Source of the DNA: Winogradskyella marina
GTDB taxonomy: Bacteria; Bacteroidota; Bacteroidia; Flavobacteriales; Flavobacteriaceae
NCBI RefSeq assembly: GCF_015645385.1
Contig: NZ_JADOET010000001.1
Span: forward strand, 496,001-560,000
DNA length: 64,000 bases
Direction of reading: 5' to 3'
A model generated the notes under the pieces. The model was not told the DNA's origin. It searched no databases and was given only the letters and a program-made list of their open reading frames with translations. Both the position numbers and the translations under genes were made by a program. This document shows, in pieces, positions 1 through 64,000 of the stretch. Each line of letters opens with the position of its first letter. Position 1 is the first letter of the stretch.

Positions 1-998
1 CATTTTTCACGATCGTTTTGTTGTTTTTGATAGAGAATCTTATAAATAGCTCCACCACTTTCGCCTACTGTAAAACTTCCGAATTCTGTAAAAATGTTTG
101 GTGTGTCTACCGCTTCTTCCTCACAAACGAGTTTAATTTGGTTAACAATTTCATCGACCATATAAGCATAATCAAAATCGAAGGCTAAAGAGTTTTTAAT
201 CGGGAAACCACCGCCAATATTTAAACTATCTAAGCTTGGACATATTTTCTTTAATGCGGTATAAACCTTTAAACACTTGTGTAATTCATTCCAGTAATAG
301 GCATTATCTCTAATTCCTGTATTGATAAAAAAGTGTAACATTTTAAGTTCTACTTTCTTATTTTCCTGAATTTGAGACTTATAAAATGGCACAATATTTT
401 TGTAGCCAATCCCTAAACGTGAGGTATAGAATTCAAATTTTGGCTCTTCTTCAGAAGCGATTCTAATCCCAACTTGGAACTTGCCGTTAATCTCTTGAGA
501 TAACAAATCGATTTCTTCATAGTTATCGATAATTGGAATGGCATTTTTATGACCATCGTTAATTAAATCAGCAATATTAGAAATGTATTGTTCACGTTTA
601 AAACCGTTACTTAACACATAAGTTTCATTTGTTATTTTGCCTTCCTTTTTTAGTGCTCTTACAATATCAATATCGAAAGCCGAAGAGGTTTCAATATGAA
701 TATCATTTGTTAAGGCTTCATCTAAAACATGCTTAAAATGCGAACTCTTAGTGCAATAGCAATAATTGTACTTTCCTTTATAATCGTGTTTTTTAAACGC
801 ATCAGAAAACCAGGATTTAGCACGTTGAATGTTATTGGATATCTGTGGTAAGTAGGTGAATTTTAAAGGTGCACCATAGGTTTCCACCAACTTCATTAAG
901 TCGATATCGTGAAAATGCAACGCTTTATCCTCAAGTTTAAATTCGTCTTGAGGAAAGTGAAAGGATTGATCGATGAGATCAATGTATTTATTGTTCAT
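1..998 (-). CDS. speA: Arginine decarboxylase, PLP-dependent (C-terminus cut by window edge)
   Basis: The reverse-strand reading frame opens with MNNKYIDLIDQSF and stays open to the left edge, so about 332 residues are present and the C-terminus is missing. The fold-type III decarboxylase (alanine-racemase-like) barrel is recognisable from the stretches GAPLKFTYLP, YNYCYCTKSS (the lysine-bearing strand region in this family), NIGGGFP and FTEFGSFTVGESG. This matches the biosynthetic arginine decarboxylase seen in flavobacteria, which makes agmatine for polyamine synthesis in the cytoplasm. An agmatinase gene often follows and would lie outside the window. A TAnnTTTG element about 290 bp upstream suggests a long leader. 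Diaminopimelate or other type III decarboxylases are the alternative, less likely from the N-terminus. Confidence 0.8.
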   Translation of the reverse strand, partial: MNNKYIDLIDQSFHFPQDEFKLEDKALHFHDIDLMKLVETYGAPLKFTYLPQISNNIQRAKSWFSDAFKKHDYKGKYNYCYCTKSSHFKHVLDEALTNDIHIETSSAFDIDIVRALKKEGKITNETYVLSNGFKREQYISNIADLINDGHKNAIPIIDNYEEIDLLSQEINGKFQVGIRIASEEEPKFEFYTSRLGIGYKNIVPFYKSQIQENKKVELKMLHFFINTGIRDNAYYWNELHKCLKVYTALKKICPSLDSLNIGGGFPIKNSLAFDFDYAYMVDEIVNQIKLVCEEEAVDTPNIFTEFGSFTVGESGGAIYKILYQKQQNDREK

Positions 999-1063
999 TG
1001 TTTAAATATAAATTCAAGTGTAAATAAAAATAGTAGTGTAAATAAGATTAGGGTTACACTAAA

Positions 1064-1216
1064 TCATACCTGAATTTGGCTTTGTGTAGTAGGTACAAAA
1101 CCATAAATATGCTGGCTAGCAGCTATCGCAGAAGCGGAAGTTAGCTCTAAAATTCGGTTACTTAATCTATAAGCTGCTCTTGAATATGACTTCCTAATTT
1201 TCAAGCGCCCGAACAT
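1064..1216 (-). CDS. Possible 50-residue leader or small protein upstream of speA
   Basis: A reverse-strand frame from an ATG to a TGA encodes 50 residues starting MFGRLKIRKSYSRAAY and ending TTQSQIQV. It is basic at the N-terminus with an Ala/Ser/Ile-rich helix-like middle. It lies between a good TAnnTTTG element (1286-1293) and the speA start, in the same direction. I do not recognise the product. The same stretch can fold into stem-loops, so it could instead be a structured leader RNA or chance. Evidence for translation is only the open frame and its position. Confidence 0.2.
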   Translation of the reverse strand: MFGRLKIRKSYSRAAYRLSNRILELTSASAIAASQHIYGFVPTTQSQIQV

Positions 1217-1285
1217 ATAAACATGTTTCAATTGTTCAGCTAAAAACTGGATTATAATTTAATAGATTGACTCCAATTTTCGCTG

Positions 1286-1293
1286 CAAATGTA
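1286..1293 (-). promoter_or_regulatory. Candidate -7 promoter element (TACATTTG, reverse strand)
   Basis: On the reverse strand this reads TACATTTG, an exact match to the Bacteroidota TAnnTTTG -7 consensus. It would start a transcript running through the small reading frame into speA with a leader of roughly 280 bases. No clear -33 TTG is seen at the usual spacing. Confidence 0.35.
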
Positions 1294-1490
1294 ATTTATT
1301 TTTTAATATGAAAACCTTTTTTTTAATTATTTTTAGCGTCTTGATTTTTAGACAAATAACAATCGATTAGGTTATAAAACGAAAGATTTCAAACTGGTTT
1401 ATTATTTTATAATCACATCGGTTTTTATACCAACCACACATATTTATCCTCCAATAATACACCTTCACTTTCAGCACAAAATAGTACCAT

Positions 1491-1498
1491 TATATTTG
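1491..1498 (+). promoter_or_regulatory. Promoter -7 element (TATATTTG) for the T9SS-secreted protein gene
   Basis: TATATTTG matches TAnnTTTG exactly and lies 26 bases before the ATG at 1525. An imperfect -33 element (TTTC) sits 18 bases upstream of it. Spacing and position support both the promoter and the chosen start. Confidence 0.55.
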
Positions 1499-1524
1499 CC
1501 TAATAACTATTAATACTGCACACT

Positions 1525-2301
1525 ATGAATAAAATTACATCTTACTTATATCTTTTATTACTACCAACTTTTGTTGCTAGTCAAAATTTAATAGAAAACG
1601 GCAACGCAGAAGTCAGTCCAATTATAGAAAACGGATGGACACAAATTTCAGGAGATTGGCAACAACGAACAATATCACCACTGCCACAGGAGGGGAATGC
1701 TTATTTCTTTGCTGGTGCTAATAGTAGTGCTGAATTATTTCAAGATGTAGATGTTTCTGACAATAGCGCAAACATTGACTCAGGTAATCAATATTATACA
1801 TTTAGTTGCTATTTACACTCGTGGCCTCAAACACCAACCGACCAAGGTAGAGTTGTAGTTGACTATATGGATTCAGTTGGAGATATCTTAGATACTTATG
1901 ATACAGGAGTTAATACGAGAACTGATGAATGGGTTTATTTTACAGATACTCGTATAGCACCAATTGGAACAAGAACTATTAAAGTGACACTACTTTCTGA
2001 GCGTTACCAAGGCAGTAACAACGATGGTTATATTGACGATGTTCAATTAGTAGAAGGAGAAGGATTAACTATTGAAGAATTTGATGAACCTCAATTCGCT
2101 ATATCTCCTAATCCTGCAAAACATAACATTCAAGTTACAGGATTAACAGGTCATTCAAATTATAACATCTATAATTTAATAGGTAAAAAGGTAAAGACAG
2201 GTACAATTTCACAAAACAAACACATCAATATTGAAGCGCTTACAAATGGCTTATACTTTATCTATTTAGATAAACACGTCTTAAAATTCATAAAAAAATA
2301 G
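1525..2301 (+). CDS. T9SS-secreted protein with jelly-roll-like domain and type A sorting domain
   Basis: 258 residues. An N-terminal signal peptide (residues 1-19, ending VAS before QNLIENG) is followed by a beta-rich domain of about 155 residues that begins with the NLIENGNAE pattern typical of carbohydrate-binding-like jelly-roll modules in secreted Bacteroidota proteins. The last 70 residues form a T9SS type A sorting domain: FAISPNPAKHNIQV, then YNIYNLIGKKVKTG, ending YLDKHVLKFIKK. The protein should be exported by Sec and released or anchored at the cell surface by T9SS. No catalytic motif is visible, so ligand and role are unknown. It stands alone with its own promoter. Confidence 0.75.
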   Translation: MNKITSYLYLLLLPTFVASQNLIENGNAEVSPIIENGWTQISGDWQQRTISPLPQEGNAYFFAGANSSAELFQDVDVSDNSANIDSGNQYYTFSCYLHSWPQTPTDQGRVVVDYMDSVGDILDTYDTGVNTRTDEWVYFTDTRIAPIGTRTIKVTLLSERYQGSNNDGYIDDVQLVEGEGLTIEEFDEPQFAISPNPAKHNIQVTGLTGHSNYNIYNLIGKKVKTGTISQNKHINIEALTNGLYFIYLDKHVLKFIKK

Positions 2302-2319
2302 AAAGCACATTTAATATTT

Positions 2320-2386
2320 AGGTTAGATACCTTTAACCTTTATTCAAAGTCTTCTGAGGCTCAACTTATACAGGTTGCAGTTGAGC
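2320..2386 (+). terminator. Hairpins after the T9SS-secreted protein gene
   Basis: Two inverted repeats lie just downstream of the stop codon: AGGTTA (2320-2325) with TAACCT (2334-2339), and GCTCAACT (2359-2366) with AGTTGAGC (2379-2386). The second is a perfect 8-bp stem with a 12-base loop. Neither has a strong T-run, so a terminator role is inferred from position only. Confidence 0.3.
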
Positions 2387-2516
2387 GATAGCTATTGAAG
2401 CTAACGGAAACGTATCTGTTATATATCTAAACTAAAGAGCTCATTTTCCAATCTCGTTCAGTAAAGTCAACACGCACTGTAATAAGATATAGGCTTGAAT
2501 CAGAATAATAGGGATT

Positions 2517-4037
2517 TTAAGCCTTTACCTCAATCTCATTACAAGCATAATCCTTTACTTTCATTGTTCCTTCAGTTTTAAGTTGCATATGCCACGCAAA
2601 GGCTTTTTCAAGACTATGTGGTGTGTGTCCACCCAACTTATAAGCGTCTTCAAAATATTCTAAAAGTTGTGCTTTATATTCAGGATGTGCACAATTTTCA
2701 ATAACAACTCTAGCTCTTTCTATAGGTGCTAAACCTCTAAGATCTGCCAAACCTTGTTCTGTAACCAAGATATCAACATCGTGCTCACTGTGATCGGTAT
2801 GTGACACCATAGGAACTACATGTGAAATACGACCTTCTTTAGACATGGAAGGACAAGCAAAAATACTCAAGTAGCCGTTTCTAGCAAAGTCACCAGAACC
2901 GCCAATACCATTCATCATCTTAGTACCTGCAATATGTGTAGAGTTTACATTTCCATAGATATCCACCTCAATTGCGGTGTTAATTCCAATAACACCTAAA
3001 CGATTAATGACTTCTGCCGCATTACTAATATTTTGAGGTCTTAATAGGAGTTTATCTTTATAGGCTTCAAAATTACTAAACACTTTTTTAGAACAGCCTT
3101 CCGTGACAGTCATTGACGATGCTGAGGCAAATAATAATTTTCCAGAGTCAAAAAGCTCAAAAGTACTATCTTGAAGCACCTCTGAATACATGGTTAAATT
3201 TTTAAACTTACTGTTAGTAAAACCAGATAAAATAGCATTAGCTGTTTTTCCAATACCAGCTTGTAAAGGCAAAAGTGATTCTGTTAAACGTCCTTCTTCT
3301 ACTTCATTTTCTAAGAATTTAAGAATATGTTCAGAAATGGCCTTAGTTTTTTCGTCTGGTGCTGCAATCACAGCAGGACTATCTGGAAGCTCAGTATAAA
3401 CAACAGCAACAACTTTGGCTGGATCAATCTTAATAAAAGGATCTCCAATTCTAGTATCAGACTCTAAAACAGGAATAACCTCACGATTAGGCTGTTTTTT
3501 AAGAACTTTTACATCATGAATACCCTCAAGACTCTCAGGAAATGTTGTATTGATTTCAATAATAATTTTATCTGCATTTTCAGCAAAAATTGGTGAATTC
3601 CCAATAGATGTTGTTGGTACAATATAACCTTCTTCTGTTATTGATACTGCTTCAATAATGGCAATATCAATTTTAAATTTATCAATTTTCTGAAACATGT
3701 CTGCCGTTTGCCCTAAATGCTGATCTACATAAAGTACCTCATGATTATTGATACTCTTTCTTAAGGTAGGATCGGCTTGAAACGGCATTCTTTTATATAA
3801 CGCTCCATTTTTTGCTAAGTCGGCATCCGTATTATACCCTAATGAAGCACCACTCATTACAGTAACCTTTAGATCTTCAAAAAGCGCTCGCTTTGCCACT
3901 TGTGGTAATACCGCTTTACTGTCACCTGCTTTGGTAAAACCACTAACACCTAATATGTGATGATTTTTAATTAATATAGCAGCCTTTTCTGGGCTCTGAA
4001 TTTTATCTAAATAAGCTGAATACTTAACTCTCTGCAT
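2517..4037 (-). CDS. Acetyl-CoA hydrolase / succinate:acetate CoA-transferase family
   Basis: About 506 residues from the internal start MQRVKYSAYLDKI. An upstream in-frame Met at 4103 would add 22 residues of hydrophobic, AT-rich sequence unlike the family N-terminus. The protein covers both family domains: an N-terminal half with VSGFTKAGDSKAVLP and a C-terminal half with GTKMMNGIGGSGDFARNG, VTEQGLADLRG and IENCAHPEY. The YSEVLQD segment around the middle holds a Glu that fits the catalytic glutamyl-CoA residue of this family. Expected role is moving CoA between acetyl-CoA and short acids (succinate or acetate) in the cytoplasm. It is divergent from an AraC regulator that may control it. 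Exact substrate pair is uncertain. Confidence 0.85.
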   Translation of the reverse strand: MQRVKYSAYLDKIQSPEKAAILIKNHHILGVSGFTKAGDSKAVLPQVAKRALFEDLKVTVMSGASLGYNTDADLAKNGALYKRMPFQADPTLRKSINNHEVLYVDQHLGQTADMFQKIDKFKIDIAIIEAVSITEEGYIVPTTSIGNSPIFAENADKIIIEINTTFPESLEGIHDVKVLKKQPNREVIPVLESDTRIGDPFIKIDPAKVVAVVYTELPDSPAVIAAPDEKTKAISEHILKFLENEVEEGRLTESLLPLQAGIGKTANAILSGFTNSKFKNLTMYSEVLQDSTFELFDSGKLLFASASSMTVTEGCSKKVFSNFEAYKDKLLLRPQNISNAAEVINRLGVIGINTAIEVDIYGNVNSTHIAGTKMMNGIGGSGDFARNGYLSIFACPSMSKEGRISHVVPMVSHTDHSEHDVDILVTEQGLADLRGLAPIERARVVIENCAHPEYKAQLLEYFEDAYKLGGHTPHSLEKAFAWHMQLKTEGTMKVKDYACNEIEVKA

Positions 4038-4169
4038 AGTCCTGATTATTTTATAAATTATAAGTAAAAAAATTACTGTTTTAGTTTCTATTGTATTTTC
4101 CAATAAAAGCGAAAAGCAATTTATATAAGATATTTAATGTCTTTTTATCTAAAAAAGACTTTAATTTAT

Positions 4170-4177
4170 TAATTTCG
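4170..4177 (+). promoter_or_regulatory. Candidate -7 element (TAATTTCG) for the AraC regulator
   Basis: TAATTTCG differs from TAnnTTTG at one position and lies 48 bases before the preferred ATG at 4226, on the side of the direct repeats expected if those repeats lie in the leader. Weak evidence alone. Confidence 0.25.
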
Positions 4178-4189
4178 GACATAAATGGT

Positions 4190-4225
4190 AAAATAGCAAC
4201 TATTGAAGTTAAAATTGCAACTATT
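4190..4225 (+). repeat. Tandem 15-bp direct repeat, 21-bp period, before the AraC start codon
   Basis: AAAATAGCAACTATT (4190-4204) recurs as AAAATTGCAACTATT (4211-4225) with one mismatch. The 21-bp period places both on the same helix face, as in AraC-family operators. The second copy ends directly before the ATG. It lies in the region between the divergent CoA-transferase and regulator genes. Confidence 0.5.
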
Positions 4226-5032
4226 ATGGACACAAAATATTACTTAACAGAGGTTGATAAAATTCCAGAAAGCATCTTTTGTTACCACAATTTAATGGGT
4301 GAAAATTTCATTGAATCACATAGCCATAACAAAGGTCAATTTTTATATACTGAAGGAGGTGTTGTACATATTAAAACTGATAGTAGAACTTACTATTTAC
4401 CTGCACGACATTATATGTGGATTCCGCCAAAAACAAAACATGCTATTTATCCTAATTCACCAAAGGTTATTATGAGAAATCTATATTTTCCTTTAGACGC
4501 AATGACATCTGATTTTTATAAAAATGAAGCTATTTACCCGATTAACAACCTACTTTTGGAGTTATTATTATATACAAAAAGCTGGAATGGAGATGTTACA
4601 AATTCACAAAAAAACAAATATGCCATTGGCATTGCTTTTAAGGCCCTTTTAGAGCAAACCACATCAAAGTCATTACATTTTGAACTGCCACATCCTAAAG
4701 ACAGGCGGCTAGTTGCCATTATAAATTATCTGAACAAACAAATTCACGAAGAGCATTTATTGCCTCAACTCGCATCAAAGTTTAGTATGACTAACAAAAC
4801 GTTATATCGATTATTTAAAAAGGATGTTGGTATGTCGTTTATTAAGTACTACACTAAACTACGTATATTCAAATCTTTAGAATACTTAATGAATTCAGAT
4901 TATAACATTTCAGAAATAGCCAACAAAGTTGGTTATAATAGTTTACCAACTTTTAGTGATACTTTTAGAAAAATTATGGATAAACGACCATCTGAATATA
5001 GAAAATCCAAAGGTGTTTATTTAGAATCCTAA
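4226..5032 (+). CDS. AraC-family transcriptional regulator
   Basis: 268 residues from MDTKYYLTEVDKI. The frame is open upstream to 4091, but that extension runs through the direct repeats and does not resemble the family. The N-terminal half is a cupin-type ligand-binding domain (IESHSHNKGQFLYTEGG, YMWIPPKTKHAIYPN). The C-terminal 100 residues are the double helix-turn-helix of AraC proteins: LLPQLASKFSMTNKTLYRLF and NISEIANKVGYNSLPTFSDT, ending RPSEYRKSK. It is a cytoplasmic DNA-binding regulator. The divergent CoA-transferase gene and the gene itself are the likely targets. The ligand is unknown. Confidence 0.85.
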   Translation: MDTKYYLTEVDKIPESIFCYHNLMGENFIESHSHNKGQFLYTEGGVVHIKTDSRTYYLPARHYMWIPPKTKHAIYPNSPKVIMRNLYFPLDAMTSDFYKNEAIYPINNLLLELLLYTKSWNGDVTNSQKNKYAIGIAFKALLEQTTSKSLHFELPHPKDRRLVAIINYLNKQIHEEHLLPQLASKFSMTNKTLYRLFKKDVGMSFIKYYTKLRIFKSLEYLMNSDYNISEIANKVGYNSLPTFSDTFRKIMDKRPSEYRKSKGVYLES

Positions 5033-5293
5033 ATGTTATAAATTAATTTGTTCAATAGTCATCATTTCTTTCAGTTTAATTAATAAACCAATACTCAAAA
5101 TAGTAAACTCGAATATTCTATTAAACGTTAATCTTAAAGCATTAGAACAATAAACGACAACAAAGTACTGTGGCAAAAACCAATCACTAACCCAAAACAC
5201 CACTTTACGAACTGAATGGTTGTTATTACTCATAACAATTTTTAAATGGAAGGTTTAACAGATAGATTTGAGGTAAACAAAACAATCTATATT

Positions 5294-5728
5294 ATGAAAT
5301 CAACATTAAAAATGCAACAACATCGAACTATTAACTCCATTCGCTTTATTGGAATTGTAATGCTAACACTACTCGCTTATAATCCAATTTACGCGCAAAG
5401 CACTACCACAACATCCACCCAAGTTACTGACAACGACAGAATCATTAAAGGTATTGTTAGTGATGAAACGGCAGGTTTAGTTGGAGTAAACGTAATTCAA
5501 CAAGGAACAAGAAATGGTACAGTAACTAATGAAAAAGGAGAATTCACCTTTCCTAACAAGTTAAAAACTGGTGATGTGCTCCTATTTAGTTATTTAGGCT
5601 ATGTTACTCAAAAAGTAGTAATTAAAGATAGTACAACATTTATTACCCTTAAACTAACGGAAGATTTGGTTGAAATGATTGGAGCTTTAGATACATCAAA
5701 ACCGTATAAATCTAAGCGTAAAAACTAA
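5294..5728 (+). CDS. Carboxypeptidase-regulatory-like domain protein, exported
   Basis: 144 residues from MKSTLKMQQHR. An in-frame Met 48 bases upstream is possible, but the shorter form places the hydrophobic signal core (FIGIVMLTLLAYNPIYAQ) in a more usual position. After a Thr/Ser-rich spacer comes one CarboxypepD_reg-like beta-sandwich: IIKGIVSDETAGLVGVNVI, GTRNGTVTNEKGEFTF, LLFSYLGYVTQKV. This domain usually sits at the N-terminus of SusC/TonB receptors, but here it stands alone with no plug or barrel. It is 7 bases from the transglutaminase-like gene, so the pair is probably co-transcribed. The function is unknown; an envelope location is inferred. Confidence 0.65.
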   Translation: MKSTLKMQQHRTINSIRFIGIVMLTLLAYNPIYAQSTTTTSTQVTDNDRIIKGIVSDETAGLVGVNVIQQGTRNGTVTNEKGEFTFPNKLKTGDVLLFSYLGYVTQKVVIKDSTTFITLKLTEDLVEMIGALDTSKPYKSKRKN

Positions 5729-5735
5729 GTTTGTC

Positions 5736-6749
5736 TTGAATATATTACGTTTCATACTGCCCTTCATATTTGCAACTCAAGCATTTGCTCAAGTTTCTGA
5801 TTTTAACTCTATTAGTTTTAAAAAATCAGATAGTATTGCATTGGTTTATAAGAATGAAGGGCTTTCTAATTTACCACAACTGGCGTTTCAACTCACCTCT
5901 AATTTAGACACAGACGTAGAACGTTTTAGAGCTATTTACCGTTGGGTTTGTAATAATATTTCCAACAATTACGGTTTGTATTTAAGAAATAAACGAAAGC
6001 GAGAGCGATTTAAAACAGATCGTATTAGGCTTAAAGCTTGGAACGACGATTTTAGAAAAAAGTTATTTTCCAAACTACTTAAAGACCAAAGTACAATCTG
6101 TACAGGCTATGCTTATTTGGTTAAAGAGCTAGCTCAATTGGCCAACATAGAATGCGAAATTGTACAGGGTTATGGACGCGTTAGTACAACAGACATAGAA
6201 AATTTAGACCTCCCAAACCACTCTTGGAATGCCGTAAAGCTAAATAACAAATGGTACTTATGCGATCCTACTTGGGCAAGTGGAATACCACATCCTAAAA
6301 CCAATCGGTTTACATTTCAGTATAATGATGGCTTCTTTTTAACCGAACCGACACTTTTTGCAGTGAATCATTTTCCAGTTGAGCAAAAATGGTGGTTATT
6401 AGATAATGCTATTCCTTCCTTTGAGAATTTTTTAGCCTCTCCAATAATTTACGGCAAAGCATATACCTATCTCAACGGACACATTTTGCCACAACAATTG
6501 CATCAAACTATTAAACCTTTTGATACCGTTACTTTTAATTACCAAGTTAAACCCACTGTCAAAATTAAAGATATCACCCTTCAACTTGACAATGGTTTTA
6601 GAACTTGGAAAACAAAACCACAAGAAACAACTATTAACAACACGTTGTTAATTATAAACCAACAATTTAAAACTACGGGTTTTTACGATGTTCATGTTTT
6701 TATCAATGACGACTTAATTTCAACCTATACAGTTAAAGTAAGTCCTTAA
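5736..6749 (+). CDS. Transglutaminase-like exported protein (TTG start)
   Basis: 337 residues. No ATG or GTG is available between the upstream in-frame TAG and the signal peptide, so the start is the TTG at 5736. It gives a clean signal sequence (NILRFILPFIFATQAFA before Q). The transglutaminase/protease core is complete: Cys122 in STICTGYAYL, His162 in NHSWNAVKLN and Asp177 in WYLCDPTWASG. The C-terminal half is beta-rich with no recognised domain. It probably acts in the periplasm as a cysteine peptidase or amide-bond transferase; the substrate is unknown. It follows the CarboxypepD_reg gene by 7 bases, suggesting translational coupling. Confidence 0.7.
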   Translation: MNILRFILPFIFATQAFAQVSDFNSISFKKSDSIALVYKNEGLSNLPQLAFQLTSNLDTDVERFRAIYRWVCNNISNNYGLYLRNKRKRERFKTDRIRLKAWNDDFRKKLFSKLLKDQSTICTGYAYLVKELAQLANIECEIVQGYGRVSTTDIENLDLPNHSWNAVKLNNKWYLCDPTWASGIPHPKTNRFTFQYNDGFFLTEPTLFAVNHFPVEQKWWLLDNAIPSFENFLASPIIYGKAYTYLNGHILPQQLHQTIKPFDTVTFNYQVKPTVKIKDITLQLDNGFRTWKTKPQETTINNTLLIINQQFKTTGFYDVHVFINDDLISTYTVKVSP

Positions 6750-6771
6750 TGATTGGTAGTGTAATATAAAC

Positions 6772-7152
6772 TTAATCGACAGAGACAATTAACAAATCGT
6801 TTTCATCAACTTCAACCTCAATACTCTCACAAGGAAGAATACTCAATTGTATTTTTTGACCGTAAACAAGGTCGTTAGTTGCCACGATAATTATGTCATT
6901 ATTAGTCAACTCTAGCCAATCGGTATCTGCAGATGTGGTTAAATTCTCCGCATGCAATTCGCTATAATCTTGCCCATAAATAGCAACATCGAAACTAAGC
7001 GCACTGTTGTTAGTAATTTTAACTTGAGGTAAGTTGTCTACACAGCTAAGTGTTTGTGGAATCAATTCGTCTTGTGTTTCTTGTACTTCAGAAGAATCTG
7101 TTGTACAATTCACCATAAGTAAAAGCACAAAAATGAGTTTAACATTTTTCAT
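6772..7152 (-). CDS. Small lipoprotein of unknown function
   Basis: 126 residues from MKNVKLIFVLLLMVNC. A longer frame exists upstream, but this start gives a classic lipoprotein signal with a lipobox ending in Cys16 (LLMVNC then TTDSS). The mature part is an acidic, Asp/Glu/Thr-rich beta-type domain of about 75 residues (VKITNNSALSFDVAIYG, LSILPCESIEVEVDEND). Two further Cys residues could form a disulphide. It is convergent with the transglutaminase-like gene with a 22-bp gap. The family is not recognised. Confidence 0.55.
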   Translation of the reverse strand: MKNVKLIFVLLLMVNCTTDSSEVQETQDELIPQTLSCVDNLPQVKITNNSALSFDVAIYGQDYSELHAENLTTSADTDWLELTNNDIIIVATNDLVYGQKIQLSILPCESIEVEVDENDLLIVSVD

Positions 7153-7279
7153 AAGTAGGTTGTTTTTAAATATTTGGGACTGCAATATAAAAAAAACAAA
7201 CAAAACCTCGATAAAAAGTACTTTTATTCGACGAACGGTAAAATATGAAAAATGTAAAAATTGCTAATGAGGCTAAGTA

Positions 7280-8140
7280 TTATAGCATCTTCAAGGTATT
7301 TACCTCTTGCTCAGTTAAATGCTTCCAATGACCTCGAGGAATATCCTTTTTGGTTAAATGACCGATGGCAACACAGTCAATTTTTACAATATCGTAATTT
7401 AGAACATCAAATATTGTGCGTAAAATGGTATTTCCCGTATTTTTAATTTTAATACCTACTTGGTTTTTAGATTCACCTTGTATGTAGCTTACTTCTTCTA
7501 CAGAAACTAATTTACCATCTACTTTAAAACCTTCTTGGATCTTTTTTAAATCTTCATATTTTAAATTCTTATCGAGCTCTACTTGAAACAATCGTGCAAC
7601 TCCATTTTTAGAGTTTGTAAATTTCTGAACTACGATATCATCATTGGTAAATAATAATAAACCTAAAGAGTTTCTGCCTAAGCGACCAATAGGTTTTATG
7701 TTTGCGTTAGTAGCATTGGCTACTAGGTCCATAACTGTTCTACCTTTTCCTTCTGCTGTAGTTGTTGCAAAGCCTTTTGGCTTGTTTAACAATACGTACA
7801 CAGGAAGCTCTGGCGCAATGCGTTGTCCATCAAAACGCACATCATCTGAACGTTTTACTTTGTAACCCATTTCGGTAACTATTTGGCCGTTTACCATAAC
7901 TAAACCGATAGCAATATTCTCATCGGCTTCGCGACGTGAACATATGCCACTATTGGCTATATATTTATTTAAACGCATCTCATCTGGATTAGATGATTTT
8001 GGTGCTTTTGATTTTTTCTTTACACCTTGGGATTTCTTTTTAAAAGGAGCGTTCCCTCTAGCAAAATTTTTACTTTTACTATTAGCATTTCCTCCTCCTG
8101 AAGACTTTCCTTTTCCTTTGCTATCTTGATTTCTGCTCAT
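7280..8140 (-). CDS. RsuA/RluB-type pseudouridine synthase homologue lacking the catalytic Asp
   Basis: 286 residues. A Lys/Ser/Gly-rich basic tail (1-50) precedes an S4 RNA-binding domain (MRLNKYIANSGICSRREADE, about 55-100) and the RsuA-family catalytic domain. The family motif GRLDxxTxGLLL appears here as GRLGRNSLGLLL: residue 155, where the catalytic Asp is expected, is Gly (codon GGC at 7676-7678). The rest of the fold (VLLNKPKGFATT, LLLFTNDD, EELDKNLKY-like region) is intact. It may bind rRNA without making pseudouridine, or be a divergent paralogue. It lies downstream of the mevalonate operon in the same direction, with its own TACCTTTG element. Confidence 0.75.
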   Translation of the reverse strand: MSRNQDSKGKGKSSGGGNANSKSKNFARGNAPFKKKSQGVKKKSKAPKSSNPDEMRLNKYIANSGICSRREADENIAIGLVMVNGQIVTEMGYKVKRSDDVRFDGQRIAPELPVYVLLNKPKGFATTTAEGKGRTVMDLVANATNANIKPIGRLGRNSLGLLLFTNDDIVVQKFTNSKNGVARLFQVELDKNLKYEDLKKIQEGFKVDGKLVSVEEVSYIQGESKNQVGIKIKNTGNTILRTIFDVLNYDIVKIDCVAIGHLTKKDIPRGHWKHLTEQEVNTLKML

Positions 8141-8154
8141 GTTTCAAATTTTCG

Positions 8155-8162
8155 CAAAGGTA
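8155..8162 (-). promoter_or_regulatory. Candidate -7 element (TACCTTTG, reverse strand) for the RluB-like gene
   Basis: The reverse strand reads TACCTTTG followed by CG, an exact TAnnTTTG match 14 bases before the start codon, a distance common in flavobacteria. The -33 element is not clear. Confidence 0.45.
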
Positions 8163-8248
8163 AACAATAGTTTATATCTAGTGCTTAATTATTTAAGATG
8201 TTTAATACTATAGATTTTCAAGAGGTTAGAAAATGGATTTCTATGCTT

Positions 8249-9151
8249 TTAAATTCTGTTTAAAACAATAGAAACATCAATCAAAAGAATAGAAAAAACA
8301 CCTAGTACAATGATAATTTTTAAGATGTTATGAAGTATAAGATAATGATTCTTTTTATTGGATTTTAGCAGAATAATTAAATAAAGTAGCAACAACACAA
8401 TACTGAGATAAAAGAAATAGTACATGTGGCCAATTTTAAAAAATAGACTAAGCATAATTGCTGAAATTATAGTAGAAACACCAACAATAGTAAGCATTAA
8501 CTTAGATACCTTTTCTCCATAAACCACAGGAATTGTTCTATAATTTAGCGCTAAATCACCTTTTAAATTCTCTAAATCCTTAGTGAGTTCTCTCATGGAA
8601 ATGAGTAAAAACAGAAACAAACCATGAGCAAAAATTACGTTTTCAAAATTTTGGTAATAAATAAAAATGGCAAAAAATGGTGTCACTGTTAATATTGCAG
8701 ATACCATATTACCAACAATCGGCAACTTTTTTAAGCGATGTGAGTAAAACCAAATCGCAAAAATATACATTGAAAAAAATATGACGGCTTTAAAAGATAC
8801 ATAGCTTGCAAATACAACGGCTAAAAAATTAAGCACAAAGTAGAACGACAGTTTTGTGTTTTGACTAACCAAACGGTCTAGCATTGTTTTTCTAGGTTTG
8901 TTGATTAAATCTTTTTCGGAATCGTAAAAATTATTGATAATATAACCACCTGCAATGGTTGCTGAAGATGCTAAAACAAGCATTAATAAATTAAGGTCTA
9001 AAAGAACGTCCTTAGCTGGTTTATCGTGAGCAAAAATATAAATTGACGCTAAATATTGAGCAATTACAACAACTAGAATATTATAACCTCTTACTACAGA
9101 AAATAGGCTGAAAAATTTTAGAAGAATATGTTTCTGCCGTCTTGTAAGCAT
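8249..9151 (-). CDS. UbiA-family prenyltransferase
   Basis: 300 residues and strongly hydrophobic, with about eight predicted membrane helices. The first Asp-rich motif is NNFYDSEKD (residues 73-81) and the second is RELTKDLENLKGD (about 187-199), both Mg-diphosphate binding sites of UbiA enzymes. Genes in this operon position in flavobacteria are usually annotated geranylgeranylglycerol-phosphate geranylgeranyltransferase-like; the actual acceptor is unproven. It transfers a prenyl chain in the inner membrane. The neighbouring mevalonate kinase and mvaD supply isoprenoid precursors, so the context agrees. A short palindromic element separates it from the kinase gene. Confidence 0.8.
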   Translation of the reverse strand: MLTRRQKHILLKFFSLFSVVRGYNILVVVIAQYLASIYIFAHDKPAKDVLLDLNLLMLVLASSATIAGGYIINNFYDSEKDLINKPRKTMLDRLVSQNTKLSFYFVLNFLAVVFASYVSFKAVIFFSMYIFAIWFYSHRLKKLPIVGNMVSAILTVTPFFAIFIYYQNFENVIFAHGLFLFLLISMRELTKDLENLKGDLALNYRTIPVVYGEKVSKLMLTIVGVSTIISAIMLSLFFKIGHMYYFFYLSIVLLLLYLIILLKSNKKNHYLILHNILKIIIVLGVFSILLIDVSIVLNRI

Positions 9152-9167
9152 AACTACAATAGAAAAG

Positions 9168-9188
9168 ATCCTGACGTAATTTCAGGAT
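9168..9188. repeat. Palindromic element ATCCTGA/TCAGGAT
   Basis: A perfect 7-bp inverted repeat (9168-9174 and 9182-9188) followed by GACA sits between the kinase stop and the UbiA start. The layout, stem then TGACA, resembles the dispersed palindromic repeats elsewhere in the window. Confidence 0.5.
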
Positions 9189-9196
9189 GACATACA

Positions 9197-10126
9197 TCAA
9201 AAATTATAAACGACTTCTAACTTCTGACCTTTTAGCGCTTCACGTGCTTTATCGATGTTTTCAGTAAACCCTAATATGTAACCTCCTCCGCCAGAGCCAC
9301 AAAGCTTTAAGTAATAATCGTTAGTGTCCAAGCCATTTTTCCATAATTCATGAAACTGAGTTGGGATCATAGGTTTAAAATTGTTCAAAACAACTTTAGA
9401 TAATTGCTTGGTGTTTTTAAATAATGATTTCATATCACCCTTTAAAAAGTCATCAACACAAGCATCTGTATGTTTTATAAACTGATCTTTAAGCATGCTA
9501 CGGAAACCTTCATTTTTCATATTTTCCATAAAAATACTGACCATTGGCGCCGTTTCTCCAACAATACCACTATCTAATAAAAAGACCGCTCCTTTTCCAT
9601 CTGCCTGTTGAGACGGAATACCAGTCGCTTCAATATTATCTTTAGAATTTATTAAAATGGGAAGGCTTAAATAACTGTTCAATGGATCTAATCCTGAAGA
9701 TTTACCATGAAAAAACGATTCCATCGCCGAAAAAATACGTTTTAATCGCAACAGTTTCTCACGAGTTAAATTCTCTAAAACCGTTATTTTATCGCTTGCA
9801 TATTTATCGTAAATAGCAGCAACTAGTGCTCCACTACTTCCTACTCCATAGCCCTGAGGAATAGATGAATCGAAGTACATACCATTGTCAACATCATTTT
9901 GCAATGTACCGATATCAAAGCTTACTAAATCTTTATCCAAACTGTTTAAATAGGTTGCAAAACGTTTTAAACTTTCGTTAGAATTCTGCGCTTCTTTTGA
10001 AGGATTTTCACCTCTTTTAAGTGCCCCATTATAAAAGTTATAAGGAATAGATAAGCCTTTAGAATCTTTGATGATTCCGTATTCGCCAAACAAAAGTATT
10101 TTAGAATAAAATAGTGGTCCCTTCAT
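9197..10126 (-). CDS. GHMP kinase, probable mevalonate kinase
   Basis: 309 residues. The GHMP ATP-binding motif is PQGYGVGSSGAL at residues 90-101, with an N-terminal SKILLFGEYGII strand and the C-terminal glycine-rich motif KLCGSGGGGYILGF. This is the usual length for the family. Placement two genes after mvaD and before UbiA supports mevalonate (or phosphomevalonate) phosphorylation in the mevalonate pathway. Which of the two substrates it uses cannot be settled from sequence. It is cytoplasmic and likely co-transcribed from the mvaD promoter. Confidence 0.8.
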   Translation of the reverse strand: MKGPLFYSKILLFGEYGIIKDSKGLSIPYNFYNGALKRGENPSKEAQNSNESLKRFATYLNSLDKDLVSFDIGTLQNDVDNGMYFDSSIPQGYGVGSSGALVAAIYDKYASDKITVLENLTREKLLRLKRIFSAMESFFHGKSSGLDPLNSYLSLPILINSKDNIEATGIPSQQADGKGAVFLLDSGIVGETAPMVSIFMENMKNEGFRSMLKDQFIKHTDACVDDFLKGDMKSLFKNTKQLSKVVLNNFKPMIPTQFHELWKNGLDTNDYYLKLCGSGGGGYILGFTENIDKAREALKGQKLEVVYNF

Positions 10127-10161
10127 GTATTAATGAATAATTAATAATGCAAAGTTAACAA

Positions 10162-10509
10162 TTAATCTTTAGATGATTTTACAATACTAACTAATAATCG
10201 TAACATTTCCTGCGATTTAGGTTTAAATTTATCAAATTCTTCTTTATTTAAATAATTTGTAGCATACAGTAAATCTATCCAATAATCTGTTTCATTGGCT
10301 TCTTTTAGGCTAATTGACATTTTGTTTATAAAGTCTGGTTTACTTTGTGCAAACTCCGCTTCTCTTACGTTAGCACCGATGGATGTACCGGATTTTAGTA
10401 GTTGCCTCGACATTACATACTCCTTTTTATTGTAAGCTAATTCTTTATAAACGTTAACAATATCAACTGCAAAATCGAAGCTTTTTTCTTTTATAATATT
10501 TGGTTTCAA
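10162..10509 (-). CDS. Four-helix-bundle protein (23S rRNA intervening-sequence protein family)
   Basis: 115 residues with the family signature SRQLLKSGTSIGANVREAE (residues 35-53) and ISLKEANETDYWIDLLY. The protein is almost wholly helical. Members of this family occur inside 23S rRNA intervening sequences and as free genes in many Bacteroidota; their function is unknown. Here it is inserted between mvaD and the kinase gene of a mevalonate operon with a 35-bp gap to the kinase, and no rRNA is nearby. Confidence 0.8.
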   Translation of the reverse strand: MKPNIIKEKSFDFAVDIVNVYKELAYNKKEYVMSRQLLKSGTSIGANVREAEFAQSKPDFINKMSISLKEANETDYWIDLLYATNYLNKEEFDKFKPKSQEMLRLLVSIVKSSKD

Positions 10510-10568
10510 AATAAATGAATTAAATTAAACTCAGTTAAGATAAGTTTTTAATTCTTCATTATTACTTC

Positions 10569-11711
10569 TTAATTTTTAATTGGTGTAGCTCCTTTTCCAA
10601 TTTGATCGCAAATAAAATGCCCGTTTTGGCAATAGTTAGCTAATTCATTCTTAATGAATTGTAAAATAGATGCTTTTTCATTTTCAGGATATAATACATG
10701 AACATTAGCTCCGGCATCGAGTGTAAAACACACTTTTGAACCAGTTTTAAGTCTATAAGTCCAAATTTTATTGATGATTTCTAAGGTGTTCGGCTTCATT
10801 AAAATAAAATAAGGCATACTCGTCATCATCATAGCATGAAGGGTTAAAGCTTCACTTTCTACAATTTTTATAAATTCATTTAAATCACCTGAAGCCAAAA
10901 TAGTTTTCAGCTTAGCCAAATTATCATGTGCTTGCGAAAAACGTTCTGTTGCAAACGGATGACCATACATTAATTGATGACCAACGGTACTACTCACTTG
11001 TTTTTCACCTTTATCGACTAACAAAATAGTGTCTTGATAATTATTGAAGTTTGAATGTACTTCGCCTTCAAATTTTACTCCGTATAAATCTGAACTTTCA
11101 GGAATACTCTCGTTTTGTCCCCAAACAACAAGCTCACCTTCTATGCTTCTGCAGGCGCTTCCTGAGCCTAAACGTGCTAAGAATGAGGCTTTTTGATTGA
11201 AGTAAGACTTCTCGACTGCGCTCGAAGCGACATTGTCTGTCAGTATATATTCAATACTCATTAAACACAAAGCAATAGCACTCATACCAGAAGCTGAAGA
11301 CGCAATACCAGAACTGTGAGGAAATGTGTTTGAAGTCTCAATTTTGAAATGATAATCCTTCAAGAATGGCATATATTTTTCAATGCGCTCAAAAAAGGTT
11401 TGAATTTTTGGTTCGAAGGCTTCATTTTTTTTACCTTCAAAATAAACATCGAAACTAAAACCTGTTGTCATCTTGAGCCTGTCGACTTCGCTCAAGACAA
11501 GCTGCGTCGAAAGATTCTTCTTTGTATACGTGACTTCTGTAATGGTTTTACAATCTGAAAGTGTGAAACTAATAGACGGATTTTCTGGAATTTGATGTTC
11601 CTTTTTCCCCCAATATTTCACCAATGCAATATTACTTGGCGACTCCCATTTTACGGAACCATTTTCTATATTAGAGTTGTATGATTTAAGGATAAAATCT
11701 TGTTCAGTCAT
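10569..11711 (-). CDS. mvaD: Diphosphomevalonate decarboxylase with two in-frame palindromic inserts
   Basis: 380 residues. Family motifs are SNIALVKYWGKK (27-37), NPSISFTL, FPHSSGIASSASGMSAIAL (130-148), LARLGSGSACRS (178-189) and TLDAGANVHVLYP. It converts mevalonate diphosphate to isopentenyl diphosphate in the cytoplasm. Two stretches read from dispersed palindromic DNA repeats interrupt otherwise family-like sequence: about residues 66-83 (TQLVLSEVDRLKMTTG) and about 157-170 (LTDNVASSAVEKSY). Both keep the frame, so the gene may still be active, with surface loops lengthened. It is the first gene of the operon, with a TATCTTTG element 17 bases upstream. Confidence 0.88.
   Translation of the reverse strand: MTEQDFILKSYNSNIENGSVKWESPSNIALVKYWGKKEHQIPENPSISFTLSDCKTITEVTYTKKNLSTQLVLSEVDRLKMTTGFSFDVYFEGKKNEAFEPKIQTFFERIEKYMPFLKDYHFKIETSNTFPHSSGIASSASGMSAIALCLMSIEYILTDNVASSAVEKSYFNQKASFLARLGSGSACRSIEGELVVWGQNESIPESSDLYGVKFEGEVHSNFNNYQDTILLVDKGEKQVSSTVGHQLMYGHPFATERFSQAHDNLAKLKTILASGDLNEFIKIVESEALTLHAMMMTSMPYFILMKPNTLEIINKIWTYRLKTGSKVCFTLDAGANVHVLYPENEKASILQFIKNELANYCQNGHFICDQIGKGATPIKN
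11207..11235. repeat. Palindromic repeat inside mvaD (copy 2)
   Basis: CTTCTCGACTGCGCTCGAAG followed by CGACATT: arms CTTC/GAAG and TCGA/TCGA pair around a short core. It is close to the intergenic repeats at 23644 and 37873 (TTCGACTG, GCTCA, then TGACA). It encodes in-frame residues of mvaD. Confidence 0.65.
11468..11512. repeat. Palindromic repeat inside mvaD (copy 1)
   Basis: CTTGAGC (11472-11478) pairs with GCTCAAG (11490-11496) around a GTCGAC palindrome, followed by a second TCGA-containing segment. The same kind of element occurs between genes in many Bacteroidota genomes. Here it is inside the mvaD coding frame. Confidence 0.65.
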
Positions 11712-11716
11712 TGCTT

Positions 11717-12251
11717 TTAAATATCTGACAAAGATAAGAGTTTTACCATTGTTTTATAGTTTCTGGCCGTAGCATTGACATTAAGTTTTTTTTCGAAGAC
11801 ATTTAAATTAAATTTTGATTGGCCATATCCATTTTCACAGTGCAAATAAATACAATCGTTAAGAATTACATAGTCATCATTTGGGTACCTTTTTTGAGAC
11901 ACCTCTTGTAGTCGCTTTTTATCTGGAATTTCACTCAACAGTATAAAATAGCTTTCAATCTTTTTATTTTCAGCAAATGGACAGTTATTAAAAATAGTGC
12001 TTAATTCTTCTCGGGTTTTTACCAAAACTGGCACTTCAAATTCAAAACGGTCTAAAATTGTGTTTTGAATTTTATTTTCTAACACTTTTGCACCATTAGT
12101 TGCAGATTGAAAAATAACATTTCCACTTTGAATGTATGTTTTTACGTTTTCAAAACCAGATTTCGTTAATAATTCTCTCAAAACTGCCATCTGCACTTTG
12201 TTATGCCCTCCAACATTTATACCTCTTATAAAGTGCTATGTACGCAATCAT
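11717..12251 (-). pseudogene. DUF1697 protein gene with a frameshift near its start
   Basis: The main frame (from 12196) gives 159 residues beginning MQMAVLRELLTKSGFENVKTYIQSGN, but DUF1697 proteins normally begin about 18 residues earlier with a pattern like YIALIRGINVGGHN. That segment is present here in two frames: ATG ATT GCG TAC ATA GCA CTT (from 12251) then, one base shifted, ATA AGA GGT ATA AAT GTT GGA GGG CAT AAC. One extra base in the AAA run at 12230-12232 (plus strand) breaks the frame. The rest of the gene is intact. Either a recent inactivating indel, a sequencing error, or use of a downstream start. DUF1697 function is unknown. Confidence 0.75.
11729..11736 (-). promoter_or_regulatory. 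-7 promoter element (TATCTTTG, reverse strand) for the mvaD operon
   Basis: Exact TAnnTTTG match on the reverse strand, 17 bases before the mvaD start codon. It lies inside the 3' end of the upstream DUF1697 gene. It supports the mvaD start and independent transcription of the isoprenoid operon. Confidence 0.45.
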
Positions 12252-12377
12252 TAGTTTATTATTGTAACGTTGAAGACACAAATATAACATCAATTTGTAT
12301 TTAACCACATCACCTCAAAAAACCCCACGAAACACAAATAAATCCGACAAAACGAGTCTTGTTTTATAAATAAAGCG

Positions 12378-12385
12378 TAGATTTA
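12378..12385 (+). promoter_or_regulatory. Candidate -7 element (TAGATTTA) for the histidine kinase gene
   Basis: TAGATTTA has one mismatch to TAnnTTTG, with a TTG 16 bases upstream as a candidate -33 element, and lies 20 bases before the ATG. Position and spacing are plausible; the match is imperfect. Confidence 0.3.
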
Positions 12386-12405
12386 CCGCATTAATAGTCT
12401 ATACC

Positions 12406-14682
12406 ATGTGTTTCCCCAAATCGAACACTGTTATTATTTTGTTTATAGTCTTAATTACTAATGGATTTGTAGCTAAAGCGCAAGATTCCTTAATAAACAT
12501 TGATAGCAGTTCTTGTACTTTTGACAGTTACAAACTGGATTTACTCGTTAAAAACGATAGTCTTTATCAAGCCACGATTCTTCTTAATGACGCCATAAGT
12601 TTTTCTAAAAAATACAATCTCAAAAATACAGAAGCTATTGCTAGCAATGCACTAGGCAAAGTTTTGACGAAAATGTCTAATTTTAAAAAAGCTGAAAAAT
12701 ACCATAACACAGCATTAAAAATCTTTGATTCTCTACAAAATCAGAAAGGAATAGATCTTTCATATTCGGGTTTACTAAACACATATGTTTCGGGCAAAAA
12801 TTATCCCAAATTCGATAGTTTATATCCCATAGCGCAAGCCGTATCTAAAACACTAAAAAGTGAAATCTACTTTATAAATCTTGAAAACAAAATAAGAAAA
12901 GACTATTACAGTTTTGATAATGCATCTATGTTAGCCTCAAGTACCTTTGGCTTAGACACCTTAAAAAACACTAATTTTGACAGCTTAAATTATTCTAAAA
13001 ACTATAGAATTAAGAATTTAAAACAGAATTTATTTCAATCTTTTCAATACTTCAATGCCATAGCAGGTATTAAAGTCACTAATTTTAAAGACGCTGATTA
13101 CGAACCTCTTTTTGCAATTAATGAAAAAGCATTAGAAGCTTCTATTTCTAAGGATGTTAGATCCTACAGAAAATTGGCATCTTTAAATTATTACAAATAT
13201 TTGTATTACACCAATAGCAAGAAAAATTTAGATTCTGCTAATAAATACCTTTTAAAATCTGATACTTATAAATACAGAGCATTAGATAATGTTGAACAAC
13301 AAAGCCGTAGAAATGGGGAGCTCGTTTATAAAATTATAAATGCAGAGCAAGAATTAGCGCGCTTACATGAAACCCGTATAAAAGAAGCACAAAACTCACA
13401 AATATTCTTAAAAAGTACCATTATTATGAGTGTTACTTTGGCTATAATATTAACCGTTTTTTACTTTTATTTTAAAGCTAGAAAGAATATTGTAACGATT
13501 AATAAAGCCTTAAAAGCTTCAAACTCTAAACTTATTTCAATAGATAAAGACAGGCTAGAATTTTTCTCAATACTCAGTCATGAATTACGTACACCAATTT
13601 ATGGCATAAGTGGTTTAGCAACACTAATAGATCAAGAAAATGATAACATTAAAAAACAGTCGTATTTAGATTCATTAATATCATCAAGCAACTATTTATC
13701 TATTTTAATTGATAACATTTTACAAGCAAATAGGTTAAAATTTGAAGACAAGAACTTACGATTAAAACCAGATAAAATAGAAAAAATTGTACGGCATGTC
13801 GTAAGTACAATTGCCGTTGCAGCTAAAAATAAAGGTTTAGATCTTCATTTTTATATAGATGAGTCTGACGAACATGAATATGTACTCGTAGATAAAGTAG
13901 CTTTTAGTCAAATCTTAATCAACTTGGCATACAATGCGATTAGATACACCAAAAAAGGTCATGTTTCTATTAATGTTTTTGAAAAAAGCCGAACAGATAA
14001 CGATATTACGTTACGCTTTGAAGTTAAAGACTCTGGTATTGGTATAAAAGAAGAACACCGCTCTGTTGTTTTCAGTGCTTTTGAAAACAAGACGTTTTTA
14101 AATAAAAATAGCAGTGGTTCTGGACTAGGACTGTATATTGTAAAGACCTTATTAAAGAGTCATAATTCTGATATCGATTTTACATCGACACCAAACAAAG
14201 GGACTTGTTTTTTCTTTGATATAACATTTCAACTCTCATTGGCAGCAAAAAATGAAAGTTCAAGTGCGATATCACCAAAAAGAGACATCCATGTTTTAAT
14301 CGTTGACGACAACAAAATTAACCTATTAATCACAAAAAAGAACATCGAAAAAATAGAAGGTTACACGTGTCAAACCATATCTAATGGTAGGGAAGCCATA
14401 TCTATTGTGAAGGAAAAAGATTTTGATCTAATTTTAATGGATATTAACATGCCAGATATGGATGGCTACGAAGTTACGAAACATATAAGAATGTTTAATC
14501 CTCATATTCCTATTTTGGCACTGACAGCATTAAACTCTAATGAAATTTCTACAAAAGCTGAAGCCGCTGGTATCGACCAAATTGTAACAAAGCCCTATAT
14601 TTTTGACGATTTTAAAGCCATTATTACATCTTATGGCAATAAACAAAATCAGTGTAACATTATAGATACTGAAGCAATATAA
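12406..14682 (+). CDS. Hybrid sensor histidine kinase / response regulator with TPR-like sensor
   Basis: 758 residues. A signal sequence (to about 25, VAKAQ), a periplasmic helical repeat region resembling TPRs (about 50-320), one membrane helix (about 334-356), and a cytoplasmic kinase: HisKA with phospho-accepting His392 in FFSILSHELRTPIYG, HATPase motifs NLAYNAIRYT (506-515), DSGIGI (542-547) and GSGLGLYIV (571-579). A receiver domain follows, with LIVDDN (631-636), phospho-acceptor Asp679 in LILMDINMPDMDG, LTA and VTKPY. No output domain is attached, so a phosphorelay partner lies elsewhere. The signal sensed is unknown. It overlaps the convergent flavoprotein gene by 34 bp. Confidence 0.88.
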   Translation: MCFPKSNTVIILFIVLITNGFVAKAQDSLINIDSSSCTFDSYKLDLLVKNDSLYQATILLNDAISFSKKYNLKNTEAIASNALGKVLTKMSNFKKAEKYHNTALKIFDSLQNQKGIDLSYSGLLNTYVSGKNYPKFDSLYPIAQAVSKTLKSEIYFINLENKIRKDYYSFDNASMLASSTFGLDTLKNTNFDSLNYSKNYRIKNLKQNLFQSFQYFNAIAGIKVTNFKDADYEPLFAINEKALEASISKDVRSYRKLASLNYYKYLYYTNSKKNLDSANKYLLKSDTYKYRALDNVEQQSRRNGELVYKIINAEQELARLHETRIKEAQNSQIFLKSTIIMSVTLAIILTVFYFYFKARKNIVTINKALKASNSKLISIDKDRLEFFSILSHELRTPIYGISGLATLIDQENDNIKKQSYLDSLISSSNYLSILIDNILQANRLKFEDKNLRLKPDKIEKIVRHVVSTIAVAAKNKGLDLHFYIDESDEHEYVLVDKVAFSQILINLAYNAIRYTKKGHVSINVFEKSRTDNDITLRFEVKDSGIGIKEEHRSVVFSAFENKTFLNKNSSGSGLGLYIVKTLLKSHNSDIDFTSTPNKGTCFFFDITFQLSLAAKNESSSAISPKRDIHVLIVDDNKINLLITKKNIEKIEGYTCQTISNGREAISIVKEKDFDLILMDINMPDMDGYEVTKHIRMFNPHIPILALTALNSNEISTKAEAAGIDQIVTKPYIFDDFKAIITSYGNKQNQCNIIDTEAI

Positions 14683-15866
14683 GCACCTGTCCATGCATTC
14701 TGGAAGTTAAATCCACCTGTTACTGCATCTACATTAATAACTTCACCTGCAAAATACAAGTTAGGAATACGTTTACTTTCAAAGGTTTTAAAATTCACTT
14801 CTTTTAAGTCTACTCCTCCTGCAGTTACAAACTCATCTTTAAACGTGCTTTTTCCTGTCACCTGAAAAACAGCACTAGTTAATTGATTTGCCAAAGCCTC
14901 TAATTGCTGCTTATTTAAATCAGCCCAACGTTTAAAATCTTCAATATCTGACGCTAAAACCAACTGCTTCCAAAGACGTTTTGGTAAATTGAACTGTGTT
15001 AATTTAACAACCGTTTTTTTAGCGAATTCCTGTTTATAATCTTTAAGTTGGTTTAAACAGGTCTCAAAATCTAATTGAATAAAATTGATTTCTATTTTAA
15101 AATTATAATTCAATTTTGCCAATTCTACAGCCCCAAAAGCTGACAGTTTTAAAATTGCTGGTGCACTCATACCAACATGTGTGATTAACAATGGACCGTT
15201 AGATTCTAAATCGGTTCCAACCACTTTAATTTCTACATTTTGTGCAACAACACCTGGAATATCCTTTATACGTTTATCTTTTATATCGAAAGTAAAAAGA
15301 GAAGGCACTGGCTGAATAATTGTGTGTCCTAAATCTTCTAATAGATTCCAGATTTTAGGATTGCTTCCTGTGGTAATTAATAGTTTTTCAGATTGAAAAC
15401 CTCCTTGAGATGTTTCAATTTTAAAGCCATGCTCTAAAGCTTCAATTGATTTTACAGAGTGATTATACAGGACCTCAACCTTATGCTTTTCGGCTTCATG
15501 TAAAAAACAATCGATAATAGTTTGAGAAGAGTTTGAAACAGGAAACATTCTTCCGTCTTCTTCAATTTTCAATTCAACTCCCCGTTCTTCAAACCATGCA
15601 ATAGTATCACCTGTCATAAAACTATGAAAAGGCCCTAAAAGTTCTTTTTCGCCTCTTGGGTAATTTAAAACTAATTCCGACGGTATAAATTCGGCATGCG
15701 TTACATTGCATCGTCCACCTCCAGAAATTTTCACTTTTTGCAAGCCTTCTTTCCCACGTTCTAAGAGTGCTACTGATAATTCCGGATGTTGTTCTGCAAT
15801 GTTAATGGCTGCGAAAAAGCCTGCTGCTCCTCCACCAACTATGATGATATCTTTGTGATTAAACAT
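14649..15866 (-). CDS. HI0933/YhiN-family FAD-dependent flavoprotein
   Basis: 405 residues. The FAD-binding motif is IIIVGGGAAGFFAA (GxGxxG at 11-16), then KVKISGGGRCNVTH (about 45-58), characteristic of the HI0933-like family, and a C-terminal FAGEVINVDAVTGGFNFQNA that completes the FAD site. Length is typical. It is a cytoplasmic oxidoreductase whose substrate is not established for the family. Its 3' end overlaps the 3' end of the histidine kinase gene on the other strand by 34 bp. Confidence 0.85.
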   Translation of the reverse strand: MFNHKDIIIVGGGAAGFFAAINIAEQHPELSVALLERGKEGLQKVKISGGGRCNVTHAEFIPSELVLNYPRGEKELLGPFHSFMTGDTIAWFEERGVELKIEEDGRMFPVSNSSQTIIDCFLHEAEKHKVEVLYNHSVKSIEALEHGFKIETSQGGFQSEKLLITTGSNPKIWNLLEDLGHTIIQPVPSLFTFDIKDKRIKDIPGVVAQNVEIKVVGTDLESNGPLLITHVGMSAPAILKLSAFGAVELAKLNYNFKIEINFIQLDFETCLNQLKDYKQEFAKKTVVKLTQFNLPKRLWKQLVLASDIEDFKRWADLNKQQLEALANQLTSAVFQVTGKSTFKDEFVTAGGVDLKEVNFKTFESKRIPNLYFAGEVINVDAVTGGFNFQNAWTGAYIASVSIMLH

Positions 15867-15919
15867 TAAACGAATTTAGACATGTTAAGGTTTGTTACAT
15901 AACAGCGCAAATTAGGCAA

Positions 15920-17266
15920 TTAAACTTCAAAATTATGGTCAGATGGATTTACATTTTTAAGTTTAGTAATATATGATTTTATCAGCTCAATATCTCGCTC
16001 GTTATTATGATTGTTTAAAGCATCTTTTTTTAGATTGATCACTTCCTTTATGATGGCTTCTTTGTAGTTCTCATTTAATACATTGTTCTGTTGCAATAAA
16101 TACTTAAACATTATGAATAGTTTTTGAACCACTATAATATCGTGCTTACTATAAGTTCTTAACGCAGCCATAACGTTGTATAGCAATTCTTCATAACTAA
16201 CCGTATTTATATGAATAAGTGCTTTATCATCTTCATTAAAATAAAAGCTTTGGTCTTTCTTACGCATTCGCAATGCAAATAGTTCTGTAAGGTAATCTAT
16301 TGCATTAATGCATGTTCCAGGATCATTAATTCCTGGCGACATCGCTTTTAAGGCAATTTCTGTAATTTGTTTAAAAGCAAGAATGTAGTTGTCTTCTATA
16401 ATTTCGTTATTAGAAAAGGTGATGGTTGCTAAAAGTTCCTCTTCTAACTCCTTATCGTCTTCAATATCATCATTAGCATCATTAACATCGCCTTTATACC
16501 TAAGAACAGGAATACCTTCTAAAATATACGCTCCTTTTATGGGAACAATTTCTATTATTAAATTATGATCTTCAGCCAATTCTGCCATGGCTTTTAAACT
16601 CACATCTTGCATATAGCCAGTTCTATCAGACATAATAGGTTTCCAGTCTGAAGTGTCCTCAAAACGAGTATCAGTATGTTTTTCGGCTTCTACCAACTTC
16701 TCTAGCCGCGCTTTAGATTTTTTAAAAATTTTATCCATTATGGTATTGACTTGAATTTCTTGAGAAATGGAATGAATAAAATAGATAAAAGCTCCTAAAC
16801 TGAAGGTCATAAAAATAATACCCAATAACACCGAAAAACCTGGCATTTGGTATTTATCACCTTGAGGTGTAATAGATACTAAAGTAAAAATGCAGTAAAG
16901 CAATGTGGAATTATAAATTCCTAAAATGATTTGATGCCTTCGATTAGAAATCAATCCTGGTAGCACTCTTGGTGAAAAATTACTTGACGCTTGATTAAGT
17001 AGTATCATCACCAATGAAAAGCTAAACACCATAATTGAAATAAGACCTGCAATAAAGGTGGTTAATAAGCTTCTTGCCGTTTCTGTATTATTAACAACTA
17101 AAATTGGTGCGTTTTCCACGAGGTATTTAGAAATGCCAATGCTTTCTAAATAGATCATAAAAAAGGCAAAAACCAATCCAAACAGACTAATTATGGATGG
17201 ATAAAAGGCAATATTACTTTCTAACTTATCTAATGATTTTAGGATTTTGTAGATGTACTTCTTCAC
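15920..17266 (-). CDS. DUF2254 membrane protein
   Basis: 448 residues. Four hydrophobic segments in the first 175 residues (around 20-40, 68-90, 113-130 and 143-165) include the conserved run LISIMVFSFSLVMILLNQAS, typical of DUF2254. The remainder is a soluble domain with MSPGINDPGTCINAIDYL, also characteristic of this family. Function is unknown; some relatives are predicted membrane channel-like proteins. It has no obvious operon partner; the egtD gene ends about 110 bp away in the same direction. Confidence 0.8.
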   Translation of the reverse strand: MKKYIYKILKSLDKLESNIAFYPSIISLFGLVFAFFMIYLESIGISKYLVENAPILVVNNTETARSLLTTFIAGLISIMVFSFSLVMILLNQASSNFSPRVLPGLISNRRHQIILGIYNSTLLYCIFTLVSITPQGDKYQMPGFSVLLGIIFMTFSLGAFIYFIHSISQEIQVNTIMDKIFKKSKARLEKLVEAEKHTDTRFEDTSDWKPIMSDRTGYMQDVSLKAMAELAEDHNLIIEIVPIKGAYILEGIPVLRYKGDVNDANDDIEDDKELEEELLATITFSNNEIIEDNYILAFKQITEIALKAMSPGINDPGTCINAIDYLTELFALRMRKKDQSFYFNEDDKALIHINTVSYEELLYNVMAALRTYSKHDIIVVQKLFIMFKYLLQQNNVLNENYKEAIIKEVINLKKDALNNHNNERDIELIKSYITKLKNVNPSDHNFEV

Positions 17267-17374
17267 GCTTGAGAATTATAAAACTTATTGATATTGAAAA
17301 ATTTTCAATTCAAGCTTAAGAAACACATTTATAAGCTAATCACTTAACCCATACGCATTAGGTTTTAGTCGGTA

Positions 17375-18313
17375 TCATTTTGTCCACAAACTGTCTGTAA
17401 AATAATGCTTACAATCTAAAAAATTGTGCTCCACTGTAAACTCAGCATTATTTGCTAAATCGCTAATCTCTTCTAAGGCATATTTTTTAGACAATTCGGT
17501 CCAGATTAATTCATCATAATCAAAATGAATAACTTCGTTTATCGCTTTAAGATGTACCGTTTGCTTTCTAAGACTAACGATATAACTTTTTACATTTCCG
17601 GTGATTGGATTGTAATAGCAATAAAAATCGAAATCATCAATTTTAAAATCGGCATCTAACTCACGATTCATTCTCACCAATAAGTTAAGATTAAAACGCT
17701 TTGTAATGCCATGCTTATCATAATAGGCATTATGAATAATAATTGGATTTTTCTTTAAATCAAAACCTATTAAAAGCTTATCACCACGTTTCATGTTTTT
17801 GTGAAACAGTTGCAATAATTCTTTAGCTTTTTCTTCTAAGTAGTTTCCGATGTTACCACCCAAAAACAATAATAGACTTGGATAATCACTATGTCTATTA
17901 TCTTTTAATATTTCAAAATAATCCCCCACTTTTGGGTGAATTTTTAGAGCTGGTAATTTCTCTTTTAAGCGTTGTGTGAGAATATCTATAGCTTCTTGAG
18001 ATATATCAATAGGAATATAATGGAAGTCCACGTTGTTATTCACTAAATATTCTAAAAGCTTAAAGGTTTTAAAACCATCACCAGCACCCAATTCTACAAT
18101 ATTAAAAGGGCCTGAAAACTTTAAGGCTTCAATAATTTGTTTGGATTGCATGGATAAAATCTCAAACTCTGAATTGGTTGGATAATATTCTGGCATATTC
18201 ATTATTTCTTGAAATATGCGACTGCCATTATCGTCGTAAAAATACTTAGATGGCAAGTGTTTATTTTTGGCAGTTAAGCCTTTGAGCACATCTTTTGCGA
18301 AGTTATCTGTCAT
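17375..18313 (-). CDS. egtD: L-histidine N-alpha-methyltransferase
   Basis: 312 residues, near the 320-residue length of known EgtD. It begins with the family region KHLPSKYFYDDNGSRIFQEI, the SAM-binding motif is NIVELGAGDGFKT, then FLGGNIGNY. It trimethylates histidine to hercynine, the first step of ergothioneine synthesis in the cytoplasm. The start follows the egtB stop with no gap, so the two are co-translated. It is the last gene of the redox cluster. Confidence 0.88.
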   Translation of the reverse strand: MTDNFAKDVLKGLTAKNKHLPSKYFYDDNGSRIFQEIMNMPEYYPTNSEFEILSMQSKQIIEALKFSGPFNIVELGAGDGFKTFKLLEYLVNNNVDFHYIPIDISQEAIDILTQRLKEKLPALKIHPKVGDYFEILKDNRHSDYPSLLLFLGGNIGNYLEEKAKELLQLFHKNMKRGDKLLIGFDLKKNPIIIHNAYYDKHGITKRFNLNLLVRMNRELDADFKIDDFDFYCYYNPITGNVKSYIVSLRKQTVHLKAINEVIHFDYDELIWTELSKKYALEEISDLANNAEFTVEHNFLDCKHYFTDSLWTK

Positions 18314-19480
18314 TTATCTTGCTAATCTAATTCCTGAAAATAGCCAACGCATGTCTGGCTGAAAAAAATTTCTATAAGTCGGCCTACAATGGTTTTTTGA
18401 AGTCGCCACTGAGCCACCTCGCAACACCATTTGATTCACCATAAATTTACCATTATACTCACCAAGCGCACCGTCTACTTTAGTGTAATTAGGGTAAGGT
18501 AAGTACGCACTATTGGTCCATTCCCAAAGTTGGCCATAATTAAATTGAGGTGATGCCACTTCCCATTCAAACTCGGTGGGTAAACGCATACCTTTCCATT
18601 GTGCAAAAGCATAAGCTTCGTAAAATGTAATATGAGTTACCGGTAAATCACCATCAACCTCAACAAAACCATTGAGTGTGTAGTGCATCCATGTCCCATC
18701 AACTTTATGCCAATATAATGGTGCTTCAAGTTTATTGTTTTGAACATAATCCCAACCCTCAGCATGCCAATGATTAAAATCGTTATAAGCGCCTGCATCT
18801 ATAAATTCAATAAACTCTGAATTGGTGACGAGTTGATTTGAAATTTCAAAATCATGAAGATACACTTTATGCCTTCCTAATTCATTATCAAAACAAAAGC
18901 CTTCCCCTTTATGACCAATTTGGTAAACACCTTCTTTAAATTGAAGAAATTCTTGTGGTTCATTTTCGGCTTGTAACTGGATTTTATAATCTAAAACCGG
19001 AAAAGAAGGTTGATTCCCAAAAATATATTTGATGTCGTAAATTAATAGTTCTTGATGCTGCTGCTCGTGCTGTAAACCAATTTCAATAATATTAAAAATC
19101 TCTTCAGAAGTTCCATTAGAAATAAATTCCGAAAGTTGTGTATTTACATAAGCCCTATAATCGAGAACTTCTTGCAACGTTGGTCGTGTCATTAAACCAC
19201 GTTCAGCTCGCATAACCCGTTTACCTACGTTATTGTAATAACTGTTAAAGTAATAGGCAAAATCGTCGTTAAATACTTTGTAGCCTGCTTTATATTCAGA
19301 AAGTACAAATTGCTCAAAAAACCAAGTGGTATGTGCTAAATGCCATTTGGGTGGCGACACAAATTCTGCGGGTTGGATGGATACATCTTCCGCCTGAAGC
19401 GATTTACAAATCAGTTCTGTTTGATGTCTAACTTCTAAAAATCGCTCTTTTGAAATGCTATGTTTTGTTATGGTTTCCAC
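18314..19480 (-). CDS. egtB: Ergothioneine sulfoxide synthase
   Basis: 388 residues. The N-terminal DinB-like domain carries the iron-ligand pattern: His50 in WHLAHTTWFF, and His138 and His142 in QHEQQHQEL. The C-terminal formylglycine-generating-enzyme/sulfatase-modifying domain includes HKVYLHDFEIS, LPTEFEWEVA and VLRGGSVATS, ending FSGIRLAR. The enzyme joins a thiol to hercynine using oxygen and iron. No egtA, egtC or egtE lies nearby, so a cysteine-using variant is possible but unproven. It lacks the fused methyltransferase of OvoA, and the separate egtD argues for ergothioneine rather than ovothiol. Confidence 0.88.
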   Translation of the reverse strand: METITKHSISKERFLEVRHQTELICKSLQAEDVSIQPAEFVSPPKWHLAHTTWFFEQFVLSEYKAGYKVFNDDFAYYFNSYYNNVGKRVMRAERGLMTRPTLQEVLDYRAYVNTQLSEFISNGTSEEIFNIIEIGLQHEQQHQELLIYDIKYIFGNQPSFPVLDYKIQLQAENEPQEFLQFKEGVYQIGHKGEGFCFDNELGRHKVYLHDFEISNQLVTNSEFIEFIDAGAYNDFNHWHAEGWDYVQNNKLEAPLYWHKVDGTWMHYTLNGFVEVDGDLPVTHITFYEAYAFAQWKGMRLPTEFEWEVASPQFNYGQLWEWTNSAYLPYPNYTKVDGALGEYNGKFMVNQMVLRGGSVATSKNHCRPTYRNFFQPDMRWLFSGIRLAR

Positions 19481-19488
19481 GTCTTAAT

Positions 19489-20706
19489 CTATAGTATTTC
19501 AGTTTGAAAAATAACTTCACTTGCTATGGTTTTGTGCACAGGACAACGTGATGAAATTTCTTTTAAACGTTGCTTCTGTTCTGCAGTTAAATCACCCACA
19601 AACTTTAATTTTTTGCTAATGTGATCTAGGTACTTCGGTTGCTCTAAACCAAGATTCAAATCATCACTGTGTTTCCGTGAATGTGAAATATAAACGAAGA
19701 CCTCCTTTAAATCCCACTTTTTACGTTCGGCATACATCTTAAGTGTCATTACCGTACATGCGGCTAAAGCTGCATTGAGATATTCATAAGGTGAAGGTCC
19801 AAAATCACTTCCTCCAACACTTGCGGGTTCATCTGCAATTAAAGTATGATTTTTAGTTTGAATTGAGGTGGTAAAATTATCTTCTACAATATTAAGATGC
19901 CCAACCAATTGTTCGCCTTCGGTATCTAACATTACATTTTCAACTTTAGGAAAATAACGCGATGCCCAAGTCCCAATCATATGACCTACATACTGACTAT
20001 CTTCTTCCTTAGACAGTAAATGATCTGCACTATCCAAGGTTATAAAACTTTTTGGGTGATGTGCATTTATATATAATTCTTCTGCGTTTTTTATACCTAC
20101 AATCTTATCGAATGGCGCATGCATAATCAATAGCGGTTTGCGCAAATCTTTAACTATTGTTGGCAAGTCCGTTTTGTCAAATTCTTCAACAAAATCCTGG
20201 TTAATTACAAATGGTCGACCACCAATATTTACCTCAACATCGCCTTTTTCTGCAGATTCTTCAACCTGATGCGAGAATAAATGTTTCACATGATTTACGG
20301 TTGATGGTGCACCTACTGTAGCAACTGCTTTGACTGTTTCAAGTTTGGAAGCCGCCACTAATACGGCTGCTCCACCTAAGGAATGACCGACAAGTAAACT
20401 TGGCGCTTGGTAATGATCCGACATGTAGCTATGTACATCTAACAAATCATCCACATTAGCAGAAAAATGACTATCTGCAAACTCGCCTTCACTTCGACCT
20501 AAACCTGTAAAGTCGAAACGTAACACTGCAAACCCATTTTGAGTTAATGCTCTACTCACATTTCTTACAGCACTTAGGCTGCTGCTGCATGTAAAACAAT
20601 GTGCAAAAATGGCGTAATAATTTGGCTTCTGATTGGCTGGTAATTCTAAATTGGCATTGAGAGTAATGCCTTTTCTATTTTTTATCTTAAGTTTTGTGCT
20701 TTTCAT
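19489..20706 (-). CDS. Alpha/beta-hydrolase fused to OsmC-like domain
   Basis: 405 residues. The N-terminal alpha/beta hydrolase (about 1-255) has the nucleophile elbow [13 protein letters not shown], a DKI acid loop and a late His in DSADHLLS. The C-terminal OsmC/Ohr-like domain (about 270-405) has [28 protein letters not shown] with the resolving Cys, and SRCPVHKTI with the second Cys. OsmC domains reduce organic peroxides with paired cysteines. The fused form is common in Bacteroidota. The gap to egtB is 8 bp, within the redox cluster. The hydrolase substrate is unknown. Confidence 0.88.
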
Positions 20707-20715
20707 TCCCTAATT

Positions 20716-20997
20716 TTATTCTTCAATGGTTACACCTCTCCAAAAAGCAACATGGTTTTTAATCCCTTTTGCTAATTCTGATACTTCTGGATAAAACCAA
20801 GCAGCATCTTTATTTTCCTTACCATCAACCTCTATCGTATAGTACGACGCTGTGCCTTTCCATGGGCAAACAGAGTTTAAGTCACTTGGTTTAAAAAATT
20901 CCTTTTTTATACTGTCGTGAGGAAAATAATGATTTCTTTCTATGACTATCGTGTCATTACTTTCTGCTATGACTTTATTATTCCAAATTGCTTTCAT
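20716..20997 (-). CDS. DUF427 protein
   Basis: 93 residues matching the small DUF427 domain: NDTIVIERNHYFP, VCPWKGTASYYTIEVDGKE and AWFYPEVSELA. The family is a single beta-barrel-like domain of unknown function. The CPWKGTA motif with its Cys is well conserved. It is 9 bp from the OsmC fusion gene, part of the same operon. Confidence 0.85.
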   Translation of the reverse strand: MKAIWNNKVIAESNDTIVIERNHYFPHDSIKKEFFKPSDLNSVCPWKGTASYYTIEVDGKENKDAAWFYPEVSELAKGIKNHVAFWRGVTIEE

Positions 20998-21059
20998 CTT
21001 TATTGTTTTTTATATTAAATAGAAGCTTTAATCTTGCTCTATTTATGGCCACTTAATTT

Positions 21060-21785
21060 TTATCTATATTCCGGATTTTCGAAAGACCAATGAGTACCAC
21101 TGTCCCACGCTTCACGAGAATTACCGTAATTGCTATATCCTTTATTTTCTTTCAATAGTTTTGCTAAGTGCAATAGATTATACGTCATAAATGTGGTATT
21201 TCTATTGGTGAATTCCGAGTCAAAACCTACTGGTGGATTCATAGTTTTATCTTTCCATTCGGTATCACCATAACTTGGTCCTGGTCCTACTTCGCCAATC
21301 CATCCACAATCGGCTTGTGGTGGAATAGAATACCCGACATGCTGCAGTGAATACAATATTCCCATGGCACAATGTTTTACGCCGTCTTCATTACCCGTTA
21401 CCATACATCCTCCTACTTTACCGTAAAACACATATTGGCCTTTATCATTCGTTTCTCCACTCATGGCGTACAAACGTTCAATTAGCTTTTGTGCTTCAGA
21501 CGATTTTTCCCCTAACCAAATTGGTGTTCCTACGATTAAAACATCGGCTTCACTCACTTTTTTATAAATACTTGGCCAGTCGTCTTTCTCCCAACCGTGT
21601 TCTGTCATATCTGGATACACTCCTACTGCAACATCATGATCTATAAATCGAACGGTCTCAAAAGACACCTTCTCTTTTTTTAGAATATTCTGAGAGACTT
21701 CCATCAGTGTTTCTGTATGACTTTCAGCAGGTGATTTCTTTAAGGTGCAATTGATGTATAATACTTTAAGTTTTGAAAAATCCAT
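21060..21785 (-). CDS. Flavodoxin-like NAD(P)H-dependent FMN reductase
   Basis: 241 residues from MDFSKLKVLYINCTLKKSP. A longer frame extends into the selO gene end, but this start gives the correct family N-terminus. FMN-binding features: a phosphate-binding loop with NCTLKKSPAESHTE, ADVLIVGTPIWLGEKSS and VGGCMVTGNEDGVKH. It is expected to be a cytoplasmic flavoprotein reductase or quinone reductase. It lies 23 bp after selO and about 60 bp before DUF427, in the redox cluster. The substrate is unknown. Confidence 0.8.
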   Translation of the reverse strand: MDFSKLKVLYINCTLKKSPAESHTETLMEVSQNILKKEKVSFETVRFIDHDVAVGVYPDMTEHGWEKDDWPSIYKKVSEADVLIVGTPIWLGEKSSEAQKLIERLYAMSGETNDKGQYVFYGKVGGCMVTGNEDGVKHCAMGILYSLQHVGYSIPPQADCGWIGEVGPGPSYGDTEWKDKTMNPPVGFDSEFTNRNTTFMTYNLLHLAKLLKENKGYSNYGNSREAWDSGTHWSFENPEYR

Positions 21786-21808
21786 AGTTCTGTTTTTTAA
21801 ATTAAAAA

Positions 21809-23371
21809 TTAAGAGCTGCAACTCAGCATTGAGCAACCGACTTTGTACCGTGCCCACTCTGGGCGTTTGGCAAACCATTTCTCGTGCTTTGGTTGCTCAT
21901 CGTAAGGTTTTTTTAATACTTTAAATAATTCATCTATCAAACCATAATCGCCCTTATCCGCTTTATCGATCGCTAACTGCGCCATATAATTTCTAAGCAC
22001 ATATTTAGGGTTTACAGCATTCATGTTTTTTTGACGTTCGGAATCTGTAATTGTTTCCTTCTGCAAGCGTTGGTCGTAAGCTTTGAACCAAACTTTCCAT
22101 TGCTTTAAATTATCTTTTATAATTTCTTCTGGCTTATAAAATGCATTTTCAATAATGTCTATACCATGGTCTGGATTATCTTTTTTGTAACTCGCTAATA
22201 ATCGGAATGCTATCGTCATATCGGTTTCAGACAACACTAAACAATCTTCAAAATTTTGTATCAGTTTCGCGTCGTCTTCAAGTTCAACTTGTAAGCCTAA
22301 TTTAGAACGCATCATGTCGAGGGATTGCTTTTCAAAATCAGTCTGGTACTGATTTAAAATCGTTTCAAAAGGCTCGGCTTCTTCAACCAGTGGATAAAGG
22401 GCATTGGCGAGCTGCAGCAAATTCCAAAGTCCGATGTTAGGTTGATTACCAAAACGGTAGCGTTTATTCTGTTTGTCTGTAGTGTTTGGCGTCCACCCAA
22501 AATCAAAATCTTCGAGCCAACCATAAGGGCCATAGTCTATGGTTAAGCCCAAAATAGACATATTATCCGTATTCATTACGCCGTGAACAAAACCAACGCG
22601 TTGCCAATGAATAATCATATCCAGCGTGCGTTGTGTCACCGCTTCAAAAAACTTGATATAGGTGTCTTTTGAAGGGTTACCCAATTCTGGATAAAAGTGT
22701 TTTATGGTATAATCGGTTAGCTTTTGAAGATTTTTAATATCATTTCGAGCCGCAAATAATTCGAAATTTCCAAAGCGAATAAAACTAGGCGCAACTCTAG
22801 CGACGATAGCGCCTTTTTCGTAATCGGCATTACCGTTGTAAAGCATATCGCGTAACACGTCATCGCCCGACAACATTAAACTTAACGCTCTTGTAGTGGG
22901 CACACCCAAATGATACATAGCTTCACTACATAAATACTCACGAATGGAAGAGCGTAAAACCGCCAACCCATCTCCTTGTCTTGAATAGGGTGTTTCACCT
23001 GAACCTTTAAGTTGAATCGCCCAACGTTGGTTGTTCTGTTCAACCTCGAATAGATTTATTGCTCTTCCGTCGCCTAATTGTCCGGCCCAATTCCCAAACT
23101 GATGACCTGCATAAGCCATGGCATATGGTTTTGTTTTAGGGTAAATTTTAGAACCAGAAAAAATCTCTAAAAAATCGTTTGATTTTATAGCCTCGTCATC
23201 TAAACCAATGGCATTTACCATTTCCTTTGAAGCATGAACTAATTTTGGGCTAGATGGAATTCTGGGATTCACATAAGAATGCGTGGCTTCAGATACTTGC
23301 CGCCTGTTATTTTCGGTATTAGCATCTGATGGTAGTTCCGTATTAAATGTGTTTTTTATGTTTAGCTGCAT
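21809..23371 (-). CDS. selO: Protein adenylyltransferase SelO (YdiU family), Cys form
   Basis: 520 residues, the expected length for the family. Conserved pseudokinase motifs are YAGHQFGNWAGQLGDGRAI, QLKGSGETPYSRQGDG, VLRSSIREYL and HGVMNTDNMSILGLTIDYG. It transfers AMP from ATP to protein hydroxyls and is linked to redox stress. The tail ends Cys513-Ser-Met-Leu-Ser-Cys518-Ser-Ser: Cys518 occupies the third-from-last position used by selenocysteine in Sec-containing homologues. It is the first gene of the leftward redox cluster. Confidence 0.9.
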   Translation of the reverse strand: MQLNIKNTFNTELPSDANTENNRRQVSEATHSYVNPRIPSSPKLVHASKEMVNAIGLDDEAIKSNDFLEIFSGSKIYPKTKPYAMAYAGHQFGNWAGQLGDGRAINLFEVEQNNQRWAIQLKGSGETPYSRQGDGLAVLRSSIREYLCSEAMYHLGVPTTRALSLMLSGDDVLRDMLYNGNADYEKGAIVARVAPSFIRFGNFELFAARNDIKNLQKLTDYTIKHFYPELGNPSKDTYIKFFEAVTQRTLDMIIHWQRVGFVHGVMNTDNMSILGLTIDYGPYGWLEDFDFGWTPNTTDKQNKRYRFGNQPNIGLWNLLQLANALYPLVEEAEPFETILNQYQTDFEKQSLDMMRSKLGLQVELEDDAKLIQNFEDCLVLSETDMTIAFRLLASYKKDNPDHGIDIIENAFYKPEEIIKDNLKQWKVWFKAYDQRLQKETITDSERQKNMNAVNPKYVLRNYMAQLAIDKADKGDYGLIDELFKVLKKPYDEQPKHEKWFAKRPEWARYKVGCSMLSCSS

Positions 23372-23537
23372 TGATTTAATCAGGCATTTGAGTCGTTATT
23401 ATCGAGGTATCATATTAGCACTGTAATAAACCATTTATTATTACAATTGTTTATAAATATACAATTTCATTTTAACTCATATGCCAGACAATTGATAGCA
23501 GACTATAATTATTTAAGCAATAGCCACTAATCAAAAT

Positions 23538-23580
23538 AAGCCAGCCCTTATATCTTAAACCGATGATATTGGGCTGGCTT
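23538..23580 (-). terminator. Long-stem hairpin downstream of the alpha-glucan operon
   Basis: AAGCCAGCCC (23538-23547) and GGGCTGGCTT (23571-23580) form a perfect 10-bp GC-rich stem with a 23-base loop. On the reverse strand it is followed by ATTTTG, a weak T-run. Its place about 180 bp past the GH97 stop suggests the end of the leftward glucan operon. Confidence 0.5.
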
Positions 23581-23643
23581 ACTTCTTAAACTGGTTGCGT
23601 TTTTCTTTTTTAGTGAATTTTAAACTATTAATACACTAAGAGT

Positions 23644-23670
23644 AGGTTTCGACTGAGCTCAACCTGACAT
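23644..23670. repeat. Dispersed palindromic repeat (TTCGACTG type)
   Basis: AGGTT and AACCT pair around TTCGACTGAGCTCA, followed by GACAT. Same family as the elements at 37873 and inside mvaD. Confidence 0.55.
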
Positions 23671-23758
23671 TGCGGTTAAATTCTGAACCTTAGTTAAAAC
23701 CGTTTACGAGGCTCTTCTGTAATTCACACTTTTTTAAAATTTTATCTCTAGTTTGCAG

Positions 23759-25882
23759 TTACTTTTTAATAAAACTCATTGCAAATCCACCACCTTCGGC
23801 TAATTTGACACTTAACTTAGAATCCTTTTTAATTGATACTCCTTCAATAGTAATATCTAATGGATTATCGTCCCAATGTGCATTGTCGCCATCTTTATAA
23901 ATTATAACTTCGTAATCTTGATTGTCTTCTAAAAAATCAAAATTTAAGTCTACCGTTCTAGCGTTTTCATCTGTGATTCCTCCGACAAACCAATTTCCTG
24001 TTTCTCTCTCTTTTCTGGCAATGGTGACATAATCGCCAACAACTCCATTTAAAACTTTAGTCGTTTCCCAATCCACACCAACATCTTTTATAAACTGAAG
24101 TGGCTCCGGATTCGCTTCGTAATGTTCTACTAAATCGGCTGCCATTTGCACCGGACTATAAATCACCACATACAATGCTAATTGTTGCGCAATTGTAGTA
24201 TTGACTTGATTGTCTTTTTTATATTCATCAAATTTAATATTGAAAATACCTGGTGTAAAATCTATAGGTCCAGATAACATTCTTGTAAAAGCCACAATTG
24301 GCAAATGCTCTGGAGGATTACCACCATCGGTAGCCCAAGCATTAAATTCTTGTCCTCTTAAGCCTTCACGAGAAATTGTATTTGGATACGTTCGTCTTAA
24401 TCCGGTGCCTTTAATAGGTTCGTGCGCGTTAATCGCGACTTCATATTTGGCGGCTTTTTCAACCGTGTTATTATAATGGTTCACCATATATTGACCATGG
24501 TGGTATTCTCCTTTTGGAAGAATCTTTCCTACGTAGCCTGTTTTCACCGTATGCATACCATATTTCTGCATTAATGCGAAGGCTGTATCTTGTTGTTTGG
24601 TGTACGTTTCTGTTGCTGCAGACGTTTCATGATGCATAATAATATCAACACCTTTTTCTTTTCCGTAACGGACTACTTCATCAATATCATAATCTGGATA
24701 GGTGGTTACAAAATCAAATACACCTTCACGATCTTCAAAACCAATCCAATGTTCCCAACCGGTATTCCAACCTTCCACCAAAACACCACCGATGTTGTTT
24801 TTAGCTGAAAAATCAATAAAATTCTTTACGTTTTCTGTGGTTGCTCCATGAGTACCGTTTGATTGTCCGCCATCAGTCCACGTACTCATATCTTGTGTCA
24901 TTCCGTAATCCCAAGAGGATTTCCCTAAGTGCATTTCCCACCAAATCCCCGTATATTTCATTGGTTTAAACCAAGATACATCTCCAAGTTTATTTGGTTC
25001 GTTTAAATTAACGATCAACTTAGATTCAATTAAATCTGGGGCATTATCTGTTATTTGAATGGTTCTCCATGGTGTATGAAACGGCATGGTTCGTTTCACT
25101 TTGTAATCCGTATTTTCTGAACCGACTAAATTACTTTTCAGGTTCAAATTTTCAGTATCAACTTTCAATGTCATTCCTGAATAATCGACTAAAGCTGCTT
25201 CATGAAAACTTAAATGTGTTCCATCGCTTCCAACCATAGTGACTGGTGTGTTTACGGCGTTTTCTGGAATATAAGTTTGGGCTAAATTCTCGTGATTAGC
25301 GAATTGTAAAGCATCAATTTCAGATAGCTTTGTGGTATTATACAAATGCTCGTAAATATCCCAATCCCCAGGAATCCAAAAGGTGTTATAATCTTCTATT
25401 AAGTTGAATTCCGTGTGTTCTTCGGTTATAAAAACATCGCCTTTTAATTGGTCTTGCTCTGGGAATTCGTATCTAAACCCAATGCCGTCATCATAAGCTT
25501 TAAAAACAATATTTAAAAACCGTTCTGGACTCGTTTTTTCCTGAAGTTCAATCTTTAACTCGTTATAATTATTAACCACATCTAACTGTTCTCCCCAGGG
25601 CATTTGCCAAGTTTCATTAAAGGTTGATGTGCTCGTGTTTTTAATTATAAAGTTTTTATTAAACGCCGCAGCATCTTTAAAATCAAAACCTAAATAAGAG
25701 GTATCAACAACGGTTTTGTTGTTGAATTTCACTGTATAAAAAGGTCGTCCTTCATTATTGATATTGAAATCAATCACCACTTTTTCATCTGGTGATTTAA
25801 TTTCTGTGATTTGTTGTTTTTCTGAATTGCATGAGAATAATGACAATGCAATTGCGAGTATTATATATTTTGACTTCTTCAT
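23759..25882 (-). CDS. susB: GH97 alpha-glucosidase, SusB-like lipoprotein
   Basis: 707 residues from MKKSKYIILA; an alternative ATG lies 6 bases upstream. Lipoprotein signal with lipobox LSLFSC. GH97 layout: N-terminal beta-sandwich, a barrel with TGIWWEMHLGKSSWDYG, MHHETSAATETYT, HTVKTGYVGK and AINAHEPIKGTGLRRTYPN (Glu488 in HEP is at a position used for catalysis in SusB), then REGLRGQEFNAW and a C-terminal beta-domain. It releases glucose from alpha-glucan oligosaccharides with inversion, and is tethered in the periplasm. Last gene of the operon. Confidence 0.9.
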   Translation of the reverse strand: MKKSKYIILAIALSLFSCNSEKQQITEIKSPDEKVVIDFNINNEGRPFYTVKFNNKTVVDTSYLGFDFKDAAAFNKNFIIKNTSTSTFNETWQMPWGEQLDVVNNYNELKIELQEKTSPERFLNIVFKAYDDGIGFRYEFPEQDQLKGDVFITEEHTEFNLIEDYNTFWIPGDWDIYEHLYNTTKLSEIDALQFANHENLAQTYIPENAVNTPVTMVGSDGTHLSFHEAALVDYSGMTLKVDTENLNLKSNLVGSENTDYKVKRTMPFHTPWRTIQITDNAPDLIESKLIVNLNEPNKLGDVSWFKPMKYTGIWWEMHLGKSSWDYGMTQDMSTWTDGGQSNGTHGATTENVKNFIDFSAKNNIGGVLVEGWNTGWEHWIGFEDREGVFDFVTTYPDYDIDEVVRYGKEKGVDIIMHHETSAATETYTKQQDTAFALMQKYGMHTVKTGYVGKILPKGEYHHGQYMVNHYNNTVEKAAKYEVAINAHEPIKGTGLRRTYPNTISREGLRGQEFNAWATDGGNPPEHLPIVAFTRMLSGPIDFTPGIFNIKFDEYKKDNQVNTTIAQQLALYVVIYSPVQMAADLVEHYEANPEPLQFIKDVGVDWETTKVLNGVVGDYVTIARKERETGNWFVGGITDENARTVDLNFDFLEDNQDYEVIIYKDGDNAHWDDNPLDITIEGVSIKKDSKLSVKLAEGGGFAMSFIKK

Positions 25883-25919
25883 AATCATTTATTTTACTAT
25901 TAAAATTTACACCCCTAAA

Positions 25920-25935
25920 GTCCCCTCAAGGGGAC
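25920..25935. repeat. Short palindrome GTCCCCT/AGGGGAC
   Basis: A perfect 7-bp stem with a 2-base loop in the gap before the GH97 gene. It may be part of a dispersed repeat or an attenuator-like hairpin. Confidence 0.45.
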
Positions 25936-26045
25936 AATCTTTCGATTCATCTTAGTCCATTGTCCACTTGATGATTAACAAAATGAGAATATACTTTCAT
26001 GATGATACCGAGCGTAGTTCATTAGGGTCTTCATTCAACTTTCGG

Positions 26046-26084
26046 TACCTGCGAGGTTTTCTAAACCTGCGAGACCAAAGGTCT
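26046..26084. repeat. Dispersed palindromic repeat (ACCTGC-AGGTTT type)
   Basis: ACCTGCGAGGTTT, a short loop, AAACCTGCGAGACC, then AAAGGTCT. GGTTT/AAACC and AGACC/GGTCT pair. Same family as copies at 27852, 32298, 32362, 35365 and 35413, all in the leftward glucan operon. Confidence 0.6.
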
Positions 26085-26093
26085 GTAATTAAT

Positions 26094-27770
26094 TTATTCT
26101 TTCTCCAATAATACAACTTCAAAATTGGAATTTATAGTTACAGTTCCATTTTCTACGGTTGCTGTTTCCCCTGAATACGTATCACGAAGCATTACTCTTT
26201 CTTGAAAAACGTTAGAGACATCAATTACTTTTTTACCTTTTTCAAGATCTAAACCTATAACAACTTTATCTTTAAAATCTTCGTTTTCGTAGCTTCTATA
26301 AAAGTAATACGGTTCTTCAGTTATCATTTGATGCGTTCCTGCACCAATTGAAGGATGCTTAGCTCTAAATTGACCTAATTTTTGCCAATGCGTCAACACT
26401 TCTTTTGTTCTTTTTCGTTTGGCTATAGAATCCCAATTCATAAATGAGCGTAAGGTGGCATCGCCTTCTGTACCTTCAATAACTAAAGATCTTGCAGATT
26501 CATCACCATAATACACTTGGGATGTTCCTGGTGATAACAATAATTTATTGGCAGTTTCAAATGGTTTTTTTCTTTGAGCATCAAAAGGTTGACCATCATC
26601 ATGTGAACTTAGATAATTCACGGTTCCGAATCCTTTCAATTCATCATGTAGAATAGCATTGTAATGCGTAAATAAGTCTTCGTAACTTTTGTCTTTTGAA
26701 TTGTATTTGAACTCAAAATTGATCAAACTTTGAAAACTTGGCGGATCAAAATAATTAACTTTTCTGTCTCCGAAATCAAACTCCTGACCTGTGCTTACTC
26801 CATAGTTGTAGACTTCACCAAGCAGATAGAAATTGTTATCATCTAAAACTAGTTCAGGATTATTCTTTTTGAATTCTGCAAAAGCATAATCACACTCAAC
26901 TTTAAACTCTACCCAAACATTTTCTTCTGTATGTTTTACAGTATCCACGCGATAACCATCAACACCAAATTCTGTGATGTAATCCGTAAGCCATTTCATA
27001 ATGTAAAAACGAGGTGCTCTAGGATGACCTGTACGCTTGAAAAATTCGTCGAGCTCTTTAACTTCTGTTTCGTAACGTCCTTCTGCTTTCCATTTTTCTA
27101 CCAATTGTGGAGGTAAGTCAACATCGTCATTACTTTCTGTTCTAATGTCTGGAAGATTGGCCACTAAGGTACAACTAACTGTATTTTCATAATTATCATA
27201 AGTACATTGTTGGTCAGTACGAACCCATTCTTCTGGCCAAACAGGATCTTTTTCTGTTACTGGTCCTGTATGGTTAATAACCGCATCCAACACAATTCTA
27301 ATACCTTTGGCATGAGCTTCTTTTACCAGCTCGTGTAAATCTTCTTTGGTTCCAAAATTTGGGTCGATGTTAGTCCAGTCTTTGGTCCAATAGCCATGAA
27401 ACCCGTAACTTAAACCTGTACCTTCATCGGTTGCACCATGGATTTGCTCAACTATTGGTGTCATCCAGATAGCATTAATACCTAAATCTGTAAAATACCC
27501 TTCTTTTACTTTCTGTGTTATGCCTTTTATATCACCACCTTGAAACCCTCTTAATTTCCCAGGTTCTTTTGTTCGATTATAATTAACGTCATTTTCAGAT
27601 TTGCCACTGTTGAATCTATCTGTTAGTAAAAAGTAGAGATTTGCACCTTCCCATATAAAAGGTGTTTCTATAGGCTGCGCTGTTTCTACAGCAGCAATTT
27701 TGTTTTCCGTGTCCTTATTTTTGCAGCTCAAAGTGATTAGGATTAGGGTTAATAAAATTAGTTTTTTCAT
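26094..27770 (-). CDS. GH13 alpha-amylase-type lipoprotein
   Basis: 558 residues. Lipoprotein signal (MKKLILLTLILITLSC). GH13 conserved regions in order: IRIVLDAVINHTG, GVDGYRVDTVKHTEENVW (nucleophile Asp in RVD), YLLGEVYNYG (acid/base Glu) and NYLSSHDDGQPF (transition-state Asp). It hydrolyses alpha-1,4 glucan or maltodextrin, most likely from the periplasmic face. It sits between another GH13 and GH97 with repeat-containing gaps. Its fine specificity is not assignable. Confidence 0.88.
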   Translation of the reverse strand: MKKLILLTLILITLSCKNKDTENKIAAVETAQPIETPFIWEGANLYFLLTDRFNSGKSENDVNYNRTKEPGKLRGFQGGDIKGITQKVKEGYFTDLGINAIWMTPIVEQIHGATDEGTGLSYGFHGYWTKDWTNIDPNFGTKEDLHELVKEAHAKGIRIVLDAVINHTGPVTEKDPVWPEEWVRTDQQCTYDNYENTVSCTLVANLPDIRTESNDDVDLPPQLVEKWKAEGRYETEVKELDEFFKRTGHPRAPRFYIMKWLTDYITEFGVDGYRVDTVKHTEENVWVEFKVECDYAFAEFKKNNPELVLDDNNFYLLGEVYNYGVSTGQEFDFGDRKVNYFDPPSFQSLINFEFKYNSKDKSYEDLFTHYNAILHDELKGFGTVNYLSSHDDGQPFDAQRKKPFETANKLLLSPGTSQVYYGDESARSLVIEGTEGDATLRSFMNWDSIAKRKRTKEVLTHWQKLGQFRAKHPSIGAGTHQMITEEPYYFYRSYENEDFKDKVVIGLDLEKGKKVIDVSNVFQERVMLRDTYSGETATVENGTVTINSNFEVVLLEKE

Positions 27771-27784
27771 GTGTTTTTATTATT

Positions 27785-27833
27785 ACTTCTCGATACAAAT
27801 TTGTTCATGCTTCACAAATTCACTCGAAGTGAC
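27785..27833. repeat. Dispersed palindromic repeat (TCTCGATAC/TCACTCGAAGTGA type)
   Basis: ACTTC (27785-27789) pairs with GAAGT (27826-27830), with an inner stem AATTTGT/ACAAATT, then GACGA. Lies just upstream of the GH13 start. Confidence 0.55.
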
Positions 27834-27851
27834 GATTATTTATTATTTTAT

Positions 27852-27882
27852 GACCTGCTAGGTTTATAAAATCTGCAAGGTC
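27852..27882. repeat. Dispersed palindromic repeat (GACCTGC-AGGTTT type)
   Basis: GACCTGCTAGGTTT, short loop, ATCTGCAAGGTC. Outer GACCT/AGGTC stem is intact with internal mismatches. Confidence 0.6.
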
Positions 27883-27897
27883 TTGAACTATTCAACT

Positions 27898-29793
27898 TTA
27901 TTTTTCAATTTTTAAAATAAACGACTCCAATGGTTTGATATCAATTCTAACTTCAGCCTTACCATTTTCTACTTTTAAAGTGGACGAATATGATTTATAC
28001 AATTGGTCTTTTACCTTGTATTCTCCATCTTCAAGTTTCAGTTTTTCGACTAAATCCTCTGGTAACTGCAACTCGAAACCATAGGTGTTTTCTGCATTGA
28101 AATTTGAAATAATTATCAGTTTTTCATCGTCACTCCAACGAACAAAAGACAATACCTTATCATTGTACCATTCCGTATGTTGATGATTATAATGCTGAAT
28201 ATCTTGATAGTCGCCCATTAATGCCGAACTATTAATCGTGAAATTTAAAAGGCGTTTGTAAAAATCACGAAGGTCTTTTTCTGCTTCTGTGGATTGACCA
28301 CCGTCAAACTTTTTATCGTTTACCCAACGCACTTGACTTGGCACACTTCCGTAATCGAAAATTGACGTCCGCGTTGGATCTCCAAAACCTAAATCTTCTG
28401 CACCTGGCTCTCCGAATTCTTGTCCGAAATAAATCATGGTTGGTGCTGTTGATGATGTTGCCGAAACCACCATAGCAGGTTTTCCTTTAGCTGCACTTCC
28501 TGCAAAATCTGGACTCGCAATACGTTGTTCATCATGGTTCTCTAAAAAGTGAAGCATGTGATGTTCAATATCACCTAAATCAGCTAAAATTGGTGGAATG
28601 TTGTCTGTACTTCCATGACCTTGCATGACGTGTTTTAAGGTGTCATATAACTGTACTTTGTCATACAGATAGTCCATTTTTCCTCTTTTGATATAATCTC
28701 TATATAAACTCGGATTGTAAACCTCAGCTAATAAAAACGCCTCTGGATTTTCCATTTTCACATGCGAATTCATATAACTCCAAAACTCAACAGGTACCAT
28801 TTCTGCCATATCATAACGGAACCCATCGACGCCTTTTTCGGTCCAGTACAAGGCAATATCTTTAAATTTCACCCAAGAGCTTGGAACGGTTTTATCTTTC
28901 CAAAACTCATAATGTTTCTTATAATCTTCGTTCTCAAAACCGTTTGGCAATTCATCAAAATCTTTTCTACCCTCTGGTGAAACACCATAATTCACTTTAA
29001 CAGTTTCATACCAATCATTAATATCGGGTTGCGATGCTCTTGAACCATTTCCTGTCCATTTTGCTGGAATTTCTTCAAACTTACTATCTGCCATAGGGTG
29101 TTGTTCTCCTCCTAAAGGCTGATAACCATGTTTCCATTCAGGAACTACAAAAGCCTCTCCTGGATTGTAATAGAAATTATTATTAACGTCGTAGGTTTTT
29201 GTTTTATCATCTTCAGCTCCAAAATCTGACGTACCTTCAGGGTTGGTTAAACTTTGATAATTTCGGGCAACGTGATTTGGAACGATATCAATAATCACTT
29301 TTAATCCGGCTTTATGCGAACGCTCAATTAACGCTTCAAATTCTTGTAATCGATTCTCGACATTTACAGCTAAATCTGGATTTACGTTATAATAATCCTT
29401 AACCGCGTATGGTGAACCAGCCCGACCTTTTACGATGTCTGGATCATCGTTTGAAATCCCAAATTCGGTATAATCTGTAATGACATCGTGATGTGGCACT
29501 CCTGTATACCAAATATGCGTCACACCTAAATCCTTGATTTCGTTTAAGGCTTTATCCGTAAAATCGTTAAATTTTCCAACTCCATTTTCTTCCAGAGTTC
29601 CCCAAGGTTTATTAGTGGTATTCGTATTTCCGAATAAACGTGTAAAGACTTGATAAACGACTTCCTTTTTCTTCATGTTTTGTTTTATTTCTTCACTTCG
29701 AATGTGCTCAGTGACCGTTTCATTCGATTCGTTTTTGCAAGATAATATAGTAAATGTTACTAATGCAATTATGAGTATTTTATAGTTTTTCAT
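27898..29793 (-). CDS. GH13 alpha-amylase-type lipoprotein
   Basis: 631 residues from MKNYKILIIALVTFTILSC, a lipoprotein signal; the upstream in-frame Met at 29826 would overlap a palindromic repeat. GH13 regions: LKVIIDIVPNHVARNY, KGVDGFRYDMAEMVPVEFW (nucleophile Asp in RYD), FLLAEVYNP (Glu) and HFLENHDEQRI (Asp). The catalytic core begins near KKEVVYQVFTRLFG. It likely cuts maltodextrins in the periplasm. It is 61 bp downstream of the GH31 gene. Confidence 0.88.
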   Translation of the reverse strand: MKNYKILIIALVTFTILSCKNESNETVTEHIRSEEIKQNMKKKEVVYQVFTRLFGNTNTTNKPWGTLEENGVGKFNDFTDKALNEIKDLGVTHIWYTGVPHHDVITDYTEFGISNDDPDIVKGRAGSPYAVKDYYNVNPDLAVNVENRLQEFEALIERSHKAGLKVIIDIVPNHVARNYQSLTNPEGTSDFGAEDDKTKTYDVNNNFYYNPGEAFVVPEWKHGYQPLGGEQHPMADSKFEEIPAKWTGNGSRASQPDINDWYETVKVNYGVSPEGRKDFDELPNGFENEDYKKHYEFWKDKTVPSSWVKFKDIALYWTEKGVDGFRYDMAEMVPVEFWSYMNSHVKMENPEAFLLAEVYNPSLYRDYIKRGKMDYLYDKVQLYDTLKHVMQGHGSTDNIPPILADLGDIEHHMLHFLENHDEQRIASPDFAGSAAKGKPAMVVSATSSTAPTMIYFGQEFGEPGAEDLGFGDPTRTSIFDYGSVPSQVRWVNDKKFDGGQSTEAEKDLRDFYKRLLNFTINSSALMGDYQDIQHYNHQHTEWYNDKVLSFVRWSDDEKLIIISNFNAENTYGFELQLPEDLVEKLKLEDGEYKVKDQLYKSYSSTLKVENGKAEVRIDIKPLESFILKIEK

Positions 29794-29810
29794 TTTTTTA
29801 TAAATATGAG

Positions 29811-29849
29811 ATTTCTCGTCGTTCATGCTTCACTCTGTCGAAATGACAA
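29811..29849. repeat. Dispersed palindromic repeat (TTTCTCGTC/TGTCGAAATGACA type)
   Basis: ATTTC (29811-29815) pairs with GAAAT (29840-29844), followed by GACAAC. Placed between the GH31 and GH13 genes. Confidence 0.5.
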
Positions 29850-29854
29850 CAACA

Positions 29855-32284
29855 TTATCTTTTTAGTTTGATTTTGATTTTTGAATTTTCACTTGGATTA
29901 CGTTCTATAGCAATTTTCAGTAATTTTGAATCTTCATCCCATACAAATTGACGACTTGGACCAACAATCACACTTTTGGGTTTTTCATTGAGTCCATGGA
30001 TTAGCAAATAAAACACTCGACCTTTTGTTTCAAGATTTTCACCTATAGTATCGTTGATATGAAATTCTAAATGTCTTCCTTTCTTTGTCATATCAAATGA
30101 AAGCAATTCATAATTTTCATTTTGAATTGGATTTGAAGACATCCCATTGTCGGTATAAATTTGAGCTGAACTTGTTGTTATAGAATCATCATAGTAATAA
30201 TGTACATGGTAATGCGTGTCCTTATAATTAACGAAGGTTTGGACCAACTCTGCTTCCGGAATAAAAGCACCTGCTCTCACATACGTTGGAATTGAATTTT
30301 CTTTTAATTGAACCGTTTTAGTTTGTCCGCCTTCAATTCGTTCATGCGTGTATAAATCGAACCACACATTATCCTTTGGAAAATAAACCTCTTGTTCTGT
30401 TATACCTGCTTCTAAAACTGGTGACACCAAAATGTCATTTCCCCATAAATAGGTTTTTGAATACGTAAACAATTCAGGATTATCAGATTCCTCAAAAAAC
30501 AATGGTCGCATTAAAGGTTTTCCAAATTGGTTATTTTCATAAACCAAATTGTAATTATAGGGCAATAATTTGTAACGTAATTCAATAGCTTCTTTAGCTA
30601 ACGCTTTTGCTTTTTCGCTTCTAAAAATAGGTTCACTTGGTACATCTTCTTGTGCGTGTGGCCTAAATATTGGGTTAAAAACACCGTATTGTAACCAGCG
30701 TACATAGAGTTCATCATCGAGATTATCTCCTGCGAATCCTCCTAAATCAGAATGCATATATGCTAAACCTTGCATGCCCATTTGTAGGGCAATTTCAGGT
30801 TGACTTTGTAAGCCTCCCCAAGTTCTGTTAACATCGCCAGACCAAGGAATCATGCCGTAACGTTGTGAACCAGAACAACCTGCTCGCATTAAAATGAAGG
30901 GTCTTGTATTTGGAAAATCGCGTTCATAACCTTCATAGACTAATCTTGCCCAATCGTGACCGTAAGTATTATGGACTTCATTGGCCGAACCTGTGTGATG
31001 CTGTACCCAATTTGGATGTACTTCCGGCTCTCCTAAATCTCCCCAAAATCCTGCAACGCCTTTGTTAGCTAATCCTTTGTAGATGTCCCAAAACCATTTT
31101 TCGCCTTCCGGTTTGTAAATATCTATGAGTCCGGTGTTGCCAAAATAGAAATCGTATTTGGCTGGATTTCCAATAGAGTCCTTAGCTAATACGTCTTTTT
31201 CTACAGCTTCATCCCATTTTTTAGACGTTGTTAAAACAAAAGGTTCGGTAATAGTGATGGTTTTTACACCTTTAGTATTGAGACGTTCTACCATGCCTTC
31301 AAAATCTGGAAAAGAATCTCTAAAGACTTCCAAATTTCCCATGGTGCCTTTTAGGTCTTTTCCAAACCAATATAAATCGAGAATAATCGCATCAACAGGA
31401 ATGTCTTCGTCTTTGAATTTATCAATCGTCATTTCTACTTCTTCTTGAGAATGATACCCAAAACGACTTGAAAAATTACCCAAAGCCCAACGTGGTAACA
31501 TGGGTTGTTTTCCTGTTAAATCGGTGTAATTATCCATCATATCCATCCAAGAATCACCAACAATCACTTGATAGGTTTTTCTTCCTGACACTGTTTCATA
31601 GGTTAAAGTATTATCGCCTTTGCTGTCTAAGTCCAAGTAGCCGATTGGTGCATTATCAAAATGAATCATGTATTTATGAGACGACAAGACTATTGGCATC
31701 GTATAATTCATTAATTCACTATGCGTTTCGTAACCGTAATGAGCTCTGTTGTACAATGGCAAACGGTTTCCTCTTCGATTCATACCCAAAGCTCTGGCTC
31801 CTCCTCCATACAGTATTTCGTCTTTAGTGACATTGAATTCTATTTTTTCGGTGGAATCAGCTACAATGTTGCCATTTACCATTTCCATGGGTTGGTGTTC
31901 ACTTTTATAATAGCCTCGTTTTTCGGATGTGATGAGTTGGTCTTTGTAGTAGTAGGCTATTTGGAATGGGCTTTTGGTGATTTTAACTTTTAAGTCATCG
32001 GTACGAATCGTAGCAGATTGTTCATCTTCATCTAACAATGAATATTCAATATTAGATTCTAAAACTACGGCATGAGAATTAGAGTTTTCAACTTCATTTT
32101 TTGGAATAAAGGTTGTTTCTATGATTTCAGAAGAATAACGTGAAATTATATATTTACCGTCATTTACGTTTATTTCAAAATGGGTATTTTTATCTTCAAT
32201 ACTTTTAAAAATACGCTCTACATTTTGAGCCGTTATTGAAACCGTGAATAATAGACTTATGATTAAGAAAATATTTTTTTTCAT
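29855..32284 (-). CDS. GH31 alpha-glucosidase
   Basis: 809 residues. Signal peptide (MKKNIFLIISLLFTVSITAQ). GH31 layout: N-terminal beta-sandwich, TIM barrel with nucleophile Asp416 in GFWGDLGEPE and acid/base Asp484 in WSGDVNRTWGG, then QPEIALQMGMQGLAYMHSDLGGFAG and C-terminal beta domains. It removes terminal alpha-linked glucose from oligosaccharides, probably in the periplasm because it lacks a lipobox. Within the glucan operon. Alpha-xylosidase activity is the alternative but fits the surroundings less well. Confidence 0.88.
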   Translation of the reverse strand: MKKNIFLIISLLFTVSITAQNVERIFKSIEDKNTHFEINVNDGKYIISRYSSEIIETTFIPKNEVENSNSHAVVLESNIEYSLLDEDEQSATIRTDDLKVKITKSPFQIAYYYKDQLITSEKRGYYKSEHQPMEMVNGNIVADSTEKIEFNVTKDEILYGGGARALGMNRRGNRLPLYNRAHYGYETHSELMNYTMPIVLSSHKYMIHFDNAPIGYLDLDSKGDNTLTYETVSGRKTYQVIVGDSWMDMMDNYTDLTGKQPMLPRWALGNFSSRFGYHSQEEVEMTIDKFKDEDIPVDAIILDLYWFGKDLKGTMGNLEVFRDSFPDFEGMVERLNTKGVKTITITEPFVLTTSKKWDEAVEKDVLAKDSIGNPAKYDFYFGNTGLIDIYKPEGEKWFWDIYKGLANKGVAGFWGDLGEPEVHPNWVQHHTGSANEVHNTYGHDWARLVYEGYERDFPNTRPFILMRAGCSGSQRYGMIPWSGDVNRTWGGLQSQPEIALQMGMQGLAYMHSDLGGFAGDNLDDELYVRWLQYGVFNPIFRPHAQEDVPSEPIFRSEKAKALAKEAIELRYKLLPYNYNLVYENNQFGKPLMRPLFFEESDNPELFTYSKTYLWGNDILVSPVLEAGITEQEVYFPKDNVWFDLYTHERIEGGQTKTVQLKENSIPTYVRAGAFIPEAELVQTFVNYKDTHYHVHYYYDDSITTSSAQIYTDNGMSSNPIQNENYELLSFDMTKKGRHLEFHINDTIGENLETKGRVFYLLIHGLNEKPKSVIVGPSRQFVWDEDSKLLKIAIERNPSENSKIKIKLKR

Positions 32285-32297
32285 ATTTAGTTTTTAT

Positions 32298-32340
32298 ACC
32301 TACAAGGCTTTTGATTCCGATAGCTATCGGAACTTGCAGG
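32298..32340. repeat. Palindromic repeat with an 18-bp perfect palindrome nested inside
   Basis: ACCTACAAGG at the left and CTTGCAGG at the right form the outer arms of the ACCTGC-type element; between them sits TTCCGATAGCTATCGGAA (32315-32332), a perfect 18-bp palindrome. It looks like one repeat type inserted into another. Confidence 0.55.
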
Positions 32341-32361
32341 ATTGTTTTAATTGGGGCATTT

Positions 32362-32394
32362 AGACCTGCTAGGTTTAAAAAACCTGCAAGGTCT
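32362..32394. repeat. Dispersed palindromic repeat (AGACCTGC-AGGTTT type)
   Basis: AGACCTGCTAGGTTT, A-rich loop, AAACCTGCAAGGTCT. Good stem with two central mismatches. A second element in the same esterase-GH31 gap. Confidence 0.65.
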
Positions 32395-32407
32395 GCTTTA
32401 TTAGATT

Positions 32408-33397
32408 TTACTTTCCTAATAAAAATGTTAAGGGCTGATCTAAGCGTTTATTCCATGAATTTTCAGAATGATCTGTACCTTCAAAAAATAAGTTTTTAGA
32501 ATCAGAATTTGTATAACCTTTTGCTTTTAAAATCGCATCAACTCTTGGTGCATATTGCGGATAGTGTTCATCTAAGGTTTTATTGCCGTAATCGAAATAC
32601 AATTTATGCGAACCAGCTTCTGGTAAATTGGTTTCCATATACTTAAAAATCGCATCAGGCAAAGGGTTATTTTCTCTTGGTCCTGCACCGACCCAATGTG
32701 TTGACAAACACGCTGCACCTCCAAACACATCTGGATATTCACTTATAGCATACATAGACATTAAACCGCCCATACTAGAACCCATTATAAAGGTATTTTC
32801 CTTGTCTTTAGCCACGGCATAAGATTTATCAATAACAGGTTTTAATTCTTCAACGATAAACTTCAAATAATTATCACCATTAAAATTTGAATCCACGTCG
32901 GCATTAATAGCTTCTTTTAATAAGTTTTCTTGGACGGATTCATCTAACATTTTAAAGGCCTTTTCAGGAAACAAATCTTGCCAACGAATTTTTGGAATGT
33001 TATGAATGCCAACAACTATAAAATCTTCAACTTTTTCTTCTGCCATTAATTTTGAAGCCCATTCATCCACTTTCCACTCTTGTTTGTTCCAAGTGGTTAA
33101 TGAATCGAATAAATTCTGACCATCGTGCATATAGAGTACAGCATATTTTTTAGTTTCAACATAGCTTTCTGGAATCCAAATATCTACTGCTCTAGATTGA
33201 ATATATTTTGAAGGAAAACTATCGACACGCAAAATATCCCCTTTAAAAAGGGTTGCACTTTTTAGGTGTATAAAATTTGGTGTTGGTGCGGTTGCTACAA
33301 TTTCGGATTCTGTGTTAGTAATCTCAATTGTTTTTGTATCATCCTTGCATGATACTACAAATAAACAACACAGTAAAAATGATATTACAATTCTCAT
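32408..33397 (-). CDS. Esterase D-like alpha/beta hydrolase lipoprotein
   Basis: 329 residues. Lipoprotein signal (LLCCLFVVSCK). Putative-esterase family: YAVLYMHDGQNLFD, nucleophile Ser in FIMGSSMGGLMSM and a late His in TDHSENSW. It begins 1 base after the stop of the SusA-like gene, so translation is coupled. It may deacylate modified glucans or act on another ester; no substrate evidence exists in the sequence. Confidence 0.8.
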   Translation of the reverse strand: MRIVISFLLCCLFVVSCKDDTKTIEITNTESEIVATAPTPNFIHLKSATLFKGDILRVDSFPSKYIQSRAVDIWIPESYVETKKYAVLYMHDGQNLFDSLTTWNKQEWKVDEWASKLMAEEKVEDFIVVGIHNIPKIRWQDLFPEKAFKMLDESVQENLLKEAINADVDSNFNGDNYLKFIVEELKPVIDKSYAVAKDKENTFIMGSSMGGLMSMYAISEYPDVFGGAACLSTHWVGAGPRENNPLPDAIFKYMETNLPEAGSHKLYFDYGNKTLDEHYPQYAPRVDAILKAKGYTNSDSKNLFFEGTDHSENSWNKRLDQPLTFLLGK

Positions 33398-33398
33398 C

Positions 33399-35342
33399 CT
33401 AATTAATTTTTGTTGTTAAAATCACACTTCCTTTTTCATCTAATGTAATACTCGAATTCCAAATTAGTGTTTCATCAGAAATGATATTTTTTAACGTTTT
33501 TCCATTTAACTCTAATTCTTCAAACCGCTCTAAATCTAGTTCAAGAGGGTTTTCGTTTTTATTGATGATGTGAACAACGGTTTCATTTCCTCCTATCCTT
33601 GCTAATATATAAATACCATCTTGGGGTGCAAAGTGAATAGTTTTACCAGCGTGAATGGCTTTACTATTCTTTCTGTAATTCAACAATTTTTTAAGATAAG
33701 ACTGCATGTCTTTTTGATCTGCAGTTAAACCTTCTCCTGTAAATGTATTTACAGTATCTCCTTGCCAACCACCTGGAAAATCGGTTCGGATTAATCCATG
33801 ATCTCCAGGATTGTCAAAATCATCCATCAAGATTTCTGTGCCGTAATATATTTGTGGAATTCTTGGTAGCATCAGTAAATAACTTAAAGCCATTTTGGTG
33901 TTTGTAACATCACCATTAAATTCTGTAAACACACGACTCTTATCATGGTTATCTAAAAATGCCATAATACCTTTTGGCGATGTGTATGCGAAATCATTGG
34001 CTAAACCTTCGTACATTTTTACGAGGCCTTGGTCCCACGATTCTTCTTCATTTAGTGCATCAACGATATGCTTTTGCATGGCAAAATCCATAGTTGATTT
34101 TAAATTAGAATCGTAACCATCTTTATTTTTTTTACCGTCTTGCCAATAGCCAATGAGCAACGGGTTATAACTCCACTCTTCTCCTACTATAGAAAAATTA
34201 GGGTATTCATTCATAATCGCACCTGCCCAATTGCTCATAAATGCTTTATCAGGATATGGATATGTATCTTGACGAATACCTCCTAAACCTAAGGTTTCTA
34301 CCCACCAAATACTATTTTGAATAATATAGTTGGCCATAAATGGGTTACGCTGATTTAAATCTGGCATACTAGACACAAACCAGCCATCTGCCATTTCTTT
34401 ATTATCTATTTTAGACGTGTAAGGATCTTGGTTTGTAGTCCGTCTATGGTTTGATGTTTTAGTCACCTTCCAATCCCAATTATCTATATTTTCTTCATAA
34501 TTCTCTTGGTCGTTAACCCAATCATTAAACGGTAAATCTTCCATCCACCAATGGTACAAACCACAATGATTAGCTACTTGATCCATGATGAGTTTCATGT
34601 TGCGAGACCTTAAATCATCAGCTAATTCTTTATATTCATCTATCGTCCCAAATCGAGGATCCACTTTATAAAAATCGGTCATGGCGTAACCATGATACGA
34701 ACCGCTTGGCATATCATTAATTAAAACAGGACATGGCCAAACCGTTGTAAAGCCCAAGTCTTCTATATAATCTAGATTTTCAATGATGCCTTGTATATCT
34801 CCACCATGACGCGCGTAATCGTCTGTTCTATCAATGCCTTGTTGCAATAAGCCTTCTACCTCATCATTATCAGGATTGGCATTTGCAAAACGATCTGGTG
34901 TAATAAGGTAAATAGCATCTGAACTATCGAAACCAATATAGTCTTCTGCAGATTTTTCTCTTGACTTTAACTCGTAAGTTTGAAGTAACTCTGAACCGTC
35001 TTCTAGCTGAAATGTAATATTAAATTGTCCTGCTTTTGCTGTTTCAGAAATTACGACATCTAAAAAGAGATAATTAGGACTGTCTGCTTGATGCGATTTT
35101 TTTAAGCTAACTCCTGCGTATGAAATTTTTGCTGTCGCTTTCCCAATATTAGGATGCTTTACTAGTAATTGTACGTCTTGATTTTTGAAACCAATCCACC
35201 AATTTGGTGGCTCTACTTTTTCAATATCATTTCTGATTTCTGTAATAGTTTCAGGAACTATTTTCTCTACTAAAGTGGTTTCTTTACATGAAAACACACT
35301 GACAACCATTAGAATTAAAAAGATTTGTTTTAGTGTTTTCAT
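33399..35342 (-). CDS. susA: GH13 neopullulanase/cyclomaltodextrinase-like lipoprotein (SusA-like)
   Basis: 647 residues. Lipoprotein signal (LILMVVSVFSC). An N-terminal domain of the cyclomaltodextrinase type (PPNWWIGFKNQDVQLLVKHP, about 40-135) precedes the catalytic barrel: MKLIMDQVANHCG, LGLGGIRQDTYPYPD (nucleophile Asp), SIVGEEWSYNP (acid/base Glu) and MAFLDNHDKSRV. The domain order matches SusA. It cuts maltodextrins and pullulan or cyclodextrin in the periplasm. Lies after GH65 with two repeats in the gap. Confidence 0.87.
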   Translation of the reverse strand: MKTLKQIFLILMVVSVFSCKETTLVEKIVPETITEIRNDIEKVEPPNWWIGFKNQDVQLLVKHPNIGKATAKISYAGVSLKKSHQADSPNYLFLDVVISETAKAGQFNITFQLEDGSELLQTYELKSREKSAEDYIGFDSSDAIYLITPDRFANANPDNDEVEGLLQQGIDRTDDYARHGGDIQGIIENLDYIEDLGFTTVWPCPVLINDMPSGSYHGYAMTDFYKVDPRFGTIDEYKELADDLRSRNMKLIMDQVANHCGLYHWWMEDLPFNDWVNDQENYEENIDNWDWKVTKTSNHRRTTNQDPYTSKIDNKEMADGWFVSSMPDLNQRNPFMANYIIQNSIWWVETLGLGGIRQDTYPYPDKAFMSNWAGAIMNEYPNFSIVGEEWSYNPLLIGYWQDGKKNKDGYDSNLKSTMDFAMQKHIVDALNEEESWDQGLVKMYEGLANDFAYTSPKGIMAFLDNHDKSRVFTEFNGDVTNTKMALSYLLMLPRIPQIYYGTEILMDDFDNPGDHGLIRTDFPGGWQGDTVNTFTGEGLTADQKDMQSYLKKLLNYRKNSKAIHAGKTIHFAPQDGIYILARIGGNETVVHIINKNENPLELDLERFEELELNGKTLKNIISDETLIWNSSITLDEKGSVILTTKIN

Positions 35343-35364
35343 CGTGCTTTTAATAGTTTTTTTT

Positions 35365-35397
35365 AGACCTAGTAGGTTTTAGAAACCTGCTCGGTCT
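35365..35397. repeat. Dispersed palindromic repeat (AGACCTAG-AGGTTT type)
   Basis: AGACCTAGTAGGTTT, short loop, AAACCTGCTCGGTCT. Followed by a T-run on the plus strand. Lies just upstream of the SusA-like gene. Confidence 0.6.
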
Positions 35398-35412
35398 TTT
35401 TTTTGAAAAACC

Positions 35413-35435
35413 TGTCAGGTTTTAAAAACCTGACA
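35413..35435. repeat. Dispersed palindromic repeat with 10-bp stem TGTCAGGTTT
   Basis: TGTCAGGTTT (35413-35422) and AAACCTGACA (35426-35435) form a perfect stem with a 3-base loop, adjacent to the previous repeat in the same gap. Confidence 0.6.
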
Positions 35436-35452
35436 AGAAAATCTATATTCAA

Positions 35453-37759
35453 TTAAACGGTAATCAAATCAGTAGGACTAATCATAACCGATTTACCATT
35501 TACTAAAATCTCTAAATCTTTATCGCCTTCTAATTCAAATCGCGTTTCATTTTGGTTGACACTCACTTTAATAATCTGATGTCTAAAGTTCACTTTAAAT
35601 GAATAGCCTTCCCATTGTTCAGGAATTTTAGGTTCAAAAGATAAGGTGTCGTTTTTAACACGCATACCACCAAAACCTTCCACAATACTCATCCAAGTTC
35701 CAGCCATAGAAGTAATATGTAAACCTTCGTGCACTTCGTGATTATAGTCATCTAAATCTAAACGTGATGTTCTTAAGTAAAAGGTATAAGCCTGATCCAT
35801 TCGGTCTAACTTAGCTGCTTGAATACTGTGTACACAAGGCGACAACGAACTTTCGTGAACTGTAAAAGGTTCGTAAAAATCGAAATGGCGCTCTAATTCT
35901 TCGTTTGTAAATTGATCTTCGAAGAAATACATGCCTTGCAATAAATCGGCTTGCTTAATATATGGTGAACGTAAGATTCTATCCCAAGACCATTTTTGAT
36001 TAATTGGGCGTTGCAACTTGTCTAAATCTTCAACCGTAATTAATTCCTTATCTAAAAATCCATCTTGTTGAAGATATACATTATGCGCTTCAGAATATGG
36101 GAAATACATATTATCAGCTACCTCTTTCCAAAGTACTAATTCATCGTCTGTAATTTTTGTTTTACCAGAAATTCTTGCAAAATCATCACTATGTCCTTCT
36201 TTTACTTTTTCTATGGTTTCCAACGTGTAGTTAATACACCATTTAGCAATATAGTTAGTGTACCAATTATTGTTGATGTTGTTTTCGTATTCATTTGGCC
36301 CTGTAACACCTAAAATAACATACTTATTTTGTTGGGTTGAAAAGTTAGCTCTTTGATGCCAAAAACGTGCAATACCAATTAAAACTTCGAGACCCATTTC
36401 TGGAATGTAACTAAAGTCGCCTGTATATCTGTAATAATTAAAAATAGCAAAGGCAATAGCTCCATTTCTATGGATTTCCTCAAAAGTAATTTCCCATTCG
36501 TTATGGCATTCTTCACCATTCATGGTTACCATAGGATACAATGCAGCTCCATTTGTAAAACCTAATTTTTCGGCATTTTCAATGGCTTTTTGTAAGTGAT
36601 TATGTCTGTAAGCTAATAGCTTTCTAGCGACACTCTGATCTTTGGTGGCCATATAAAACGGAATACAATAGGCTTCTGTATCCCAATATGTACTTCCTCC
36701 GTATTTTTCACCCGTAAATCCTTTTGGACCAATATTTAATGTTTCATCGGTTCCTAAATAGGTTTGATTAAGGTGAAAAATATTAAAGCGGATACCTTGT
36801 TGTGCTTTTACATCACCTTCAATAGTGATATCTGCCATGTCCCAAATTTGAGCCCAAGCCTGCTTCTGATCTTCTAAAAGCTGAGTGAATCCAGCTGTTG
36901 TTGCTGTGTGTAATGCTGTTTTTGCTGCTGCAACTAATTTATTTTTATCATGAGATCGGTCTACTGTATAACCACCAAACTTATGTATTGTAAATGTTTC
37001 ATTTTGTTTGATAGACTGCTTGTAAGTAAAACTGATTTTACTATCCGTTTTAACAGCTTCTGGTTGCAACTCTAATTTTTTATCATTCACAAAACACTCC
37101 GATTGCATAAACGTACAGGTATGAAAATTAGTTTTCATGGTTTGTGCCTCTATGAATGCCTGATTGTTTTCTACTGTTACGTTTGAAATATTCCAAAACG
37201 CATCATCCCAATTAGAGTCTTCATTGGTAATACCAGCATCAATATATGGTGTAATGACAAGGTCTGCATTAGAATTTAGAGGTGTAACCGAATATTCTAT
37301 GGCTCCAACTTCATCTAAATCTAAGCTCAAAAAACGTTTGGTTTCCACTTGTAATTCCACATCGTGTTGAAGTGTTATTTTAAAACTTCTAGACAGCCAA
37401 CCTTCTTTCATGTTCAACTCTCTTCTAAAGTTTTCTACTTTTTTACTTGCGAATAAATCGAGAGTTTCATTGTTAATTTTTATATCGATGCCAATCCAAC
37501 TTGGTGCATTTAATACTTTCGCAAAATATTCTGGATAGCCATTTTTCCACCAACCTACTCTGGTTTTATCTGGATAGTATACTCCAGCGATATAGCTACC
37601 TTGAAAGGTTGGTCCTGAATACTGTTCTTCAAAATTTGCACGTTGTCCCATGGCACCATTTCCGATGCTGAACAAACTTTCTGAAGCTTTAACCTGATTG
37701 GGGTCGAAACCTTCTTCTAAAATTGACCAATTGTTTGGGATGATGTAATCTAGGTTCAT
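35453..37759 (-). CDS. mapA: GH65 phosphorylase, probable maltose phosphorylase
   Basis: 768 residues. GH65 layout: N-terminal beta-sandwich (LFSIGNGAMGQRANFEEQYSG), (alpha/alpha)6 barrel with YWDTEAYCIPFY, ILGVTGPNEYENNINNNWY (Glu490 as the general acid), NQKWSWDRILRSPY and a short C-terminal beta-domain (VHEGLHITSMAGTWM). No signal peptide, so it is cytoplasmic. It splits an alpha-linked disaccharide with phosphate to beta-glucose-1-phosphate and glucose. Adjacent pgmB and a maltodextrin locus make maltose the likely substrate over trehalose or kojibiose. Confidence 0.87.
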   Translation of the reverse strand: MNLDYIIPNNWSILEEGFDPNQVKASESLFSIGNGAMGQRANFEEQYSGPTFQGSYIAGVYYPDKTRVGWWKNGYPEYFAKVLNAPSWIGIDIKINNETLDLFASKKVENFRRELNMKEGWLSRSFKITLQHDVELQVETKRFLSLDLDEVGAIEYSVTPLNSNADLVITPYIDAGITNEDSNWDDAFWNISNVTVENNQAFIEAQTMKTNFHTCTFMQSECFVNDKKLELQPEAVKTDSKISFTYKQSIKQNETFTIHKFGGYTVDRSHDKNKLVAAAKTALHTATTAGFTQLLEDQKQAWAQIWDMADITIEGDVKAQQGIRFNIFHLNQTYLGTDETLNIGPKGFTGEKYGGSTYWDTEAYCIPFYMATKDQSVARKLLAYRHNHLQKAIENAEKLGFTNGAALYPMVTMNGEECHNEWEITFEEIHRNGAIAFAIFNYYRYTGDFSYIPEMGLEVLIGIARFWHQRANFSTQQNKYVILGVTGPNEYENNINNNWYTNYIAKWCINYTLETIEKVKEGHSDDFARISGKTKITDDELVLWKEVADNMYFPYSEAHNVYLQQDGFLDKELITVEDLDKLQRPINQKWSWDRILRSPYIKQADLLQGMYFFEDQFTNEELERHFDFYEPFTVHESSLSPCVHSIQAAKLDRMDQAYTFYLRTSRLDLDDYNHEVHEGLHITSMAGTWMSIVEGFGGMRVKNDTLSFEPKIPEQWEGYSFKVNFRHQIIKVSVNQNETRFELEGDKDLEILVNGKSVMISPTDLITV

Positions 37760-37872
37760 ATATTTTTAGATGTTAGAAAATAGAATAAAGACCACTACGT
37801 TGTTAGACCTAAGTGTCTTTCTATTAATCTTATTATTTTTTATAATTTAATTTCAAACAGTCTAATATCTAA

Positions 37873-37898
37873 GACATTTCGACTGCGCTCAATGTGAC
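37873..37898. repeat. Dispersed palindromic repeat (TTCGACTGCGCTCAA type)
   Basis: ACATT and AATGT pair around TTCGACTGCGCTCA, then GACA. Lies in the 148-bp gap between pgmB and the GH65 gene. Confidence 0.6.
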
Positions 37899-37907
37899 AA
37901 ATTGTTT

Positions 37908-38564
37908 CTAATTATTAATTAAAGATTTTATAAAATCGTCTGAGATTTCTGTAAAATCATTGAATACGTAGTTTGCATGTCCTAATACGTCTTTGCTTCC
38001 GATTCCTATAGAAATCATATGAGCCGTATTAGCTGCAGTTACTCCAGCTACTGAATCTTCAAAAACAATACAGTCTTCTGGTTTTATGTTAATTTGGTCA
38101 GCCGCTATTAAAAACACTTCTGGGTCTGGTTTTGCTTTTGAGACATCATTACCATCTACAATCGCATGGAAATTAGATTTTAGATTAACACGTTCTAAAA
38201 TGGTTCTCGCATTTTTACTTGCAGAACCTAAGCTAATTGGCTGATCTAATGCTTCCAACAGGTTTAAAACTCTTGGCACGTCTGGCAAGATTTCACTCTC
38301 ATCCATTTCTGCGATATAGCTTAAATACTCTTCGTTTTTATCGCCCATGAGTTTATCAAAAAGATCTTGGCTAATGGTTTTATTTCCCCAAGCCAATATT
38401 TTTTCTAATGAACGAACGCGGCTAACGCCTTTGAGTTGTTCGTTTTCTTCTTCGGTAAAATTGATATCTAAACTTTTAGCAAGCTGTTGCCATGCTAAAA
38501 AGTGATATTTTGCGGTATCTACAATGACACCATCGAGATCGAATATGAATCCTTTTTTGTTCAT
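37908..38564 (-). CDS. pgmB: Beta-phosphoglucomutase
   Basis: 218 residues from MNKKGFIFDLDGVIVDT; an upstream frame extends over the previous gene but this is the correct HAD start. Nucleophile Asp9 and acid/base Asp11 in FDLDGVIVD, cap domain with LKGVSRVRSLEKIL, motif II LGSASKNA, and motif IV VFEDSVAGVTAA. It converts beta-glucose-1-phosphate from GH65 to glucose-6-phosphate in the cytoplasm. Four bases after the MFS transporter stop. Confidence 0.9.
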   Translation of the reverse strand: MNKKGFIFDLDGVIVDTAKYHFLAWQQLAKSLDINFTEEENEQLKGVSRVRSLEKILAWGNKTISQDLFDKLMGDKNEEYLSYIAEMDESEILPDVPRVLNLLEALDQPISLGSASKNARTILERVNLKSNFHAIVDGNDVSKAKPDPEVFLIAADQINIKPEDCIVFEDSVAGVTAANTAHMISIGIGSKDVLGHANYVFNDFTEISDDFIKSLINN

Positions 38565-38568
38565 TTTT

Positions 38569-39924
38569 TTAATTTTGGATGACGTCGTCAACGTCTTTTA
38601 CTTTTGATACTAATGCTGCAGCAATTAAGAAACTAACACCACTCATTACTAAAGCATAAATGGCTTGATCACTATACGCATACTTTACTAACGGTCCACC
38701 AATTAGTGCATTAATTATTTGAGGAATTACTATGAAAAAGTTGAAAATTCCCATGTAAACTCCCATCTTTCTTGGTGTAATGGAACCAGCTAAAATAGCA
38801 TAAGGCATAGCTAAAATACTTGCCCATGCAATACCAATACCTATCATAGAAACGATAAGCCAGTTTTCATTTGGCATGATGTAAATAGAAAGCAATCCAA
38901 GTCCACCGATAATTAATGAGATAGAATGGGTACGTTTTCGTCCTATTTTTTTAGCGATATAAGGTAATGCAAAAGCATAAAATGCTGACACTAAATTATA
39001 AACACCAAATAGGATACCAACCCAATCACCTGCGTCTTGGTATGTAGAACTACTACTATCTGTATGCGGTAAGCCGTAGATATGTTGTGCGATCGCTGGA
39101 GTCGCAAAAACCCACATACCAAAAAGTCCAAACCAAGAAAAGAATTGCACCCAACTTAATTGGCGCATTGTTGCTGGCATTTTTTTAAAGTCTTCGAAAA
39201 TATCTAAAAGGCTTGATTTTTCGACTTCTAAAGACGAAGAGTCATTGTTTTCTTGATGATCTTCAAAACTATCTAATTCCTCAGGTGAGTACTCTTTTGT
39301 GGTGGCAACGGTTACTAAAATTGAAATAACTAAAATAACGGCTCCAATAATAAAAGATAGAATCAAATTCATTGGAACAACACCTGCAACGGTTTCATTT
39401 GAAACACCAAACCAATTGGTTAATGCATAAGGTAACCACGAGCCAATTACAGCACCAAAACCTATTAATGCCGTTTGTATACTAAATCCTGCGGTACGCT
39501 GATCTGTTCTTAAGTTGTCGCCAACTAAAGCACGAAAAGGTTCCATAGCAATATTAAAAGAGGCATCCATTATCATTAGCATTCCTGCTCCAACCCAAAG
39601 TGCTGGTAAAAATGCAATAAACATATCTGCCTGTGGCATAAGCACTAAACCTATTGATGCTAAAATTGCACCAACTAAGAAATAAGGTTTTCTTCGACCT
39701 AACTTCCCCCAAGTTTTATCACTATAGTAACCAACAATTGGTTGAACAATTAAACCCATCAAGGGTGCAATAATCCAAAACCATGAAAGTTCGTGAACAT
39801 CTGCTCCAAAAATTTGAAGAATTCTACTTGCGTTGGCATTTTGAAGGGCGAAACCCATCTGTATTCCCAGAAATCCAAAACTCATGTTCCAGATTTGCCA
39901 GAAACTCATTCTACGCTTTTCCAT
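38569..39924 (-). CDS. MFS sugar transporter (SLC45-like maltose transporter)
   Basis: 451 residues with about twelve membrane helices. The N-terminal region SFWQIWNMSFGFLGIQMGF and the loop VGYYSDKTWGKLGRRKPYF fit the glycoside/SLC45-like MFS group. The central cytoplasmic loop (about 205-235) is acidic. It probably imports maltose or short maltodextrins across the inner membrane. First gene of the leftward glucan operon, so import and phosphorolysis are coupled. Confidence 0.82.
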   Translation of the reverse strand: MEKRRMSFWQIWNMSFGFLGIQMGFALQNANASRILQIFGADVHELSWFWIIAPLMGLIVQPIVGYYSDKTWGKLGRRKPYFLVGAILASIGLVLMPQADMFIAFLPALWVGAGMLMIMDASFNIAMEPFRALVGDNLRTDQRTAGFSIQTALIGFGAVIGSWLPYALTNWFGVSNETVAGVVPMNLILSFIIGAVILVISILVTVATTKEYSPEELDSFEDHQENNDSSSLEVEKSSLLDIFEDFKKMPATMRQLSWVQFFSWFGLFGMWVFATPAIAQHIYGLPHTDSSSSTYQDAGDWVGILFGVYNLVSAFYAFALPYIAKKIGRKRTHSISLIIGGLGLLSIYIMPNENWLIVSMIGIGIAWASILAMPYAILAGSITPRKMGVYMGIFNFFIVIPQIINALIGGPLVKYAYSDQAIYALVMSGVSFLIAAALVSKVKDVDDVIQN

Positions 39925-39970
39925 TAAATAGTATATTAGAGTTAATACTATTCTGACAAGCTTAGCTTAT

Positions 39971-40005
39971 CAAAACTTATGTGAGAAGTGAAAATATAAG
40001 TTTTG
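39971..40005. promoter_or_regulatory. 10-bp inverted repeat between lacI and the MFS gene
   Basis: CAAAACTTAT (39971-39980) and ATAAGTTTTG (39996-40005) are perfect inverted arms around a 15-base loop. It lies about 50 bp before the MFS start and after the lacI stop, so it could be a lacI terminator, an operator, or a leader stem. The loop and right arm overlap a 17-bp sequence found again upstream of susC. Confidence 0.45.
39983..39999 (+). repeat. 17-bp exact repeat, copy upstream of the MFS operon
   Basis: GAGAAGTGAAAATATAA occurs here and at 41318-41334 before susC, same strand. It lies upstream of both glucan operons. Confidence 0.5.
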
Positions 40006-40053
40006 AATATGGCGTAAAGATATAAAAGATTTTAAAACGACAATAATATTTTT

Positions 40054-41100
40054 TTATTTAGTGGATTCTCGCTCAACTAAATCGGTGGCAATAACCACAG
40101 TATGAAATTCTTCGTCTGCAGGATTAACTTCGCTCTCTAATTTGTCTATTAATAGTTGCGCTGCTTTCTCCCCCATTTGTTGTGCATGCTGGCTAACCGT
40201 AGTTAGGCTTGGTGTTGCATGCTTTGACAAAACTCCATCTGTGAAGCCAATGACCTGTACATCATTAGGCACATTTAACCCTAATTTCCTAGCGACTTTC
40301 ATAGCTGTTAAGGCGTACAACTCGTTCACTGCAAATACACCATCAATTTTTTTATTCGCTTTAAAAAGCTGTTCTATTTCAGCTTCTAACGCGTCTAAAT
40401 GAACCTCATAATCTACGGTATCATCTATTTTTAGTATTAGTTTAGACTCTGCTAAAATGTTATTTTCATTTAGTGCTTCAAGATACCCTTGAGTTCTTAA
40501 TTTACCAACACTCACATAGTCTGGTGTACTTATTAAAGCAATGGATTTACATTTATTTTCAATTAATTTTTCAACGGCATTTTTTGCCCCATTAAAGTCA
40601 TCTACGATAACTTTATCGCATTTAATTTCCGAAACTACTCTATCAAACATAACAACGGGCATCCCTTGACTCATCGTTTCATTAAAATGATGGTAATCTT
40701 GTTGTTGCAGTGTTTCTTTAGACATAGATAATATAAATCCATCTATACTACCATTAGCAAGCATTTCCATATTAATCACCTCTTTAGAAAAGGACTCGTT
40801 AGAGAGACCAATAATAACATTATACCCTCTTTTATTAGCTACCAACTCTGCACCTCGTATCACTTCTGAGAAAAAGTGATGAACAATTTCTGGTATAATA
40901 ATACCAATAGTATTCGTTCGTCGGTTTTTTAGACTTAATGCAATATTATTAGGCCTATAGTTATAGAGTTTTGCAAAAGCTTGGATTTTTTGTTTTGTAT
41001 CATCACTAATTTCAGCACTATTTCGCAATGCTTTAGATACTGTAGAAATAGATACATCGAGTTCTCTAGCAATTTGTTTTAAGGTAATTTTTCTCTTCAT
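40054..41100 (-). CDS. LacI-family regulator of the alpha-glucan locus
   Basis: 348 residues. N-terminal LacI helix-turn-helix (ITLKQIARELDVSISTVSKAL, then RNSAEISDDTKQKI) with the hinge region NYRPNNIALSL. The ligand-binding domain includes IGIIIPEIVHHFFSEVIRG and GFTDGVLSKHATPSLTTVSQ. It sits between and divergent from the glucan uptake and degradation operons. The palindrome at 41246-41259 is the likely operator. Effector is probably a maltodextrin-derived sugar, by context only. Confidence 0.9.
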   Translation of the reverse strand: MKRKITLKQIARELDVSISTVSKALRNSAEISDDTKQKIQAFAKLYNYRPNNIALSLKNRRTNTIGIIIPEIVHHFFSEVIRGAELVANKRGYNVIIGLSNESFSKEVINMEMLANGSIDGFILSMSKETLQQQDYHHFNETMSQGMPVVMFDRVVSEIKCDKVIVDDFNGAKNAVEKLIENKCKSIALISTPDYVSVGKLRTQGYLEALNENNILAESKLILKIDDTVDYEVHLDALEAEIEQLFKANKKIDGVFAVNELYALTAMKVARKLGLNVPNDVQVIGFTDGVLSKHATPSLTTVSQHAQQMGEKAAQLLIDKLESEVNPADEEFHTVVIATDLVERESTK

Positions 41101-41245
41101 AATTGATGCAAATATGGAACGAATATAAGTGAATATTTAGATTCAAAATTTAGGACTTCATAATTTTCTCTCATATTTATTGAAAAAAGCACAGATTTTC
41201 ATAATTATACTGATAATTCTACCAATAATTAAAAAGTTCTTAACA

Positions 41246-41259
41246 CGAAAACGTTTGCG
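41246..41259. promoter_or_regulatory. LacI-type operator palindrome CGAAAACGTTTGCG
   Basis: CGAAAACGTTTGCG is palindromic except for one base pair and has the central CG and AAACGTTT core typical of LacI-family operators. It lies 110 bp before susC and 145 bp from lacI. Confidence 0.6.
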
Positions 41260-41317
41260 TGACTTTCGTCATGTAAATATAACGTTAAATCAAGTTAATT
41301 TTACATAGATTTAACCC

Positions 41318-41334
41318 GAGAAGTGAAAATATAA
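41318..41334 (+). repeat. 17-bp exact repeat, copy upstream of susC
   Basis: GAGAAGTGAAAATATAA, identical to 39983-39999, located 36 to 52 bases before the susC ATG. Confidence 0.5.
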
Positions 41335-41369
41335 ATCAAATAACTAAGCAATTAACTTAAATAATTTGT

Positions 41370-44267
41370 ATGAAAACAATTTTAAATGCTTTACTATTCT
41401 GTCTCATTATTTTGCCAACGACCTTGATGGCACAATCTACCGTTACTGGTACTGTTACAGACAAAGCAAACGCCATGCCTTTACCTGGTGTAAATGTTAT
41501 TATTAAAGGGACTGCCAGAGGAACCGCTACAGATTTCGATGGCAAATATTCATTAGAAGTAAATCAAGGTGAAATTATTGTTTACTCTTATGTTGGTTAT
41601 ACACCACAAGAAATTGAGTTTACCGGTCAATCTAATATAGATGTTGCCATAGAGGAAGATGCTTCTCAATTAGAGGAAGTTATCCTTATTGGTTATGGTA
41701 CAACCACTAAAAAAGATGCGACAGGTTCTGTGGACGCCGTAACATCGAAAGATTTTACACGTGGAAACATTGTAACACCTGAGAACTTATTAAGTGGTCG
41801 TGTTGCCGGTGTAACCGTTAATACAAGTGGTGCTCCAGGATCTGGATCAGAAATTAAAATTAGAGGTGGTTCTTCAATAAATGCATCTAATAATCCGTTA
41901 ATAGTAATTGATGGATTGCCTATTACAAATGATAACGTAGGAGGTTCTAGAGGTGTTTTAGCAAGTATTAATCCTAACGACATTGATTCTTTTACCGTTT
42001 TAAAAGATGCTTCAGCAACTGCTATTTACGGTTCAAGAGCCTCTAATGGTGTCATTATTATTGTCACTAAAAAAGGTCGATCGGAATTCAGTGTAGATTA
42101 TGATGTACAATACACCTTAGGAGATATTGACGAGCAAATTGAAGTATTTTCTGCAGATGAATTTAGAGCACAAGTAATCGCTCAAAATTTACCAAATAAT
42201 TTCATCTCTCAATTAGGAGATGCCAACACGGATTGGCAAGATGAAATTTTCAGAAAAACAGTTTCAGTAAATCACAATGTTACTGTAAGAGGTTCATTAT
42301 TTAATGCTATACCAGCACGTTTCTCTTTTGGAGTTACAGAGCAAGAAGGTGCAATATTAACGTCTGAATTTGATAGACGAAACTTGTCGTTATCATTAAA
42401 TCCAACATTTTTTGATAATCACCTTAAAGTGAACTTAAACACAAACCTATCTTACGAGGATAATAGATTTGGTGATTCCGGACAAATTGGAGCTGCATTG
42501 AGGTACGACCCAACACAACCGGTTTATGATCCTTCATCACCTTTCGGAGGTTTTTACCAACACAGAAATGGTAATACACTTTTATTAGGAGGTTCAAATC
42601 CTGTAGCAGCATTGTTACAAACTAATAACATTGGAGATTCTGAACGTTTCTATGGTAATATTAATTTTGACTATAAATTCCATTTCTTACCAGAGATGAA
42701 ATTTGTATTAAACTTAGGGTATGATAAAACTGAAGGTGTTTCTCGTAACAACTCTATATATGCAACAAATGATCCTATTAAAGGCAATAGATCATTTAGT
42801 TTCCAAGAAAGAACTAACCAATCTTTAGATGGTTTCTTAAATTATAATAAGAAGTTTGGTACTATTAATACTGATTTAACTGCAGGTTATTCTTACCAAA
42901 GATTTACTAATGAAGGTCATTTCACAGGAAACCAAAGAGATCCAAATAGTTTTGGTGATACGTTTGCAGATCCAGACATTGTGTTAATCGGATTTTTTGG
43001 AAGAGCGAATCTTACGGTTGCCGAAAAATACTTAATGACACTAACGTACAGAAGAGATGGAACATCGCGATTTAGTGAAGACAACAGATGGGGAGATTTC
43101 TACGCTGGTGCTTTTGCATGGAAGTTAAGCGATGAAGATTTCCTTAAAGATTCTAAAACAATATCGAACTTAAAATTAAGAGTTGGTTATGGTATTACAG
43201 GTCAGCAAGAGATTGGTGAACGCGATTTATTTTTAAGTCGTTACCAAGCCGGTTCAAATAATTCTCAATATCAATTTGGAAATGGTGTTGTATCGTCTTT
43301 AATTCCTTCAGAAATTAATCCTGATTTAAAGTGGGAAGAGACAAAAACCTTAGAAGTCGGTATTGACTATGGCTTATTCGATGAGTATGTTACTGGTAGT
43401 TTAAACGTTTTCCAGAAAGATTCAGAAGACTTATTATTTAACGCACCTGTACCAGATGGTAGTAACTTCTCTAACAGTATTGTTCAAAATATTGGAAACC
43501 TTAGAATTCAAGGTTTGGAATTTACACTTAATACAGATGTGATAAGAAAAGAAGATTTTAACTTAAATTTCAACTTCAATGCTACACTTCTAGACCGAGA
43601 AATCACAGAATTAGCCTTTGGCCAAGATGTTACAACTGGAGGTATTGCAGGTGGAACAGGAAACTTTATTCAATTATTTAGAGAAGGTGAATCACCAAAC
43701 TCTTTCTACGTGTTTAAACAATTAAGAGATACACAGGGCAATTATATTGAAGGTGCTTACGTAGATTTAAATGGAGATAACATCATAAATGATGAAGATC
43801 GTTACCTTAAAGAAAACCCAGATGCAGATGTTATCTTTGGATTTCAAACGAATTTAGAATACAAAGGTTTTGATTTTTCATTTAACTTAAGAGCTAACAT
43901 CGGAAACTACGTTTATAACAATGTAAATTCTGCTCGTGCACAATTTGATTTATTACGTAGTGATGCTGTATTAGGAAATATTCCAACATCCGTTTTAGAT
44001 ACTAATTTTCAAACCACATCTGATGTCATCCTTTCTGATGTTTATATTGAAAATGCATCATTCTTAAAAATGGATAACATTACGTTAGGATATACATTTA
44101 AAGACTTATCAAAATTTATAAAATCAGTAAGACTTTGGGGAGGTATTCAAAATGTATTTACTATTACAGAATACAGTGGTTTAGACCCAGAAGTATTTAA
44201 CGGAATTGATAATACAATTTACCCTAGACCAAGAAACATATTAATTGGTGCTAATTTTAAATTTTAA
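41370..44267 (+). CDS. susC: SusC/RagA-family TonB-dependent outer-membrane receptor
   Basis: 965 residues. Signal peptide to about 21 (LPTTLMAQ), a CarboxypepD_reg domain (about 23-108; TVTGTVTDKANAMPLPGVNV), a plug domain (about 115-225; KDATGSVDAVTSKDF, LIVIDGLPI, SATAIYGSRASNGVII) and a beta-barrel ending in Phe (RNILIGANFKF). It imports glucan oligosaccharides through the outer membrane with TonB energy. Pairs with the susD gene 5 bp later. Confidence 0.93.
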   Translation: MKTILNALLFCLIILPTTLMAQSTVTGTVTDKANAMPLPGVNVIIKGTARGTATDFDGKYSLEVNQGEIIVYSYVGYTPQEIEFTGQSNIDVAIEEDASQLEEVILIGYGTTTKKDATGSVDAVTSKDFTRGNIVTPENLLSGRVAGVTVNTSGAPGSGSEIKIRGGSSINASNNPLIVIDGLPITNDNVGGSRGVLASINPNDIDSFTVLKDASATAIYGSRASNGVIIIVTKKGRSEFSVDYDVQYTLGDIDEQIEVFSADEFRAQVIAQNLPNNFISQLGDANTDWQDEIFRKTVSVNHNVTVRGSLFNAIPARFSFGVTEQEGAILTSEFDRRNLSLSLNPTFFDNHLKVNLNTNLSYEDNRFGDSGQIGAALRYDPTQPVYDPSSPFGGFYQHRNGNTLLLGGSNPVAALLQTNNIGDSERFYGNINFDYKFHFLPEMKFVLNLGYDKTEGVSRNNSIYATNDPIKGNRSFSFQERTNQSLDGFLNYNKKFGTINTDLTAGYSYQRFTNEGHFTGNQRDPNSFGDTFADPDIVLIGFFGRANLTVAEKYLMTLTYRRDGTSRFSEDNRWGDFYAGAFAWKLSDEDFLKDSKTISNLKLRVGYGITGQQEIGERDLFLSRYQAGSNNSQYQFGNGVVSSLIPSEINPDLKWEETKTLEVGIDYGLFDEYVTGSLNVFQKDSEDLLFNAPVPDGSNFSNSIVQNIGNLRIQGLEFTLNTDVIRKEDFNLNFNFNATLLDREITELAFGQDVTTGGIAGGTGNFIQLFREGESPNSFYVFKQLRDTQGNYIEGAYVDLNGDNIINDEDRYLKENPDADVIFGFQTNLEYKGFDFSFNLRANIGNYVYNNVNSARAQFDLLRSDAVLGNIPTSVLDTNFQTTSDVILSDVYIENASFLKMDNITLGYTFKDLSKFIKSVRLWGGIQNVFTITEYSGLDPEVFNGIDNTIYPRPRNILIGANFKF

Positions 44268-44272
44268 CAACT

Positions 44273-45871
44273 ATGAAAAGAATAATTAAAAACATTAGTG
44301 TCATTGCTGTATTAATGGTGTTTACATTGACGTCTTGTACCGACGACTTAAATATTACACCAAATGACGACGACACATTATTAGGTGCTGATCTTTACGA
44401 AGATGAAGCGGCTTACGAACGTGTAATTGCTGGTGTATACGCAAACCTTGCCTTAACGGGAACTTTTGGTCCAGAATCTTCTAACATTGAAGGTATTGAT
44501 GCTGGTACTAGTCAGTTTGGACGTGTATTATTATATCTGCAAACATTAACAGCAGACCAAATGATTTGGTCTTACGAAAACGATCCAGGAACTAGAGAGC
44601 TTCAACGTAATATTTGGACCGCTCAAAATCCTATGATTTTAGGAATGTACAGTAGAACACATTTAACGATTTCACTTGCCAATAACTTTTTAAGAGAAAC
44701 AACAGCAGATAAATTAGACGCTAGAAGTGTCTCAGAAAGTGTACGTGCAGATATCGTAGAATACCGTGCAGAAGCGAGATTATTAAGAGCATTATCTTAC
44801 TATTATATGATGGATCTCTTCGGAAAAGCTAACTTTGGAACAGAAGCAGATGCCATAAACACGGTTTTACCTGTTGTAGAACGCGCTGAGCTTTTTCAAT
44901 TTATTGAGAGTGAATTATTAGATATCGAATCTGATTTAGTAGATGCTGGTCAGAACCAATACGGTAGAGCAGATAAAGGTGTGGCTTACATGATTCTTGC
45001 TAAAATATATCTAAATGCTGAAGTTTATACAGGTACACCAAGATATTCAGATTGTTTAAATTACTGCCAACAATTATTAAATTCTGGTTATGTATTAGCT
45101 TCAGAATACAAAAATAATTTTCAAGCTGATAACAACCTAAATTCTGCAAACGGAGAAATTATTTTCCCTATTATTTCAGATGGTGTAACAATTCAAAACT
45201 ACGGTCCTACAACTGTTATGATTAATGGTTCAGTTGGAAGCCTTGAAGTTAATGGTGCCGAAGTTGGTGTATCAGAAGCTGCTTGGGGAGGAGCTATTAG
45301 AGTTAGAAAAGAATTTGCGCAACTATGGGAAGGTGGAGATTTTATCGATGATGACAGAAACACAATCATTTCTGCTGATAGACCTATTGGTATAACAGAT
45401 ATATCTGACCAAAGTCAAGGTTACATTATTCAAAAATATTCAAATTTAAGCTCTGATGGTGTTCCTGGTGCAGACCAAACATTTGTCGATACCGATTTTC
45501 CTTTATTTAGATTAGCTGATGTACATTTAATGTATGCCGAAGCACATCTTAGAGGTGGCGGCGGAACAATCTCTGAAGCGGTTAACTTAGTTAACGATTT
45601 AAGAGCTCGTGCTAATAATCCTAATACCATTTCTGCAGGAGAATTAACGCTACCATTTATATTAGATGAAAGATCTAGAGAATTACATTGGGAAGCACAC
45701 AGAAGACAAGATTTAATTCGTTTCGGATTATTTACTGGTGGAAATTATAATTGGGCATGGAAAGGAAACGGTAGTAATGGTATTGCTATACCGTCACATT
45801 TAAACCTTTTTCCAATACCAAATTTAAGTATGTCTTCTAATCCTAACCTTACTCAAAACCCTGGATACTAA
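44273..45871 (+). CDS. susD: SusD/RagB-family starch-binding lipoprotein
   Basis: 532 residues. Lipoprotein signal (LMVFTLTSC). RagB/SusD features: YEDEAAYERVIAGVYANLAL near the N-terminus, VEYRAEARLLRALSYYYMMDLFG, and the C-terminal ILDERSRELHWEAHRRQDLIRFG. It forms the lid over the SusC barrel and binds glucan at the cell surface. Second gene of the rightward operon. Confidence 0.93.
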   Translation: MKRIIKNISVIAVLMVFTLTSCTDDLNITPNDDDTLLGADLYEDEAAYERVIAGVYANLALTGTFGPESSNIEGIDAGTSQFGRVLLYLQTLTADQMIWSYENDPGTRELQRNIWTAQNPMILGMYSRTHLTISLANNFLRETTADKLDARSVSESVRADIVEYRAEARLLRALSYYYMMDLFGKANFGTEADAINTVLPVVERAELFQFIESELLDIESDLVDAGQNQYGRADKGVAYMILAKIYLNAEVYTGTPRYSDCLNYCQQLLNSGYVLASEYKNNFQADNNLNSANGEIIFPIISDGVTIQNYGPTTVMINGSVGSLEVNGAEVGVSEAAWGGAIRVRKEFAQLWEGGDFIDDDRNTIISADRPIGITDISDQSQGYIIQKYSNLSSDGVPGADQTFVDTDFPLFRLADVHLMYAEAHLRGGGGTISEAVNLVNDLRARANNPNTISAGELTLPFILDERSRELHWEAHRRQDLIRFGLFTGGNYNWAWKGNGSNGIAIPSHLNLFPIPNLSMSSNPNLTQNPGY

Positions 45872-45882
45872 AAAATAAAGCA

Positions 45883-47061
45883 ATGAAAAACATATTAAAA
45901 TTTAAAGTTGTACTATTAACGGTGTTTACACTCGGATTCCTTGTGAATTCTTGTGAAGATGACACTTCAGTATTTACAGCTACAGAAACGGAAGCCATCA
46001 CACTTGCCGAGCTTCCTATTACAGTGATAGAATTAGATGATACAAATCCTGGCAATCCTGCAATAACATTTAATTGGAATGAAGCAGATTACGGACAACA
46101 AGCATCAGAAAATTATGCTGTCATTTTTGCGACTGATGATGCATTTACAAACCCTGTGGTCGCTACGACTATTACCGGATCTACATCGGCAACCCTATCG
46201 GTTAACGAATTAAATTCTTCGGCTAGTGCTGCAGGTTTACCACCTTTTATGTTTAATACTTTGTATGCTAAGGTAGAAAGTTCAATAGGAACTCAAAATG
46301 GACTTCCTGTGAGTTCAAATATTATTAGTTTTCAAATTCAACCGTTCTACAACTATACCTTAAAAGATTTTTATATCGTTGGAAATGCTTTAGATATAGA
46401 CGGTAACGGTGTTTGGGAAGACCCAGATTGGAACAATAACAGTAATAACCCACCACTATTTAGGAATGCAATTAACACTAATTTATATACTTACACTGGA
46501 TATTTCGGTACCGGAAGTGGAGGTTTTGACCAGGGGCGTTTTAAAATTTTAGAAGAGCGAGGACAATGGCAACCACAATGGGGAGTTACGGATAATGAAG
46601 GTAGCGACACTAAACAAGAGTCTGGAAGTATTGCAGGAAACCCAACGACACAAGATGGTGATCCGGGACGATTTGGAGTAGAGACCGATGGTTATTATAC
46701 GTTTACCATTAATTTCTCTATGCCAACTGATGCACCTCATTATACGTTTTCAAGCTTTGACGTGAGTGGTGCAACAGATTATACAAGCATAGCTATAGAA
46801 GGAGATGCTTTATCTGGAGAAAATGTAGAAATGACACAATCTAACGCAGATCCACATATTTGGAATATAACTAACGTCAACCTTCAGACCGGCGATTTAC
46901 AATTTGTAACCAATACAGGATCTACTTGGGGAGGAGACACTTCGTTCTCTGGTGTTGCGACTGACGGAGGCGGATCAATTCCTGTCATCGTTCAAGATGA
47001 TTATGAGGTTTGGTTTAACGACTTAACTGGAGATTATATATTAATCCCACTTAACTTATAA
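45883..47061 (+). CDS. SusE-like surface lipoprotein
   Basis: 392 residues. Lipoprotein signal with lipobox GFLVNSC. An N-terminal SusE-type Ig-like domain (about 35-150; ITFNWNEADYGQQASENYAVIF) is followed by SusE/F-type beta-sandwich starch-binding modules (FYIVGNALDIDGNG, Trp-rich GQWQPQWG; LSGENVEMTQ). It probably binds starch at the surface next to SusD. Third gene of the operon. Confidence 0.8.
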   Translation: MKNILKFKVVLLTVFTLGFLVNSCEDDTSVFTATETEAITLAELPITVIELDDTNPGNPAITFNWNEADYGQQASENYAVIFATDDAFTNPVVATTITGSTSATLSVNELNSSASAAGLPPFMFNTLYAKVESSIGTQNGLPVSSNIISFQIQPFYNYTLKDFYIVGNALDIDGNGVWEDPDWNNNSNNPPLFRNAINTNLYTYTGYFGTGSGGFDQGRFKILEERGQWQPQWGVTDNEGSDTKQESGSIAGNPTTQDGDPGRFGVETDGYYTFTINFSMPTDAPHYTFSSFDVSGATDYTSIAIEGDALSGENVEMTQSNADPHIWNITNVNLQTGDLQFVTNTGSTWGGDTSFSGVATDGGGSIPVIVQDDYEVWFNDLTGDYILIPLNL

Positions 47062-47072
47062 AAAATAACACT

Positions 47073-48869
47073 ATGAAAATCAATAAAATTAGTGCGCTTA
47101 TATTAAGTCTATTCTTAGTTTTTGTGGCGTGCGAAACAGAAGAAAGTATTGATATTACTACGCCAGATGCTTCATTTAAACTCTTGGAGCCAGCGATATC
47201 TAATATTAATTTAAATTATAACCTTCCAGATAATGAAGCATTCACCATTGTGTGGAATGACCAATTAAATTCTGGAGAAAGTTATATGGTTGAATTATCA
47301 CCAGATGTGTTATTTGAAAACCCAACGGTTATTGGATCGTCTTCTACAGATCGATTTACAATGACAGTTGCTGAGTTTAACAATACGCTGTTAGATGCTG
47401 GAGCAGATGCTTTTGAGCCATTCACTGTTTTTATGAGAGTAACTTCAGGATCTAACATAACTAATAGTGTAAGCTTTAGTGTGTCGTCGTATTCAGAAGC
47501 TATTCCTGTAATTACGAGTCCTGATAATACCTTTGAACTTGTTTTACTTGAAACATCACCAAATGATGACGCTATTGCAGTATCTTGGGAAGACCCAGAC
47601 TTTGGAGAAAACACCACAGTATCTGTAAATTATGAAATTCAATTTGCGCAAGCTGGAACTGATTTTACCAGTGCAATAACTGAAGGTACAGAAGGAATGA
47701 CTTATACAAGTACTCACGAAGCCTTTAATGAAACTGCACTTAGCGCAGGTCTTACAGCTGAAGAAGTTGGTAGTTTAGATATTAGAATTAAAGCTACAAT
47801 TGAAATGCCAGGTGGAAATATGGAACGTTTTTCTGAGCCTATTACCATAAGCGTTACTCCGTTTAATGTAGAACTAGCACCAGTATTATATGTTGTTGGT
47901 GCAGGTGCCGTAGATGCAGGATGGGACTGGGCAACACCAGTAGAATTACCTTTACAAGGTACTACGTACTCTGGTAACATTAACTTAACTAACGATGCCT
48001 TTAGATTCTTTACAGTAGCTGCAGATTGGGATTCAGGTTTAAACTACCCTTATTATGAAGCCGTTGGTTATACTATTGACGCTAACTTAGTAAACGCATT
48101 AGATGGAGATAGTAATTTCCAATTTACAGGCACACCAGGCGAATATTTTATAGAAGTAGATACCGCAGCTAAAACAATAACATTAGGCCCTGCAGTTGTT
48201 GGACCAAACTGTAACTATGATCAATTATGGTTAGTTGGTGCTGGTGTCCCTGATGCTGGTTGGGCATGGGACACACCTGTTGCTTTACCTTGTACTGGAA
48301 ATGGTACCTACTCAGGAAATGTAACATTTACAAACGATTCATTTAGATTCTTCAACGTCAATGGAGATTGGGACTCAGGTTCTAACTACCCAACGTATGA
48401 AGATCAAGGATACACCATTGATAGTAACTTTAGTAATGCTATGGATGGTGATCTAAATTTCTCTTTTGATGGTACTCCTGGAACGTATTTCTTAACCGTA
48501 GATGATATCAACAAGACCATTACATTAGAACCTGAACAATTACTATGCGAATACGAACAACTTTGGTTGGTCGGCGCTGGTATTGTTGGTACCGGATGGG
48601 ACTGGGCAAACCCAGTAGCTTTAACATGTACAGGTGTAGGAATCTATTCTGGAGAAGTAGAGTTTACTAATGATGCCTTTAGGTTTTTTACCGTAAATGC
48701 TGATTGGGACTCAGGTTCTAACTATCCAACCTATGAAGATCAAGGATACACCATTGATAGTAACTTTAGTAATGCTATGGATGGTGATTTCAATTTCTCT
48801 TTTGATGGCACACCTGGTACTTATACACTTACTGTAGATACAGTTAATTTAACAATCACATTGAATTAA
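47073..48869 (+). CDS. SusE/SusF-like lipoprotein with three tandem binding modules
   Basis: 598 residues. Lipoprotein signal (LILSLFLVFVAC). Two SusE-type Ig-like domains (about 28-145 and 150-265) lead into three tandem modules of about 108-112 residues starting near 272, 380 (CNYDQLWLVGAG) and 492 (CEYEQLWLVGAG). Each has GWxW, AxRFF, DWDSGxNYP and GTPGxY motifs. Modules 2 and 3 are nearly identical over 35 residues, and at DNA level. They are likely carbohydrate-binding, giving multivalent starch capture. The Trp-rich motif is consistent with stacking on glucose. Confidence 0.83.
   Translation: MKINKISALILSLFLVFVACETEESIDITTPDASFKLLEPAISNINLNYNLPDNEAFTIVWNDQLNSGESYMVELSPDVLFENPTVIGSSSTDRFTMTVAEFNNTLLDAGADAFEPFTVFMRVTSGSNITNSVSFSVSSYSEAIPVITSPDNTFELVLLETSPNDDAIAVSWEDPDFGENTTVSVNYEIQFAQAGTDFTSAITEGTEGMTYTSTHEAFNETALSAGLTAEEVGSLDIRIKATIEMPGGNMERFSEPITISVTPFNVELAPVLYVVGAGAVDAGWDWATPVELPLQGTTYSGNINLTNDAFRFFTVAADWDSGLNYPYYEAVGYTIDANLVNALDGDSNFQFTGTPGEYFIEVDTAAKTITLGPAVVGPNCNYDQLWLVGAGVPDAGWAWDTPVALPCTGNGTYSGNVTFTNDSFRFFNVNGDWDSGSNYPTYEDQGYTIDSNFSNAMDGDLNFSFDGTPGTYFLTVDDINKTITLEPEQLLCEYEQLWLVGAGIVGTGWDWANPVALTCTGVGIYSGEVEFTNDAFRFFTVNADWDSGSNYPTYEDQGYTIDSNFSNAMDGDFNFSFDGTPGTYTLTVDTVNLTITLN
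48372..48820 (+). repeat. Near-identical 110-bp tandem segments inside the SusF-like gene, 336-bp period
   Basis: The segments starting at 48372 and 48708 (GACTCAGGTTCTAACTA...) match with only a few changes for over 110 bp, including many silent sites. The period of 336 bp equals one 112-residue module. Confidence 0.7.
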
Positions 48870-48890
48870 ATTATTTTAATAATCTTAAAA

Positions 48891-48919
48891 AGCTATGTTT
48901 AAAACATAGCTTTTTTTTT
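48891..48919 (+). terminator. Intrinsic terminator between the SusF-like gene and the amylase
   Basis: AGCTATGTTT (48891-48900) and AAACATAGCT (48902-48911) form a 10-bp stem with the T-run extending to 48919. A classic rho-independent shape, though within a continuing gene series. Confidence 0.75.
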
Positions 48920-48933
48920 AAAACCTCATAACT

Positions 48934-51828
48934 ATGAAAAAAACTTTATCCACCCTTTTTATAGTCTTTTCATTCTTTGCTTATGCACAAGTTAGTCTTA
49001 GTGTTAGTGCAATAGAAGTTGACCAACCAGTTACTATAACAATTGATGCCAACAGTACAGACAGTAATTGTAATGGCCTAAATAACCCGACAAAAGTATA
49101 TATGCATTCAGGAATTGGGAACAATTCTGATGCCTTTGGATATGGTGTTGTTGGTAATTGGGGATTTGATGATGGAGTTGGCGAAATGACCAATAATGGT
49201 GATGGCACGTTTAGTATTACTATTACTCCACAAACGTATTATGGCATTACCCAAGCACAAGCTGATACCGCTTCACAGATAGGTATGGTTTTTAGAAATG
49301 AAGATGGCTCCCAAGAATTAAAAGATGATGGTTGTGAAGATTTTATTTTTCCAGTAGGAAAAGTGATTATCAACATCACGCAACCAACTAATGAAATTGT
49401 AGTTTTAAATTCTGGCAATGATTTATCTTTAAGTGCAACAATTACATTTCAAGGATCTACAACGGTTCAGGGCAGTTTCGAAATATTTTATAATAATGTT
49501 TCTGTAGCTACAGGTAATTGTGGATTTCCTGCATGTAATGCAACACTTACTAATGTTACAGAAAGTGGTACGGTAAAATTTGTAGGTACACCTCCTGGCT
49601 CTACGGAGACTGGAGAAGCAAGTTTTGATGTTATTGTTGTGCCAGCAGTAGTAGAACAAGCATTACCAGCAAATATGATAGATGGTATTAACTATCATAC
49701 AGATCCAAGTAAAGCCACTTTAGTCTTAACAGCACCTGGCAAAGAATTTATTCAAGTTGCTGGTAGTTGGAACAACTATTCACCGTCTGCTTCTGACGTA
49801 ATGAAACGTGATCCTTCAACAGGAAAATATTGGTTAGAGCTATCAGGTTTAACACCTGGAGCCATTGAAACTTACCAATATTGGGTTTTTGACACCAATC
49901 CTGTTGCCAATTCACCGTCTATAGTTAAAGTAGCTGACCCCTATTCATCCTTAGTTTTATCACCTTTTGATGACGCTTATATTCCTGCTTCAACATATCC
50001 AAATATGCCAGCTTATCCAGCAGGACAAGAACGTGAGGTTACGGTTTTACAAACAGGTCAAACTCCATACGACTGGCAAGTCACTGATTTCGAAAAACCA
50101 GTTGAAGAAGACTTAGTTATTTATGAAGTGTTAATTAGAGATTTTGATGCAGACCGAAACTTTCAAGATATCATTGATAAAATTGATTACTTCAAAAACT
50201 TAAATATAAACGCTATTGAGTTAATGCCTATTATGGAATTTGAAGGCAATGAAAGTTGGGGTTATAATACCGCATTTCATATGGCAATTGATAAATTTTA
50301 TGGCACACCAGAAAAATTTAAAGAACTTGTAGACATTTGTCATCAAAATGGTATTGCTGTTATTTTAGATATTGCTTTTAATCATGCCTACGGACGAAAT
50401 CCTATGGTGAGAATGTGGATGGACGATCCAGATGGAGATGGTTGGGGAGGCCCTTCTTCAGACAACCCATACTTTAATGCATTTCCTATGCACTCATATA
50501 GTGTTGGTAACGATTTTAATCACAGTTCAGATTACACAAGAGATTATGTAAAACAAGTGGTTAGTTATTGGATTGAAGAATATAACATTGATGGATTTCG
50601 TTGGGATTTAACCAAAGGGTTTACACAAAATTGTGGAAATGGAACACTTAGTGGTGACGAAGGATGTACTGGCGGTTACCAACAAGATCGTGTGGATGTT
50701 TTAAAAGAATATGCCGATCACTCATGGTCAGTAGACCCAGATCATTATGTAATTTTTGAACATTTAGGATCCGATAACGAAGAAAAAGAATGGGCAAATT
50801 ACCGTTTAGATGAAGGTAAAGGAATTATGATGTGGGGCATAATGAACTCACCGTATGGAGAATTGACCATGGGAGAAGATGGTAATAAAAACATTGACAG
50901 AATGGGGCATAAAGCGCATGGTGGTTTCAATGGGCCAAGAGTTGTTGGTTATGCCGAGAGTCATGATGAAGAGCGTTTAATGTACAAGAATATAGCTTTA
51001 GGAAATACAAGTAATGGAAGTCATAATGTACAAGATTTAAATACGGCATTGTCTAGAATGTCGGCTTTAGGAGCTGTTTCTGTAATGGTTCCAGGACCAA
51101 AAATGATTTGGCATTTTGGGGAGCTAGGTATGGAAAACTCTATTTTCACTTGCCCTGATGGAAGTATTGAAAACGATGGTTGTAAACTCGCAACGAAACC
51201 ACAGCCACAATGGGACAATGAATGGCTAACTGATGCCCTCAGAGGTCAAATTTACGAGGACTGGTCTAAACTTCATAAACTTAAAATTGAAGAACCGGTT
51301 TTTAAAGGTGATTACACAATCACTTCAGGAAATTTAACTCCTCGAATTGATATATTTGATAATTCAATGCCATCTTCAGAATTGAAAAATGTGATTATAC
51401 TTGCCAATTTTGATGTCGTTACACGAAGTATCGATACCTATTTCCCAGCTGGTGTTACAACGACATGGTATGATCTTATGGATGCTACAGGAAACACAAC
51501 AGTGAGTAATTCAACCTCAGCAATTACAATACCTGCAGGTCAGTTTAGAATATTAGGTAACACATCATCAGAGGTGCTAAGTGTTAAAGACGAAACCATG
51601 TTAGGTTTTAGTATTTATCCTAATCCGTCACAATCGGCATTAAGTATAAATGTTAATGTTTCAAATGTTGAAATTTACGACTTAACAGGAAAATTAGTTA
51701 AGTCTTTTAAAGGCGCTTTTACAAGAACTGATGCTTTTGATATTTCATCTTTAAATTCTGGAATTTATATGGTGAAAGTTCAAAATGATACTAATCAAAC
51801 TTTAACATCTAAGTTGGTGAAGCTATAG
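48934..51828 (+). CDS. T9SS-secreted GH13 alpha-amylase (SusG-like role)
   Basis: 964 residues. Signal peptide (to about 18, FFAYA), N-terminal beta-sandwich modules to about 240, an early-set domain (KATLVLTAPGKEFIQVAGSWNNY, about 250-380), and the GH13 barrel (about 395-790). Catalytic residues are Asp558 in GFRWDLTKG, Glu609 in VIFEHLG and Asp678 in AESHDEER. The C-terminal 75 residues are a T9SS type A sorting domain (GFSIYPNPSQSALS, YDLTGKLVKSF, ending LTSKLVKL). It is therefore exported by T9SS rather than as a lipoprotein, and takes the surface-amylase role of SusG. Confidence 0.9.
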   Translation: MKKTLSTLFIVFSFFAYAQVSLSVSAIEVDQPVTITIDANSTDSNCNGLNNPTKVYMHSGIGNNSDAFGYGVVGNWGFDDGVGEMTNNGDGTFSITITPQTYYGITQAQADTASQIGMVFRNEDGSQELKDDGCEDFIFPVGKVIINITQPTNEIVVLNSGNDLSLSATITFQGSTTVQGSFEIFYNNVSVATGNCGFPACNATLTNVTESGTVKFVGTPPGSTETGEASFDVIVVPAVVEQALPANMIDGINYHTDPSKATLVLTAPGKEFIQVAGSWNNYSPSASDVMKRDPSTGKYWLELSGLTPGAIETYQYWVFDTNPVANSPSIVKVADPYSSLVLSPFDDAYIPASTYPNMPAYPAGQEREVTVLQTGQTPYDWQVTDFEKPVEEDLVIYEVLIRDFDADRNFQDIIDKIDYFKNLNINAIELMPIMEFEGNESWGYNTAFHMAIDKFYGTPEKFKELVDICHQNGIAVILDIAFNHAYGRNPMVRMWMDDPDGDGWGGPSSDNPYFNAFPMHSYSVGNDFNHSSDYTRDYVKQVVSYWIEEYNIDGFRWDLTKGFTQNCGNGTLSGDEGCTGGYQQDRVDVLKEYADHSWSVDPDHYVIFEHLGSDNEEKEWANYRLDEGKGIMMWGIMNSPYGELTMGEDGNKNIDRMGHKAHGGFNGPRVVGYAESHDEERLMYKNIALGNTSNGSHNVQDLNTALSRMSALGAVSVMVPGPKMIWHFGELGMENSIFTCPDGSIENDGCKLATKPQPQWDNEWLTDALRGQIYEDWSKLHKLKIEEPVFKGDYTITSGNLTPRIDIFDNSMPSSELKNVIILANFDVVTRSIDTYFPAGVTTTWYDLMDATGNTTVSNSTSAITIPAGQFRILGNTSSEVLSVKDETMLGFSIYPNPSQSALSINVNVSNVEIYDLTGKLVKSFKGAFTRTDAFDISSLNSGIYMVKVQNDTNQTLTSKLVKL

Positions 51829-51857
51829 TAATCAACTGAATACATAAATACTTAAAT

Positions 51858-51889
51858 AAATAAAGGAGCTCAATTGAGCTCCTTTATTT
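51858..51889. terminator. Bidirectional terminator: perfect 32-bp palindrome
   Basis: A perfect 32-bp palindrome centred on CAATTG, with core AAGGAGCTC/GAGCTCCTT and A/T-runs at both ends. It lies between the convergent amylase and fuculokinase genes and would stop transcripts from both sides. Confidence 0.8.
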
Positions 51890-51985
51890 GTAAAACAATA
51901 ATTGATAGGTTCTGTTTTATGGGTAATTGTTTAACAGATCTTAAAACAGGAACGTTCTAATTTTTAGTTATTCAATAGACCTTAT

Positions 51986-53290
51986 TTACAAATACGATTT
52001 CATTAACAAAGCAGCACCTAAAGCACTTTCATTTTTACAGTCTGAAATTTTTATTTCAATATCGTCTTTCAAACATTTTAGGAACTTAATAAAGACTTCA
52101 TTTTTATTGAATCCACCAGAAATATACACATCTGTGATTTTTGAGTTTTTATCAGATATTAAATCAATGCCTGTAATTACTTTTTTACTGATTTCGTATA
52201 TCAACTGATAATAGGCTGTTTCGTAGGACAAGAATTTCTGTAAAAACTCAGGATGTGCTTCAAAATCGGTATCAATACCTTCCGATAAAAACACACGAGT
52301 ATCCTGATCTATTAATTCTTTGCACAGTGTTGTGTTTAAAACTAAATCTAAATGGGTGTTGACATCTACTTTAAAATAGTCGCTCAAGGCTTTGATATAT
52401 ACTTCGTGGATACGACCTAAAAACTGCATGGATGATTTTACCTGTTGTTTTTCGGGTGTCATAAAACACAAGCAGTTATTTTGAAGTTGATGCTGTGTAA
52501 GTGTTTCCTTGCTAAACGGATTCATGGCAATAATCCATGTTCCTGTGGAAAGTAAAACAAAATCATTTTCGTTTTCTAAAATTGGAATTATAGATGATGA
52601 ACTATCGTGCAATCCTGTGCCAACTGCAATTTGATCACCATTAATTTCAGAAATTACAGCTTCATTACCTTTACAAGGTTCTGGTAACTGAATGTTTTCA
52701 TCTTTAAGCCAATTATGGTATTGCATGTTATCAAAATCCCAAGTGGCTGTATGTGCACCAACTGAGGTGAAATCGGCTGTAATTTTATTTGTAAATAGAT
52801 AACTTAGGTATTGTGGATAGTGTAAAATAGCATCGACTTGTTTCCACTGTTCTGGCTTAGAGTTTTTAAACCATAACATCTGTAAACCTGTATTTAACAT
52901 GCCATAAGCTGGTGATGCCGTTTTTCTTGAGAACTCTTCTACTCCACCTTGTGATTCATAAAAATCATTAAAATCCTCGACATCTAATGGCTTTAAATAG
53001 TTATATAATGGCGCCATACGTTTGCCGTCTTTATCTAAGTAGATTAACGATGCTCCATGAGTTGAAAAATTAATAGCTTTTATTTCAAATTGGCCTAAAT
53101 CTTGGACTTTTTTTATTTCACTTTTAATCCAATTTTCTATCGATTCAATATCATCACAAGCAAATCCATCTTCATCCATTATTTCTTTGAATTGAATGGC
53201 ATTTTGTGACACTACTTTAAACGATTCGTCAAATAAAAAAATCTTCTTATTCGTTTTTCCTATATCTATAACGGCTATAACTTTTTTCAT
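51986..53290 (-). CDS. fucK: FGGY-family sugar kinase, probable L-fuculokinase
   Basis: 434 residues. The N-terminal ATP-binding motif is VIDIGKTNKKIFLF, then INFSTHGASLIYLDKDGKR. The C-terminal FGGY domain includes TGLHDSSSSI, LLSTGTWIIAMNP and ITDVYISGGFNKN. It is shorter than E. coli FucK, and the N-terminal motif looks more rhamnulokinase-like. By context it phosphorylates L-fuculose at C1; rhamnulose is the alternative. It is separated from fucI by a 251-bp gap that contains a large hairpin. Confidence 0.8.
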   Translation of the reverse strand: MKKVIAVIDIGKTNKKIFLFDESFKVVSQNAIQFKEIMDEDGFACDDIESIENWIKSEIKKVQDLGQFEIKAINFSTHGASLIYLDKDGKRMAPLYNYLKPLDVEDFNDFYESQGGVEEFSRKTASPAYGMLNTGLQMLWFKNSKPEQWKQVDAILHYPQYLSYLFTNKITADFTSVGAHTATWDFDNMQYHNWLKDENIQLPEPCKGNEAVISEINGDQIAVGTGLHDSSSSIIPILENENDFVLLSTGTWIIAMNPFSKETLTQHQLQNNCLCFMTPEKQQVKSSMQFLGRIHEVYIKALSDYFKVDVNTHLDLVLNTTLCKELIDQDTRVFLSEGIDTDFEAHPEFLQKFLSYETAYYQLIYEISKKVITGIDLISDKNSKITDVYISGGFNKNEVFIKFLKCLKDDIEIKISDCKNESALGAALLMKSYL

Positions 53291-53412
53291 GTGTCTTAGA
53301 TTTAATCGTGCGTATCCAAATTAGTATTTGAACACTTTAGATAGTTTACATGTCGCCTTTTCTGATACACTCAGAAAGACTTATGCTTAGTGAATTGATT
53401 TGGAACTATATA

Positions 53413-53478
53413 ATGATAACGAAGCTTTCCTGTTACAATAGTTATAAAAACTACGACAAGGATAAGCTTCATTATCAT
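53413..53478. repeat. Imperfect inverted repeat between fucI and fucK
   Basis: ATGATAACGAAGCTT at the left and AAGCTTCATTATCAT at the right pair with one mismatch, and pairing continues past the HindIII-like AAGCTT into TCCT/AGGA. It may be an mRNA processing or stabilising stem, an attenuator, or a small mobile palindrome. Confidence 0.5.
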
Positions 53479-53541
53479 ATGTGGAAGGATGGGTAAAAAC
53501 TAACGCAAGCTAAATATACCCTATTCCTTATAATTGAAATA

Positions 53542-55329
53542 TTAATGTTTGAAACCGTATAATGGGCCATAATTCTCACAAGCTCTGTAATCTGCTCCTT
53601 CTAGCTCTTCGCCAAAAGCAGACCATGCACTTGGTCTAAACACATCATTTTCATCTACATTATGCATGTTTACTGGAATACGTAACATGGCAGCTAATGA
53701 AATTAAATCGGCACCAATATGTCCATGAGAAATTGCTCCATGGTTTGCTCCCCATTTTGCCATTACCGTATAAACATCTTTAAAAGCACCTTTACCAGTT
53801 GTTCTTGGAACAAACCAAGTTGTTGGCCAAGTTGGGTTGGTTCTTTCATCTAAAACATAATGAACATCTTCTGGTAACTCTACACTCCAACCTTCGGCGA
53901 TTTGTAAAACTGGCCCTATGCCTTTTACTAAATTCAAACGACACATAGTGATTGGCATCGATCCTTTAGTTTTAAATTGTGAAGAAAATCCACCACCTCT
54001 AAAGTATTCGAAAATAGCAGCTGGCCATTTGGTGTTATCTAAACATTTTTGAACTTCTTCTTCTGTAATATCCCAGAATGGTTTCATCGTTGGATTACCA
54101 TCAGCATCGGTTTGTTGTGCTGTGGCATCTAAGGTTGTAGAACCAGAATTTATTAAGTGAATGATACCATTTTCGGCAATTCCTGTTAATTTCTTTCCCG
54201 TTACACGTTCTACTGATTCTGGACTCCAATACGTTCTTACGTCTGAGAACAACTGTGCTGTATTGGTTAATAAATGACCAAATAACATTGAAATAGCATT
54301 TAAACAATCGTTTTCAGTTGCAAATGTGTATGCTTGACGAATACCGTTCCAGTCAAATGACGAGTTCAAAATTGATTCTGTAAAATCTGCATTTGGCTGG
54401 TAGTCTGTCCATTGACGTTGCCCTTGAAAGCCTCCCATTATGGCATTTCTACCTTTAGATTCTTCACCGAAGCCCATCTCCTTCAACTTTGGGTTTCCGT
54501 TCATTAAATCTTTACAGATTAAAGTCATTTTCACAACTTTCTCCCATTCTTTCTCTTTTTCTTCAGCAGATTTTTGCGTTTCTGGTGTGTTATAATCTTT
54601 ACCTTCTACACAGTTTTCTTTAGTCCAAGCTAGTGCTTTTTCGTACTCGTCTTTATCGTAAATTCCTTTATCGATTCGTCTTAAAAGCTCAACAGATTCT
54701 ACAAACTCAGCTCTAACACCTAAATAGTCTTGTAAGAAATTCACATCGACCATAGAACCAGCAATTCCCATTGAACTGTAACCGATAGATAAATACGATT
54801 TTCCTTTCATTTGAGCGACTGCTAAAGCTCCTTTTACGAAACGTAAAATTTTCTCAGACACATCTTGAGGAATGGTTTGATCGCCTTCATCCTGAACTTC
54901 TTTTCCATAAATTCCAAACGCTGGCAATCCTTTTTGAGAATAACCTGCCAATGCTGCTGCTAAATAAACCGCTCCAGGTCGTTCTGTTCCATTAAAACCC
55001 CAAACTGCTTTTGGAGTTAATGGATCGGTATCCATAACTTCTGTTCCGTAGCACCAACATGGTGTTACTGTTAACGATACGTCAACACCTTCTCTTTTAA
55101 ATTTATCTGCACACGCTGCTGCATCTGCTACACCACCAATAGTTGTGTCTGCAATAACGCATTCTACTTGTTCTCCACTAGGAAATCGTAAGGTATCTTC
55201 TATTAATTTGGCTGCGGCTTTCGCCATATCCATGGTTTGAACTTCTAAAGATTCTCTTACTCCTAATTCACGTCCATCAATTACTGGACGAATGCCTACT
55301 TTTGGTAATCTACCTATTAATCTACTCAT
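53542..55329 (-). CDS. fucI: L-fucose isomerase
   Basis: 595 residues, the usual length of FucI. N-terminal region [20 protein letters not shown], then [52 protein letters not shown] and the C-terminal [23 protein letters not shown]. It isomerises L-fucose to L-fuculose (and D-arabinose to D-ribulose) using a divalent metal, in the cytoplasm. Follows the aldolase gene by 20 bp. Confidence 0.93.
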
Positions 55330-55349
55330 CTTTATAATACTTTTTTATT

Positions 55350-56144
55350 CTATGTAAATTGTTCTAATTCTGTTAGCTGCTCGTTAGATAATCCTGCTGG
55401 TTTAAAACCTGCTGCCCAACACATCATTAACATTTTAGCTCCTTTATTTGCGACGTCTAAGAAATCCCAAGCTTGCATTACATCTGGCGCTGTCGCTGTT
55501 GCTCCGTGCTTTTCCCATAAGGATACATTTCTTGTTTTAAACGCTTCCATAGTGACTTCTGCAAGCGCAGCAGTACTCGATAACGCATAAGGTGTACAGT
55601 GAATTCCTTTTGGTACAAATACTTTTACCTCAGGACACATCATCCAAATTTGTCTGTTTAATTCCTCTTCGTTATCAAACAATTCGTGATGACTCATACA
55701 AATTAATTCTAATGGGTGCGTGTGGACAACCGCTAGGTTTTCTGGATGGTGAATAGAGTTAAAAAGGTGGATGCTTGAGTGCGAAATTAACTCACAAGTT
55801 GGACCGAAGTTGTCACGTTTTCCTCCCCAAACAATAGAATATGCTGTTGCATCTTCATTAATGTAAAGAATACATGATACTTCATCTAACTTATCTACTA
55901 AATCTCTTAAGTAACAACCTGTTCCTGTAATATAAATCACAAAACCTGCTGCTCCTTTTGGAAAATCGAAAGGCACTTCTTCGCCAATACCTTGAACTTC
56001 TTCTTTTTTAAAGAACGAGGTCAAATTCATCGAAATATTTCCTGCATTTCGTTCTGCCCATTCACGTTGCCATAAATAACCAGCGACTTCTGATACCTTT
56101 TTTAATTCTGCTTCTACTTGATTTGGAAGTTTTATCGTTTTCAT
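55350..56144 (-). CDS. Class II (RhaD-like) L-fuculose/rhamnulose-1-phosphate aldolase
   Basis: 264 residues, close to RhaD length (about 274), longer than FucA (about 215). The signature is WAERNAGNISMNL at the N-terminus, then VHTHPLELICMSHHE with zinc-ligand histidines and VSLWEKHGATATAPD. It splits a 1-phospho-ketose to DHAP and L-lactaldehyde. The surrounding fucose genes make L-fuculose-1-phosphate the likely substrate even though sequence points to rhamnulose-type. First gene of the leftward fucose operon. Confidence 0.82.
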   Translation of the reverse strand: MKTIKLPNQVEAELKKVSEVAGYLWQREWAERNAGNISMNLTSFFKKEEVQGIGEEVPFDFPKGAAGFVIYITGTGCYLRDLVDKLDEVSCILYINEDATAYSIVWGGKRDNFGPTCELISHSSIHLFNSIHHPENLAVVHTHPLELICMSHHELFDNEEELNRQIWMMCPEVKVFVPKGIHCTPYALSSTAALAEVTMEAFKTRNVSLWEKHGATATAPDVMQAWDFLDVANKGAKMLMMCWAAGFKPAGLSNEQLTELEQFT

Positions 56145-56166
56145 CTACTTTGAATTTTAATTGGAA

Positions 56167-56174
56167 CAAATTTA
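56167..56174 (-). promoter_or_regulatory. Candidate -7 element (TAAATTTG, reverse strand) of the fucose operon
   Basis: Reverse strand reads TAAATTTG, an exact TAnnTTTG match 22 bases before the aldolase start. No good -33 element. Confidence 0.4.
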
Positions 56175-56210
56175 CATCCACGAATAACAATATTAAATAT
56201 TCAAAATCCG

Positions 56211-56218
56211 TATTTTTG
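56211..56218 (+). promoter_or_regulatory. Candidate -7 element (TATTTTTG) for the fucose AraC regulator
   Basis: TATTTTTG is an exact TAnnTTTG match 25 bases before the regulator ATG. The two divergent elements lie within 52 bp, so regulator binding here could control both. Confidence 0.4.
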
Positions 56219-56243
56219 TATCTAATTCAAACATCGACACATC

Positions 56244-57143
56244 ATGAAGTTTGTAAAAGACATAGAATTAGGAGATCCTTCATCTAACCATCAAAATTTT
56301 ATTGACCTGAAATTAAAGCTTTTATGCTGCAGATATTGGTTGTTAGAATTATGGGATTGTCACGAAATGGTTTTTCCGTTTTGGAGGCTATATTGGAATA
56401 AAAACACAGGCGGCCAATTAATACATCAGGATAATGTGTTTGAAATGGACACAAATCACCTCTATATTATTCCCCCTTTTACGTCGTTCTCTTCGCGCTA
56501 TACCAAAAATCATATTTATAACGACGGTGTTCATGTTGCAGGAAAACAACTAAATACTAATTACAATGAAGACGACTTAGAAAATATGTTTTTGATTCAC
56601 TTCTTCGTTCATTTTAATTTAGGGGTTCCGTTTGATAGTGTCTATCCTGGTATTTTAAAAATTGAATTAACGGATTATCTAAAAGATCGATTACAGTATT
56701 TAACAAGCCGTTTAAAGATTGAAAACAAAGATTTTAAACTTACTTTTAATCTAAAACTACAAGCTTTTATAAAAGAAGCTTTAACTAATATTGGTCCAGA
56801 ATTATGGAAAACCATTAATATTGATGAACGCGTTTTAAAGGTCATTCGGTATGTTGAAGTTCATATCAATAAAAAATTAAGTAATGCAGAACTATCATCG
56901 CTCGTTAATATGGCACCAAATTCTTTTGCTAGATTGTTTAAAGAAGAAATGAATGTGACGCTACATCAATTTATTCAGAATAGAAAAATTGCTAAATCGT
57001 GCGAATTGTTTGAGCACACCAACAAATCTATAGAGGAAGTCTCTTTTAATTTAGGATTTTCGGATCGTTACCACTTTTCTCGTGTATTTAAATCTGTTAC
57101 TGGATTAACTCCAGCATCTTACAAATCTGGAAAATACACCTAA
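56244..57143 (+). CDS. AraC-family regulator of fucose genes
   Basis: 299 residues. N-terminal ligand-binding cupin-like region (HEMVFPFWRLYWNKNTGGQL, HLYIIPPFTSFSSRY) and C-terminal double helix-turn-helix (LSNAELSSLVNMAPNSFARLF; SIEEVSFNLGFSDRYHFSRV; TGLTPASYKSG). Placed at the centre of the fucose locus, divergent from the aldolase gene. Effector is probably fucose or fuculose, inferred from position. Confidence 0.87.
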   Translation: MKFVKDIELGDPSSNHQNFIDLKLKLLCCRYWLLELWDCHEMVFPFWRLYWNKNTGGQLIHQDNVFEMDTNHLYIIPPFTSFSSRYTKNHIYNDGVHVAGKQLNTNYNEDDLENMFLIHFFVHFNLGVPFDSVYPGILKIELTDYLKDRLQYLTSRLKIENKDFKLTFNLKLQAFIKEALTNIGPELWKTINIDERVLKVIRYVEVHINKKLSNAELSSLVNMAPNSFARLFKEEMNVTLHQFIQNRKIAKSCELFEHTNKSIEEVSFNLGFSDRYHFSRVFKSVTGLTPASYKSGKYT

Positions 57144-57555
57144 TTTTAATTCTCTTTTAATAGGATATCGGTTTATTAAAAATGGTTTAATTCTGAAATA
57201 AACCCTTATGAATATTTTGAGCAAGCAATTGGTGGATTTGAGAAACCTACACTCTATATTTTTTTAGTTATTTGCTAAAATTAACAGCTTAACCAAAGTT
57301 AGTTAGAGCTTTTATTAGCAATTTTAATTTTTAATATGGCGTCCCTTTTTATTACCATTTAAGATAAAAAAAACAAACTTTAAAAACCCGCCATGTTTAA
57401 ATTGTACATATTATTGATTAATATGGATAAATACTAAAACCACATTATAACATAAGTTTGTTAACCGCATTTTCACAAAACAGTTCGAGATTTTATTCAA
57501 TTACTATTAAAACCTTGAAATTATTACAAATATCATAAACTAAACATAAACAGTC
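57144..57555. other. Intergenic region upstream of aldA
   Basis: More than 400 bases without a gene. It contains TAAGTTTG (57453-57460), an exact TAnnTTTG match about 95 bases before aldA, and an ATGGCG (57337 region) / CGCCAT (57388 region) inverted pair about 50 bp apart. These could be aldA promoter and regulator contacts; nothing else is recognised. Confidence 0.35.
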
Positions 57556-58995
57556 ATGAAACAATTTAATCAATTTATAAACGGAAAGTTTGTAAAATCA
57601 ACATCTTCAGAAGTAACAAAAGTACTTAACCCTTGTACAGAAGAAGTATTGTCAGAGATACCACATGGTTCTGTTGAGGATGCTAATAATGCATTAGAAG
57701 CAGCAAAAGAATCACAGCATGCTTGGAAATCTTTAACTGCAATTGAACGTGCTGGTTATTTGAATAAAATGGCTAGTGTTATACGTGAGAACCGCGTGTT
57801 TTTAGCAGAAACCTTAGCTGCAGAGCAAGCTAAAGTAATGGGATTAGCACAAGTAGAAATAGATGTTACTGCAGATTATTTTGATTATTATGCAGGTTTT
57901 GCAAGACGTATAGAAGGAGAAATTATACAAAGTGACCGTCAGAAAGAACGTATCTTTTTACACAAAGCACCTATAGGTGTTGCTGTAGGTATTTTGCCTT
58001 GGAATTTCCCATTCTTTGTTATGGCAAGAAAAGTTGCTGCTTCATTAATTACAGGAAATACATGTGTAATTAAGCCTAGTTGTGTTGCACCTAATACCAT
58101 TATGGAATGGGTAGATTTAATTCAAAAAATAGACTTACCAGCTGGTGTATTAAATTTTGTTTGTGGTTCAGGACCTGTTGTAGGTAATGCACTTAGTAAA
58201 AGTCCAACGACAGGCATTATTAGTTTAACAGGTAGTGTTTTTGCTGGTCAAAAAGTTATGGAAGCAGCATCTCAGAACATTACAAAAGTATCTTTAGAAC
58301 TGGGAGGAAAAGCTCCTGCAATTGTTTGTGCTGATGCTAATTTAGAATTAGCTGTAAACGCCGTTGTTGGTTCTAGAATCATTTATAGCGGACAAGTTTG
58401 TAATTGTGCAGAACGTGTTTACGTAGAAGAGTCTATTCACGATCAGTTTTTAGAAATGACTACTGCTAAAATGAAAGCCTTAAAAGTAGAAGACGCTTTT
58501 TCTTCTAACAATCCTGATATGAGCGCTATGGTTTCTAAAGATCAGTTAGATAAAGTAGCAGAAATGGTTGAGTTTGCTAAAAAAGAAGGTGCAGAAGTTT
58601 TACTTGGTGGAAATAAGTCTAGCCAGTTTGACAAAGGCTATTTTTACCAACCTACATTATTAACCAATGTAAAACAAGATATGCAAATTATCCAAGAAGA
58701 AGTTTTTGGACCAGTTTTACCAGTAATGAAATTTAGCACTTTAGATGAAGCTATTGCTTTAGCTAATGATTCTGAGTATGGTTTAACATCATCAATTTTC
58801 TCAGAAAACTTTAACAAAGTTATGCACGCAGCTGAAGAGTTAGAATATGGCGAAACCTATATAAACAGAGAACATTTTGAAGCTATTCAAGGTTTCCATG
58901 CTGGATGGAAAAAATCTGGAATTGGTGGAGCTGACGGAAAGCATGGTATGGAAGAGTACCTTCAAACTAAAGTCGTTTACGCGCAATATAGATAG
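57556..58995 (+). CDS. aldA: Lactaldehyde dehydrogenase (ALDH superfamily)
   Basis: 479 residues, the E. coli AldA length. Motifs: ILPWNFPFFV, LTGSVFAGQKV, catalytic Glu248 in LELGGKAPA and catalytic Cys282 in GQVCNCAERVYV, then FGPVLPVMKF. It oxidises L-lactaldehyde from the aldolase to L-lactate with NAD. Cytoplasmic. A terminator follows it before fucP. Confidence 0.9.
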   Translation: MKQFNQFINGKFVKSTSSEVTKVLNPCTEEVLSEIPHGSVEDANNALEAAKESQHAWKSLTAIERAGYLNKMASVIRENRVFLAETLAAEQAKVMGLAQVEIDVTADYFDYYAGFARRIEGEIIQSDRQKERIFLHKAPIGVAVGILPWNFPFFVMARKVAASLITGNTCVIKPSCVAPNTIMEWVDLIQKIDLPAGVLNFVCGSGPVVGNALSKSPTTGIISLTGSVFAGQKVMEAASQNITKVSLELGGKAPAIVCADANLELAVNAVVGSRIIYSGQVCNCAERVYVEESIHDQFLEMTTAKMKALKVEDAFSSNNPDMSAMVSKDQLDKVAEMVEFAKKEGAEVLLGGNKSSQFDKGYFYQPTLLTNVKQDMQIIQEEVFGPVLPVMKFSTLDEAIALANDSEYGLTSSIFSENFNKVMHAAEELEYGETYINREHFEAIQGFHAGWKKSGIGGADGKHGMEEYLQTKVVYAQYR

Positions 58996-59016
58996 AAATT
59001 AATAGCAAGTTAGATT

Positions 59017-59060
59017 AGCACTATTCATTTTTATAAATCAATTTGAATGGTGCTTTTTTT
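59017..59060 (+). terminator. Intrinsic terminator after aldA
   Basis: AGCACTATTCA (59017-59027) and TGAATGGTGCT (59044-59054) pair with one mismatch, followed by TTTTTT. It separates aldA from fucP, so fucP transcription is either read-through or from an unseen promoter. Confidence 0.75.
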
Positions 59061-59086
59061 ATAATTGAAATAAAATTCATTTCGCA

Positions 59087-60385
59087 ATGACTAATACAAC
59101 AAAAGTACCAGTAGTTTCTAAGGAGGTTCTTATCCCATTTATACTCATTACGTCTTTATTTGCGCTTTGGGGATTTGCAAACGACATCACAAATCCTATG
59201 GTTGCTGCCTTTGGAACTGTTATGGAAATCTCAACGGCAAAAGCCGCTTTGGTTCAATTAGCATTTTATGGTGGTTATGCCACAATGGCAATACCAGCAG
59301 CATTATTTGTTAGAAAACATAGTTACAAAAAAGGCATAATGCTTGGTTTGGCACTATATGCTACTGGAGCTTTATTATTTTATCCAGCTGCTAAATTTGA
59401 AGTATTTGGTTTCTTTTTAGGATCACTTTATATTCTAACGTTCGGGCTTGCTTTTTTAGAAACCACAGCGAATCCGTTTATATTATCTATGGGCGACGAG
59501 CGCACAGCAACGCAGCGTTTAAACTTAGCACAAGCTTTCAATCCTATTGGATCTCTTTTAGGGATGTTCGTAGCATCAAAATTTATTCTTATTGCTTTAG
59601 ATTCTGATATTAGAAATGAAATGGGCGAACTTGTTTTTACAAGTTTAGATGAAGCTCAAAAAGCTGTAATTAGAACTCATGATTTAGGTATTATTAGAAA
59701 CCCTTATGTCATTCTTGGATTTGTAGTCATCGCGATGCTAGTGGTTATAGGATTAACAAAAATGCCAAAACGACTTAAGAATGAAAATAAAACAAGTGCA
59801 TCAGCTTCATTTAAAAGACTATTTAAAAATGGTAAATACAAAGAAGGCGTCTTAGCACAATTGTTTTATGTAGCGGCACAAATTATGTGTTGGACGTTTA
59901 TTATTCAATATGCTGGTAATTTAGGCATACCAAAAGCAGAAGCGCAAAACTACAATATTGTGGCCATGTCCATATTTTTGGTAAGTCGCTTTATCAGTAC
60001 GTTTTTAATGAAGTATGTCAACTCAAGAAAACTACTCATGATTTTTGCCTTTGGTGCTATGGCAACAATTTCGGGAGTTATTTTAATTGATGGCATCATT
60101 GGCTTATATTTATTAGTAGCTACCTCAGCGTTTATGTCCTTAATGTTTCCTACTATTTACGGTATTGCATTAAATGGATTAAGCGAAGAAGATTCAGCAT
60201 TAGGAGCTGCTGGTTTAGTGATGGCGATTGTTGGTGGAGCATTAATGCCAATCTTACAAGGACTTATGATAGATATGGAAAGTATTGGCCCGTTTTCTGG
60301 TGTTAACTTTTCATTTATCCTACCTTTTATATGCTTTTGTTTTATCGCGTTTTATGGTTATAGAACTTTAAAAGTTTATAAGTAA
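59087..60385 (+). CDS. fucP: L-fucose:H+ symporter (MFS)
   Basis: 432 residues, about twelve membrane helices. FucP-family features: FALWGFANDITNPMVAAFG near the N-terminus (the Asn/Asp region used in sugar/proton coupling), LAFLETTANPFILSMGDE, RLNLAQAFNPIGSLLG and FPTIYGIALNGL. It imports L-fucose across the inner membrane. Its placement in a fucose locus agrees. Confidence 0.9.
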   Translation: MTNTTKVPVVSKEVLIPFILITSLFALWGFANDITNPMVAAFGTVMEISTAKAALVQLAFYGGYATMAIPAALFVRKHSYKKGIMLGLALYATGALLFYPAAKFEVFGFFLGSLYILTFGLAFLETTANPFILSMGDERTATQRLNLAQAFNPIGSLLGMFVASKFILIALDSDIRNEMGELVFTSLDEAQKAVIRTHDLGIIRNPYVILGFVVIAMLVVIGLTKMPKRLKNENKTSASASFKRLFKNGKYKEGVLAQLFYVAAQIMCWTFIIQYAGNLGIPKAEAQNYNIVAMSIFLVSRFISTFLMKYVNSRKLLMIFAFGAMATISGVILIDGIIGLYLLVATSAFMSLMFPTIYGIALNGLSEEDSALGAAGLVMAIVGGALMPILQGLMIDMESIGPFSGVNFSFILPFICFCFIAFYGYRTLKVYK

Positions 60386-60396
60386 ATTATACAATT

Positions 60397-61545
60397 ATGG
60401 AAATAAAGATAAATCCAAAATACCCTTCGGTTACTGATTTACGACAAAGAGCTATGGTAAAAATGCCAAAATTTGCATTTGAATACCTAGATGGAGGCTG
60501 TAATGAAGATATTAATTTAGATAAAAACCGTACAGATATACAGAAAGTTGAGTTAATGCCTCAATACTTATCAAAATTTGATAAATCTAATTTAAAAACA
60601 GAGTTGTTTGGACATACTTATGATGCTCCTTTTGGTATCGCTCCTGTTGGCTTACAAGGATTAATGTGGCCAAATGCTCCAGAAATCTTAGCAAAATCAG
60701 CTTTTGACCATAATATTCCTTTTATTTTAAGTACGGTTACGACGTCTAGTATAGAGCGCATTGCAGAAATAACAGAAGGAAAAAACTGGTTTCAACTGTA
60801 TCATCCAACAGATGAAAAAATAAAAAGAGATTTGTTAGATCGCGCAGCAAATGCTGGTAATGACGTGTTAGTTATTTTGGCAGATGTTCCAACATTTGGT
60901 TACAGACCTAGAGATGTTAGAAACGGTTTAGCAATGCCACCAACGATGAGCGTTAAAAATATTTTAGAGGTGTTTACGAAACCAGATTGGGCAATTCAAA
61001 CGTTAATTCATGGACAACCAAGTTTTAAAACCATGGAGAAATATATGCCAAAAGGTTTAAATCTGAAAAAGCTAGGCGAATTTATGGATGAAACTTTCAC
61101 AGGACGCCTCAACACAGATAGAATCGCTTCATTGAGAGATCAATGGAAAGGAAAACTAGTTATAAAAGGAGTTGTTAGCGAAGAAGACACCGTAAAAGCA
61201 ATCGATTTGGGTGTCGATGGTTTAATCGTTTCAAATCATGGAGGACGTCAATTAGATGCTGGGCAGTCTACTATTGTACCAATGACGAATTTGGCTCAAA
61301 AATACAAGGATCAAATAACAATAATGGTCGACTCAGGTTTACGAGGAGGACCAGATATTGCAAGGTCGATAGCAAGTGGTGCAGATTTTACGTTTATGGG
61401 TCGAAGTTTTATGTATGGTGTTGGTGCTTTAGGTAAGGAAGGTGGTAATCATACCATTTCTTTAATGAAGCGGGAATTTCAACAAGTCATGGAACAAGTA
61501 TGTTGCGAACGGGTTGAAGACTTGCCAAAGCATTTAATTAAATAA
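60397..61545 (+). CDS. lldD: FMN-dependent L-lactate dehydrogenase
   Basis: 382 residues. Alpha-hydroxy-acid oxidase family: FEYLDGGCNEDINL, FGIAPVGLQGLMWP, FQLYHPTDE, LVIKGVVSEEDTVKA, catalytic His281 in SNHGGRQLDAG and DSGLRGGPDIARSIASGAD. It oxidises L-lactate to pyruvate, feeding the respiratory chain. 11 bp after fucP and so co-transcribed, completing fucose breakdown to pyruvate. Confidence 0.9.
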   Translation: MEIKINPKYPSVTDLRQRAMVKMPKFAFEYLDGGCNEDINLDKNRTDIQKVELMPQYLSKFDKSNLKTELFGHTYDAPFGIAPVGLQGLMWPNAPEILAKSAFDHNIPFILSTVTTSSIERIAEITEGKNWFQLYHPTDEKIKRDLLDRAANAGNDVLVILADVPTFGYRPRDVRNGLAMPPTMSVKNILEVFTKPDWAIQTLIHGQPSFKTMEKYMPKGLNLKKLGEFMDETFTGRLNTDRIASLRDQWKGKLVIKGVVSEEDTVKAIDLGVDGLIVSNHGGRQLDAGQSTIVPMTNLAQKYKDQITIMVDSGLRGGPDIARSIASGADFTFMGRSFMYGVGALGKEGGNHTISLMKREFQQVMEQVCCERVEDLPKHLIK

Positions 61546-61546
61546 T

Positions 61547-61585
61547 AAAGCGAAACATCAATTATTAATAATGATGTTTTGCTTT
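61547..61585. terminator. Bidirectional terminator between lldD and the ABC genes
   Basis: AAAGCGAAACATCA (61547-61560) and TGATGTTTTGCTTT (61572-61585) form a stem with one mismatch and a loop of 11 bases, flanked by A/T-runs. The two genes converge here. Confidence 0.75.
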
Positions 61586-61595
61586 AAAAATATTA

Positions 61596-62606
61596 TTAAA
61601 CCGCGTCCTCATTAAACTCTAAAATATCTTTAGAGTTAAAACCAATATGAATAACATCTTCAATATTGGTAGCCTGTGTCATAACCGTTAATTGCTCACC
61701 AGATTCAAGTTTTAAAAGTAACTGAACGGAGTCACCGAGTTCAATTTTTTTAATGACCTCAGCTGTGGTGATGTATTCGCAATCAAAATTATTAGAAGAT
61801 GGATTTACTTTAATTTTTTCATTTCGGATGGCATGGCAACAGGTTTCTTTTAAGGGACACTGAAACGCATTCTGAATGTTTTTATTGATATGAATTGTAC
61901 TTCCAAATAAGGACGCTACATATAAGTTATTTGGCTTCACATATAAATTTGCCGCAGCATCTTTTTGAACCACTTTCCCCTTTTGTAAAATCAATATTTC
62001 ATCTGCTACAGAAAGTGCATCTTGCGTGTCGTGAGTAACGAACAAGACTGTGACTTCTGTTTTTTTAATGATTTCGAATACTTCGTTACGTAATTGTGTT
62101 CGCAACATAGCATCGAGGTTGCTAAAGGGTTCATCTAAAATTAACAATGAAGGCTCTGGTGCCAAGGCTCGTGCCAAGGCGACTCGTTGTTGCTGTCCGC
62201 CAGAAAGTTGATGCGGATAGCGTTTTTCCATACCGCTTAAACCCACCAAATCTAACATGTCTTGAGCTCGGACTTTCTTGTTTTTTAGTTTTGAAATACC
62301 GTATAAGATATTATCGAAAATAGTTAAATGCGGAAAAAGAGCATACTCCTGAAAGACCAAACCTATCTTTCTTTTTTCAGGCTGAACAAATTTATTAACC
62401 GAAGCAATTACTTTATCATCTAATAAAATACTCCCATTGTCAGGACGTTCGAGTCCGGCAATTAAACGAACCAAGGTTGTTTTTCCACTGCCGCTTTCAC
62501 CAACAATAGCACAGACATCTCCCGCTTTTAAATTAAAAGTCACGTTATCTAAAGCGTAATTTTTACCTTTATCAAAGCTTTTGGAAAGTGCATCTATTGT
62601 TAGCAT
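61596..62606 (-). CDS. fbpC: ABC importer ATP-binding protein, ferric-type (FbpC-like)
   Basis: 336 residues. Walker A GESGSGKTT (36-44), Q-loop VFQEYALFPHL, signature LSGGQQQRVALARAL, Walker B LLILDEPFSNLD and H-loop FVTHDTQDA. A C-terminal regulatory domain of about 110 residues contains a Cys-rich stretch CPLKETCCHAI. FbpC-like by the paired FbpB-like permease 2 bp upstream. Binding protein FbpA is not in the window. Sulphate or thiamine importers are less likely alternatives. Confidence 0.82.
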   Translation of the reverse strand: MLTIDALSKSFDKGKNYALDNVTFNLKAGDVCAIVGESGSGKTTLVRLIAGLERPDNGSILLDDKVIASVNKFVQPEKRKIGLVFQEYALFPHLTIFDNILYGISKLKNKKVRAQDMLDLVGLSGMEKRYPHQLSGGQQQRVALARALAPEPSLLILDEPFSNLDAMLRTQLRNEVFEIIKKTEVTVLFVTHDTQDALSVADEILILQKGKVVQKDAAANLYVKPNNLYVASLFGSTIHINKNIQNAFQCPLKETCCHAIRNEKIKVNPSSNNFDCEYITTAEVIKKIELGDSVQLLLKLESGEQLTVMTQATNIEDVIHIGFNSKDILEFNEDAV

Positions 62607-62608
62607 TC

Positions 62609-64000
62609 TTATTTTTTAATTAATAATTTATTTAAAAATATGACCGGAATCATAGCAGTAAAGATAATGAAAAGAGATGGTATTGCTGCTTCCATAACCA
62701 TTTCATCACTGGCATATTCAAATGCTTTTACAGCGAGTGTATCTATATGATAGGGTTTTAAAATTAAGGTTAAGGGTAGCTCTTTCATCACATCAATAAA
62801 CACTAAAATTACAGCACTAAATACACCTGTTTTAATTAATGGGAATTCAATTTTAAAAAACGTTTTTAAGTTTCCGACACCTAACACTTTTGAAGAATCC
62901 GGAATGGAATTATCAACTTTCAAGGCTGTGGATTCTATAGGATTATACGCTACAGCTAAAAAGCGCACCGCATAAGCATATAGCAATACCATTAAAGTGC
63001 CGTTGATGATTAGTCCAGAATCAATTCCGAAGTTACCCAAAACACCAATCAACCATTTGTCTAAAGCTAAGGTTGGAATCATAATTCCAATCGCAATTAC
63101 AGCACCAGGAATTGCATACCCCAAAACACCAATTCTAGCGATATTCTTAATAGAACGAATGTTGCTCCATTTTGAAAAATAAATCAATAAAAGCGCAAAG
63201 AAAACAGTAAGAACTGCAGAGGAAATAGCGATGCCAAAACTTTGTAATGAAATCATAAGGAACTGCATATCAAAAACCGTAGATGCGGTTAAAAAGGCCC
63301 AATATAATAATTGTCCTACTGGTAAAAGAAACCCTAAAAGCACGGGTAAAAATACAATTGAAAATAGCAACCATTGTACAGACCGCTTCGGCGTTTTTCG
63401 TTGCATTTGTTTACTGTTTGTTTTTGACGATGTAAACTTTAGTTTTCGTACTTGCCATTTTTCAAACAGAATTAAGGCAAAAACAATCACGATTAACAAT
63501 GCGGATAAATACACGGCTGTCTCTGGCTCTTCCAGGGAAAACCAAGATCTAAATATTCCGGTGGTAAAGGTATTTACACCGTAATAACTTGCTGCACCAT
63601 AATCGTTGAGCACTTCCATTAACACTAAAACTAAACCTGCAACAATAGCTGGTCTTGCCAATGGTAACATCAGTCTAAAAAAAGTTTTACGTTCTCCAAC
63701 ACCCAACACTTTTGACGCCTCTAAAAGATTGTTAGCTTGGTTAAGAAAAAAAGCTCTTGCGCTTACATAAACATACGGAAATAGTGAAATACTCAACACA
63801 AAAGCGAGTCCTGCTCTATTCATAATATCGATTCGTATAAAATCGAGATTTAACTGTCTCAATAGCAAATCTAGGCTTCCTCCATAATCGAAAATCCCAG
63901 CATAGGCATAACCTACTATATAGGAAGGAATAGCGAGTGGTAAGATTAATAACCACTCCATTTGTTTTCGAAATAAGAAATCGAAACGGGATACCAACCA
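62609..64000 (-). CDS. fbpB: ABC importer permease, ferric-type (FbpB-like), N-terminus cut by window edge
   Basis: 463 residues visible, with the frame still open at the right edge. Two fused permease halves: the first has MEWLLILPLAIPSYIVGYAYAGI and EASKVLGVGERKTFFRLMLPLARPAIVAG, the second DSSKVLGVGNLKTFFKIEFPLIKTGVFSAV. These paired EAA-like loops are typical of FbpB two-domain permeases. It forms the inner-membrane channel for Fe(III). The true start is beyond the window. Confidence 0.82.
   Translation of the reverse strand, partial: WLVSRFDFLFRKQMEWLLILPLAIPSYIVGYAYAGIFDYGGSLDLLLRQLNLDFIRIDIMNRAGLAFVLSISLFPYVYVSARAFFLNQANNLLEASKVLGVGERKTFFRLMLPLARPAIVAGLVLVLMEVLNDYGAASYYGVNTFTTGIFRSWFSLEEPETAVYLSALLIVIVFALILFEKWQVRKLKFTSSKTNSKQMQRKTPKRSVQWLLFSIVFLPVLLGFLLPVGQLLYWAFLTASTVFDMQFLMISLQSFGIAISSAVLTVFFALLLIYFSKWSNIRSIKNIARIGVLGYAIPGAVIAIGIMIPTLALDKWLIGVLGNFGIDSGLIINGTLMVLLYAYAVRFLAVAYNPIESTALKVDNSIPDSSKVLGVGNLKTFFKIEFPLIKTGVFSAVILVFIDVMKELPLTLILKPYHIDTLAVKAFEYASDEMVMEAAIPSLFIIFTAMIPVIFLNKLLIKK

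Follow-up and report, generated by a model that had tools for sequence, protein, structure and literature searches.

The stretch of DNA analysed here (64 kb, referred to as the window) carries on its reverse strand mvaD (10569–11711), the gene for the 380-aa diphosphomevalonate decarboxylase MvaD and the host of both palindromic elements described below. The product matches TIGR01240 with an E value of 4e-46 and 157 bits, under the NCBIfam cut-off of 171, and its best sequence matches are decarboxylase crystal structures. Decarboxylases are also the best fold matches of its AlphaFold model (mean pLDDT 82.7, pTM 0.85), with 2hk2 (S. aureus MDD, TMt 0.84) as the top Foldseek match. With the inserts set aside, mvaD and its counterpart in the relative L033 differ by a dN of 0.045 and a dS of 1.04, the latter near saturation, and the resulting dN/dS of ~0.04 indicates that the enzyme is probably working. 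Judged from this comparison, MvaD remains under purifying selection and presumably functional with both inserts. Between mvaD and a neighbouring gene that resembles mevalonate kinase (61 bits, the cut-off being 163) lies a gene for a four helix bundle protein (10162–10509; TIGR02436, 106.5 bits), which a motif search placed at 9 of 109 relatives' mvaD loci, duplicates included.

The initial annotation had proposed two palindromic elements within the reading frame of mvaD. Both are present and the frame of the ORF is intact, with positions close to those proposed but requiring adjustment. The element at site B occupies 11205–11232 on the reverse strand, with its TGTC tag first on the coding strand, and encodes the peptide NVASSAVEKS at residues ~160–169; it retains 4 of 5 stem pairs. 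Site A corresponds to residues ~65–82 and consists of an outer element on the forward strand, split into a tag-side half with the TGTC tag (11466–11478) and a far half (11506–11518), between which 27 nt (11479–11505, not assigned to a strand) stand in place of the 3-nt centre. These 27 nt are themselves REP-like and contain a second core. The palindrome CTTGAGC/GCTCAAG reported for site A is there in letters, but it pairs an arm of the outer element with an arm of the inner one, and the view of site A as a single palindrome was dropped in favour of a nested reading.

Each insert had been said to add roughly 14–18 residues. This holds for site A, where 15 residues are added relative to most of 47 other MvaD sequences; most of these lack the segment, and neither insert is ordinary conserved MvaD sequence. 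At site B, the loop spans 23 aa in the window's MvaD and exactly 18 aa in 36 of 61 mvaD loops without a recognised REP (the rest measure 19–33 aa), so that the element adds ~5 residues, not 14. In the MvaD model, site A lies between strands 46–64 and 86–91 and takes the form of a pair of short helices, residues 71–80 averaging a pLDDT of 59, while site B forms the end of the loop after helix 140–157 and the start of helix 165–183.

Copies were scored with a matrix built solely from the 81 copies of this genome that lie outside long ORFs, and the threshold of 12.8 bits is the 99th percentile of a codon-shuffled null (n=330, null maximum 16.3). The site B element scores 35.2 bits and site A gives a match of 19.3 bits at 11476–11502. 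Two intergenic copies on the reverse strand, at 23643–23669 (35.5 bits) and 37873–37899 (40.2 bits; its core matches the pattern exactly), have no open frame of more than 60 codons over them, and the resemblance that had been noted between these two and the mvaD elements is one of family. With up to 3 mismatches, the pattern TTCGACTGCGCTCAA occurs 6 times in the window against 0.77 expected, a count reached in 0 of 100 shuffles. A weak copy, below threshold at 9.4 bits, lies at 29692–29718. Three other REP-like strings, allowing up to 7 mismatches, were not found in the window, and a search of the window for inverted repeats reported neither mvaD element because their stems are short or bulged.

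The mvaD repeat is a 28-bp, TGTC-tagged, REP-like hairpin that reads, tag first, TGTC A NN YY GAGCGCAGTCGA RR NN T. Allowing 2 mismatches at most, a search of the 3.98-Mb assembly (78 contigs) found 96 copies of its core TTCGACTGCGCTCAA and 3 of the reversed control. The TGTC/CGTC tag is evident among the 81 copies that do not lie in an ORF of at least 120 aa, its four columns holding T in 58, G in 58, T in 71 and C in 57. For the 78 distinct copies used in the stem test, Watson-Crick pairing over the five nested stem pairs amounts to 0.785 of cells (shuffles: mean 0.442, maximum 0.523, n=1000), and stem pairs make up 4 of the 5 column pairs that rank highest in mutual information. The stem thus comprises 5 covarying pairs followed by the asymmetric GAGCGCAGTCGA core. 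Twelve inverted pairs, counted by eye and with cores starting 30–47 bp apart, account for 24 of the 96 copies. With up to 1 mismatch, at least one copy was found in 34 of 37 same-genus genomes, this genome included (range 0–41; 36 here), and the reversed control gave one match in total across the 37.

The repeat was also sought inside other coding regions, and in-frame copies were found in further core genes of this genome. Within ORFs of at least 120 aa, 15 of the 96 copies are in frame, in 13 genes, and the coding copies together retain 54 of 75 stem pairs; poor matches are the copies at C11:341125 and C43:26557 (2/5 stem pairs each) and C71:37983 (0/5). Family searches named the carriers as DNA polymerase I (PolA), methionyl-tRNA synthetase, topoisomerase (TopB), E1 dehydrogenase, BshC and a glycosyl transferase, as well as leucine-tRNA ligase (LeuS) and methionine synthase (MetH). 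From the look of their sequences, other carriers are presumably a polysaccharide deacetylase, an RND efflux protein, a GHMP kinase and a membrane glycosyltransferase; a Pfam search of the latter two gave no match. In E1, an inverted pair of repeats is translated in full.

Relatives of mvaD were collected from 60 genomes, of which 48 gave a match (own genome included), and from named genomes, which contributed the best 80 of 587 confirmed loci; the resulting 128 sequences comprise 110 distinct ones. Over these 110 genes the matrix gives 31 matches, two of them the window's own: 5 in loop A, 26 in loop B and 0 elsewhere. Five weaker matches (10.8–12.3 bits) likewise lie at site B. When site B was classed by REP pattern in 101 genes, nine distant rows being left out, the loop matched a pattern in 40 of them, whereas windows taken as controls from other parts of these genes did so in 3 of 393 cases. 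The five patterns, which are spread across genera and represent four families with the first also reversed, account for 16, 12, 5, 5 and 2 loops, and none was recognised in the remaining 61, among which some of the longer loops may be relics. Of the 12 type-II loops, 9 are 19 aa long, one residue above an empty loop, which suggests that the repeat replaced the loop instead of lengthening it, or that the repeat was itself trimmed. Within the REP-filled loop at site B, L039 and its close relatives L085 and L086 differ by 7 extra residues (RKFSEAK).

On an mvaD tree built without the insert columns, which is weakly supported with 14 of 98 inner branches starred, filled and empty site B loops are interspersed; gains and losses taken together, as the tree does not separate them, at least 20 changes are needed when the matrix defines the state, 29 when any pattern counts and 33 when the types are kept apart. 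REPs at site B also shift in position by a few codons and vary in orientation among relatives. Site A requires 4 changes, with a remnant in L032/L040 counted in: a REP oriented like the window's outer element is found there in L043, L044, L079 and L093, and a trace of one in L032/L040. The initial annotation had likened such in-frame palindromes to the RPE of Rickettsia and proposed that they are tolerated in loops, and relatives show exactly such a pattern. As for the flanks of mvaD in relatives (L061–L078 and the window being left out of this control), the matrix matches 7 times in 221 kb of coding and 3 times in 47 kb of non-coding sequence; of the 7 coding matches, 4 lie at roughly the same position of a single flavoprotein-like gene and the other 3 immediately precede a UbiA-like start. 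REP peptides lie at about one place ~1.3–1.4 kb upstream of the mvaD start in four genomes (L049, L110, L131 and L158), in a gene that we take to be flavoprotein-like.

LeuS, E1, PolA, TopB and MetH were examined across the genus, and as they were chosen for carrying the repeat in this genome, they are not a random sample of genes. Orthologue matches were obtained in 37 of 37 same-genus genomes for LeuS, E1, PolA and TopB, some TopB matches being weak and to another topoisomerase or partial, and in 27 of 37 for MetH. The best loci were aligned (LeuS 30, E1 30, PolA 30, TopB 29, MetH 26), with one distant TopB locus and two split MetH loci left out. At 12.8 bits or more, 47 of 56 matches fall in one loop per gene, these loops making up 10,644 of the 375,783 nt; without the 6 loop matches from our own genome, the count is 41 of 50. 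By gene, the matches in the loop and elsewhere number 8 and 1 for LeuS, 7 and 0 for E1, 7 and 7 for PolA, 11 and 0 for TopB (with 1 outside the loop at 11.8 bits), and 14 and 1 for MetH; 6 of the 7 non-loop matches in PolA share a second linker site. For each of the five genes there are species whose loop is short and free of REPs, and in LeuS, E1, PolA and MetH different REP types occupy one loop in different species. TopB (all 11 matches) and LeuS (all 9) show a single orientation and frame, and some of the recurrence may therefore be due to inheritance. The CGTC-tag form occurs in the LeuS loops of L229, L234 and L239. A TGTN target at the insertion point is hinted at by LeuS; it did not show up in TopB or MetH and is therefore not claimed. 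The open frames of LeuS (L212–L240) range from ~950 to more than 1200 codons, many matches ending near residue 656. Other palindromes were seen in the same E1 loop (L282, L283, L284 and L286; for example, CTTCCCTTCGGGAAGG in L282 and L283), and another, CCCGAAAGCTTTCGGG, in the MetH loop of L385.

Across the six gene sets, the 87 matches are distributed by reading frame as 47 (VTLSAVERS type), 28 (STAL type), 6, 5, 1 and 0. Three consensus variants were checked: each puts a stop at the end of the frame with no match, and only the TCGAGC variant leaves open the frame that has a single match. Of the 5 matches in the fifth frame, one may be due to chance, that in L378, which scores 13.6 bits and lies outside the loop. 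The frame bias may reflect avoidance of stops, of Cys and of the Arg-rich reading. As a single DNA word gives several different peptides, the DNA would be what spreads.

The nested layout of site A recurs in PolA of this genome, where the insert is also 27 nt, and these two are the only cases in the own-genome stretches scanned (267,736 bases). A scan of the 37 genomes for the compound layout gave 6 places, against 0 in the control. Besides mvaD of this genome, three PolA genes carry it (those of this genome, G001 and G027), and the other two places lie in open frames, 571 and 259 codons long, of which the one in G035 is a 2-mismatch match. All 6 lie in open frames of at least 250 codons, two of these frames being cut off or without a name. 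In PolA, a plain element in L330 and compounds in L327 and L328 share common flanks, and L099 and L136 have a similar compound look at mvaD site B. From these arrangements we infer that the compound arose by insertion of one REP at a fixed point of another. A separate family of compound repeats is not favoured, given only 6 places in 37 genomes.

In-frame REPs inside genes are already in print (PMC3733652, PMC2229807 and PMC6006769, as far as the portions available of these papers extend), and it is with these systems that the mvaD repeats were compared. In the available portion of PMC3733652, RPE-4 and RPE-6 of Rickettsia are classed as CGTC REPs, many repeats having TGTC as their tag, and by this partial account the CGTC REPs are the kind closest to ours. 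The likenesses to the REPs described in that portion are the CGTC/TGTC tag, a hairpin with compensatory stem changes, many copies, inverted dimers and copies inside genes, with DNA polymerase I and tRNA synthetases listed among the carriers (PMC3733652). The CGTC REPs are described there as being without a linked transposase, and in our genome no copy of the repeat lies beside the three Y1_Tnp genes, Y1 being the class looked at. On the other hand, the CGTC REPs of the same text have a stem of 8–9 bp with a 4–5 nt loop, unlike our 5 covarying pairs and asymmetric core, and a short unpaired tail that is mostly CCA, unlike our post-stem columns; moreover, recB, in two species of Xanthomonas, is the one gene noted there as occupied at about the same site, whereas here the same loop is occupied across many species (PMC3733652).

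With the RPE of Rickettsia our repeats share in-frame insertion into conserved protein genes (PMC3733652 and PMC2229807, in part), but the unit is 28 bp here and 105–146 bp there, a figure that the portion seen of PMC2229807 does not give for RPE-4/6 specifically. Unlike the RPE of these partial accounts, several REP types share one loop in different species. The host also differs in not being Rickettsia, its closest named relatives among the matches listed being Winogradskyella, the genus to which it is taken to belong. The G. forsetii that appears in the CGTC REP literature is, we take it, Gramella forsetii. CGTC REPs are known in Bacteroidetes, G. forsetii being named in the portion available (PMC3733652). 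The GTAG REPs and REPINs associated with RAYT, as partly covered in PMC6006769, resemble our repeats in forming short hairpins whose foot carries a tetranucleotide and in occurring as inverted pairs, and in-frame insertions within tnpAREP genes are described there for GTAG REPs. They differ in that the tag here is TGTC, not GT[AG]G, and that no RAYT adjoins the repeat in our genome. Within the titles and opening lines of abstracts listed from the open-access literature (PMC), no description of recurrent multi-family colonisation of a loop was found, and a search with the letters of the repeat returned only papers unrelated by title. In-frame palindromes are of a known kind, as in the Rickettsia RPE and CGTC REPs, while their recurrent multi-family colonisation of loops looks new.

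Movement of the REPs by a Y1 transposase of the host, of the RAYT/IS200 type, was considered, as the portions available of PMC8266576 and PMC6006769 indicate that such enzymes may move REPs in general and three Y1_Tnp matches exist in our genome. One of these is fused in frame to HemF (L210; G000:C22:60971–61669 and beyond): the coproporphyrinogen III oxidase HemF part scores 447 bits and the IS200-like Y1_Tnp part 21.8 or 26.1 bits, the Pfam cut-off being 23. The fusion is matched in 15 of the 37 same-genus genomes, own included, and could itself be the mover. However, no TGTC REP is found near any of the three genes, the best matrix scores there being -6.3, 0.0 and -0.7. Furthermore, Y1_Tnp was not detected in 18 of the 37 genomes, among them G016 (27 copies), G017 (27) and G020 (38), where the weaker matches of G029 and G033 were counted as Y1 present and more divergent Y1 proteins may have escaped detection. 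Genomes with and without Y1 do not differ in copy number (any Y1, P 0.72; fusion, P 0.22; 37 genomes). A linked Y1 transposase as mover is thus not supported, and movement by a Y1 enzyme of the host, the fusion included, seems unlikely to us. One stand-alone Y1_Tnp gene (L208; G000:C4:98662–99006) has its own, different palindrome, GCTCCGCTGGAGC, beside it in two or more copies.

Taken together, the segments are very probably passenger hairpin repeats of the CGTC/TGTC REP kind that lie in frame, are kept in tolerant loops, and whose loops are repeatedly re-colonised. The repeat would multiply as DNA, the peptide being a by-product, and copies within genes would persist only if they leave the frame open and fall in a tolerant loop or linker of the protein, so that the same loops are filled repeatedly, in different species by different REP families and sometimes by a REP within a REP. 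The mobility of the repeat is suggested by copy number, loop turnover and nesting, and the inserts may be close to neutral.

Chance resemblance or ordinary loop variation could be invoked because loops without a REP also vary in length, yet all 31 mvaD matches are confined to two loops, and 26 score at least 17.0 bits, above the null maximum; this and the excess of REP patterns in site B loops over the control windows contradict this reading, which we regard as having practically no chance of being correct. Recruitment of the peptides, by which the loops would be selected for regulation or assembly and only happen to be REP-derived, fits the finding that many species have the same loop occupied and the predominance of two frames (75 of the 87 matches); it is nevertheless highly improbable, as REP type, frame and orientation at mvaD site B and in MetH differ by species and so yield unrelated peptides, and other species have a short loop.

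Another alternative is a single old insertion per loop, subsequently overwritten by recombination between REPs, with losses. The compound elements at site A, in PolA and in L099 and L136, the LeuS inserts, which mostly begin at the FN-V codon, and the uniform orientation in LeuS and TopB would all be accommodated by such a history, but the interspersion of filled and empty loops on the mvaD tree and the shifting positions and differing orientations at site B argue against it, and we consider it possible but doubtful. Overwriting by recombination may also operate alongside fresh insertion. More speculatively, core-enzyme loops of the Flavobacteriaceae may serve as re-used landing sites, at which a resident REP attracts or templates the next through insertion at its centre or exchange between families, by a mechanism acting in trans or free of Y1; we put this forward tentatively, as a minority possibility.

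Whereas the cited papers list intragenic palindromes genome by genome, here one loop is traced across ~100 sequences and several REP families, providing a natural record of how protein tolerance filters selfish DNA. Two questions are thereby made testable, namely how REPs move without a linked transposase and whether one REP is a preferred insertion site for another. If the landing-site reading is true, essential proteins across the family would go on exchanging the peptides in their loops, with non-coding palindromes as the source.
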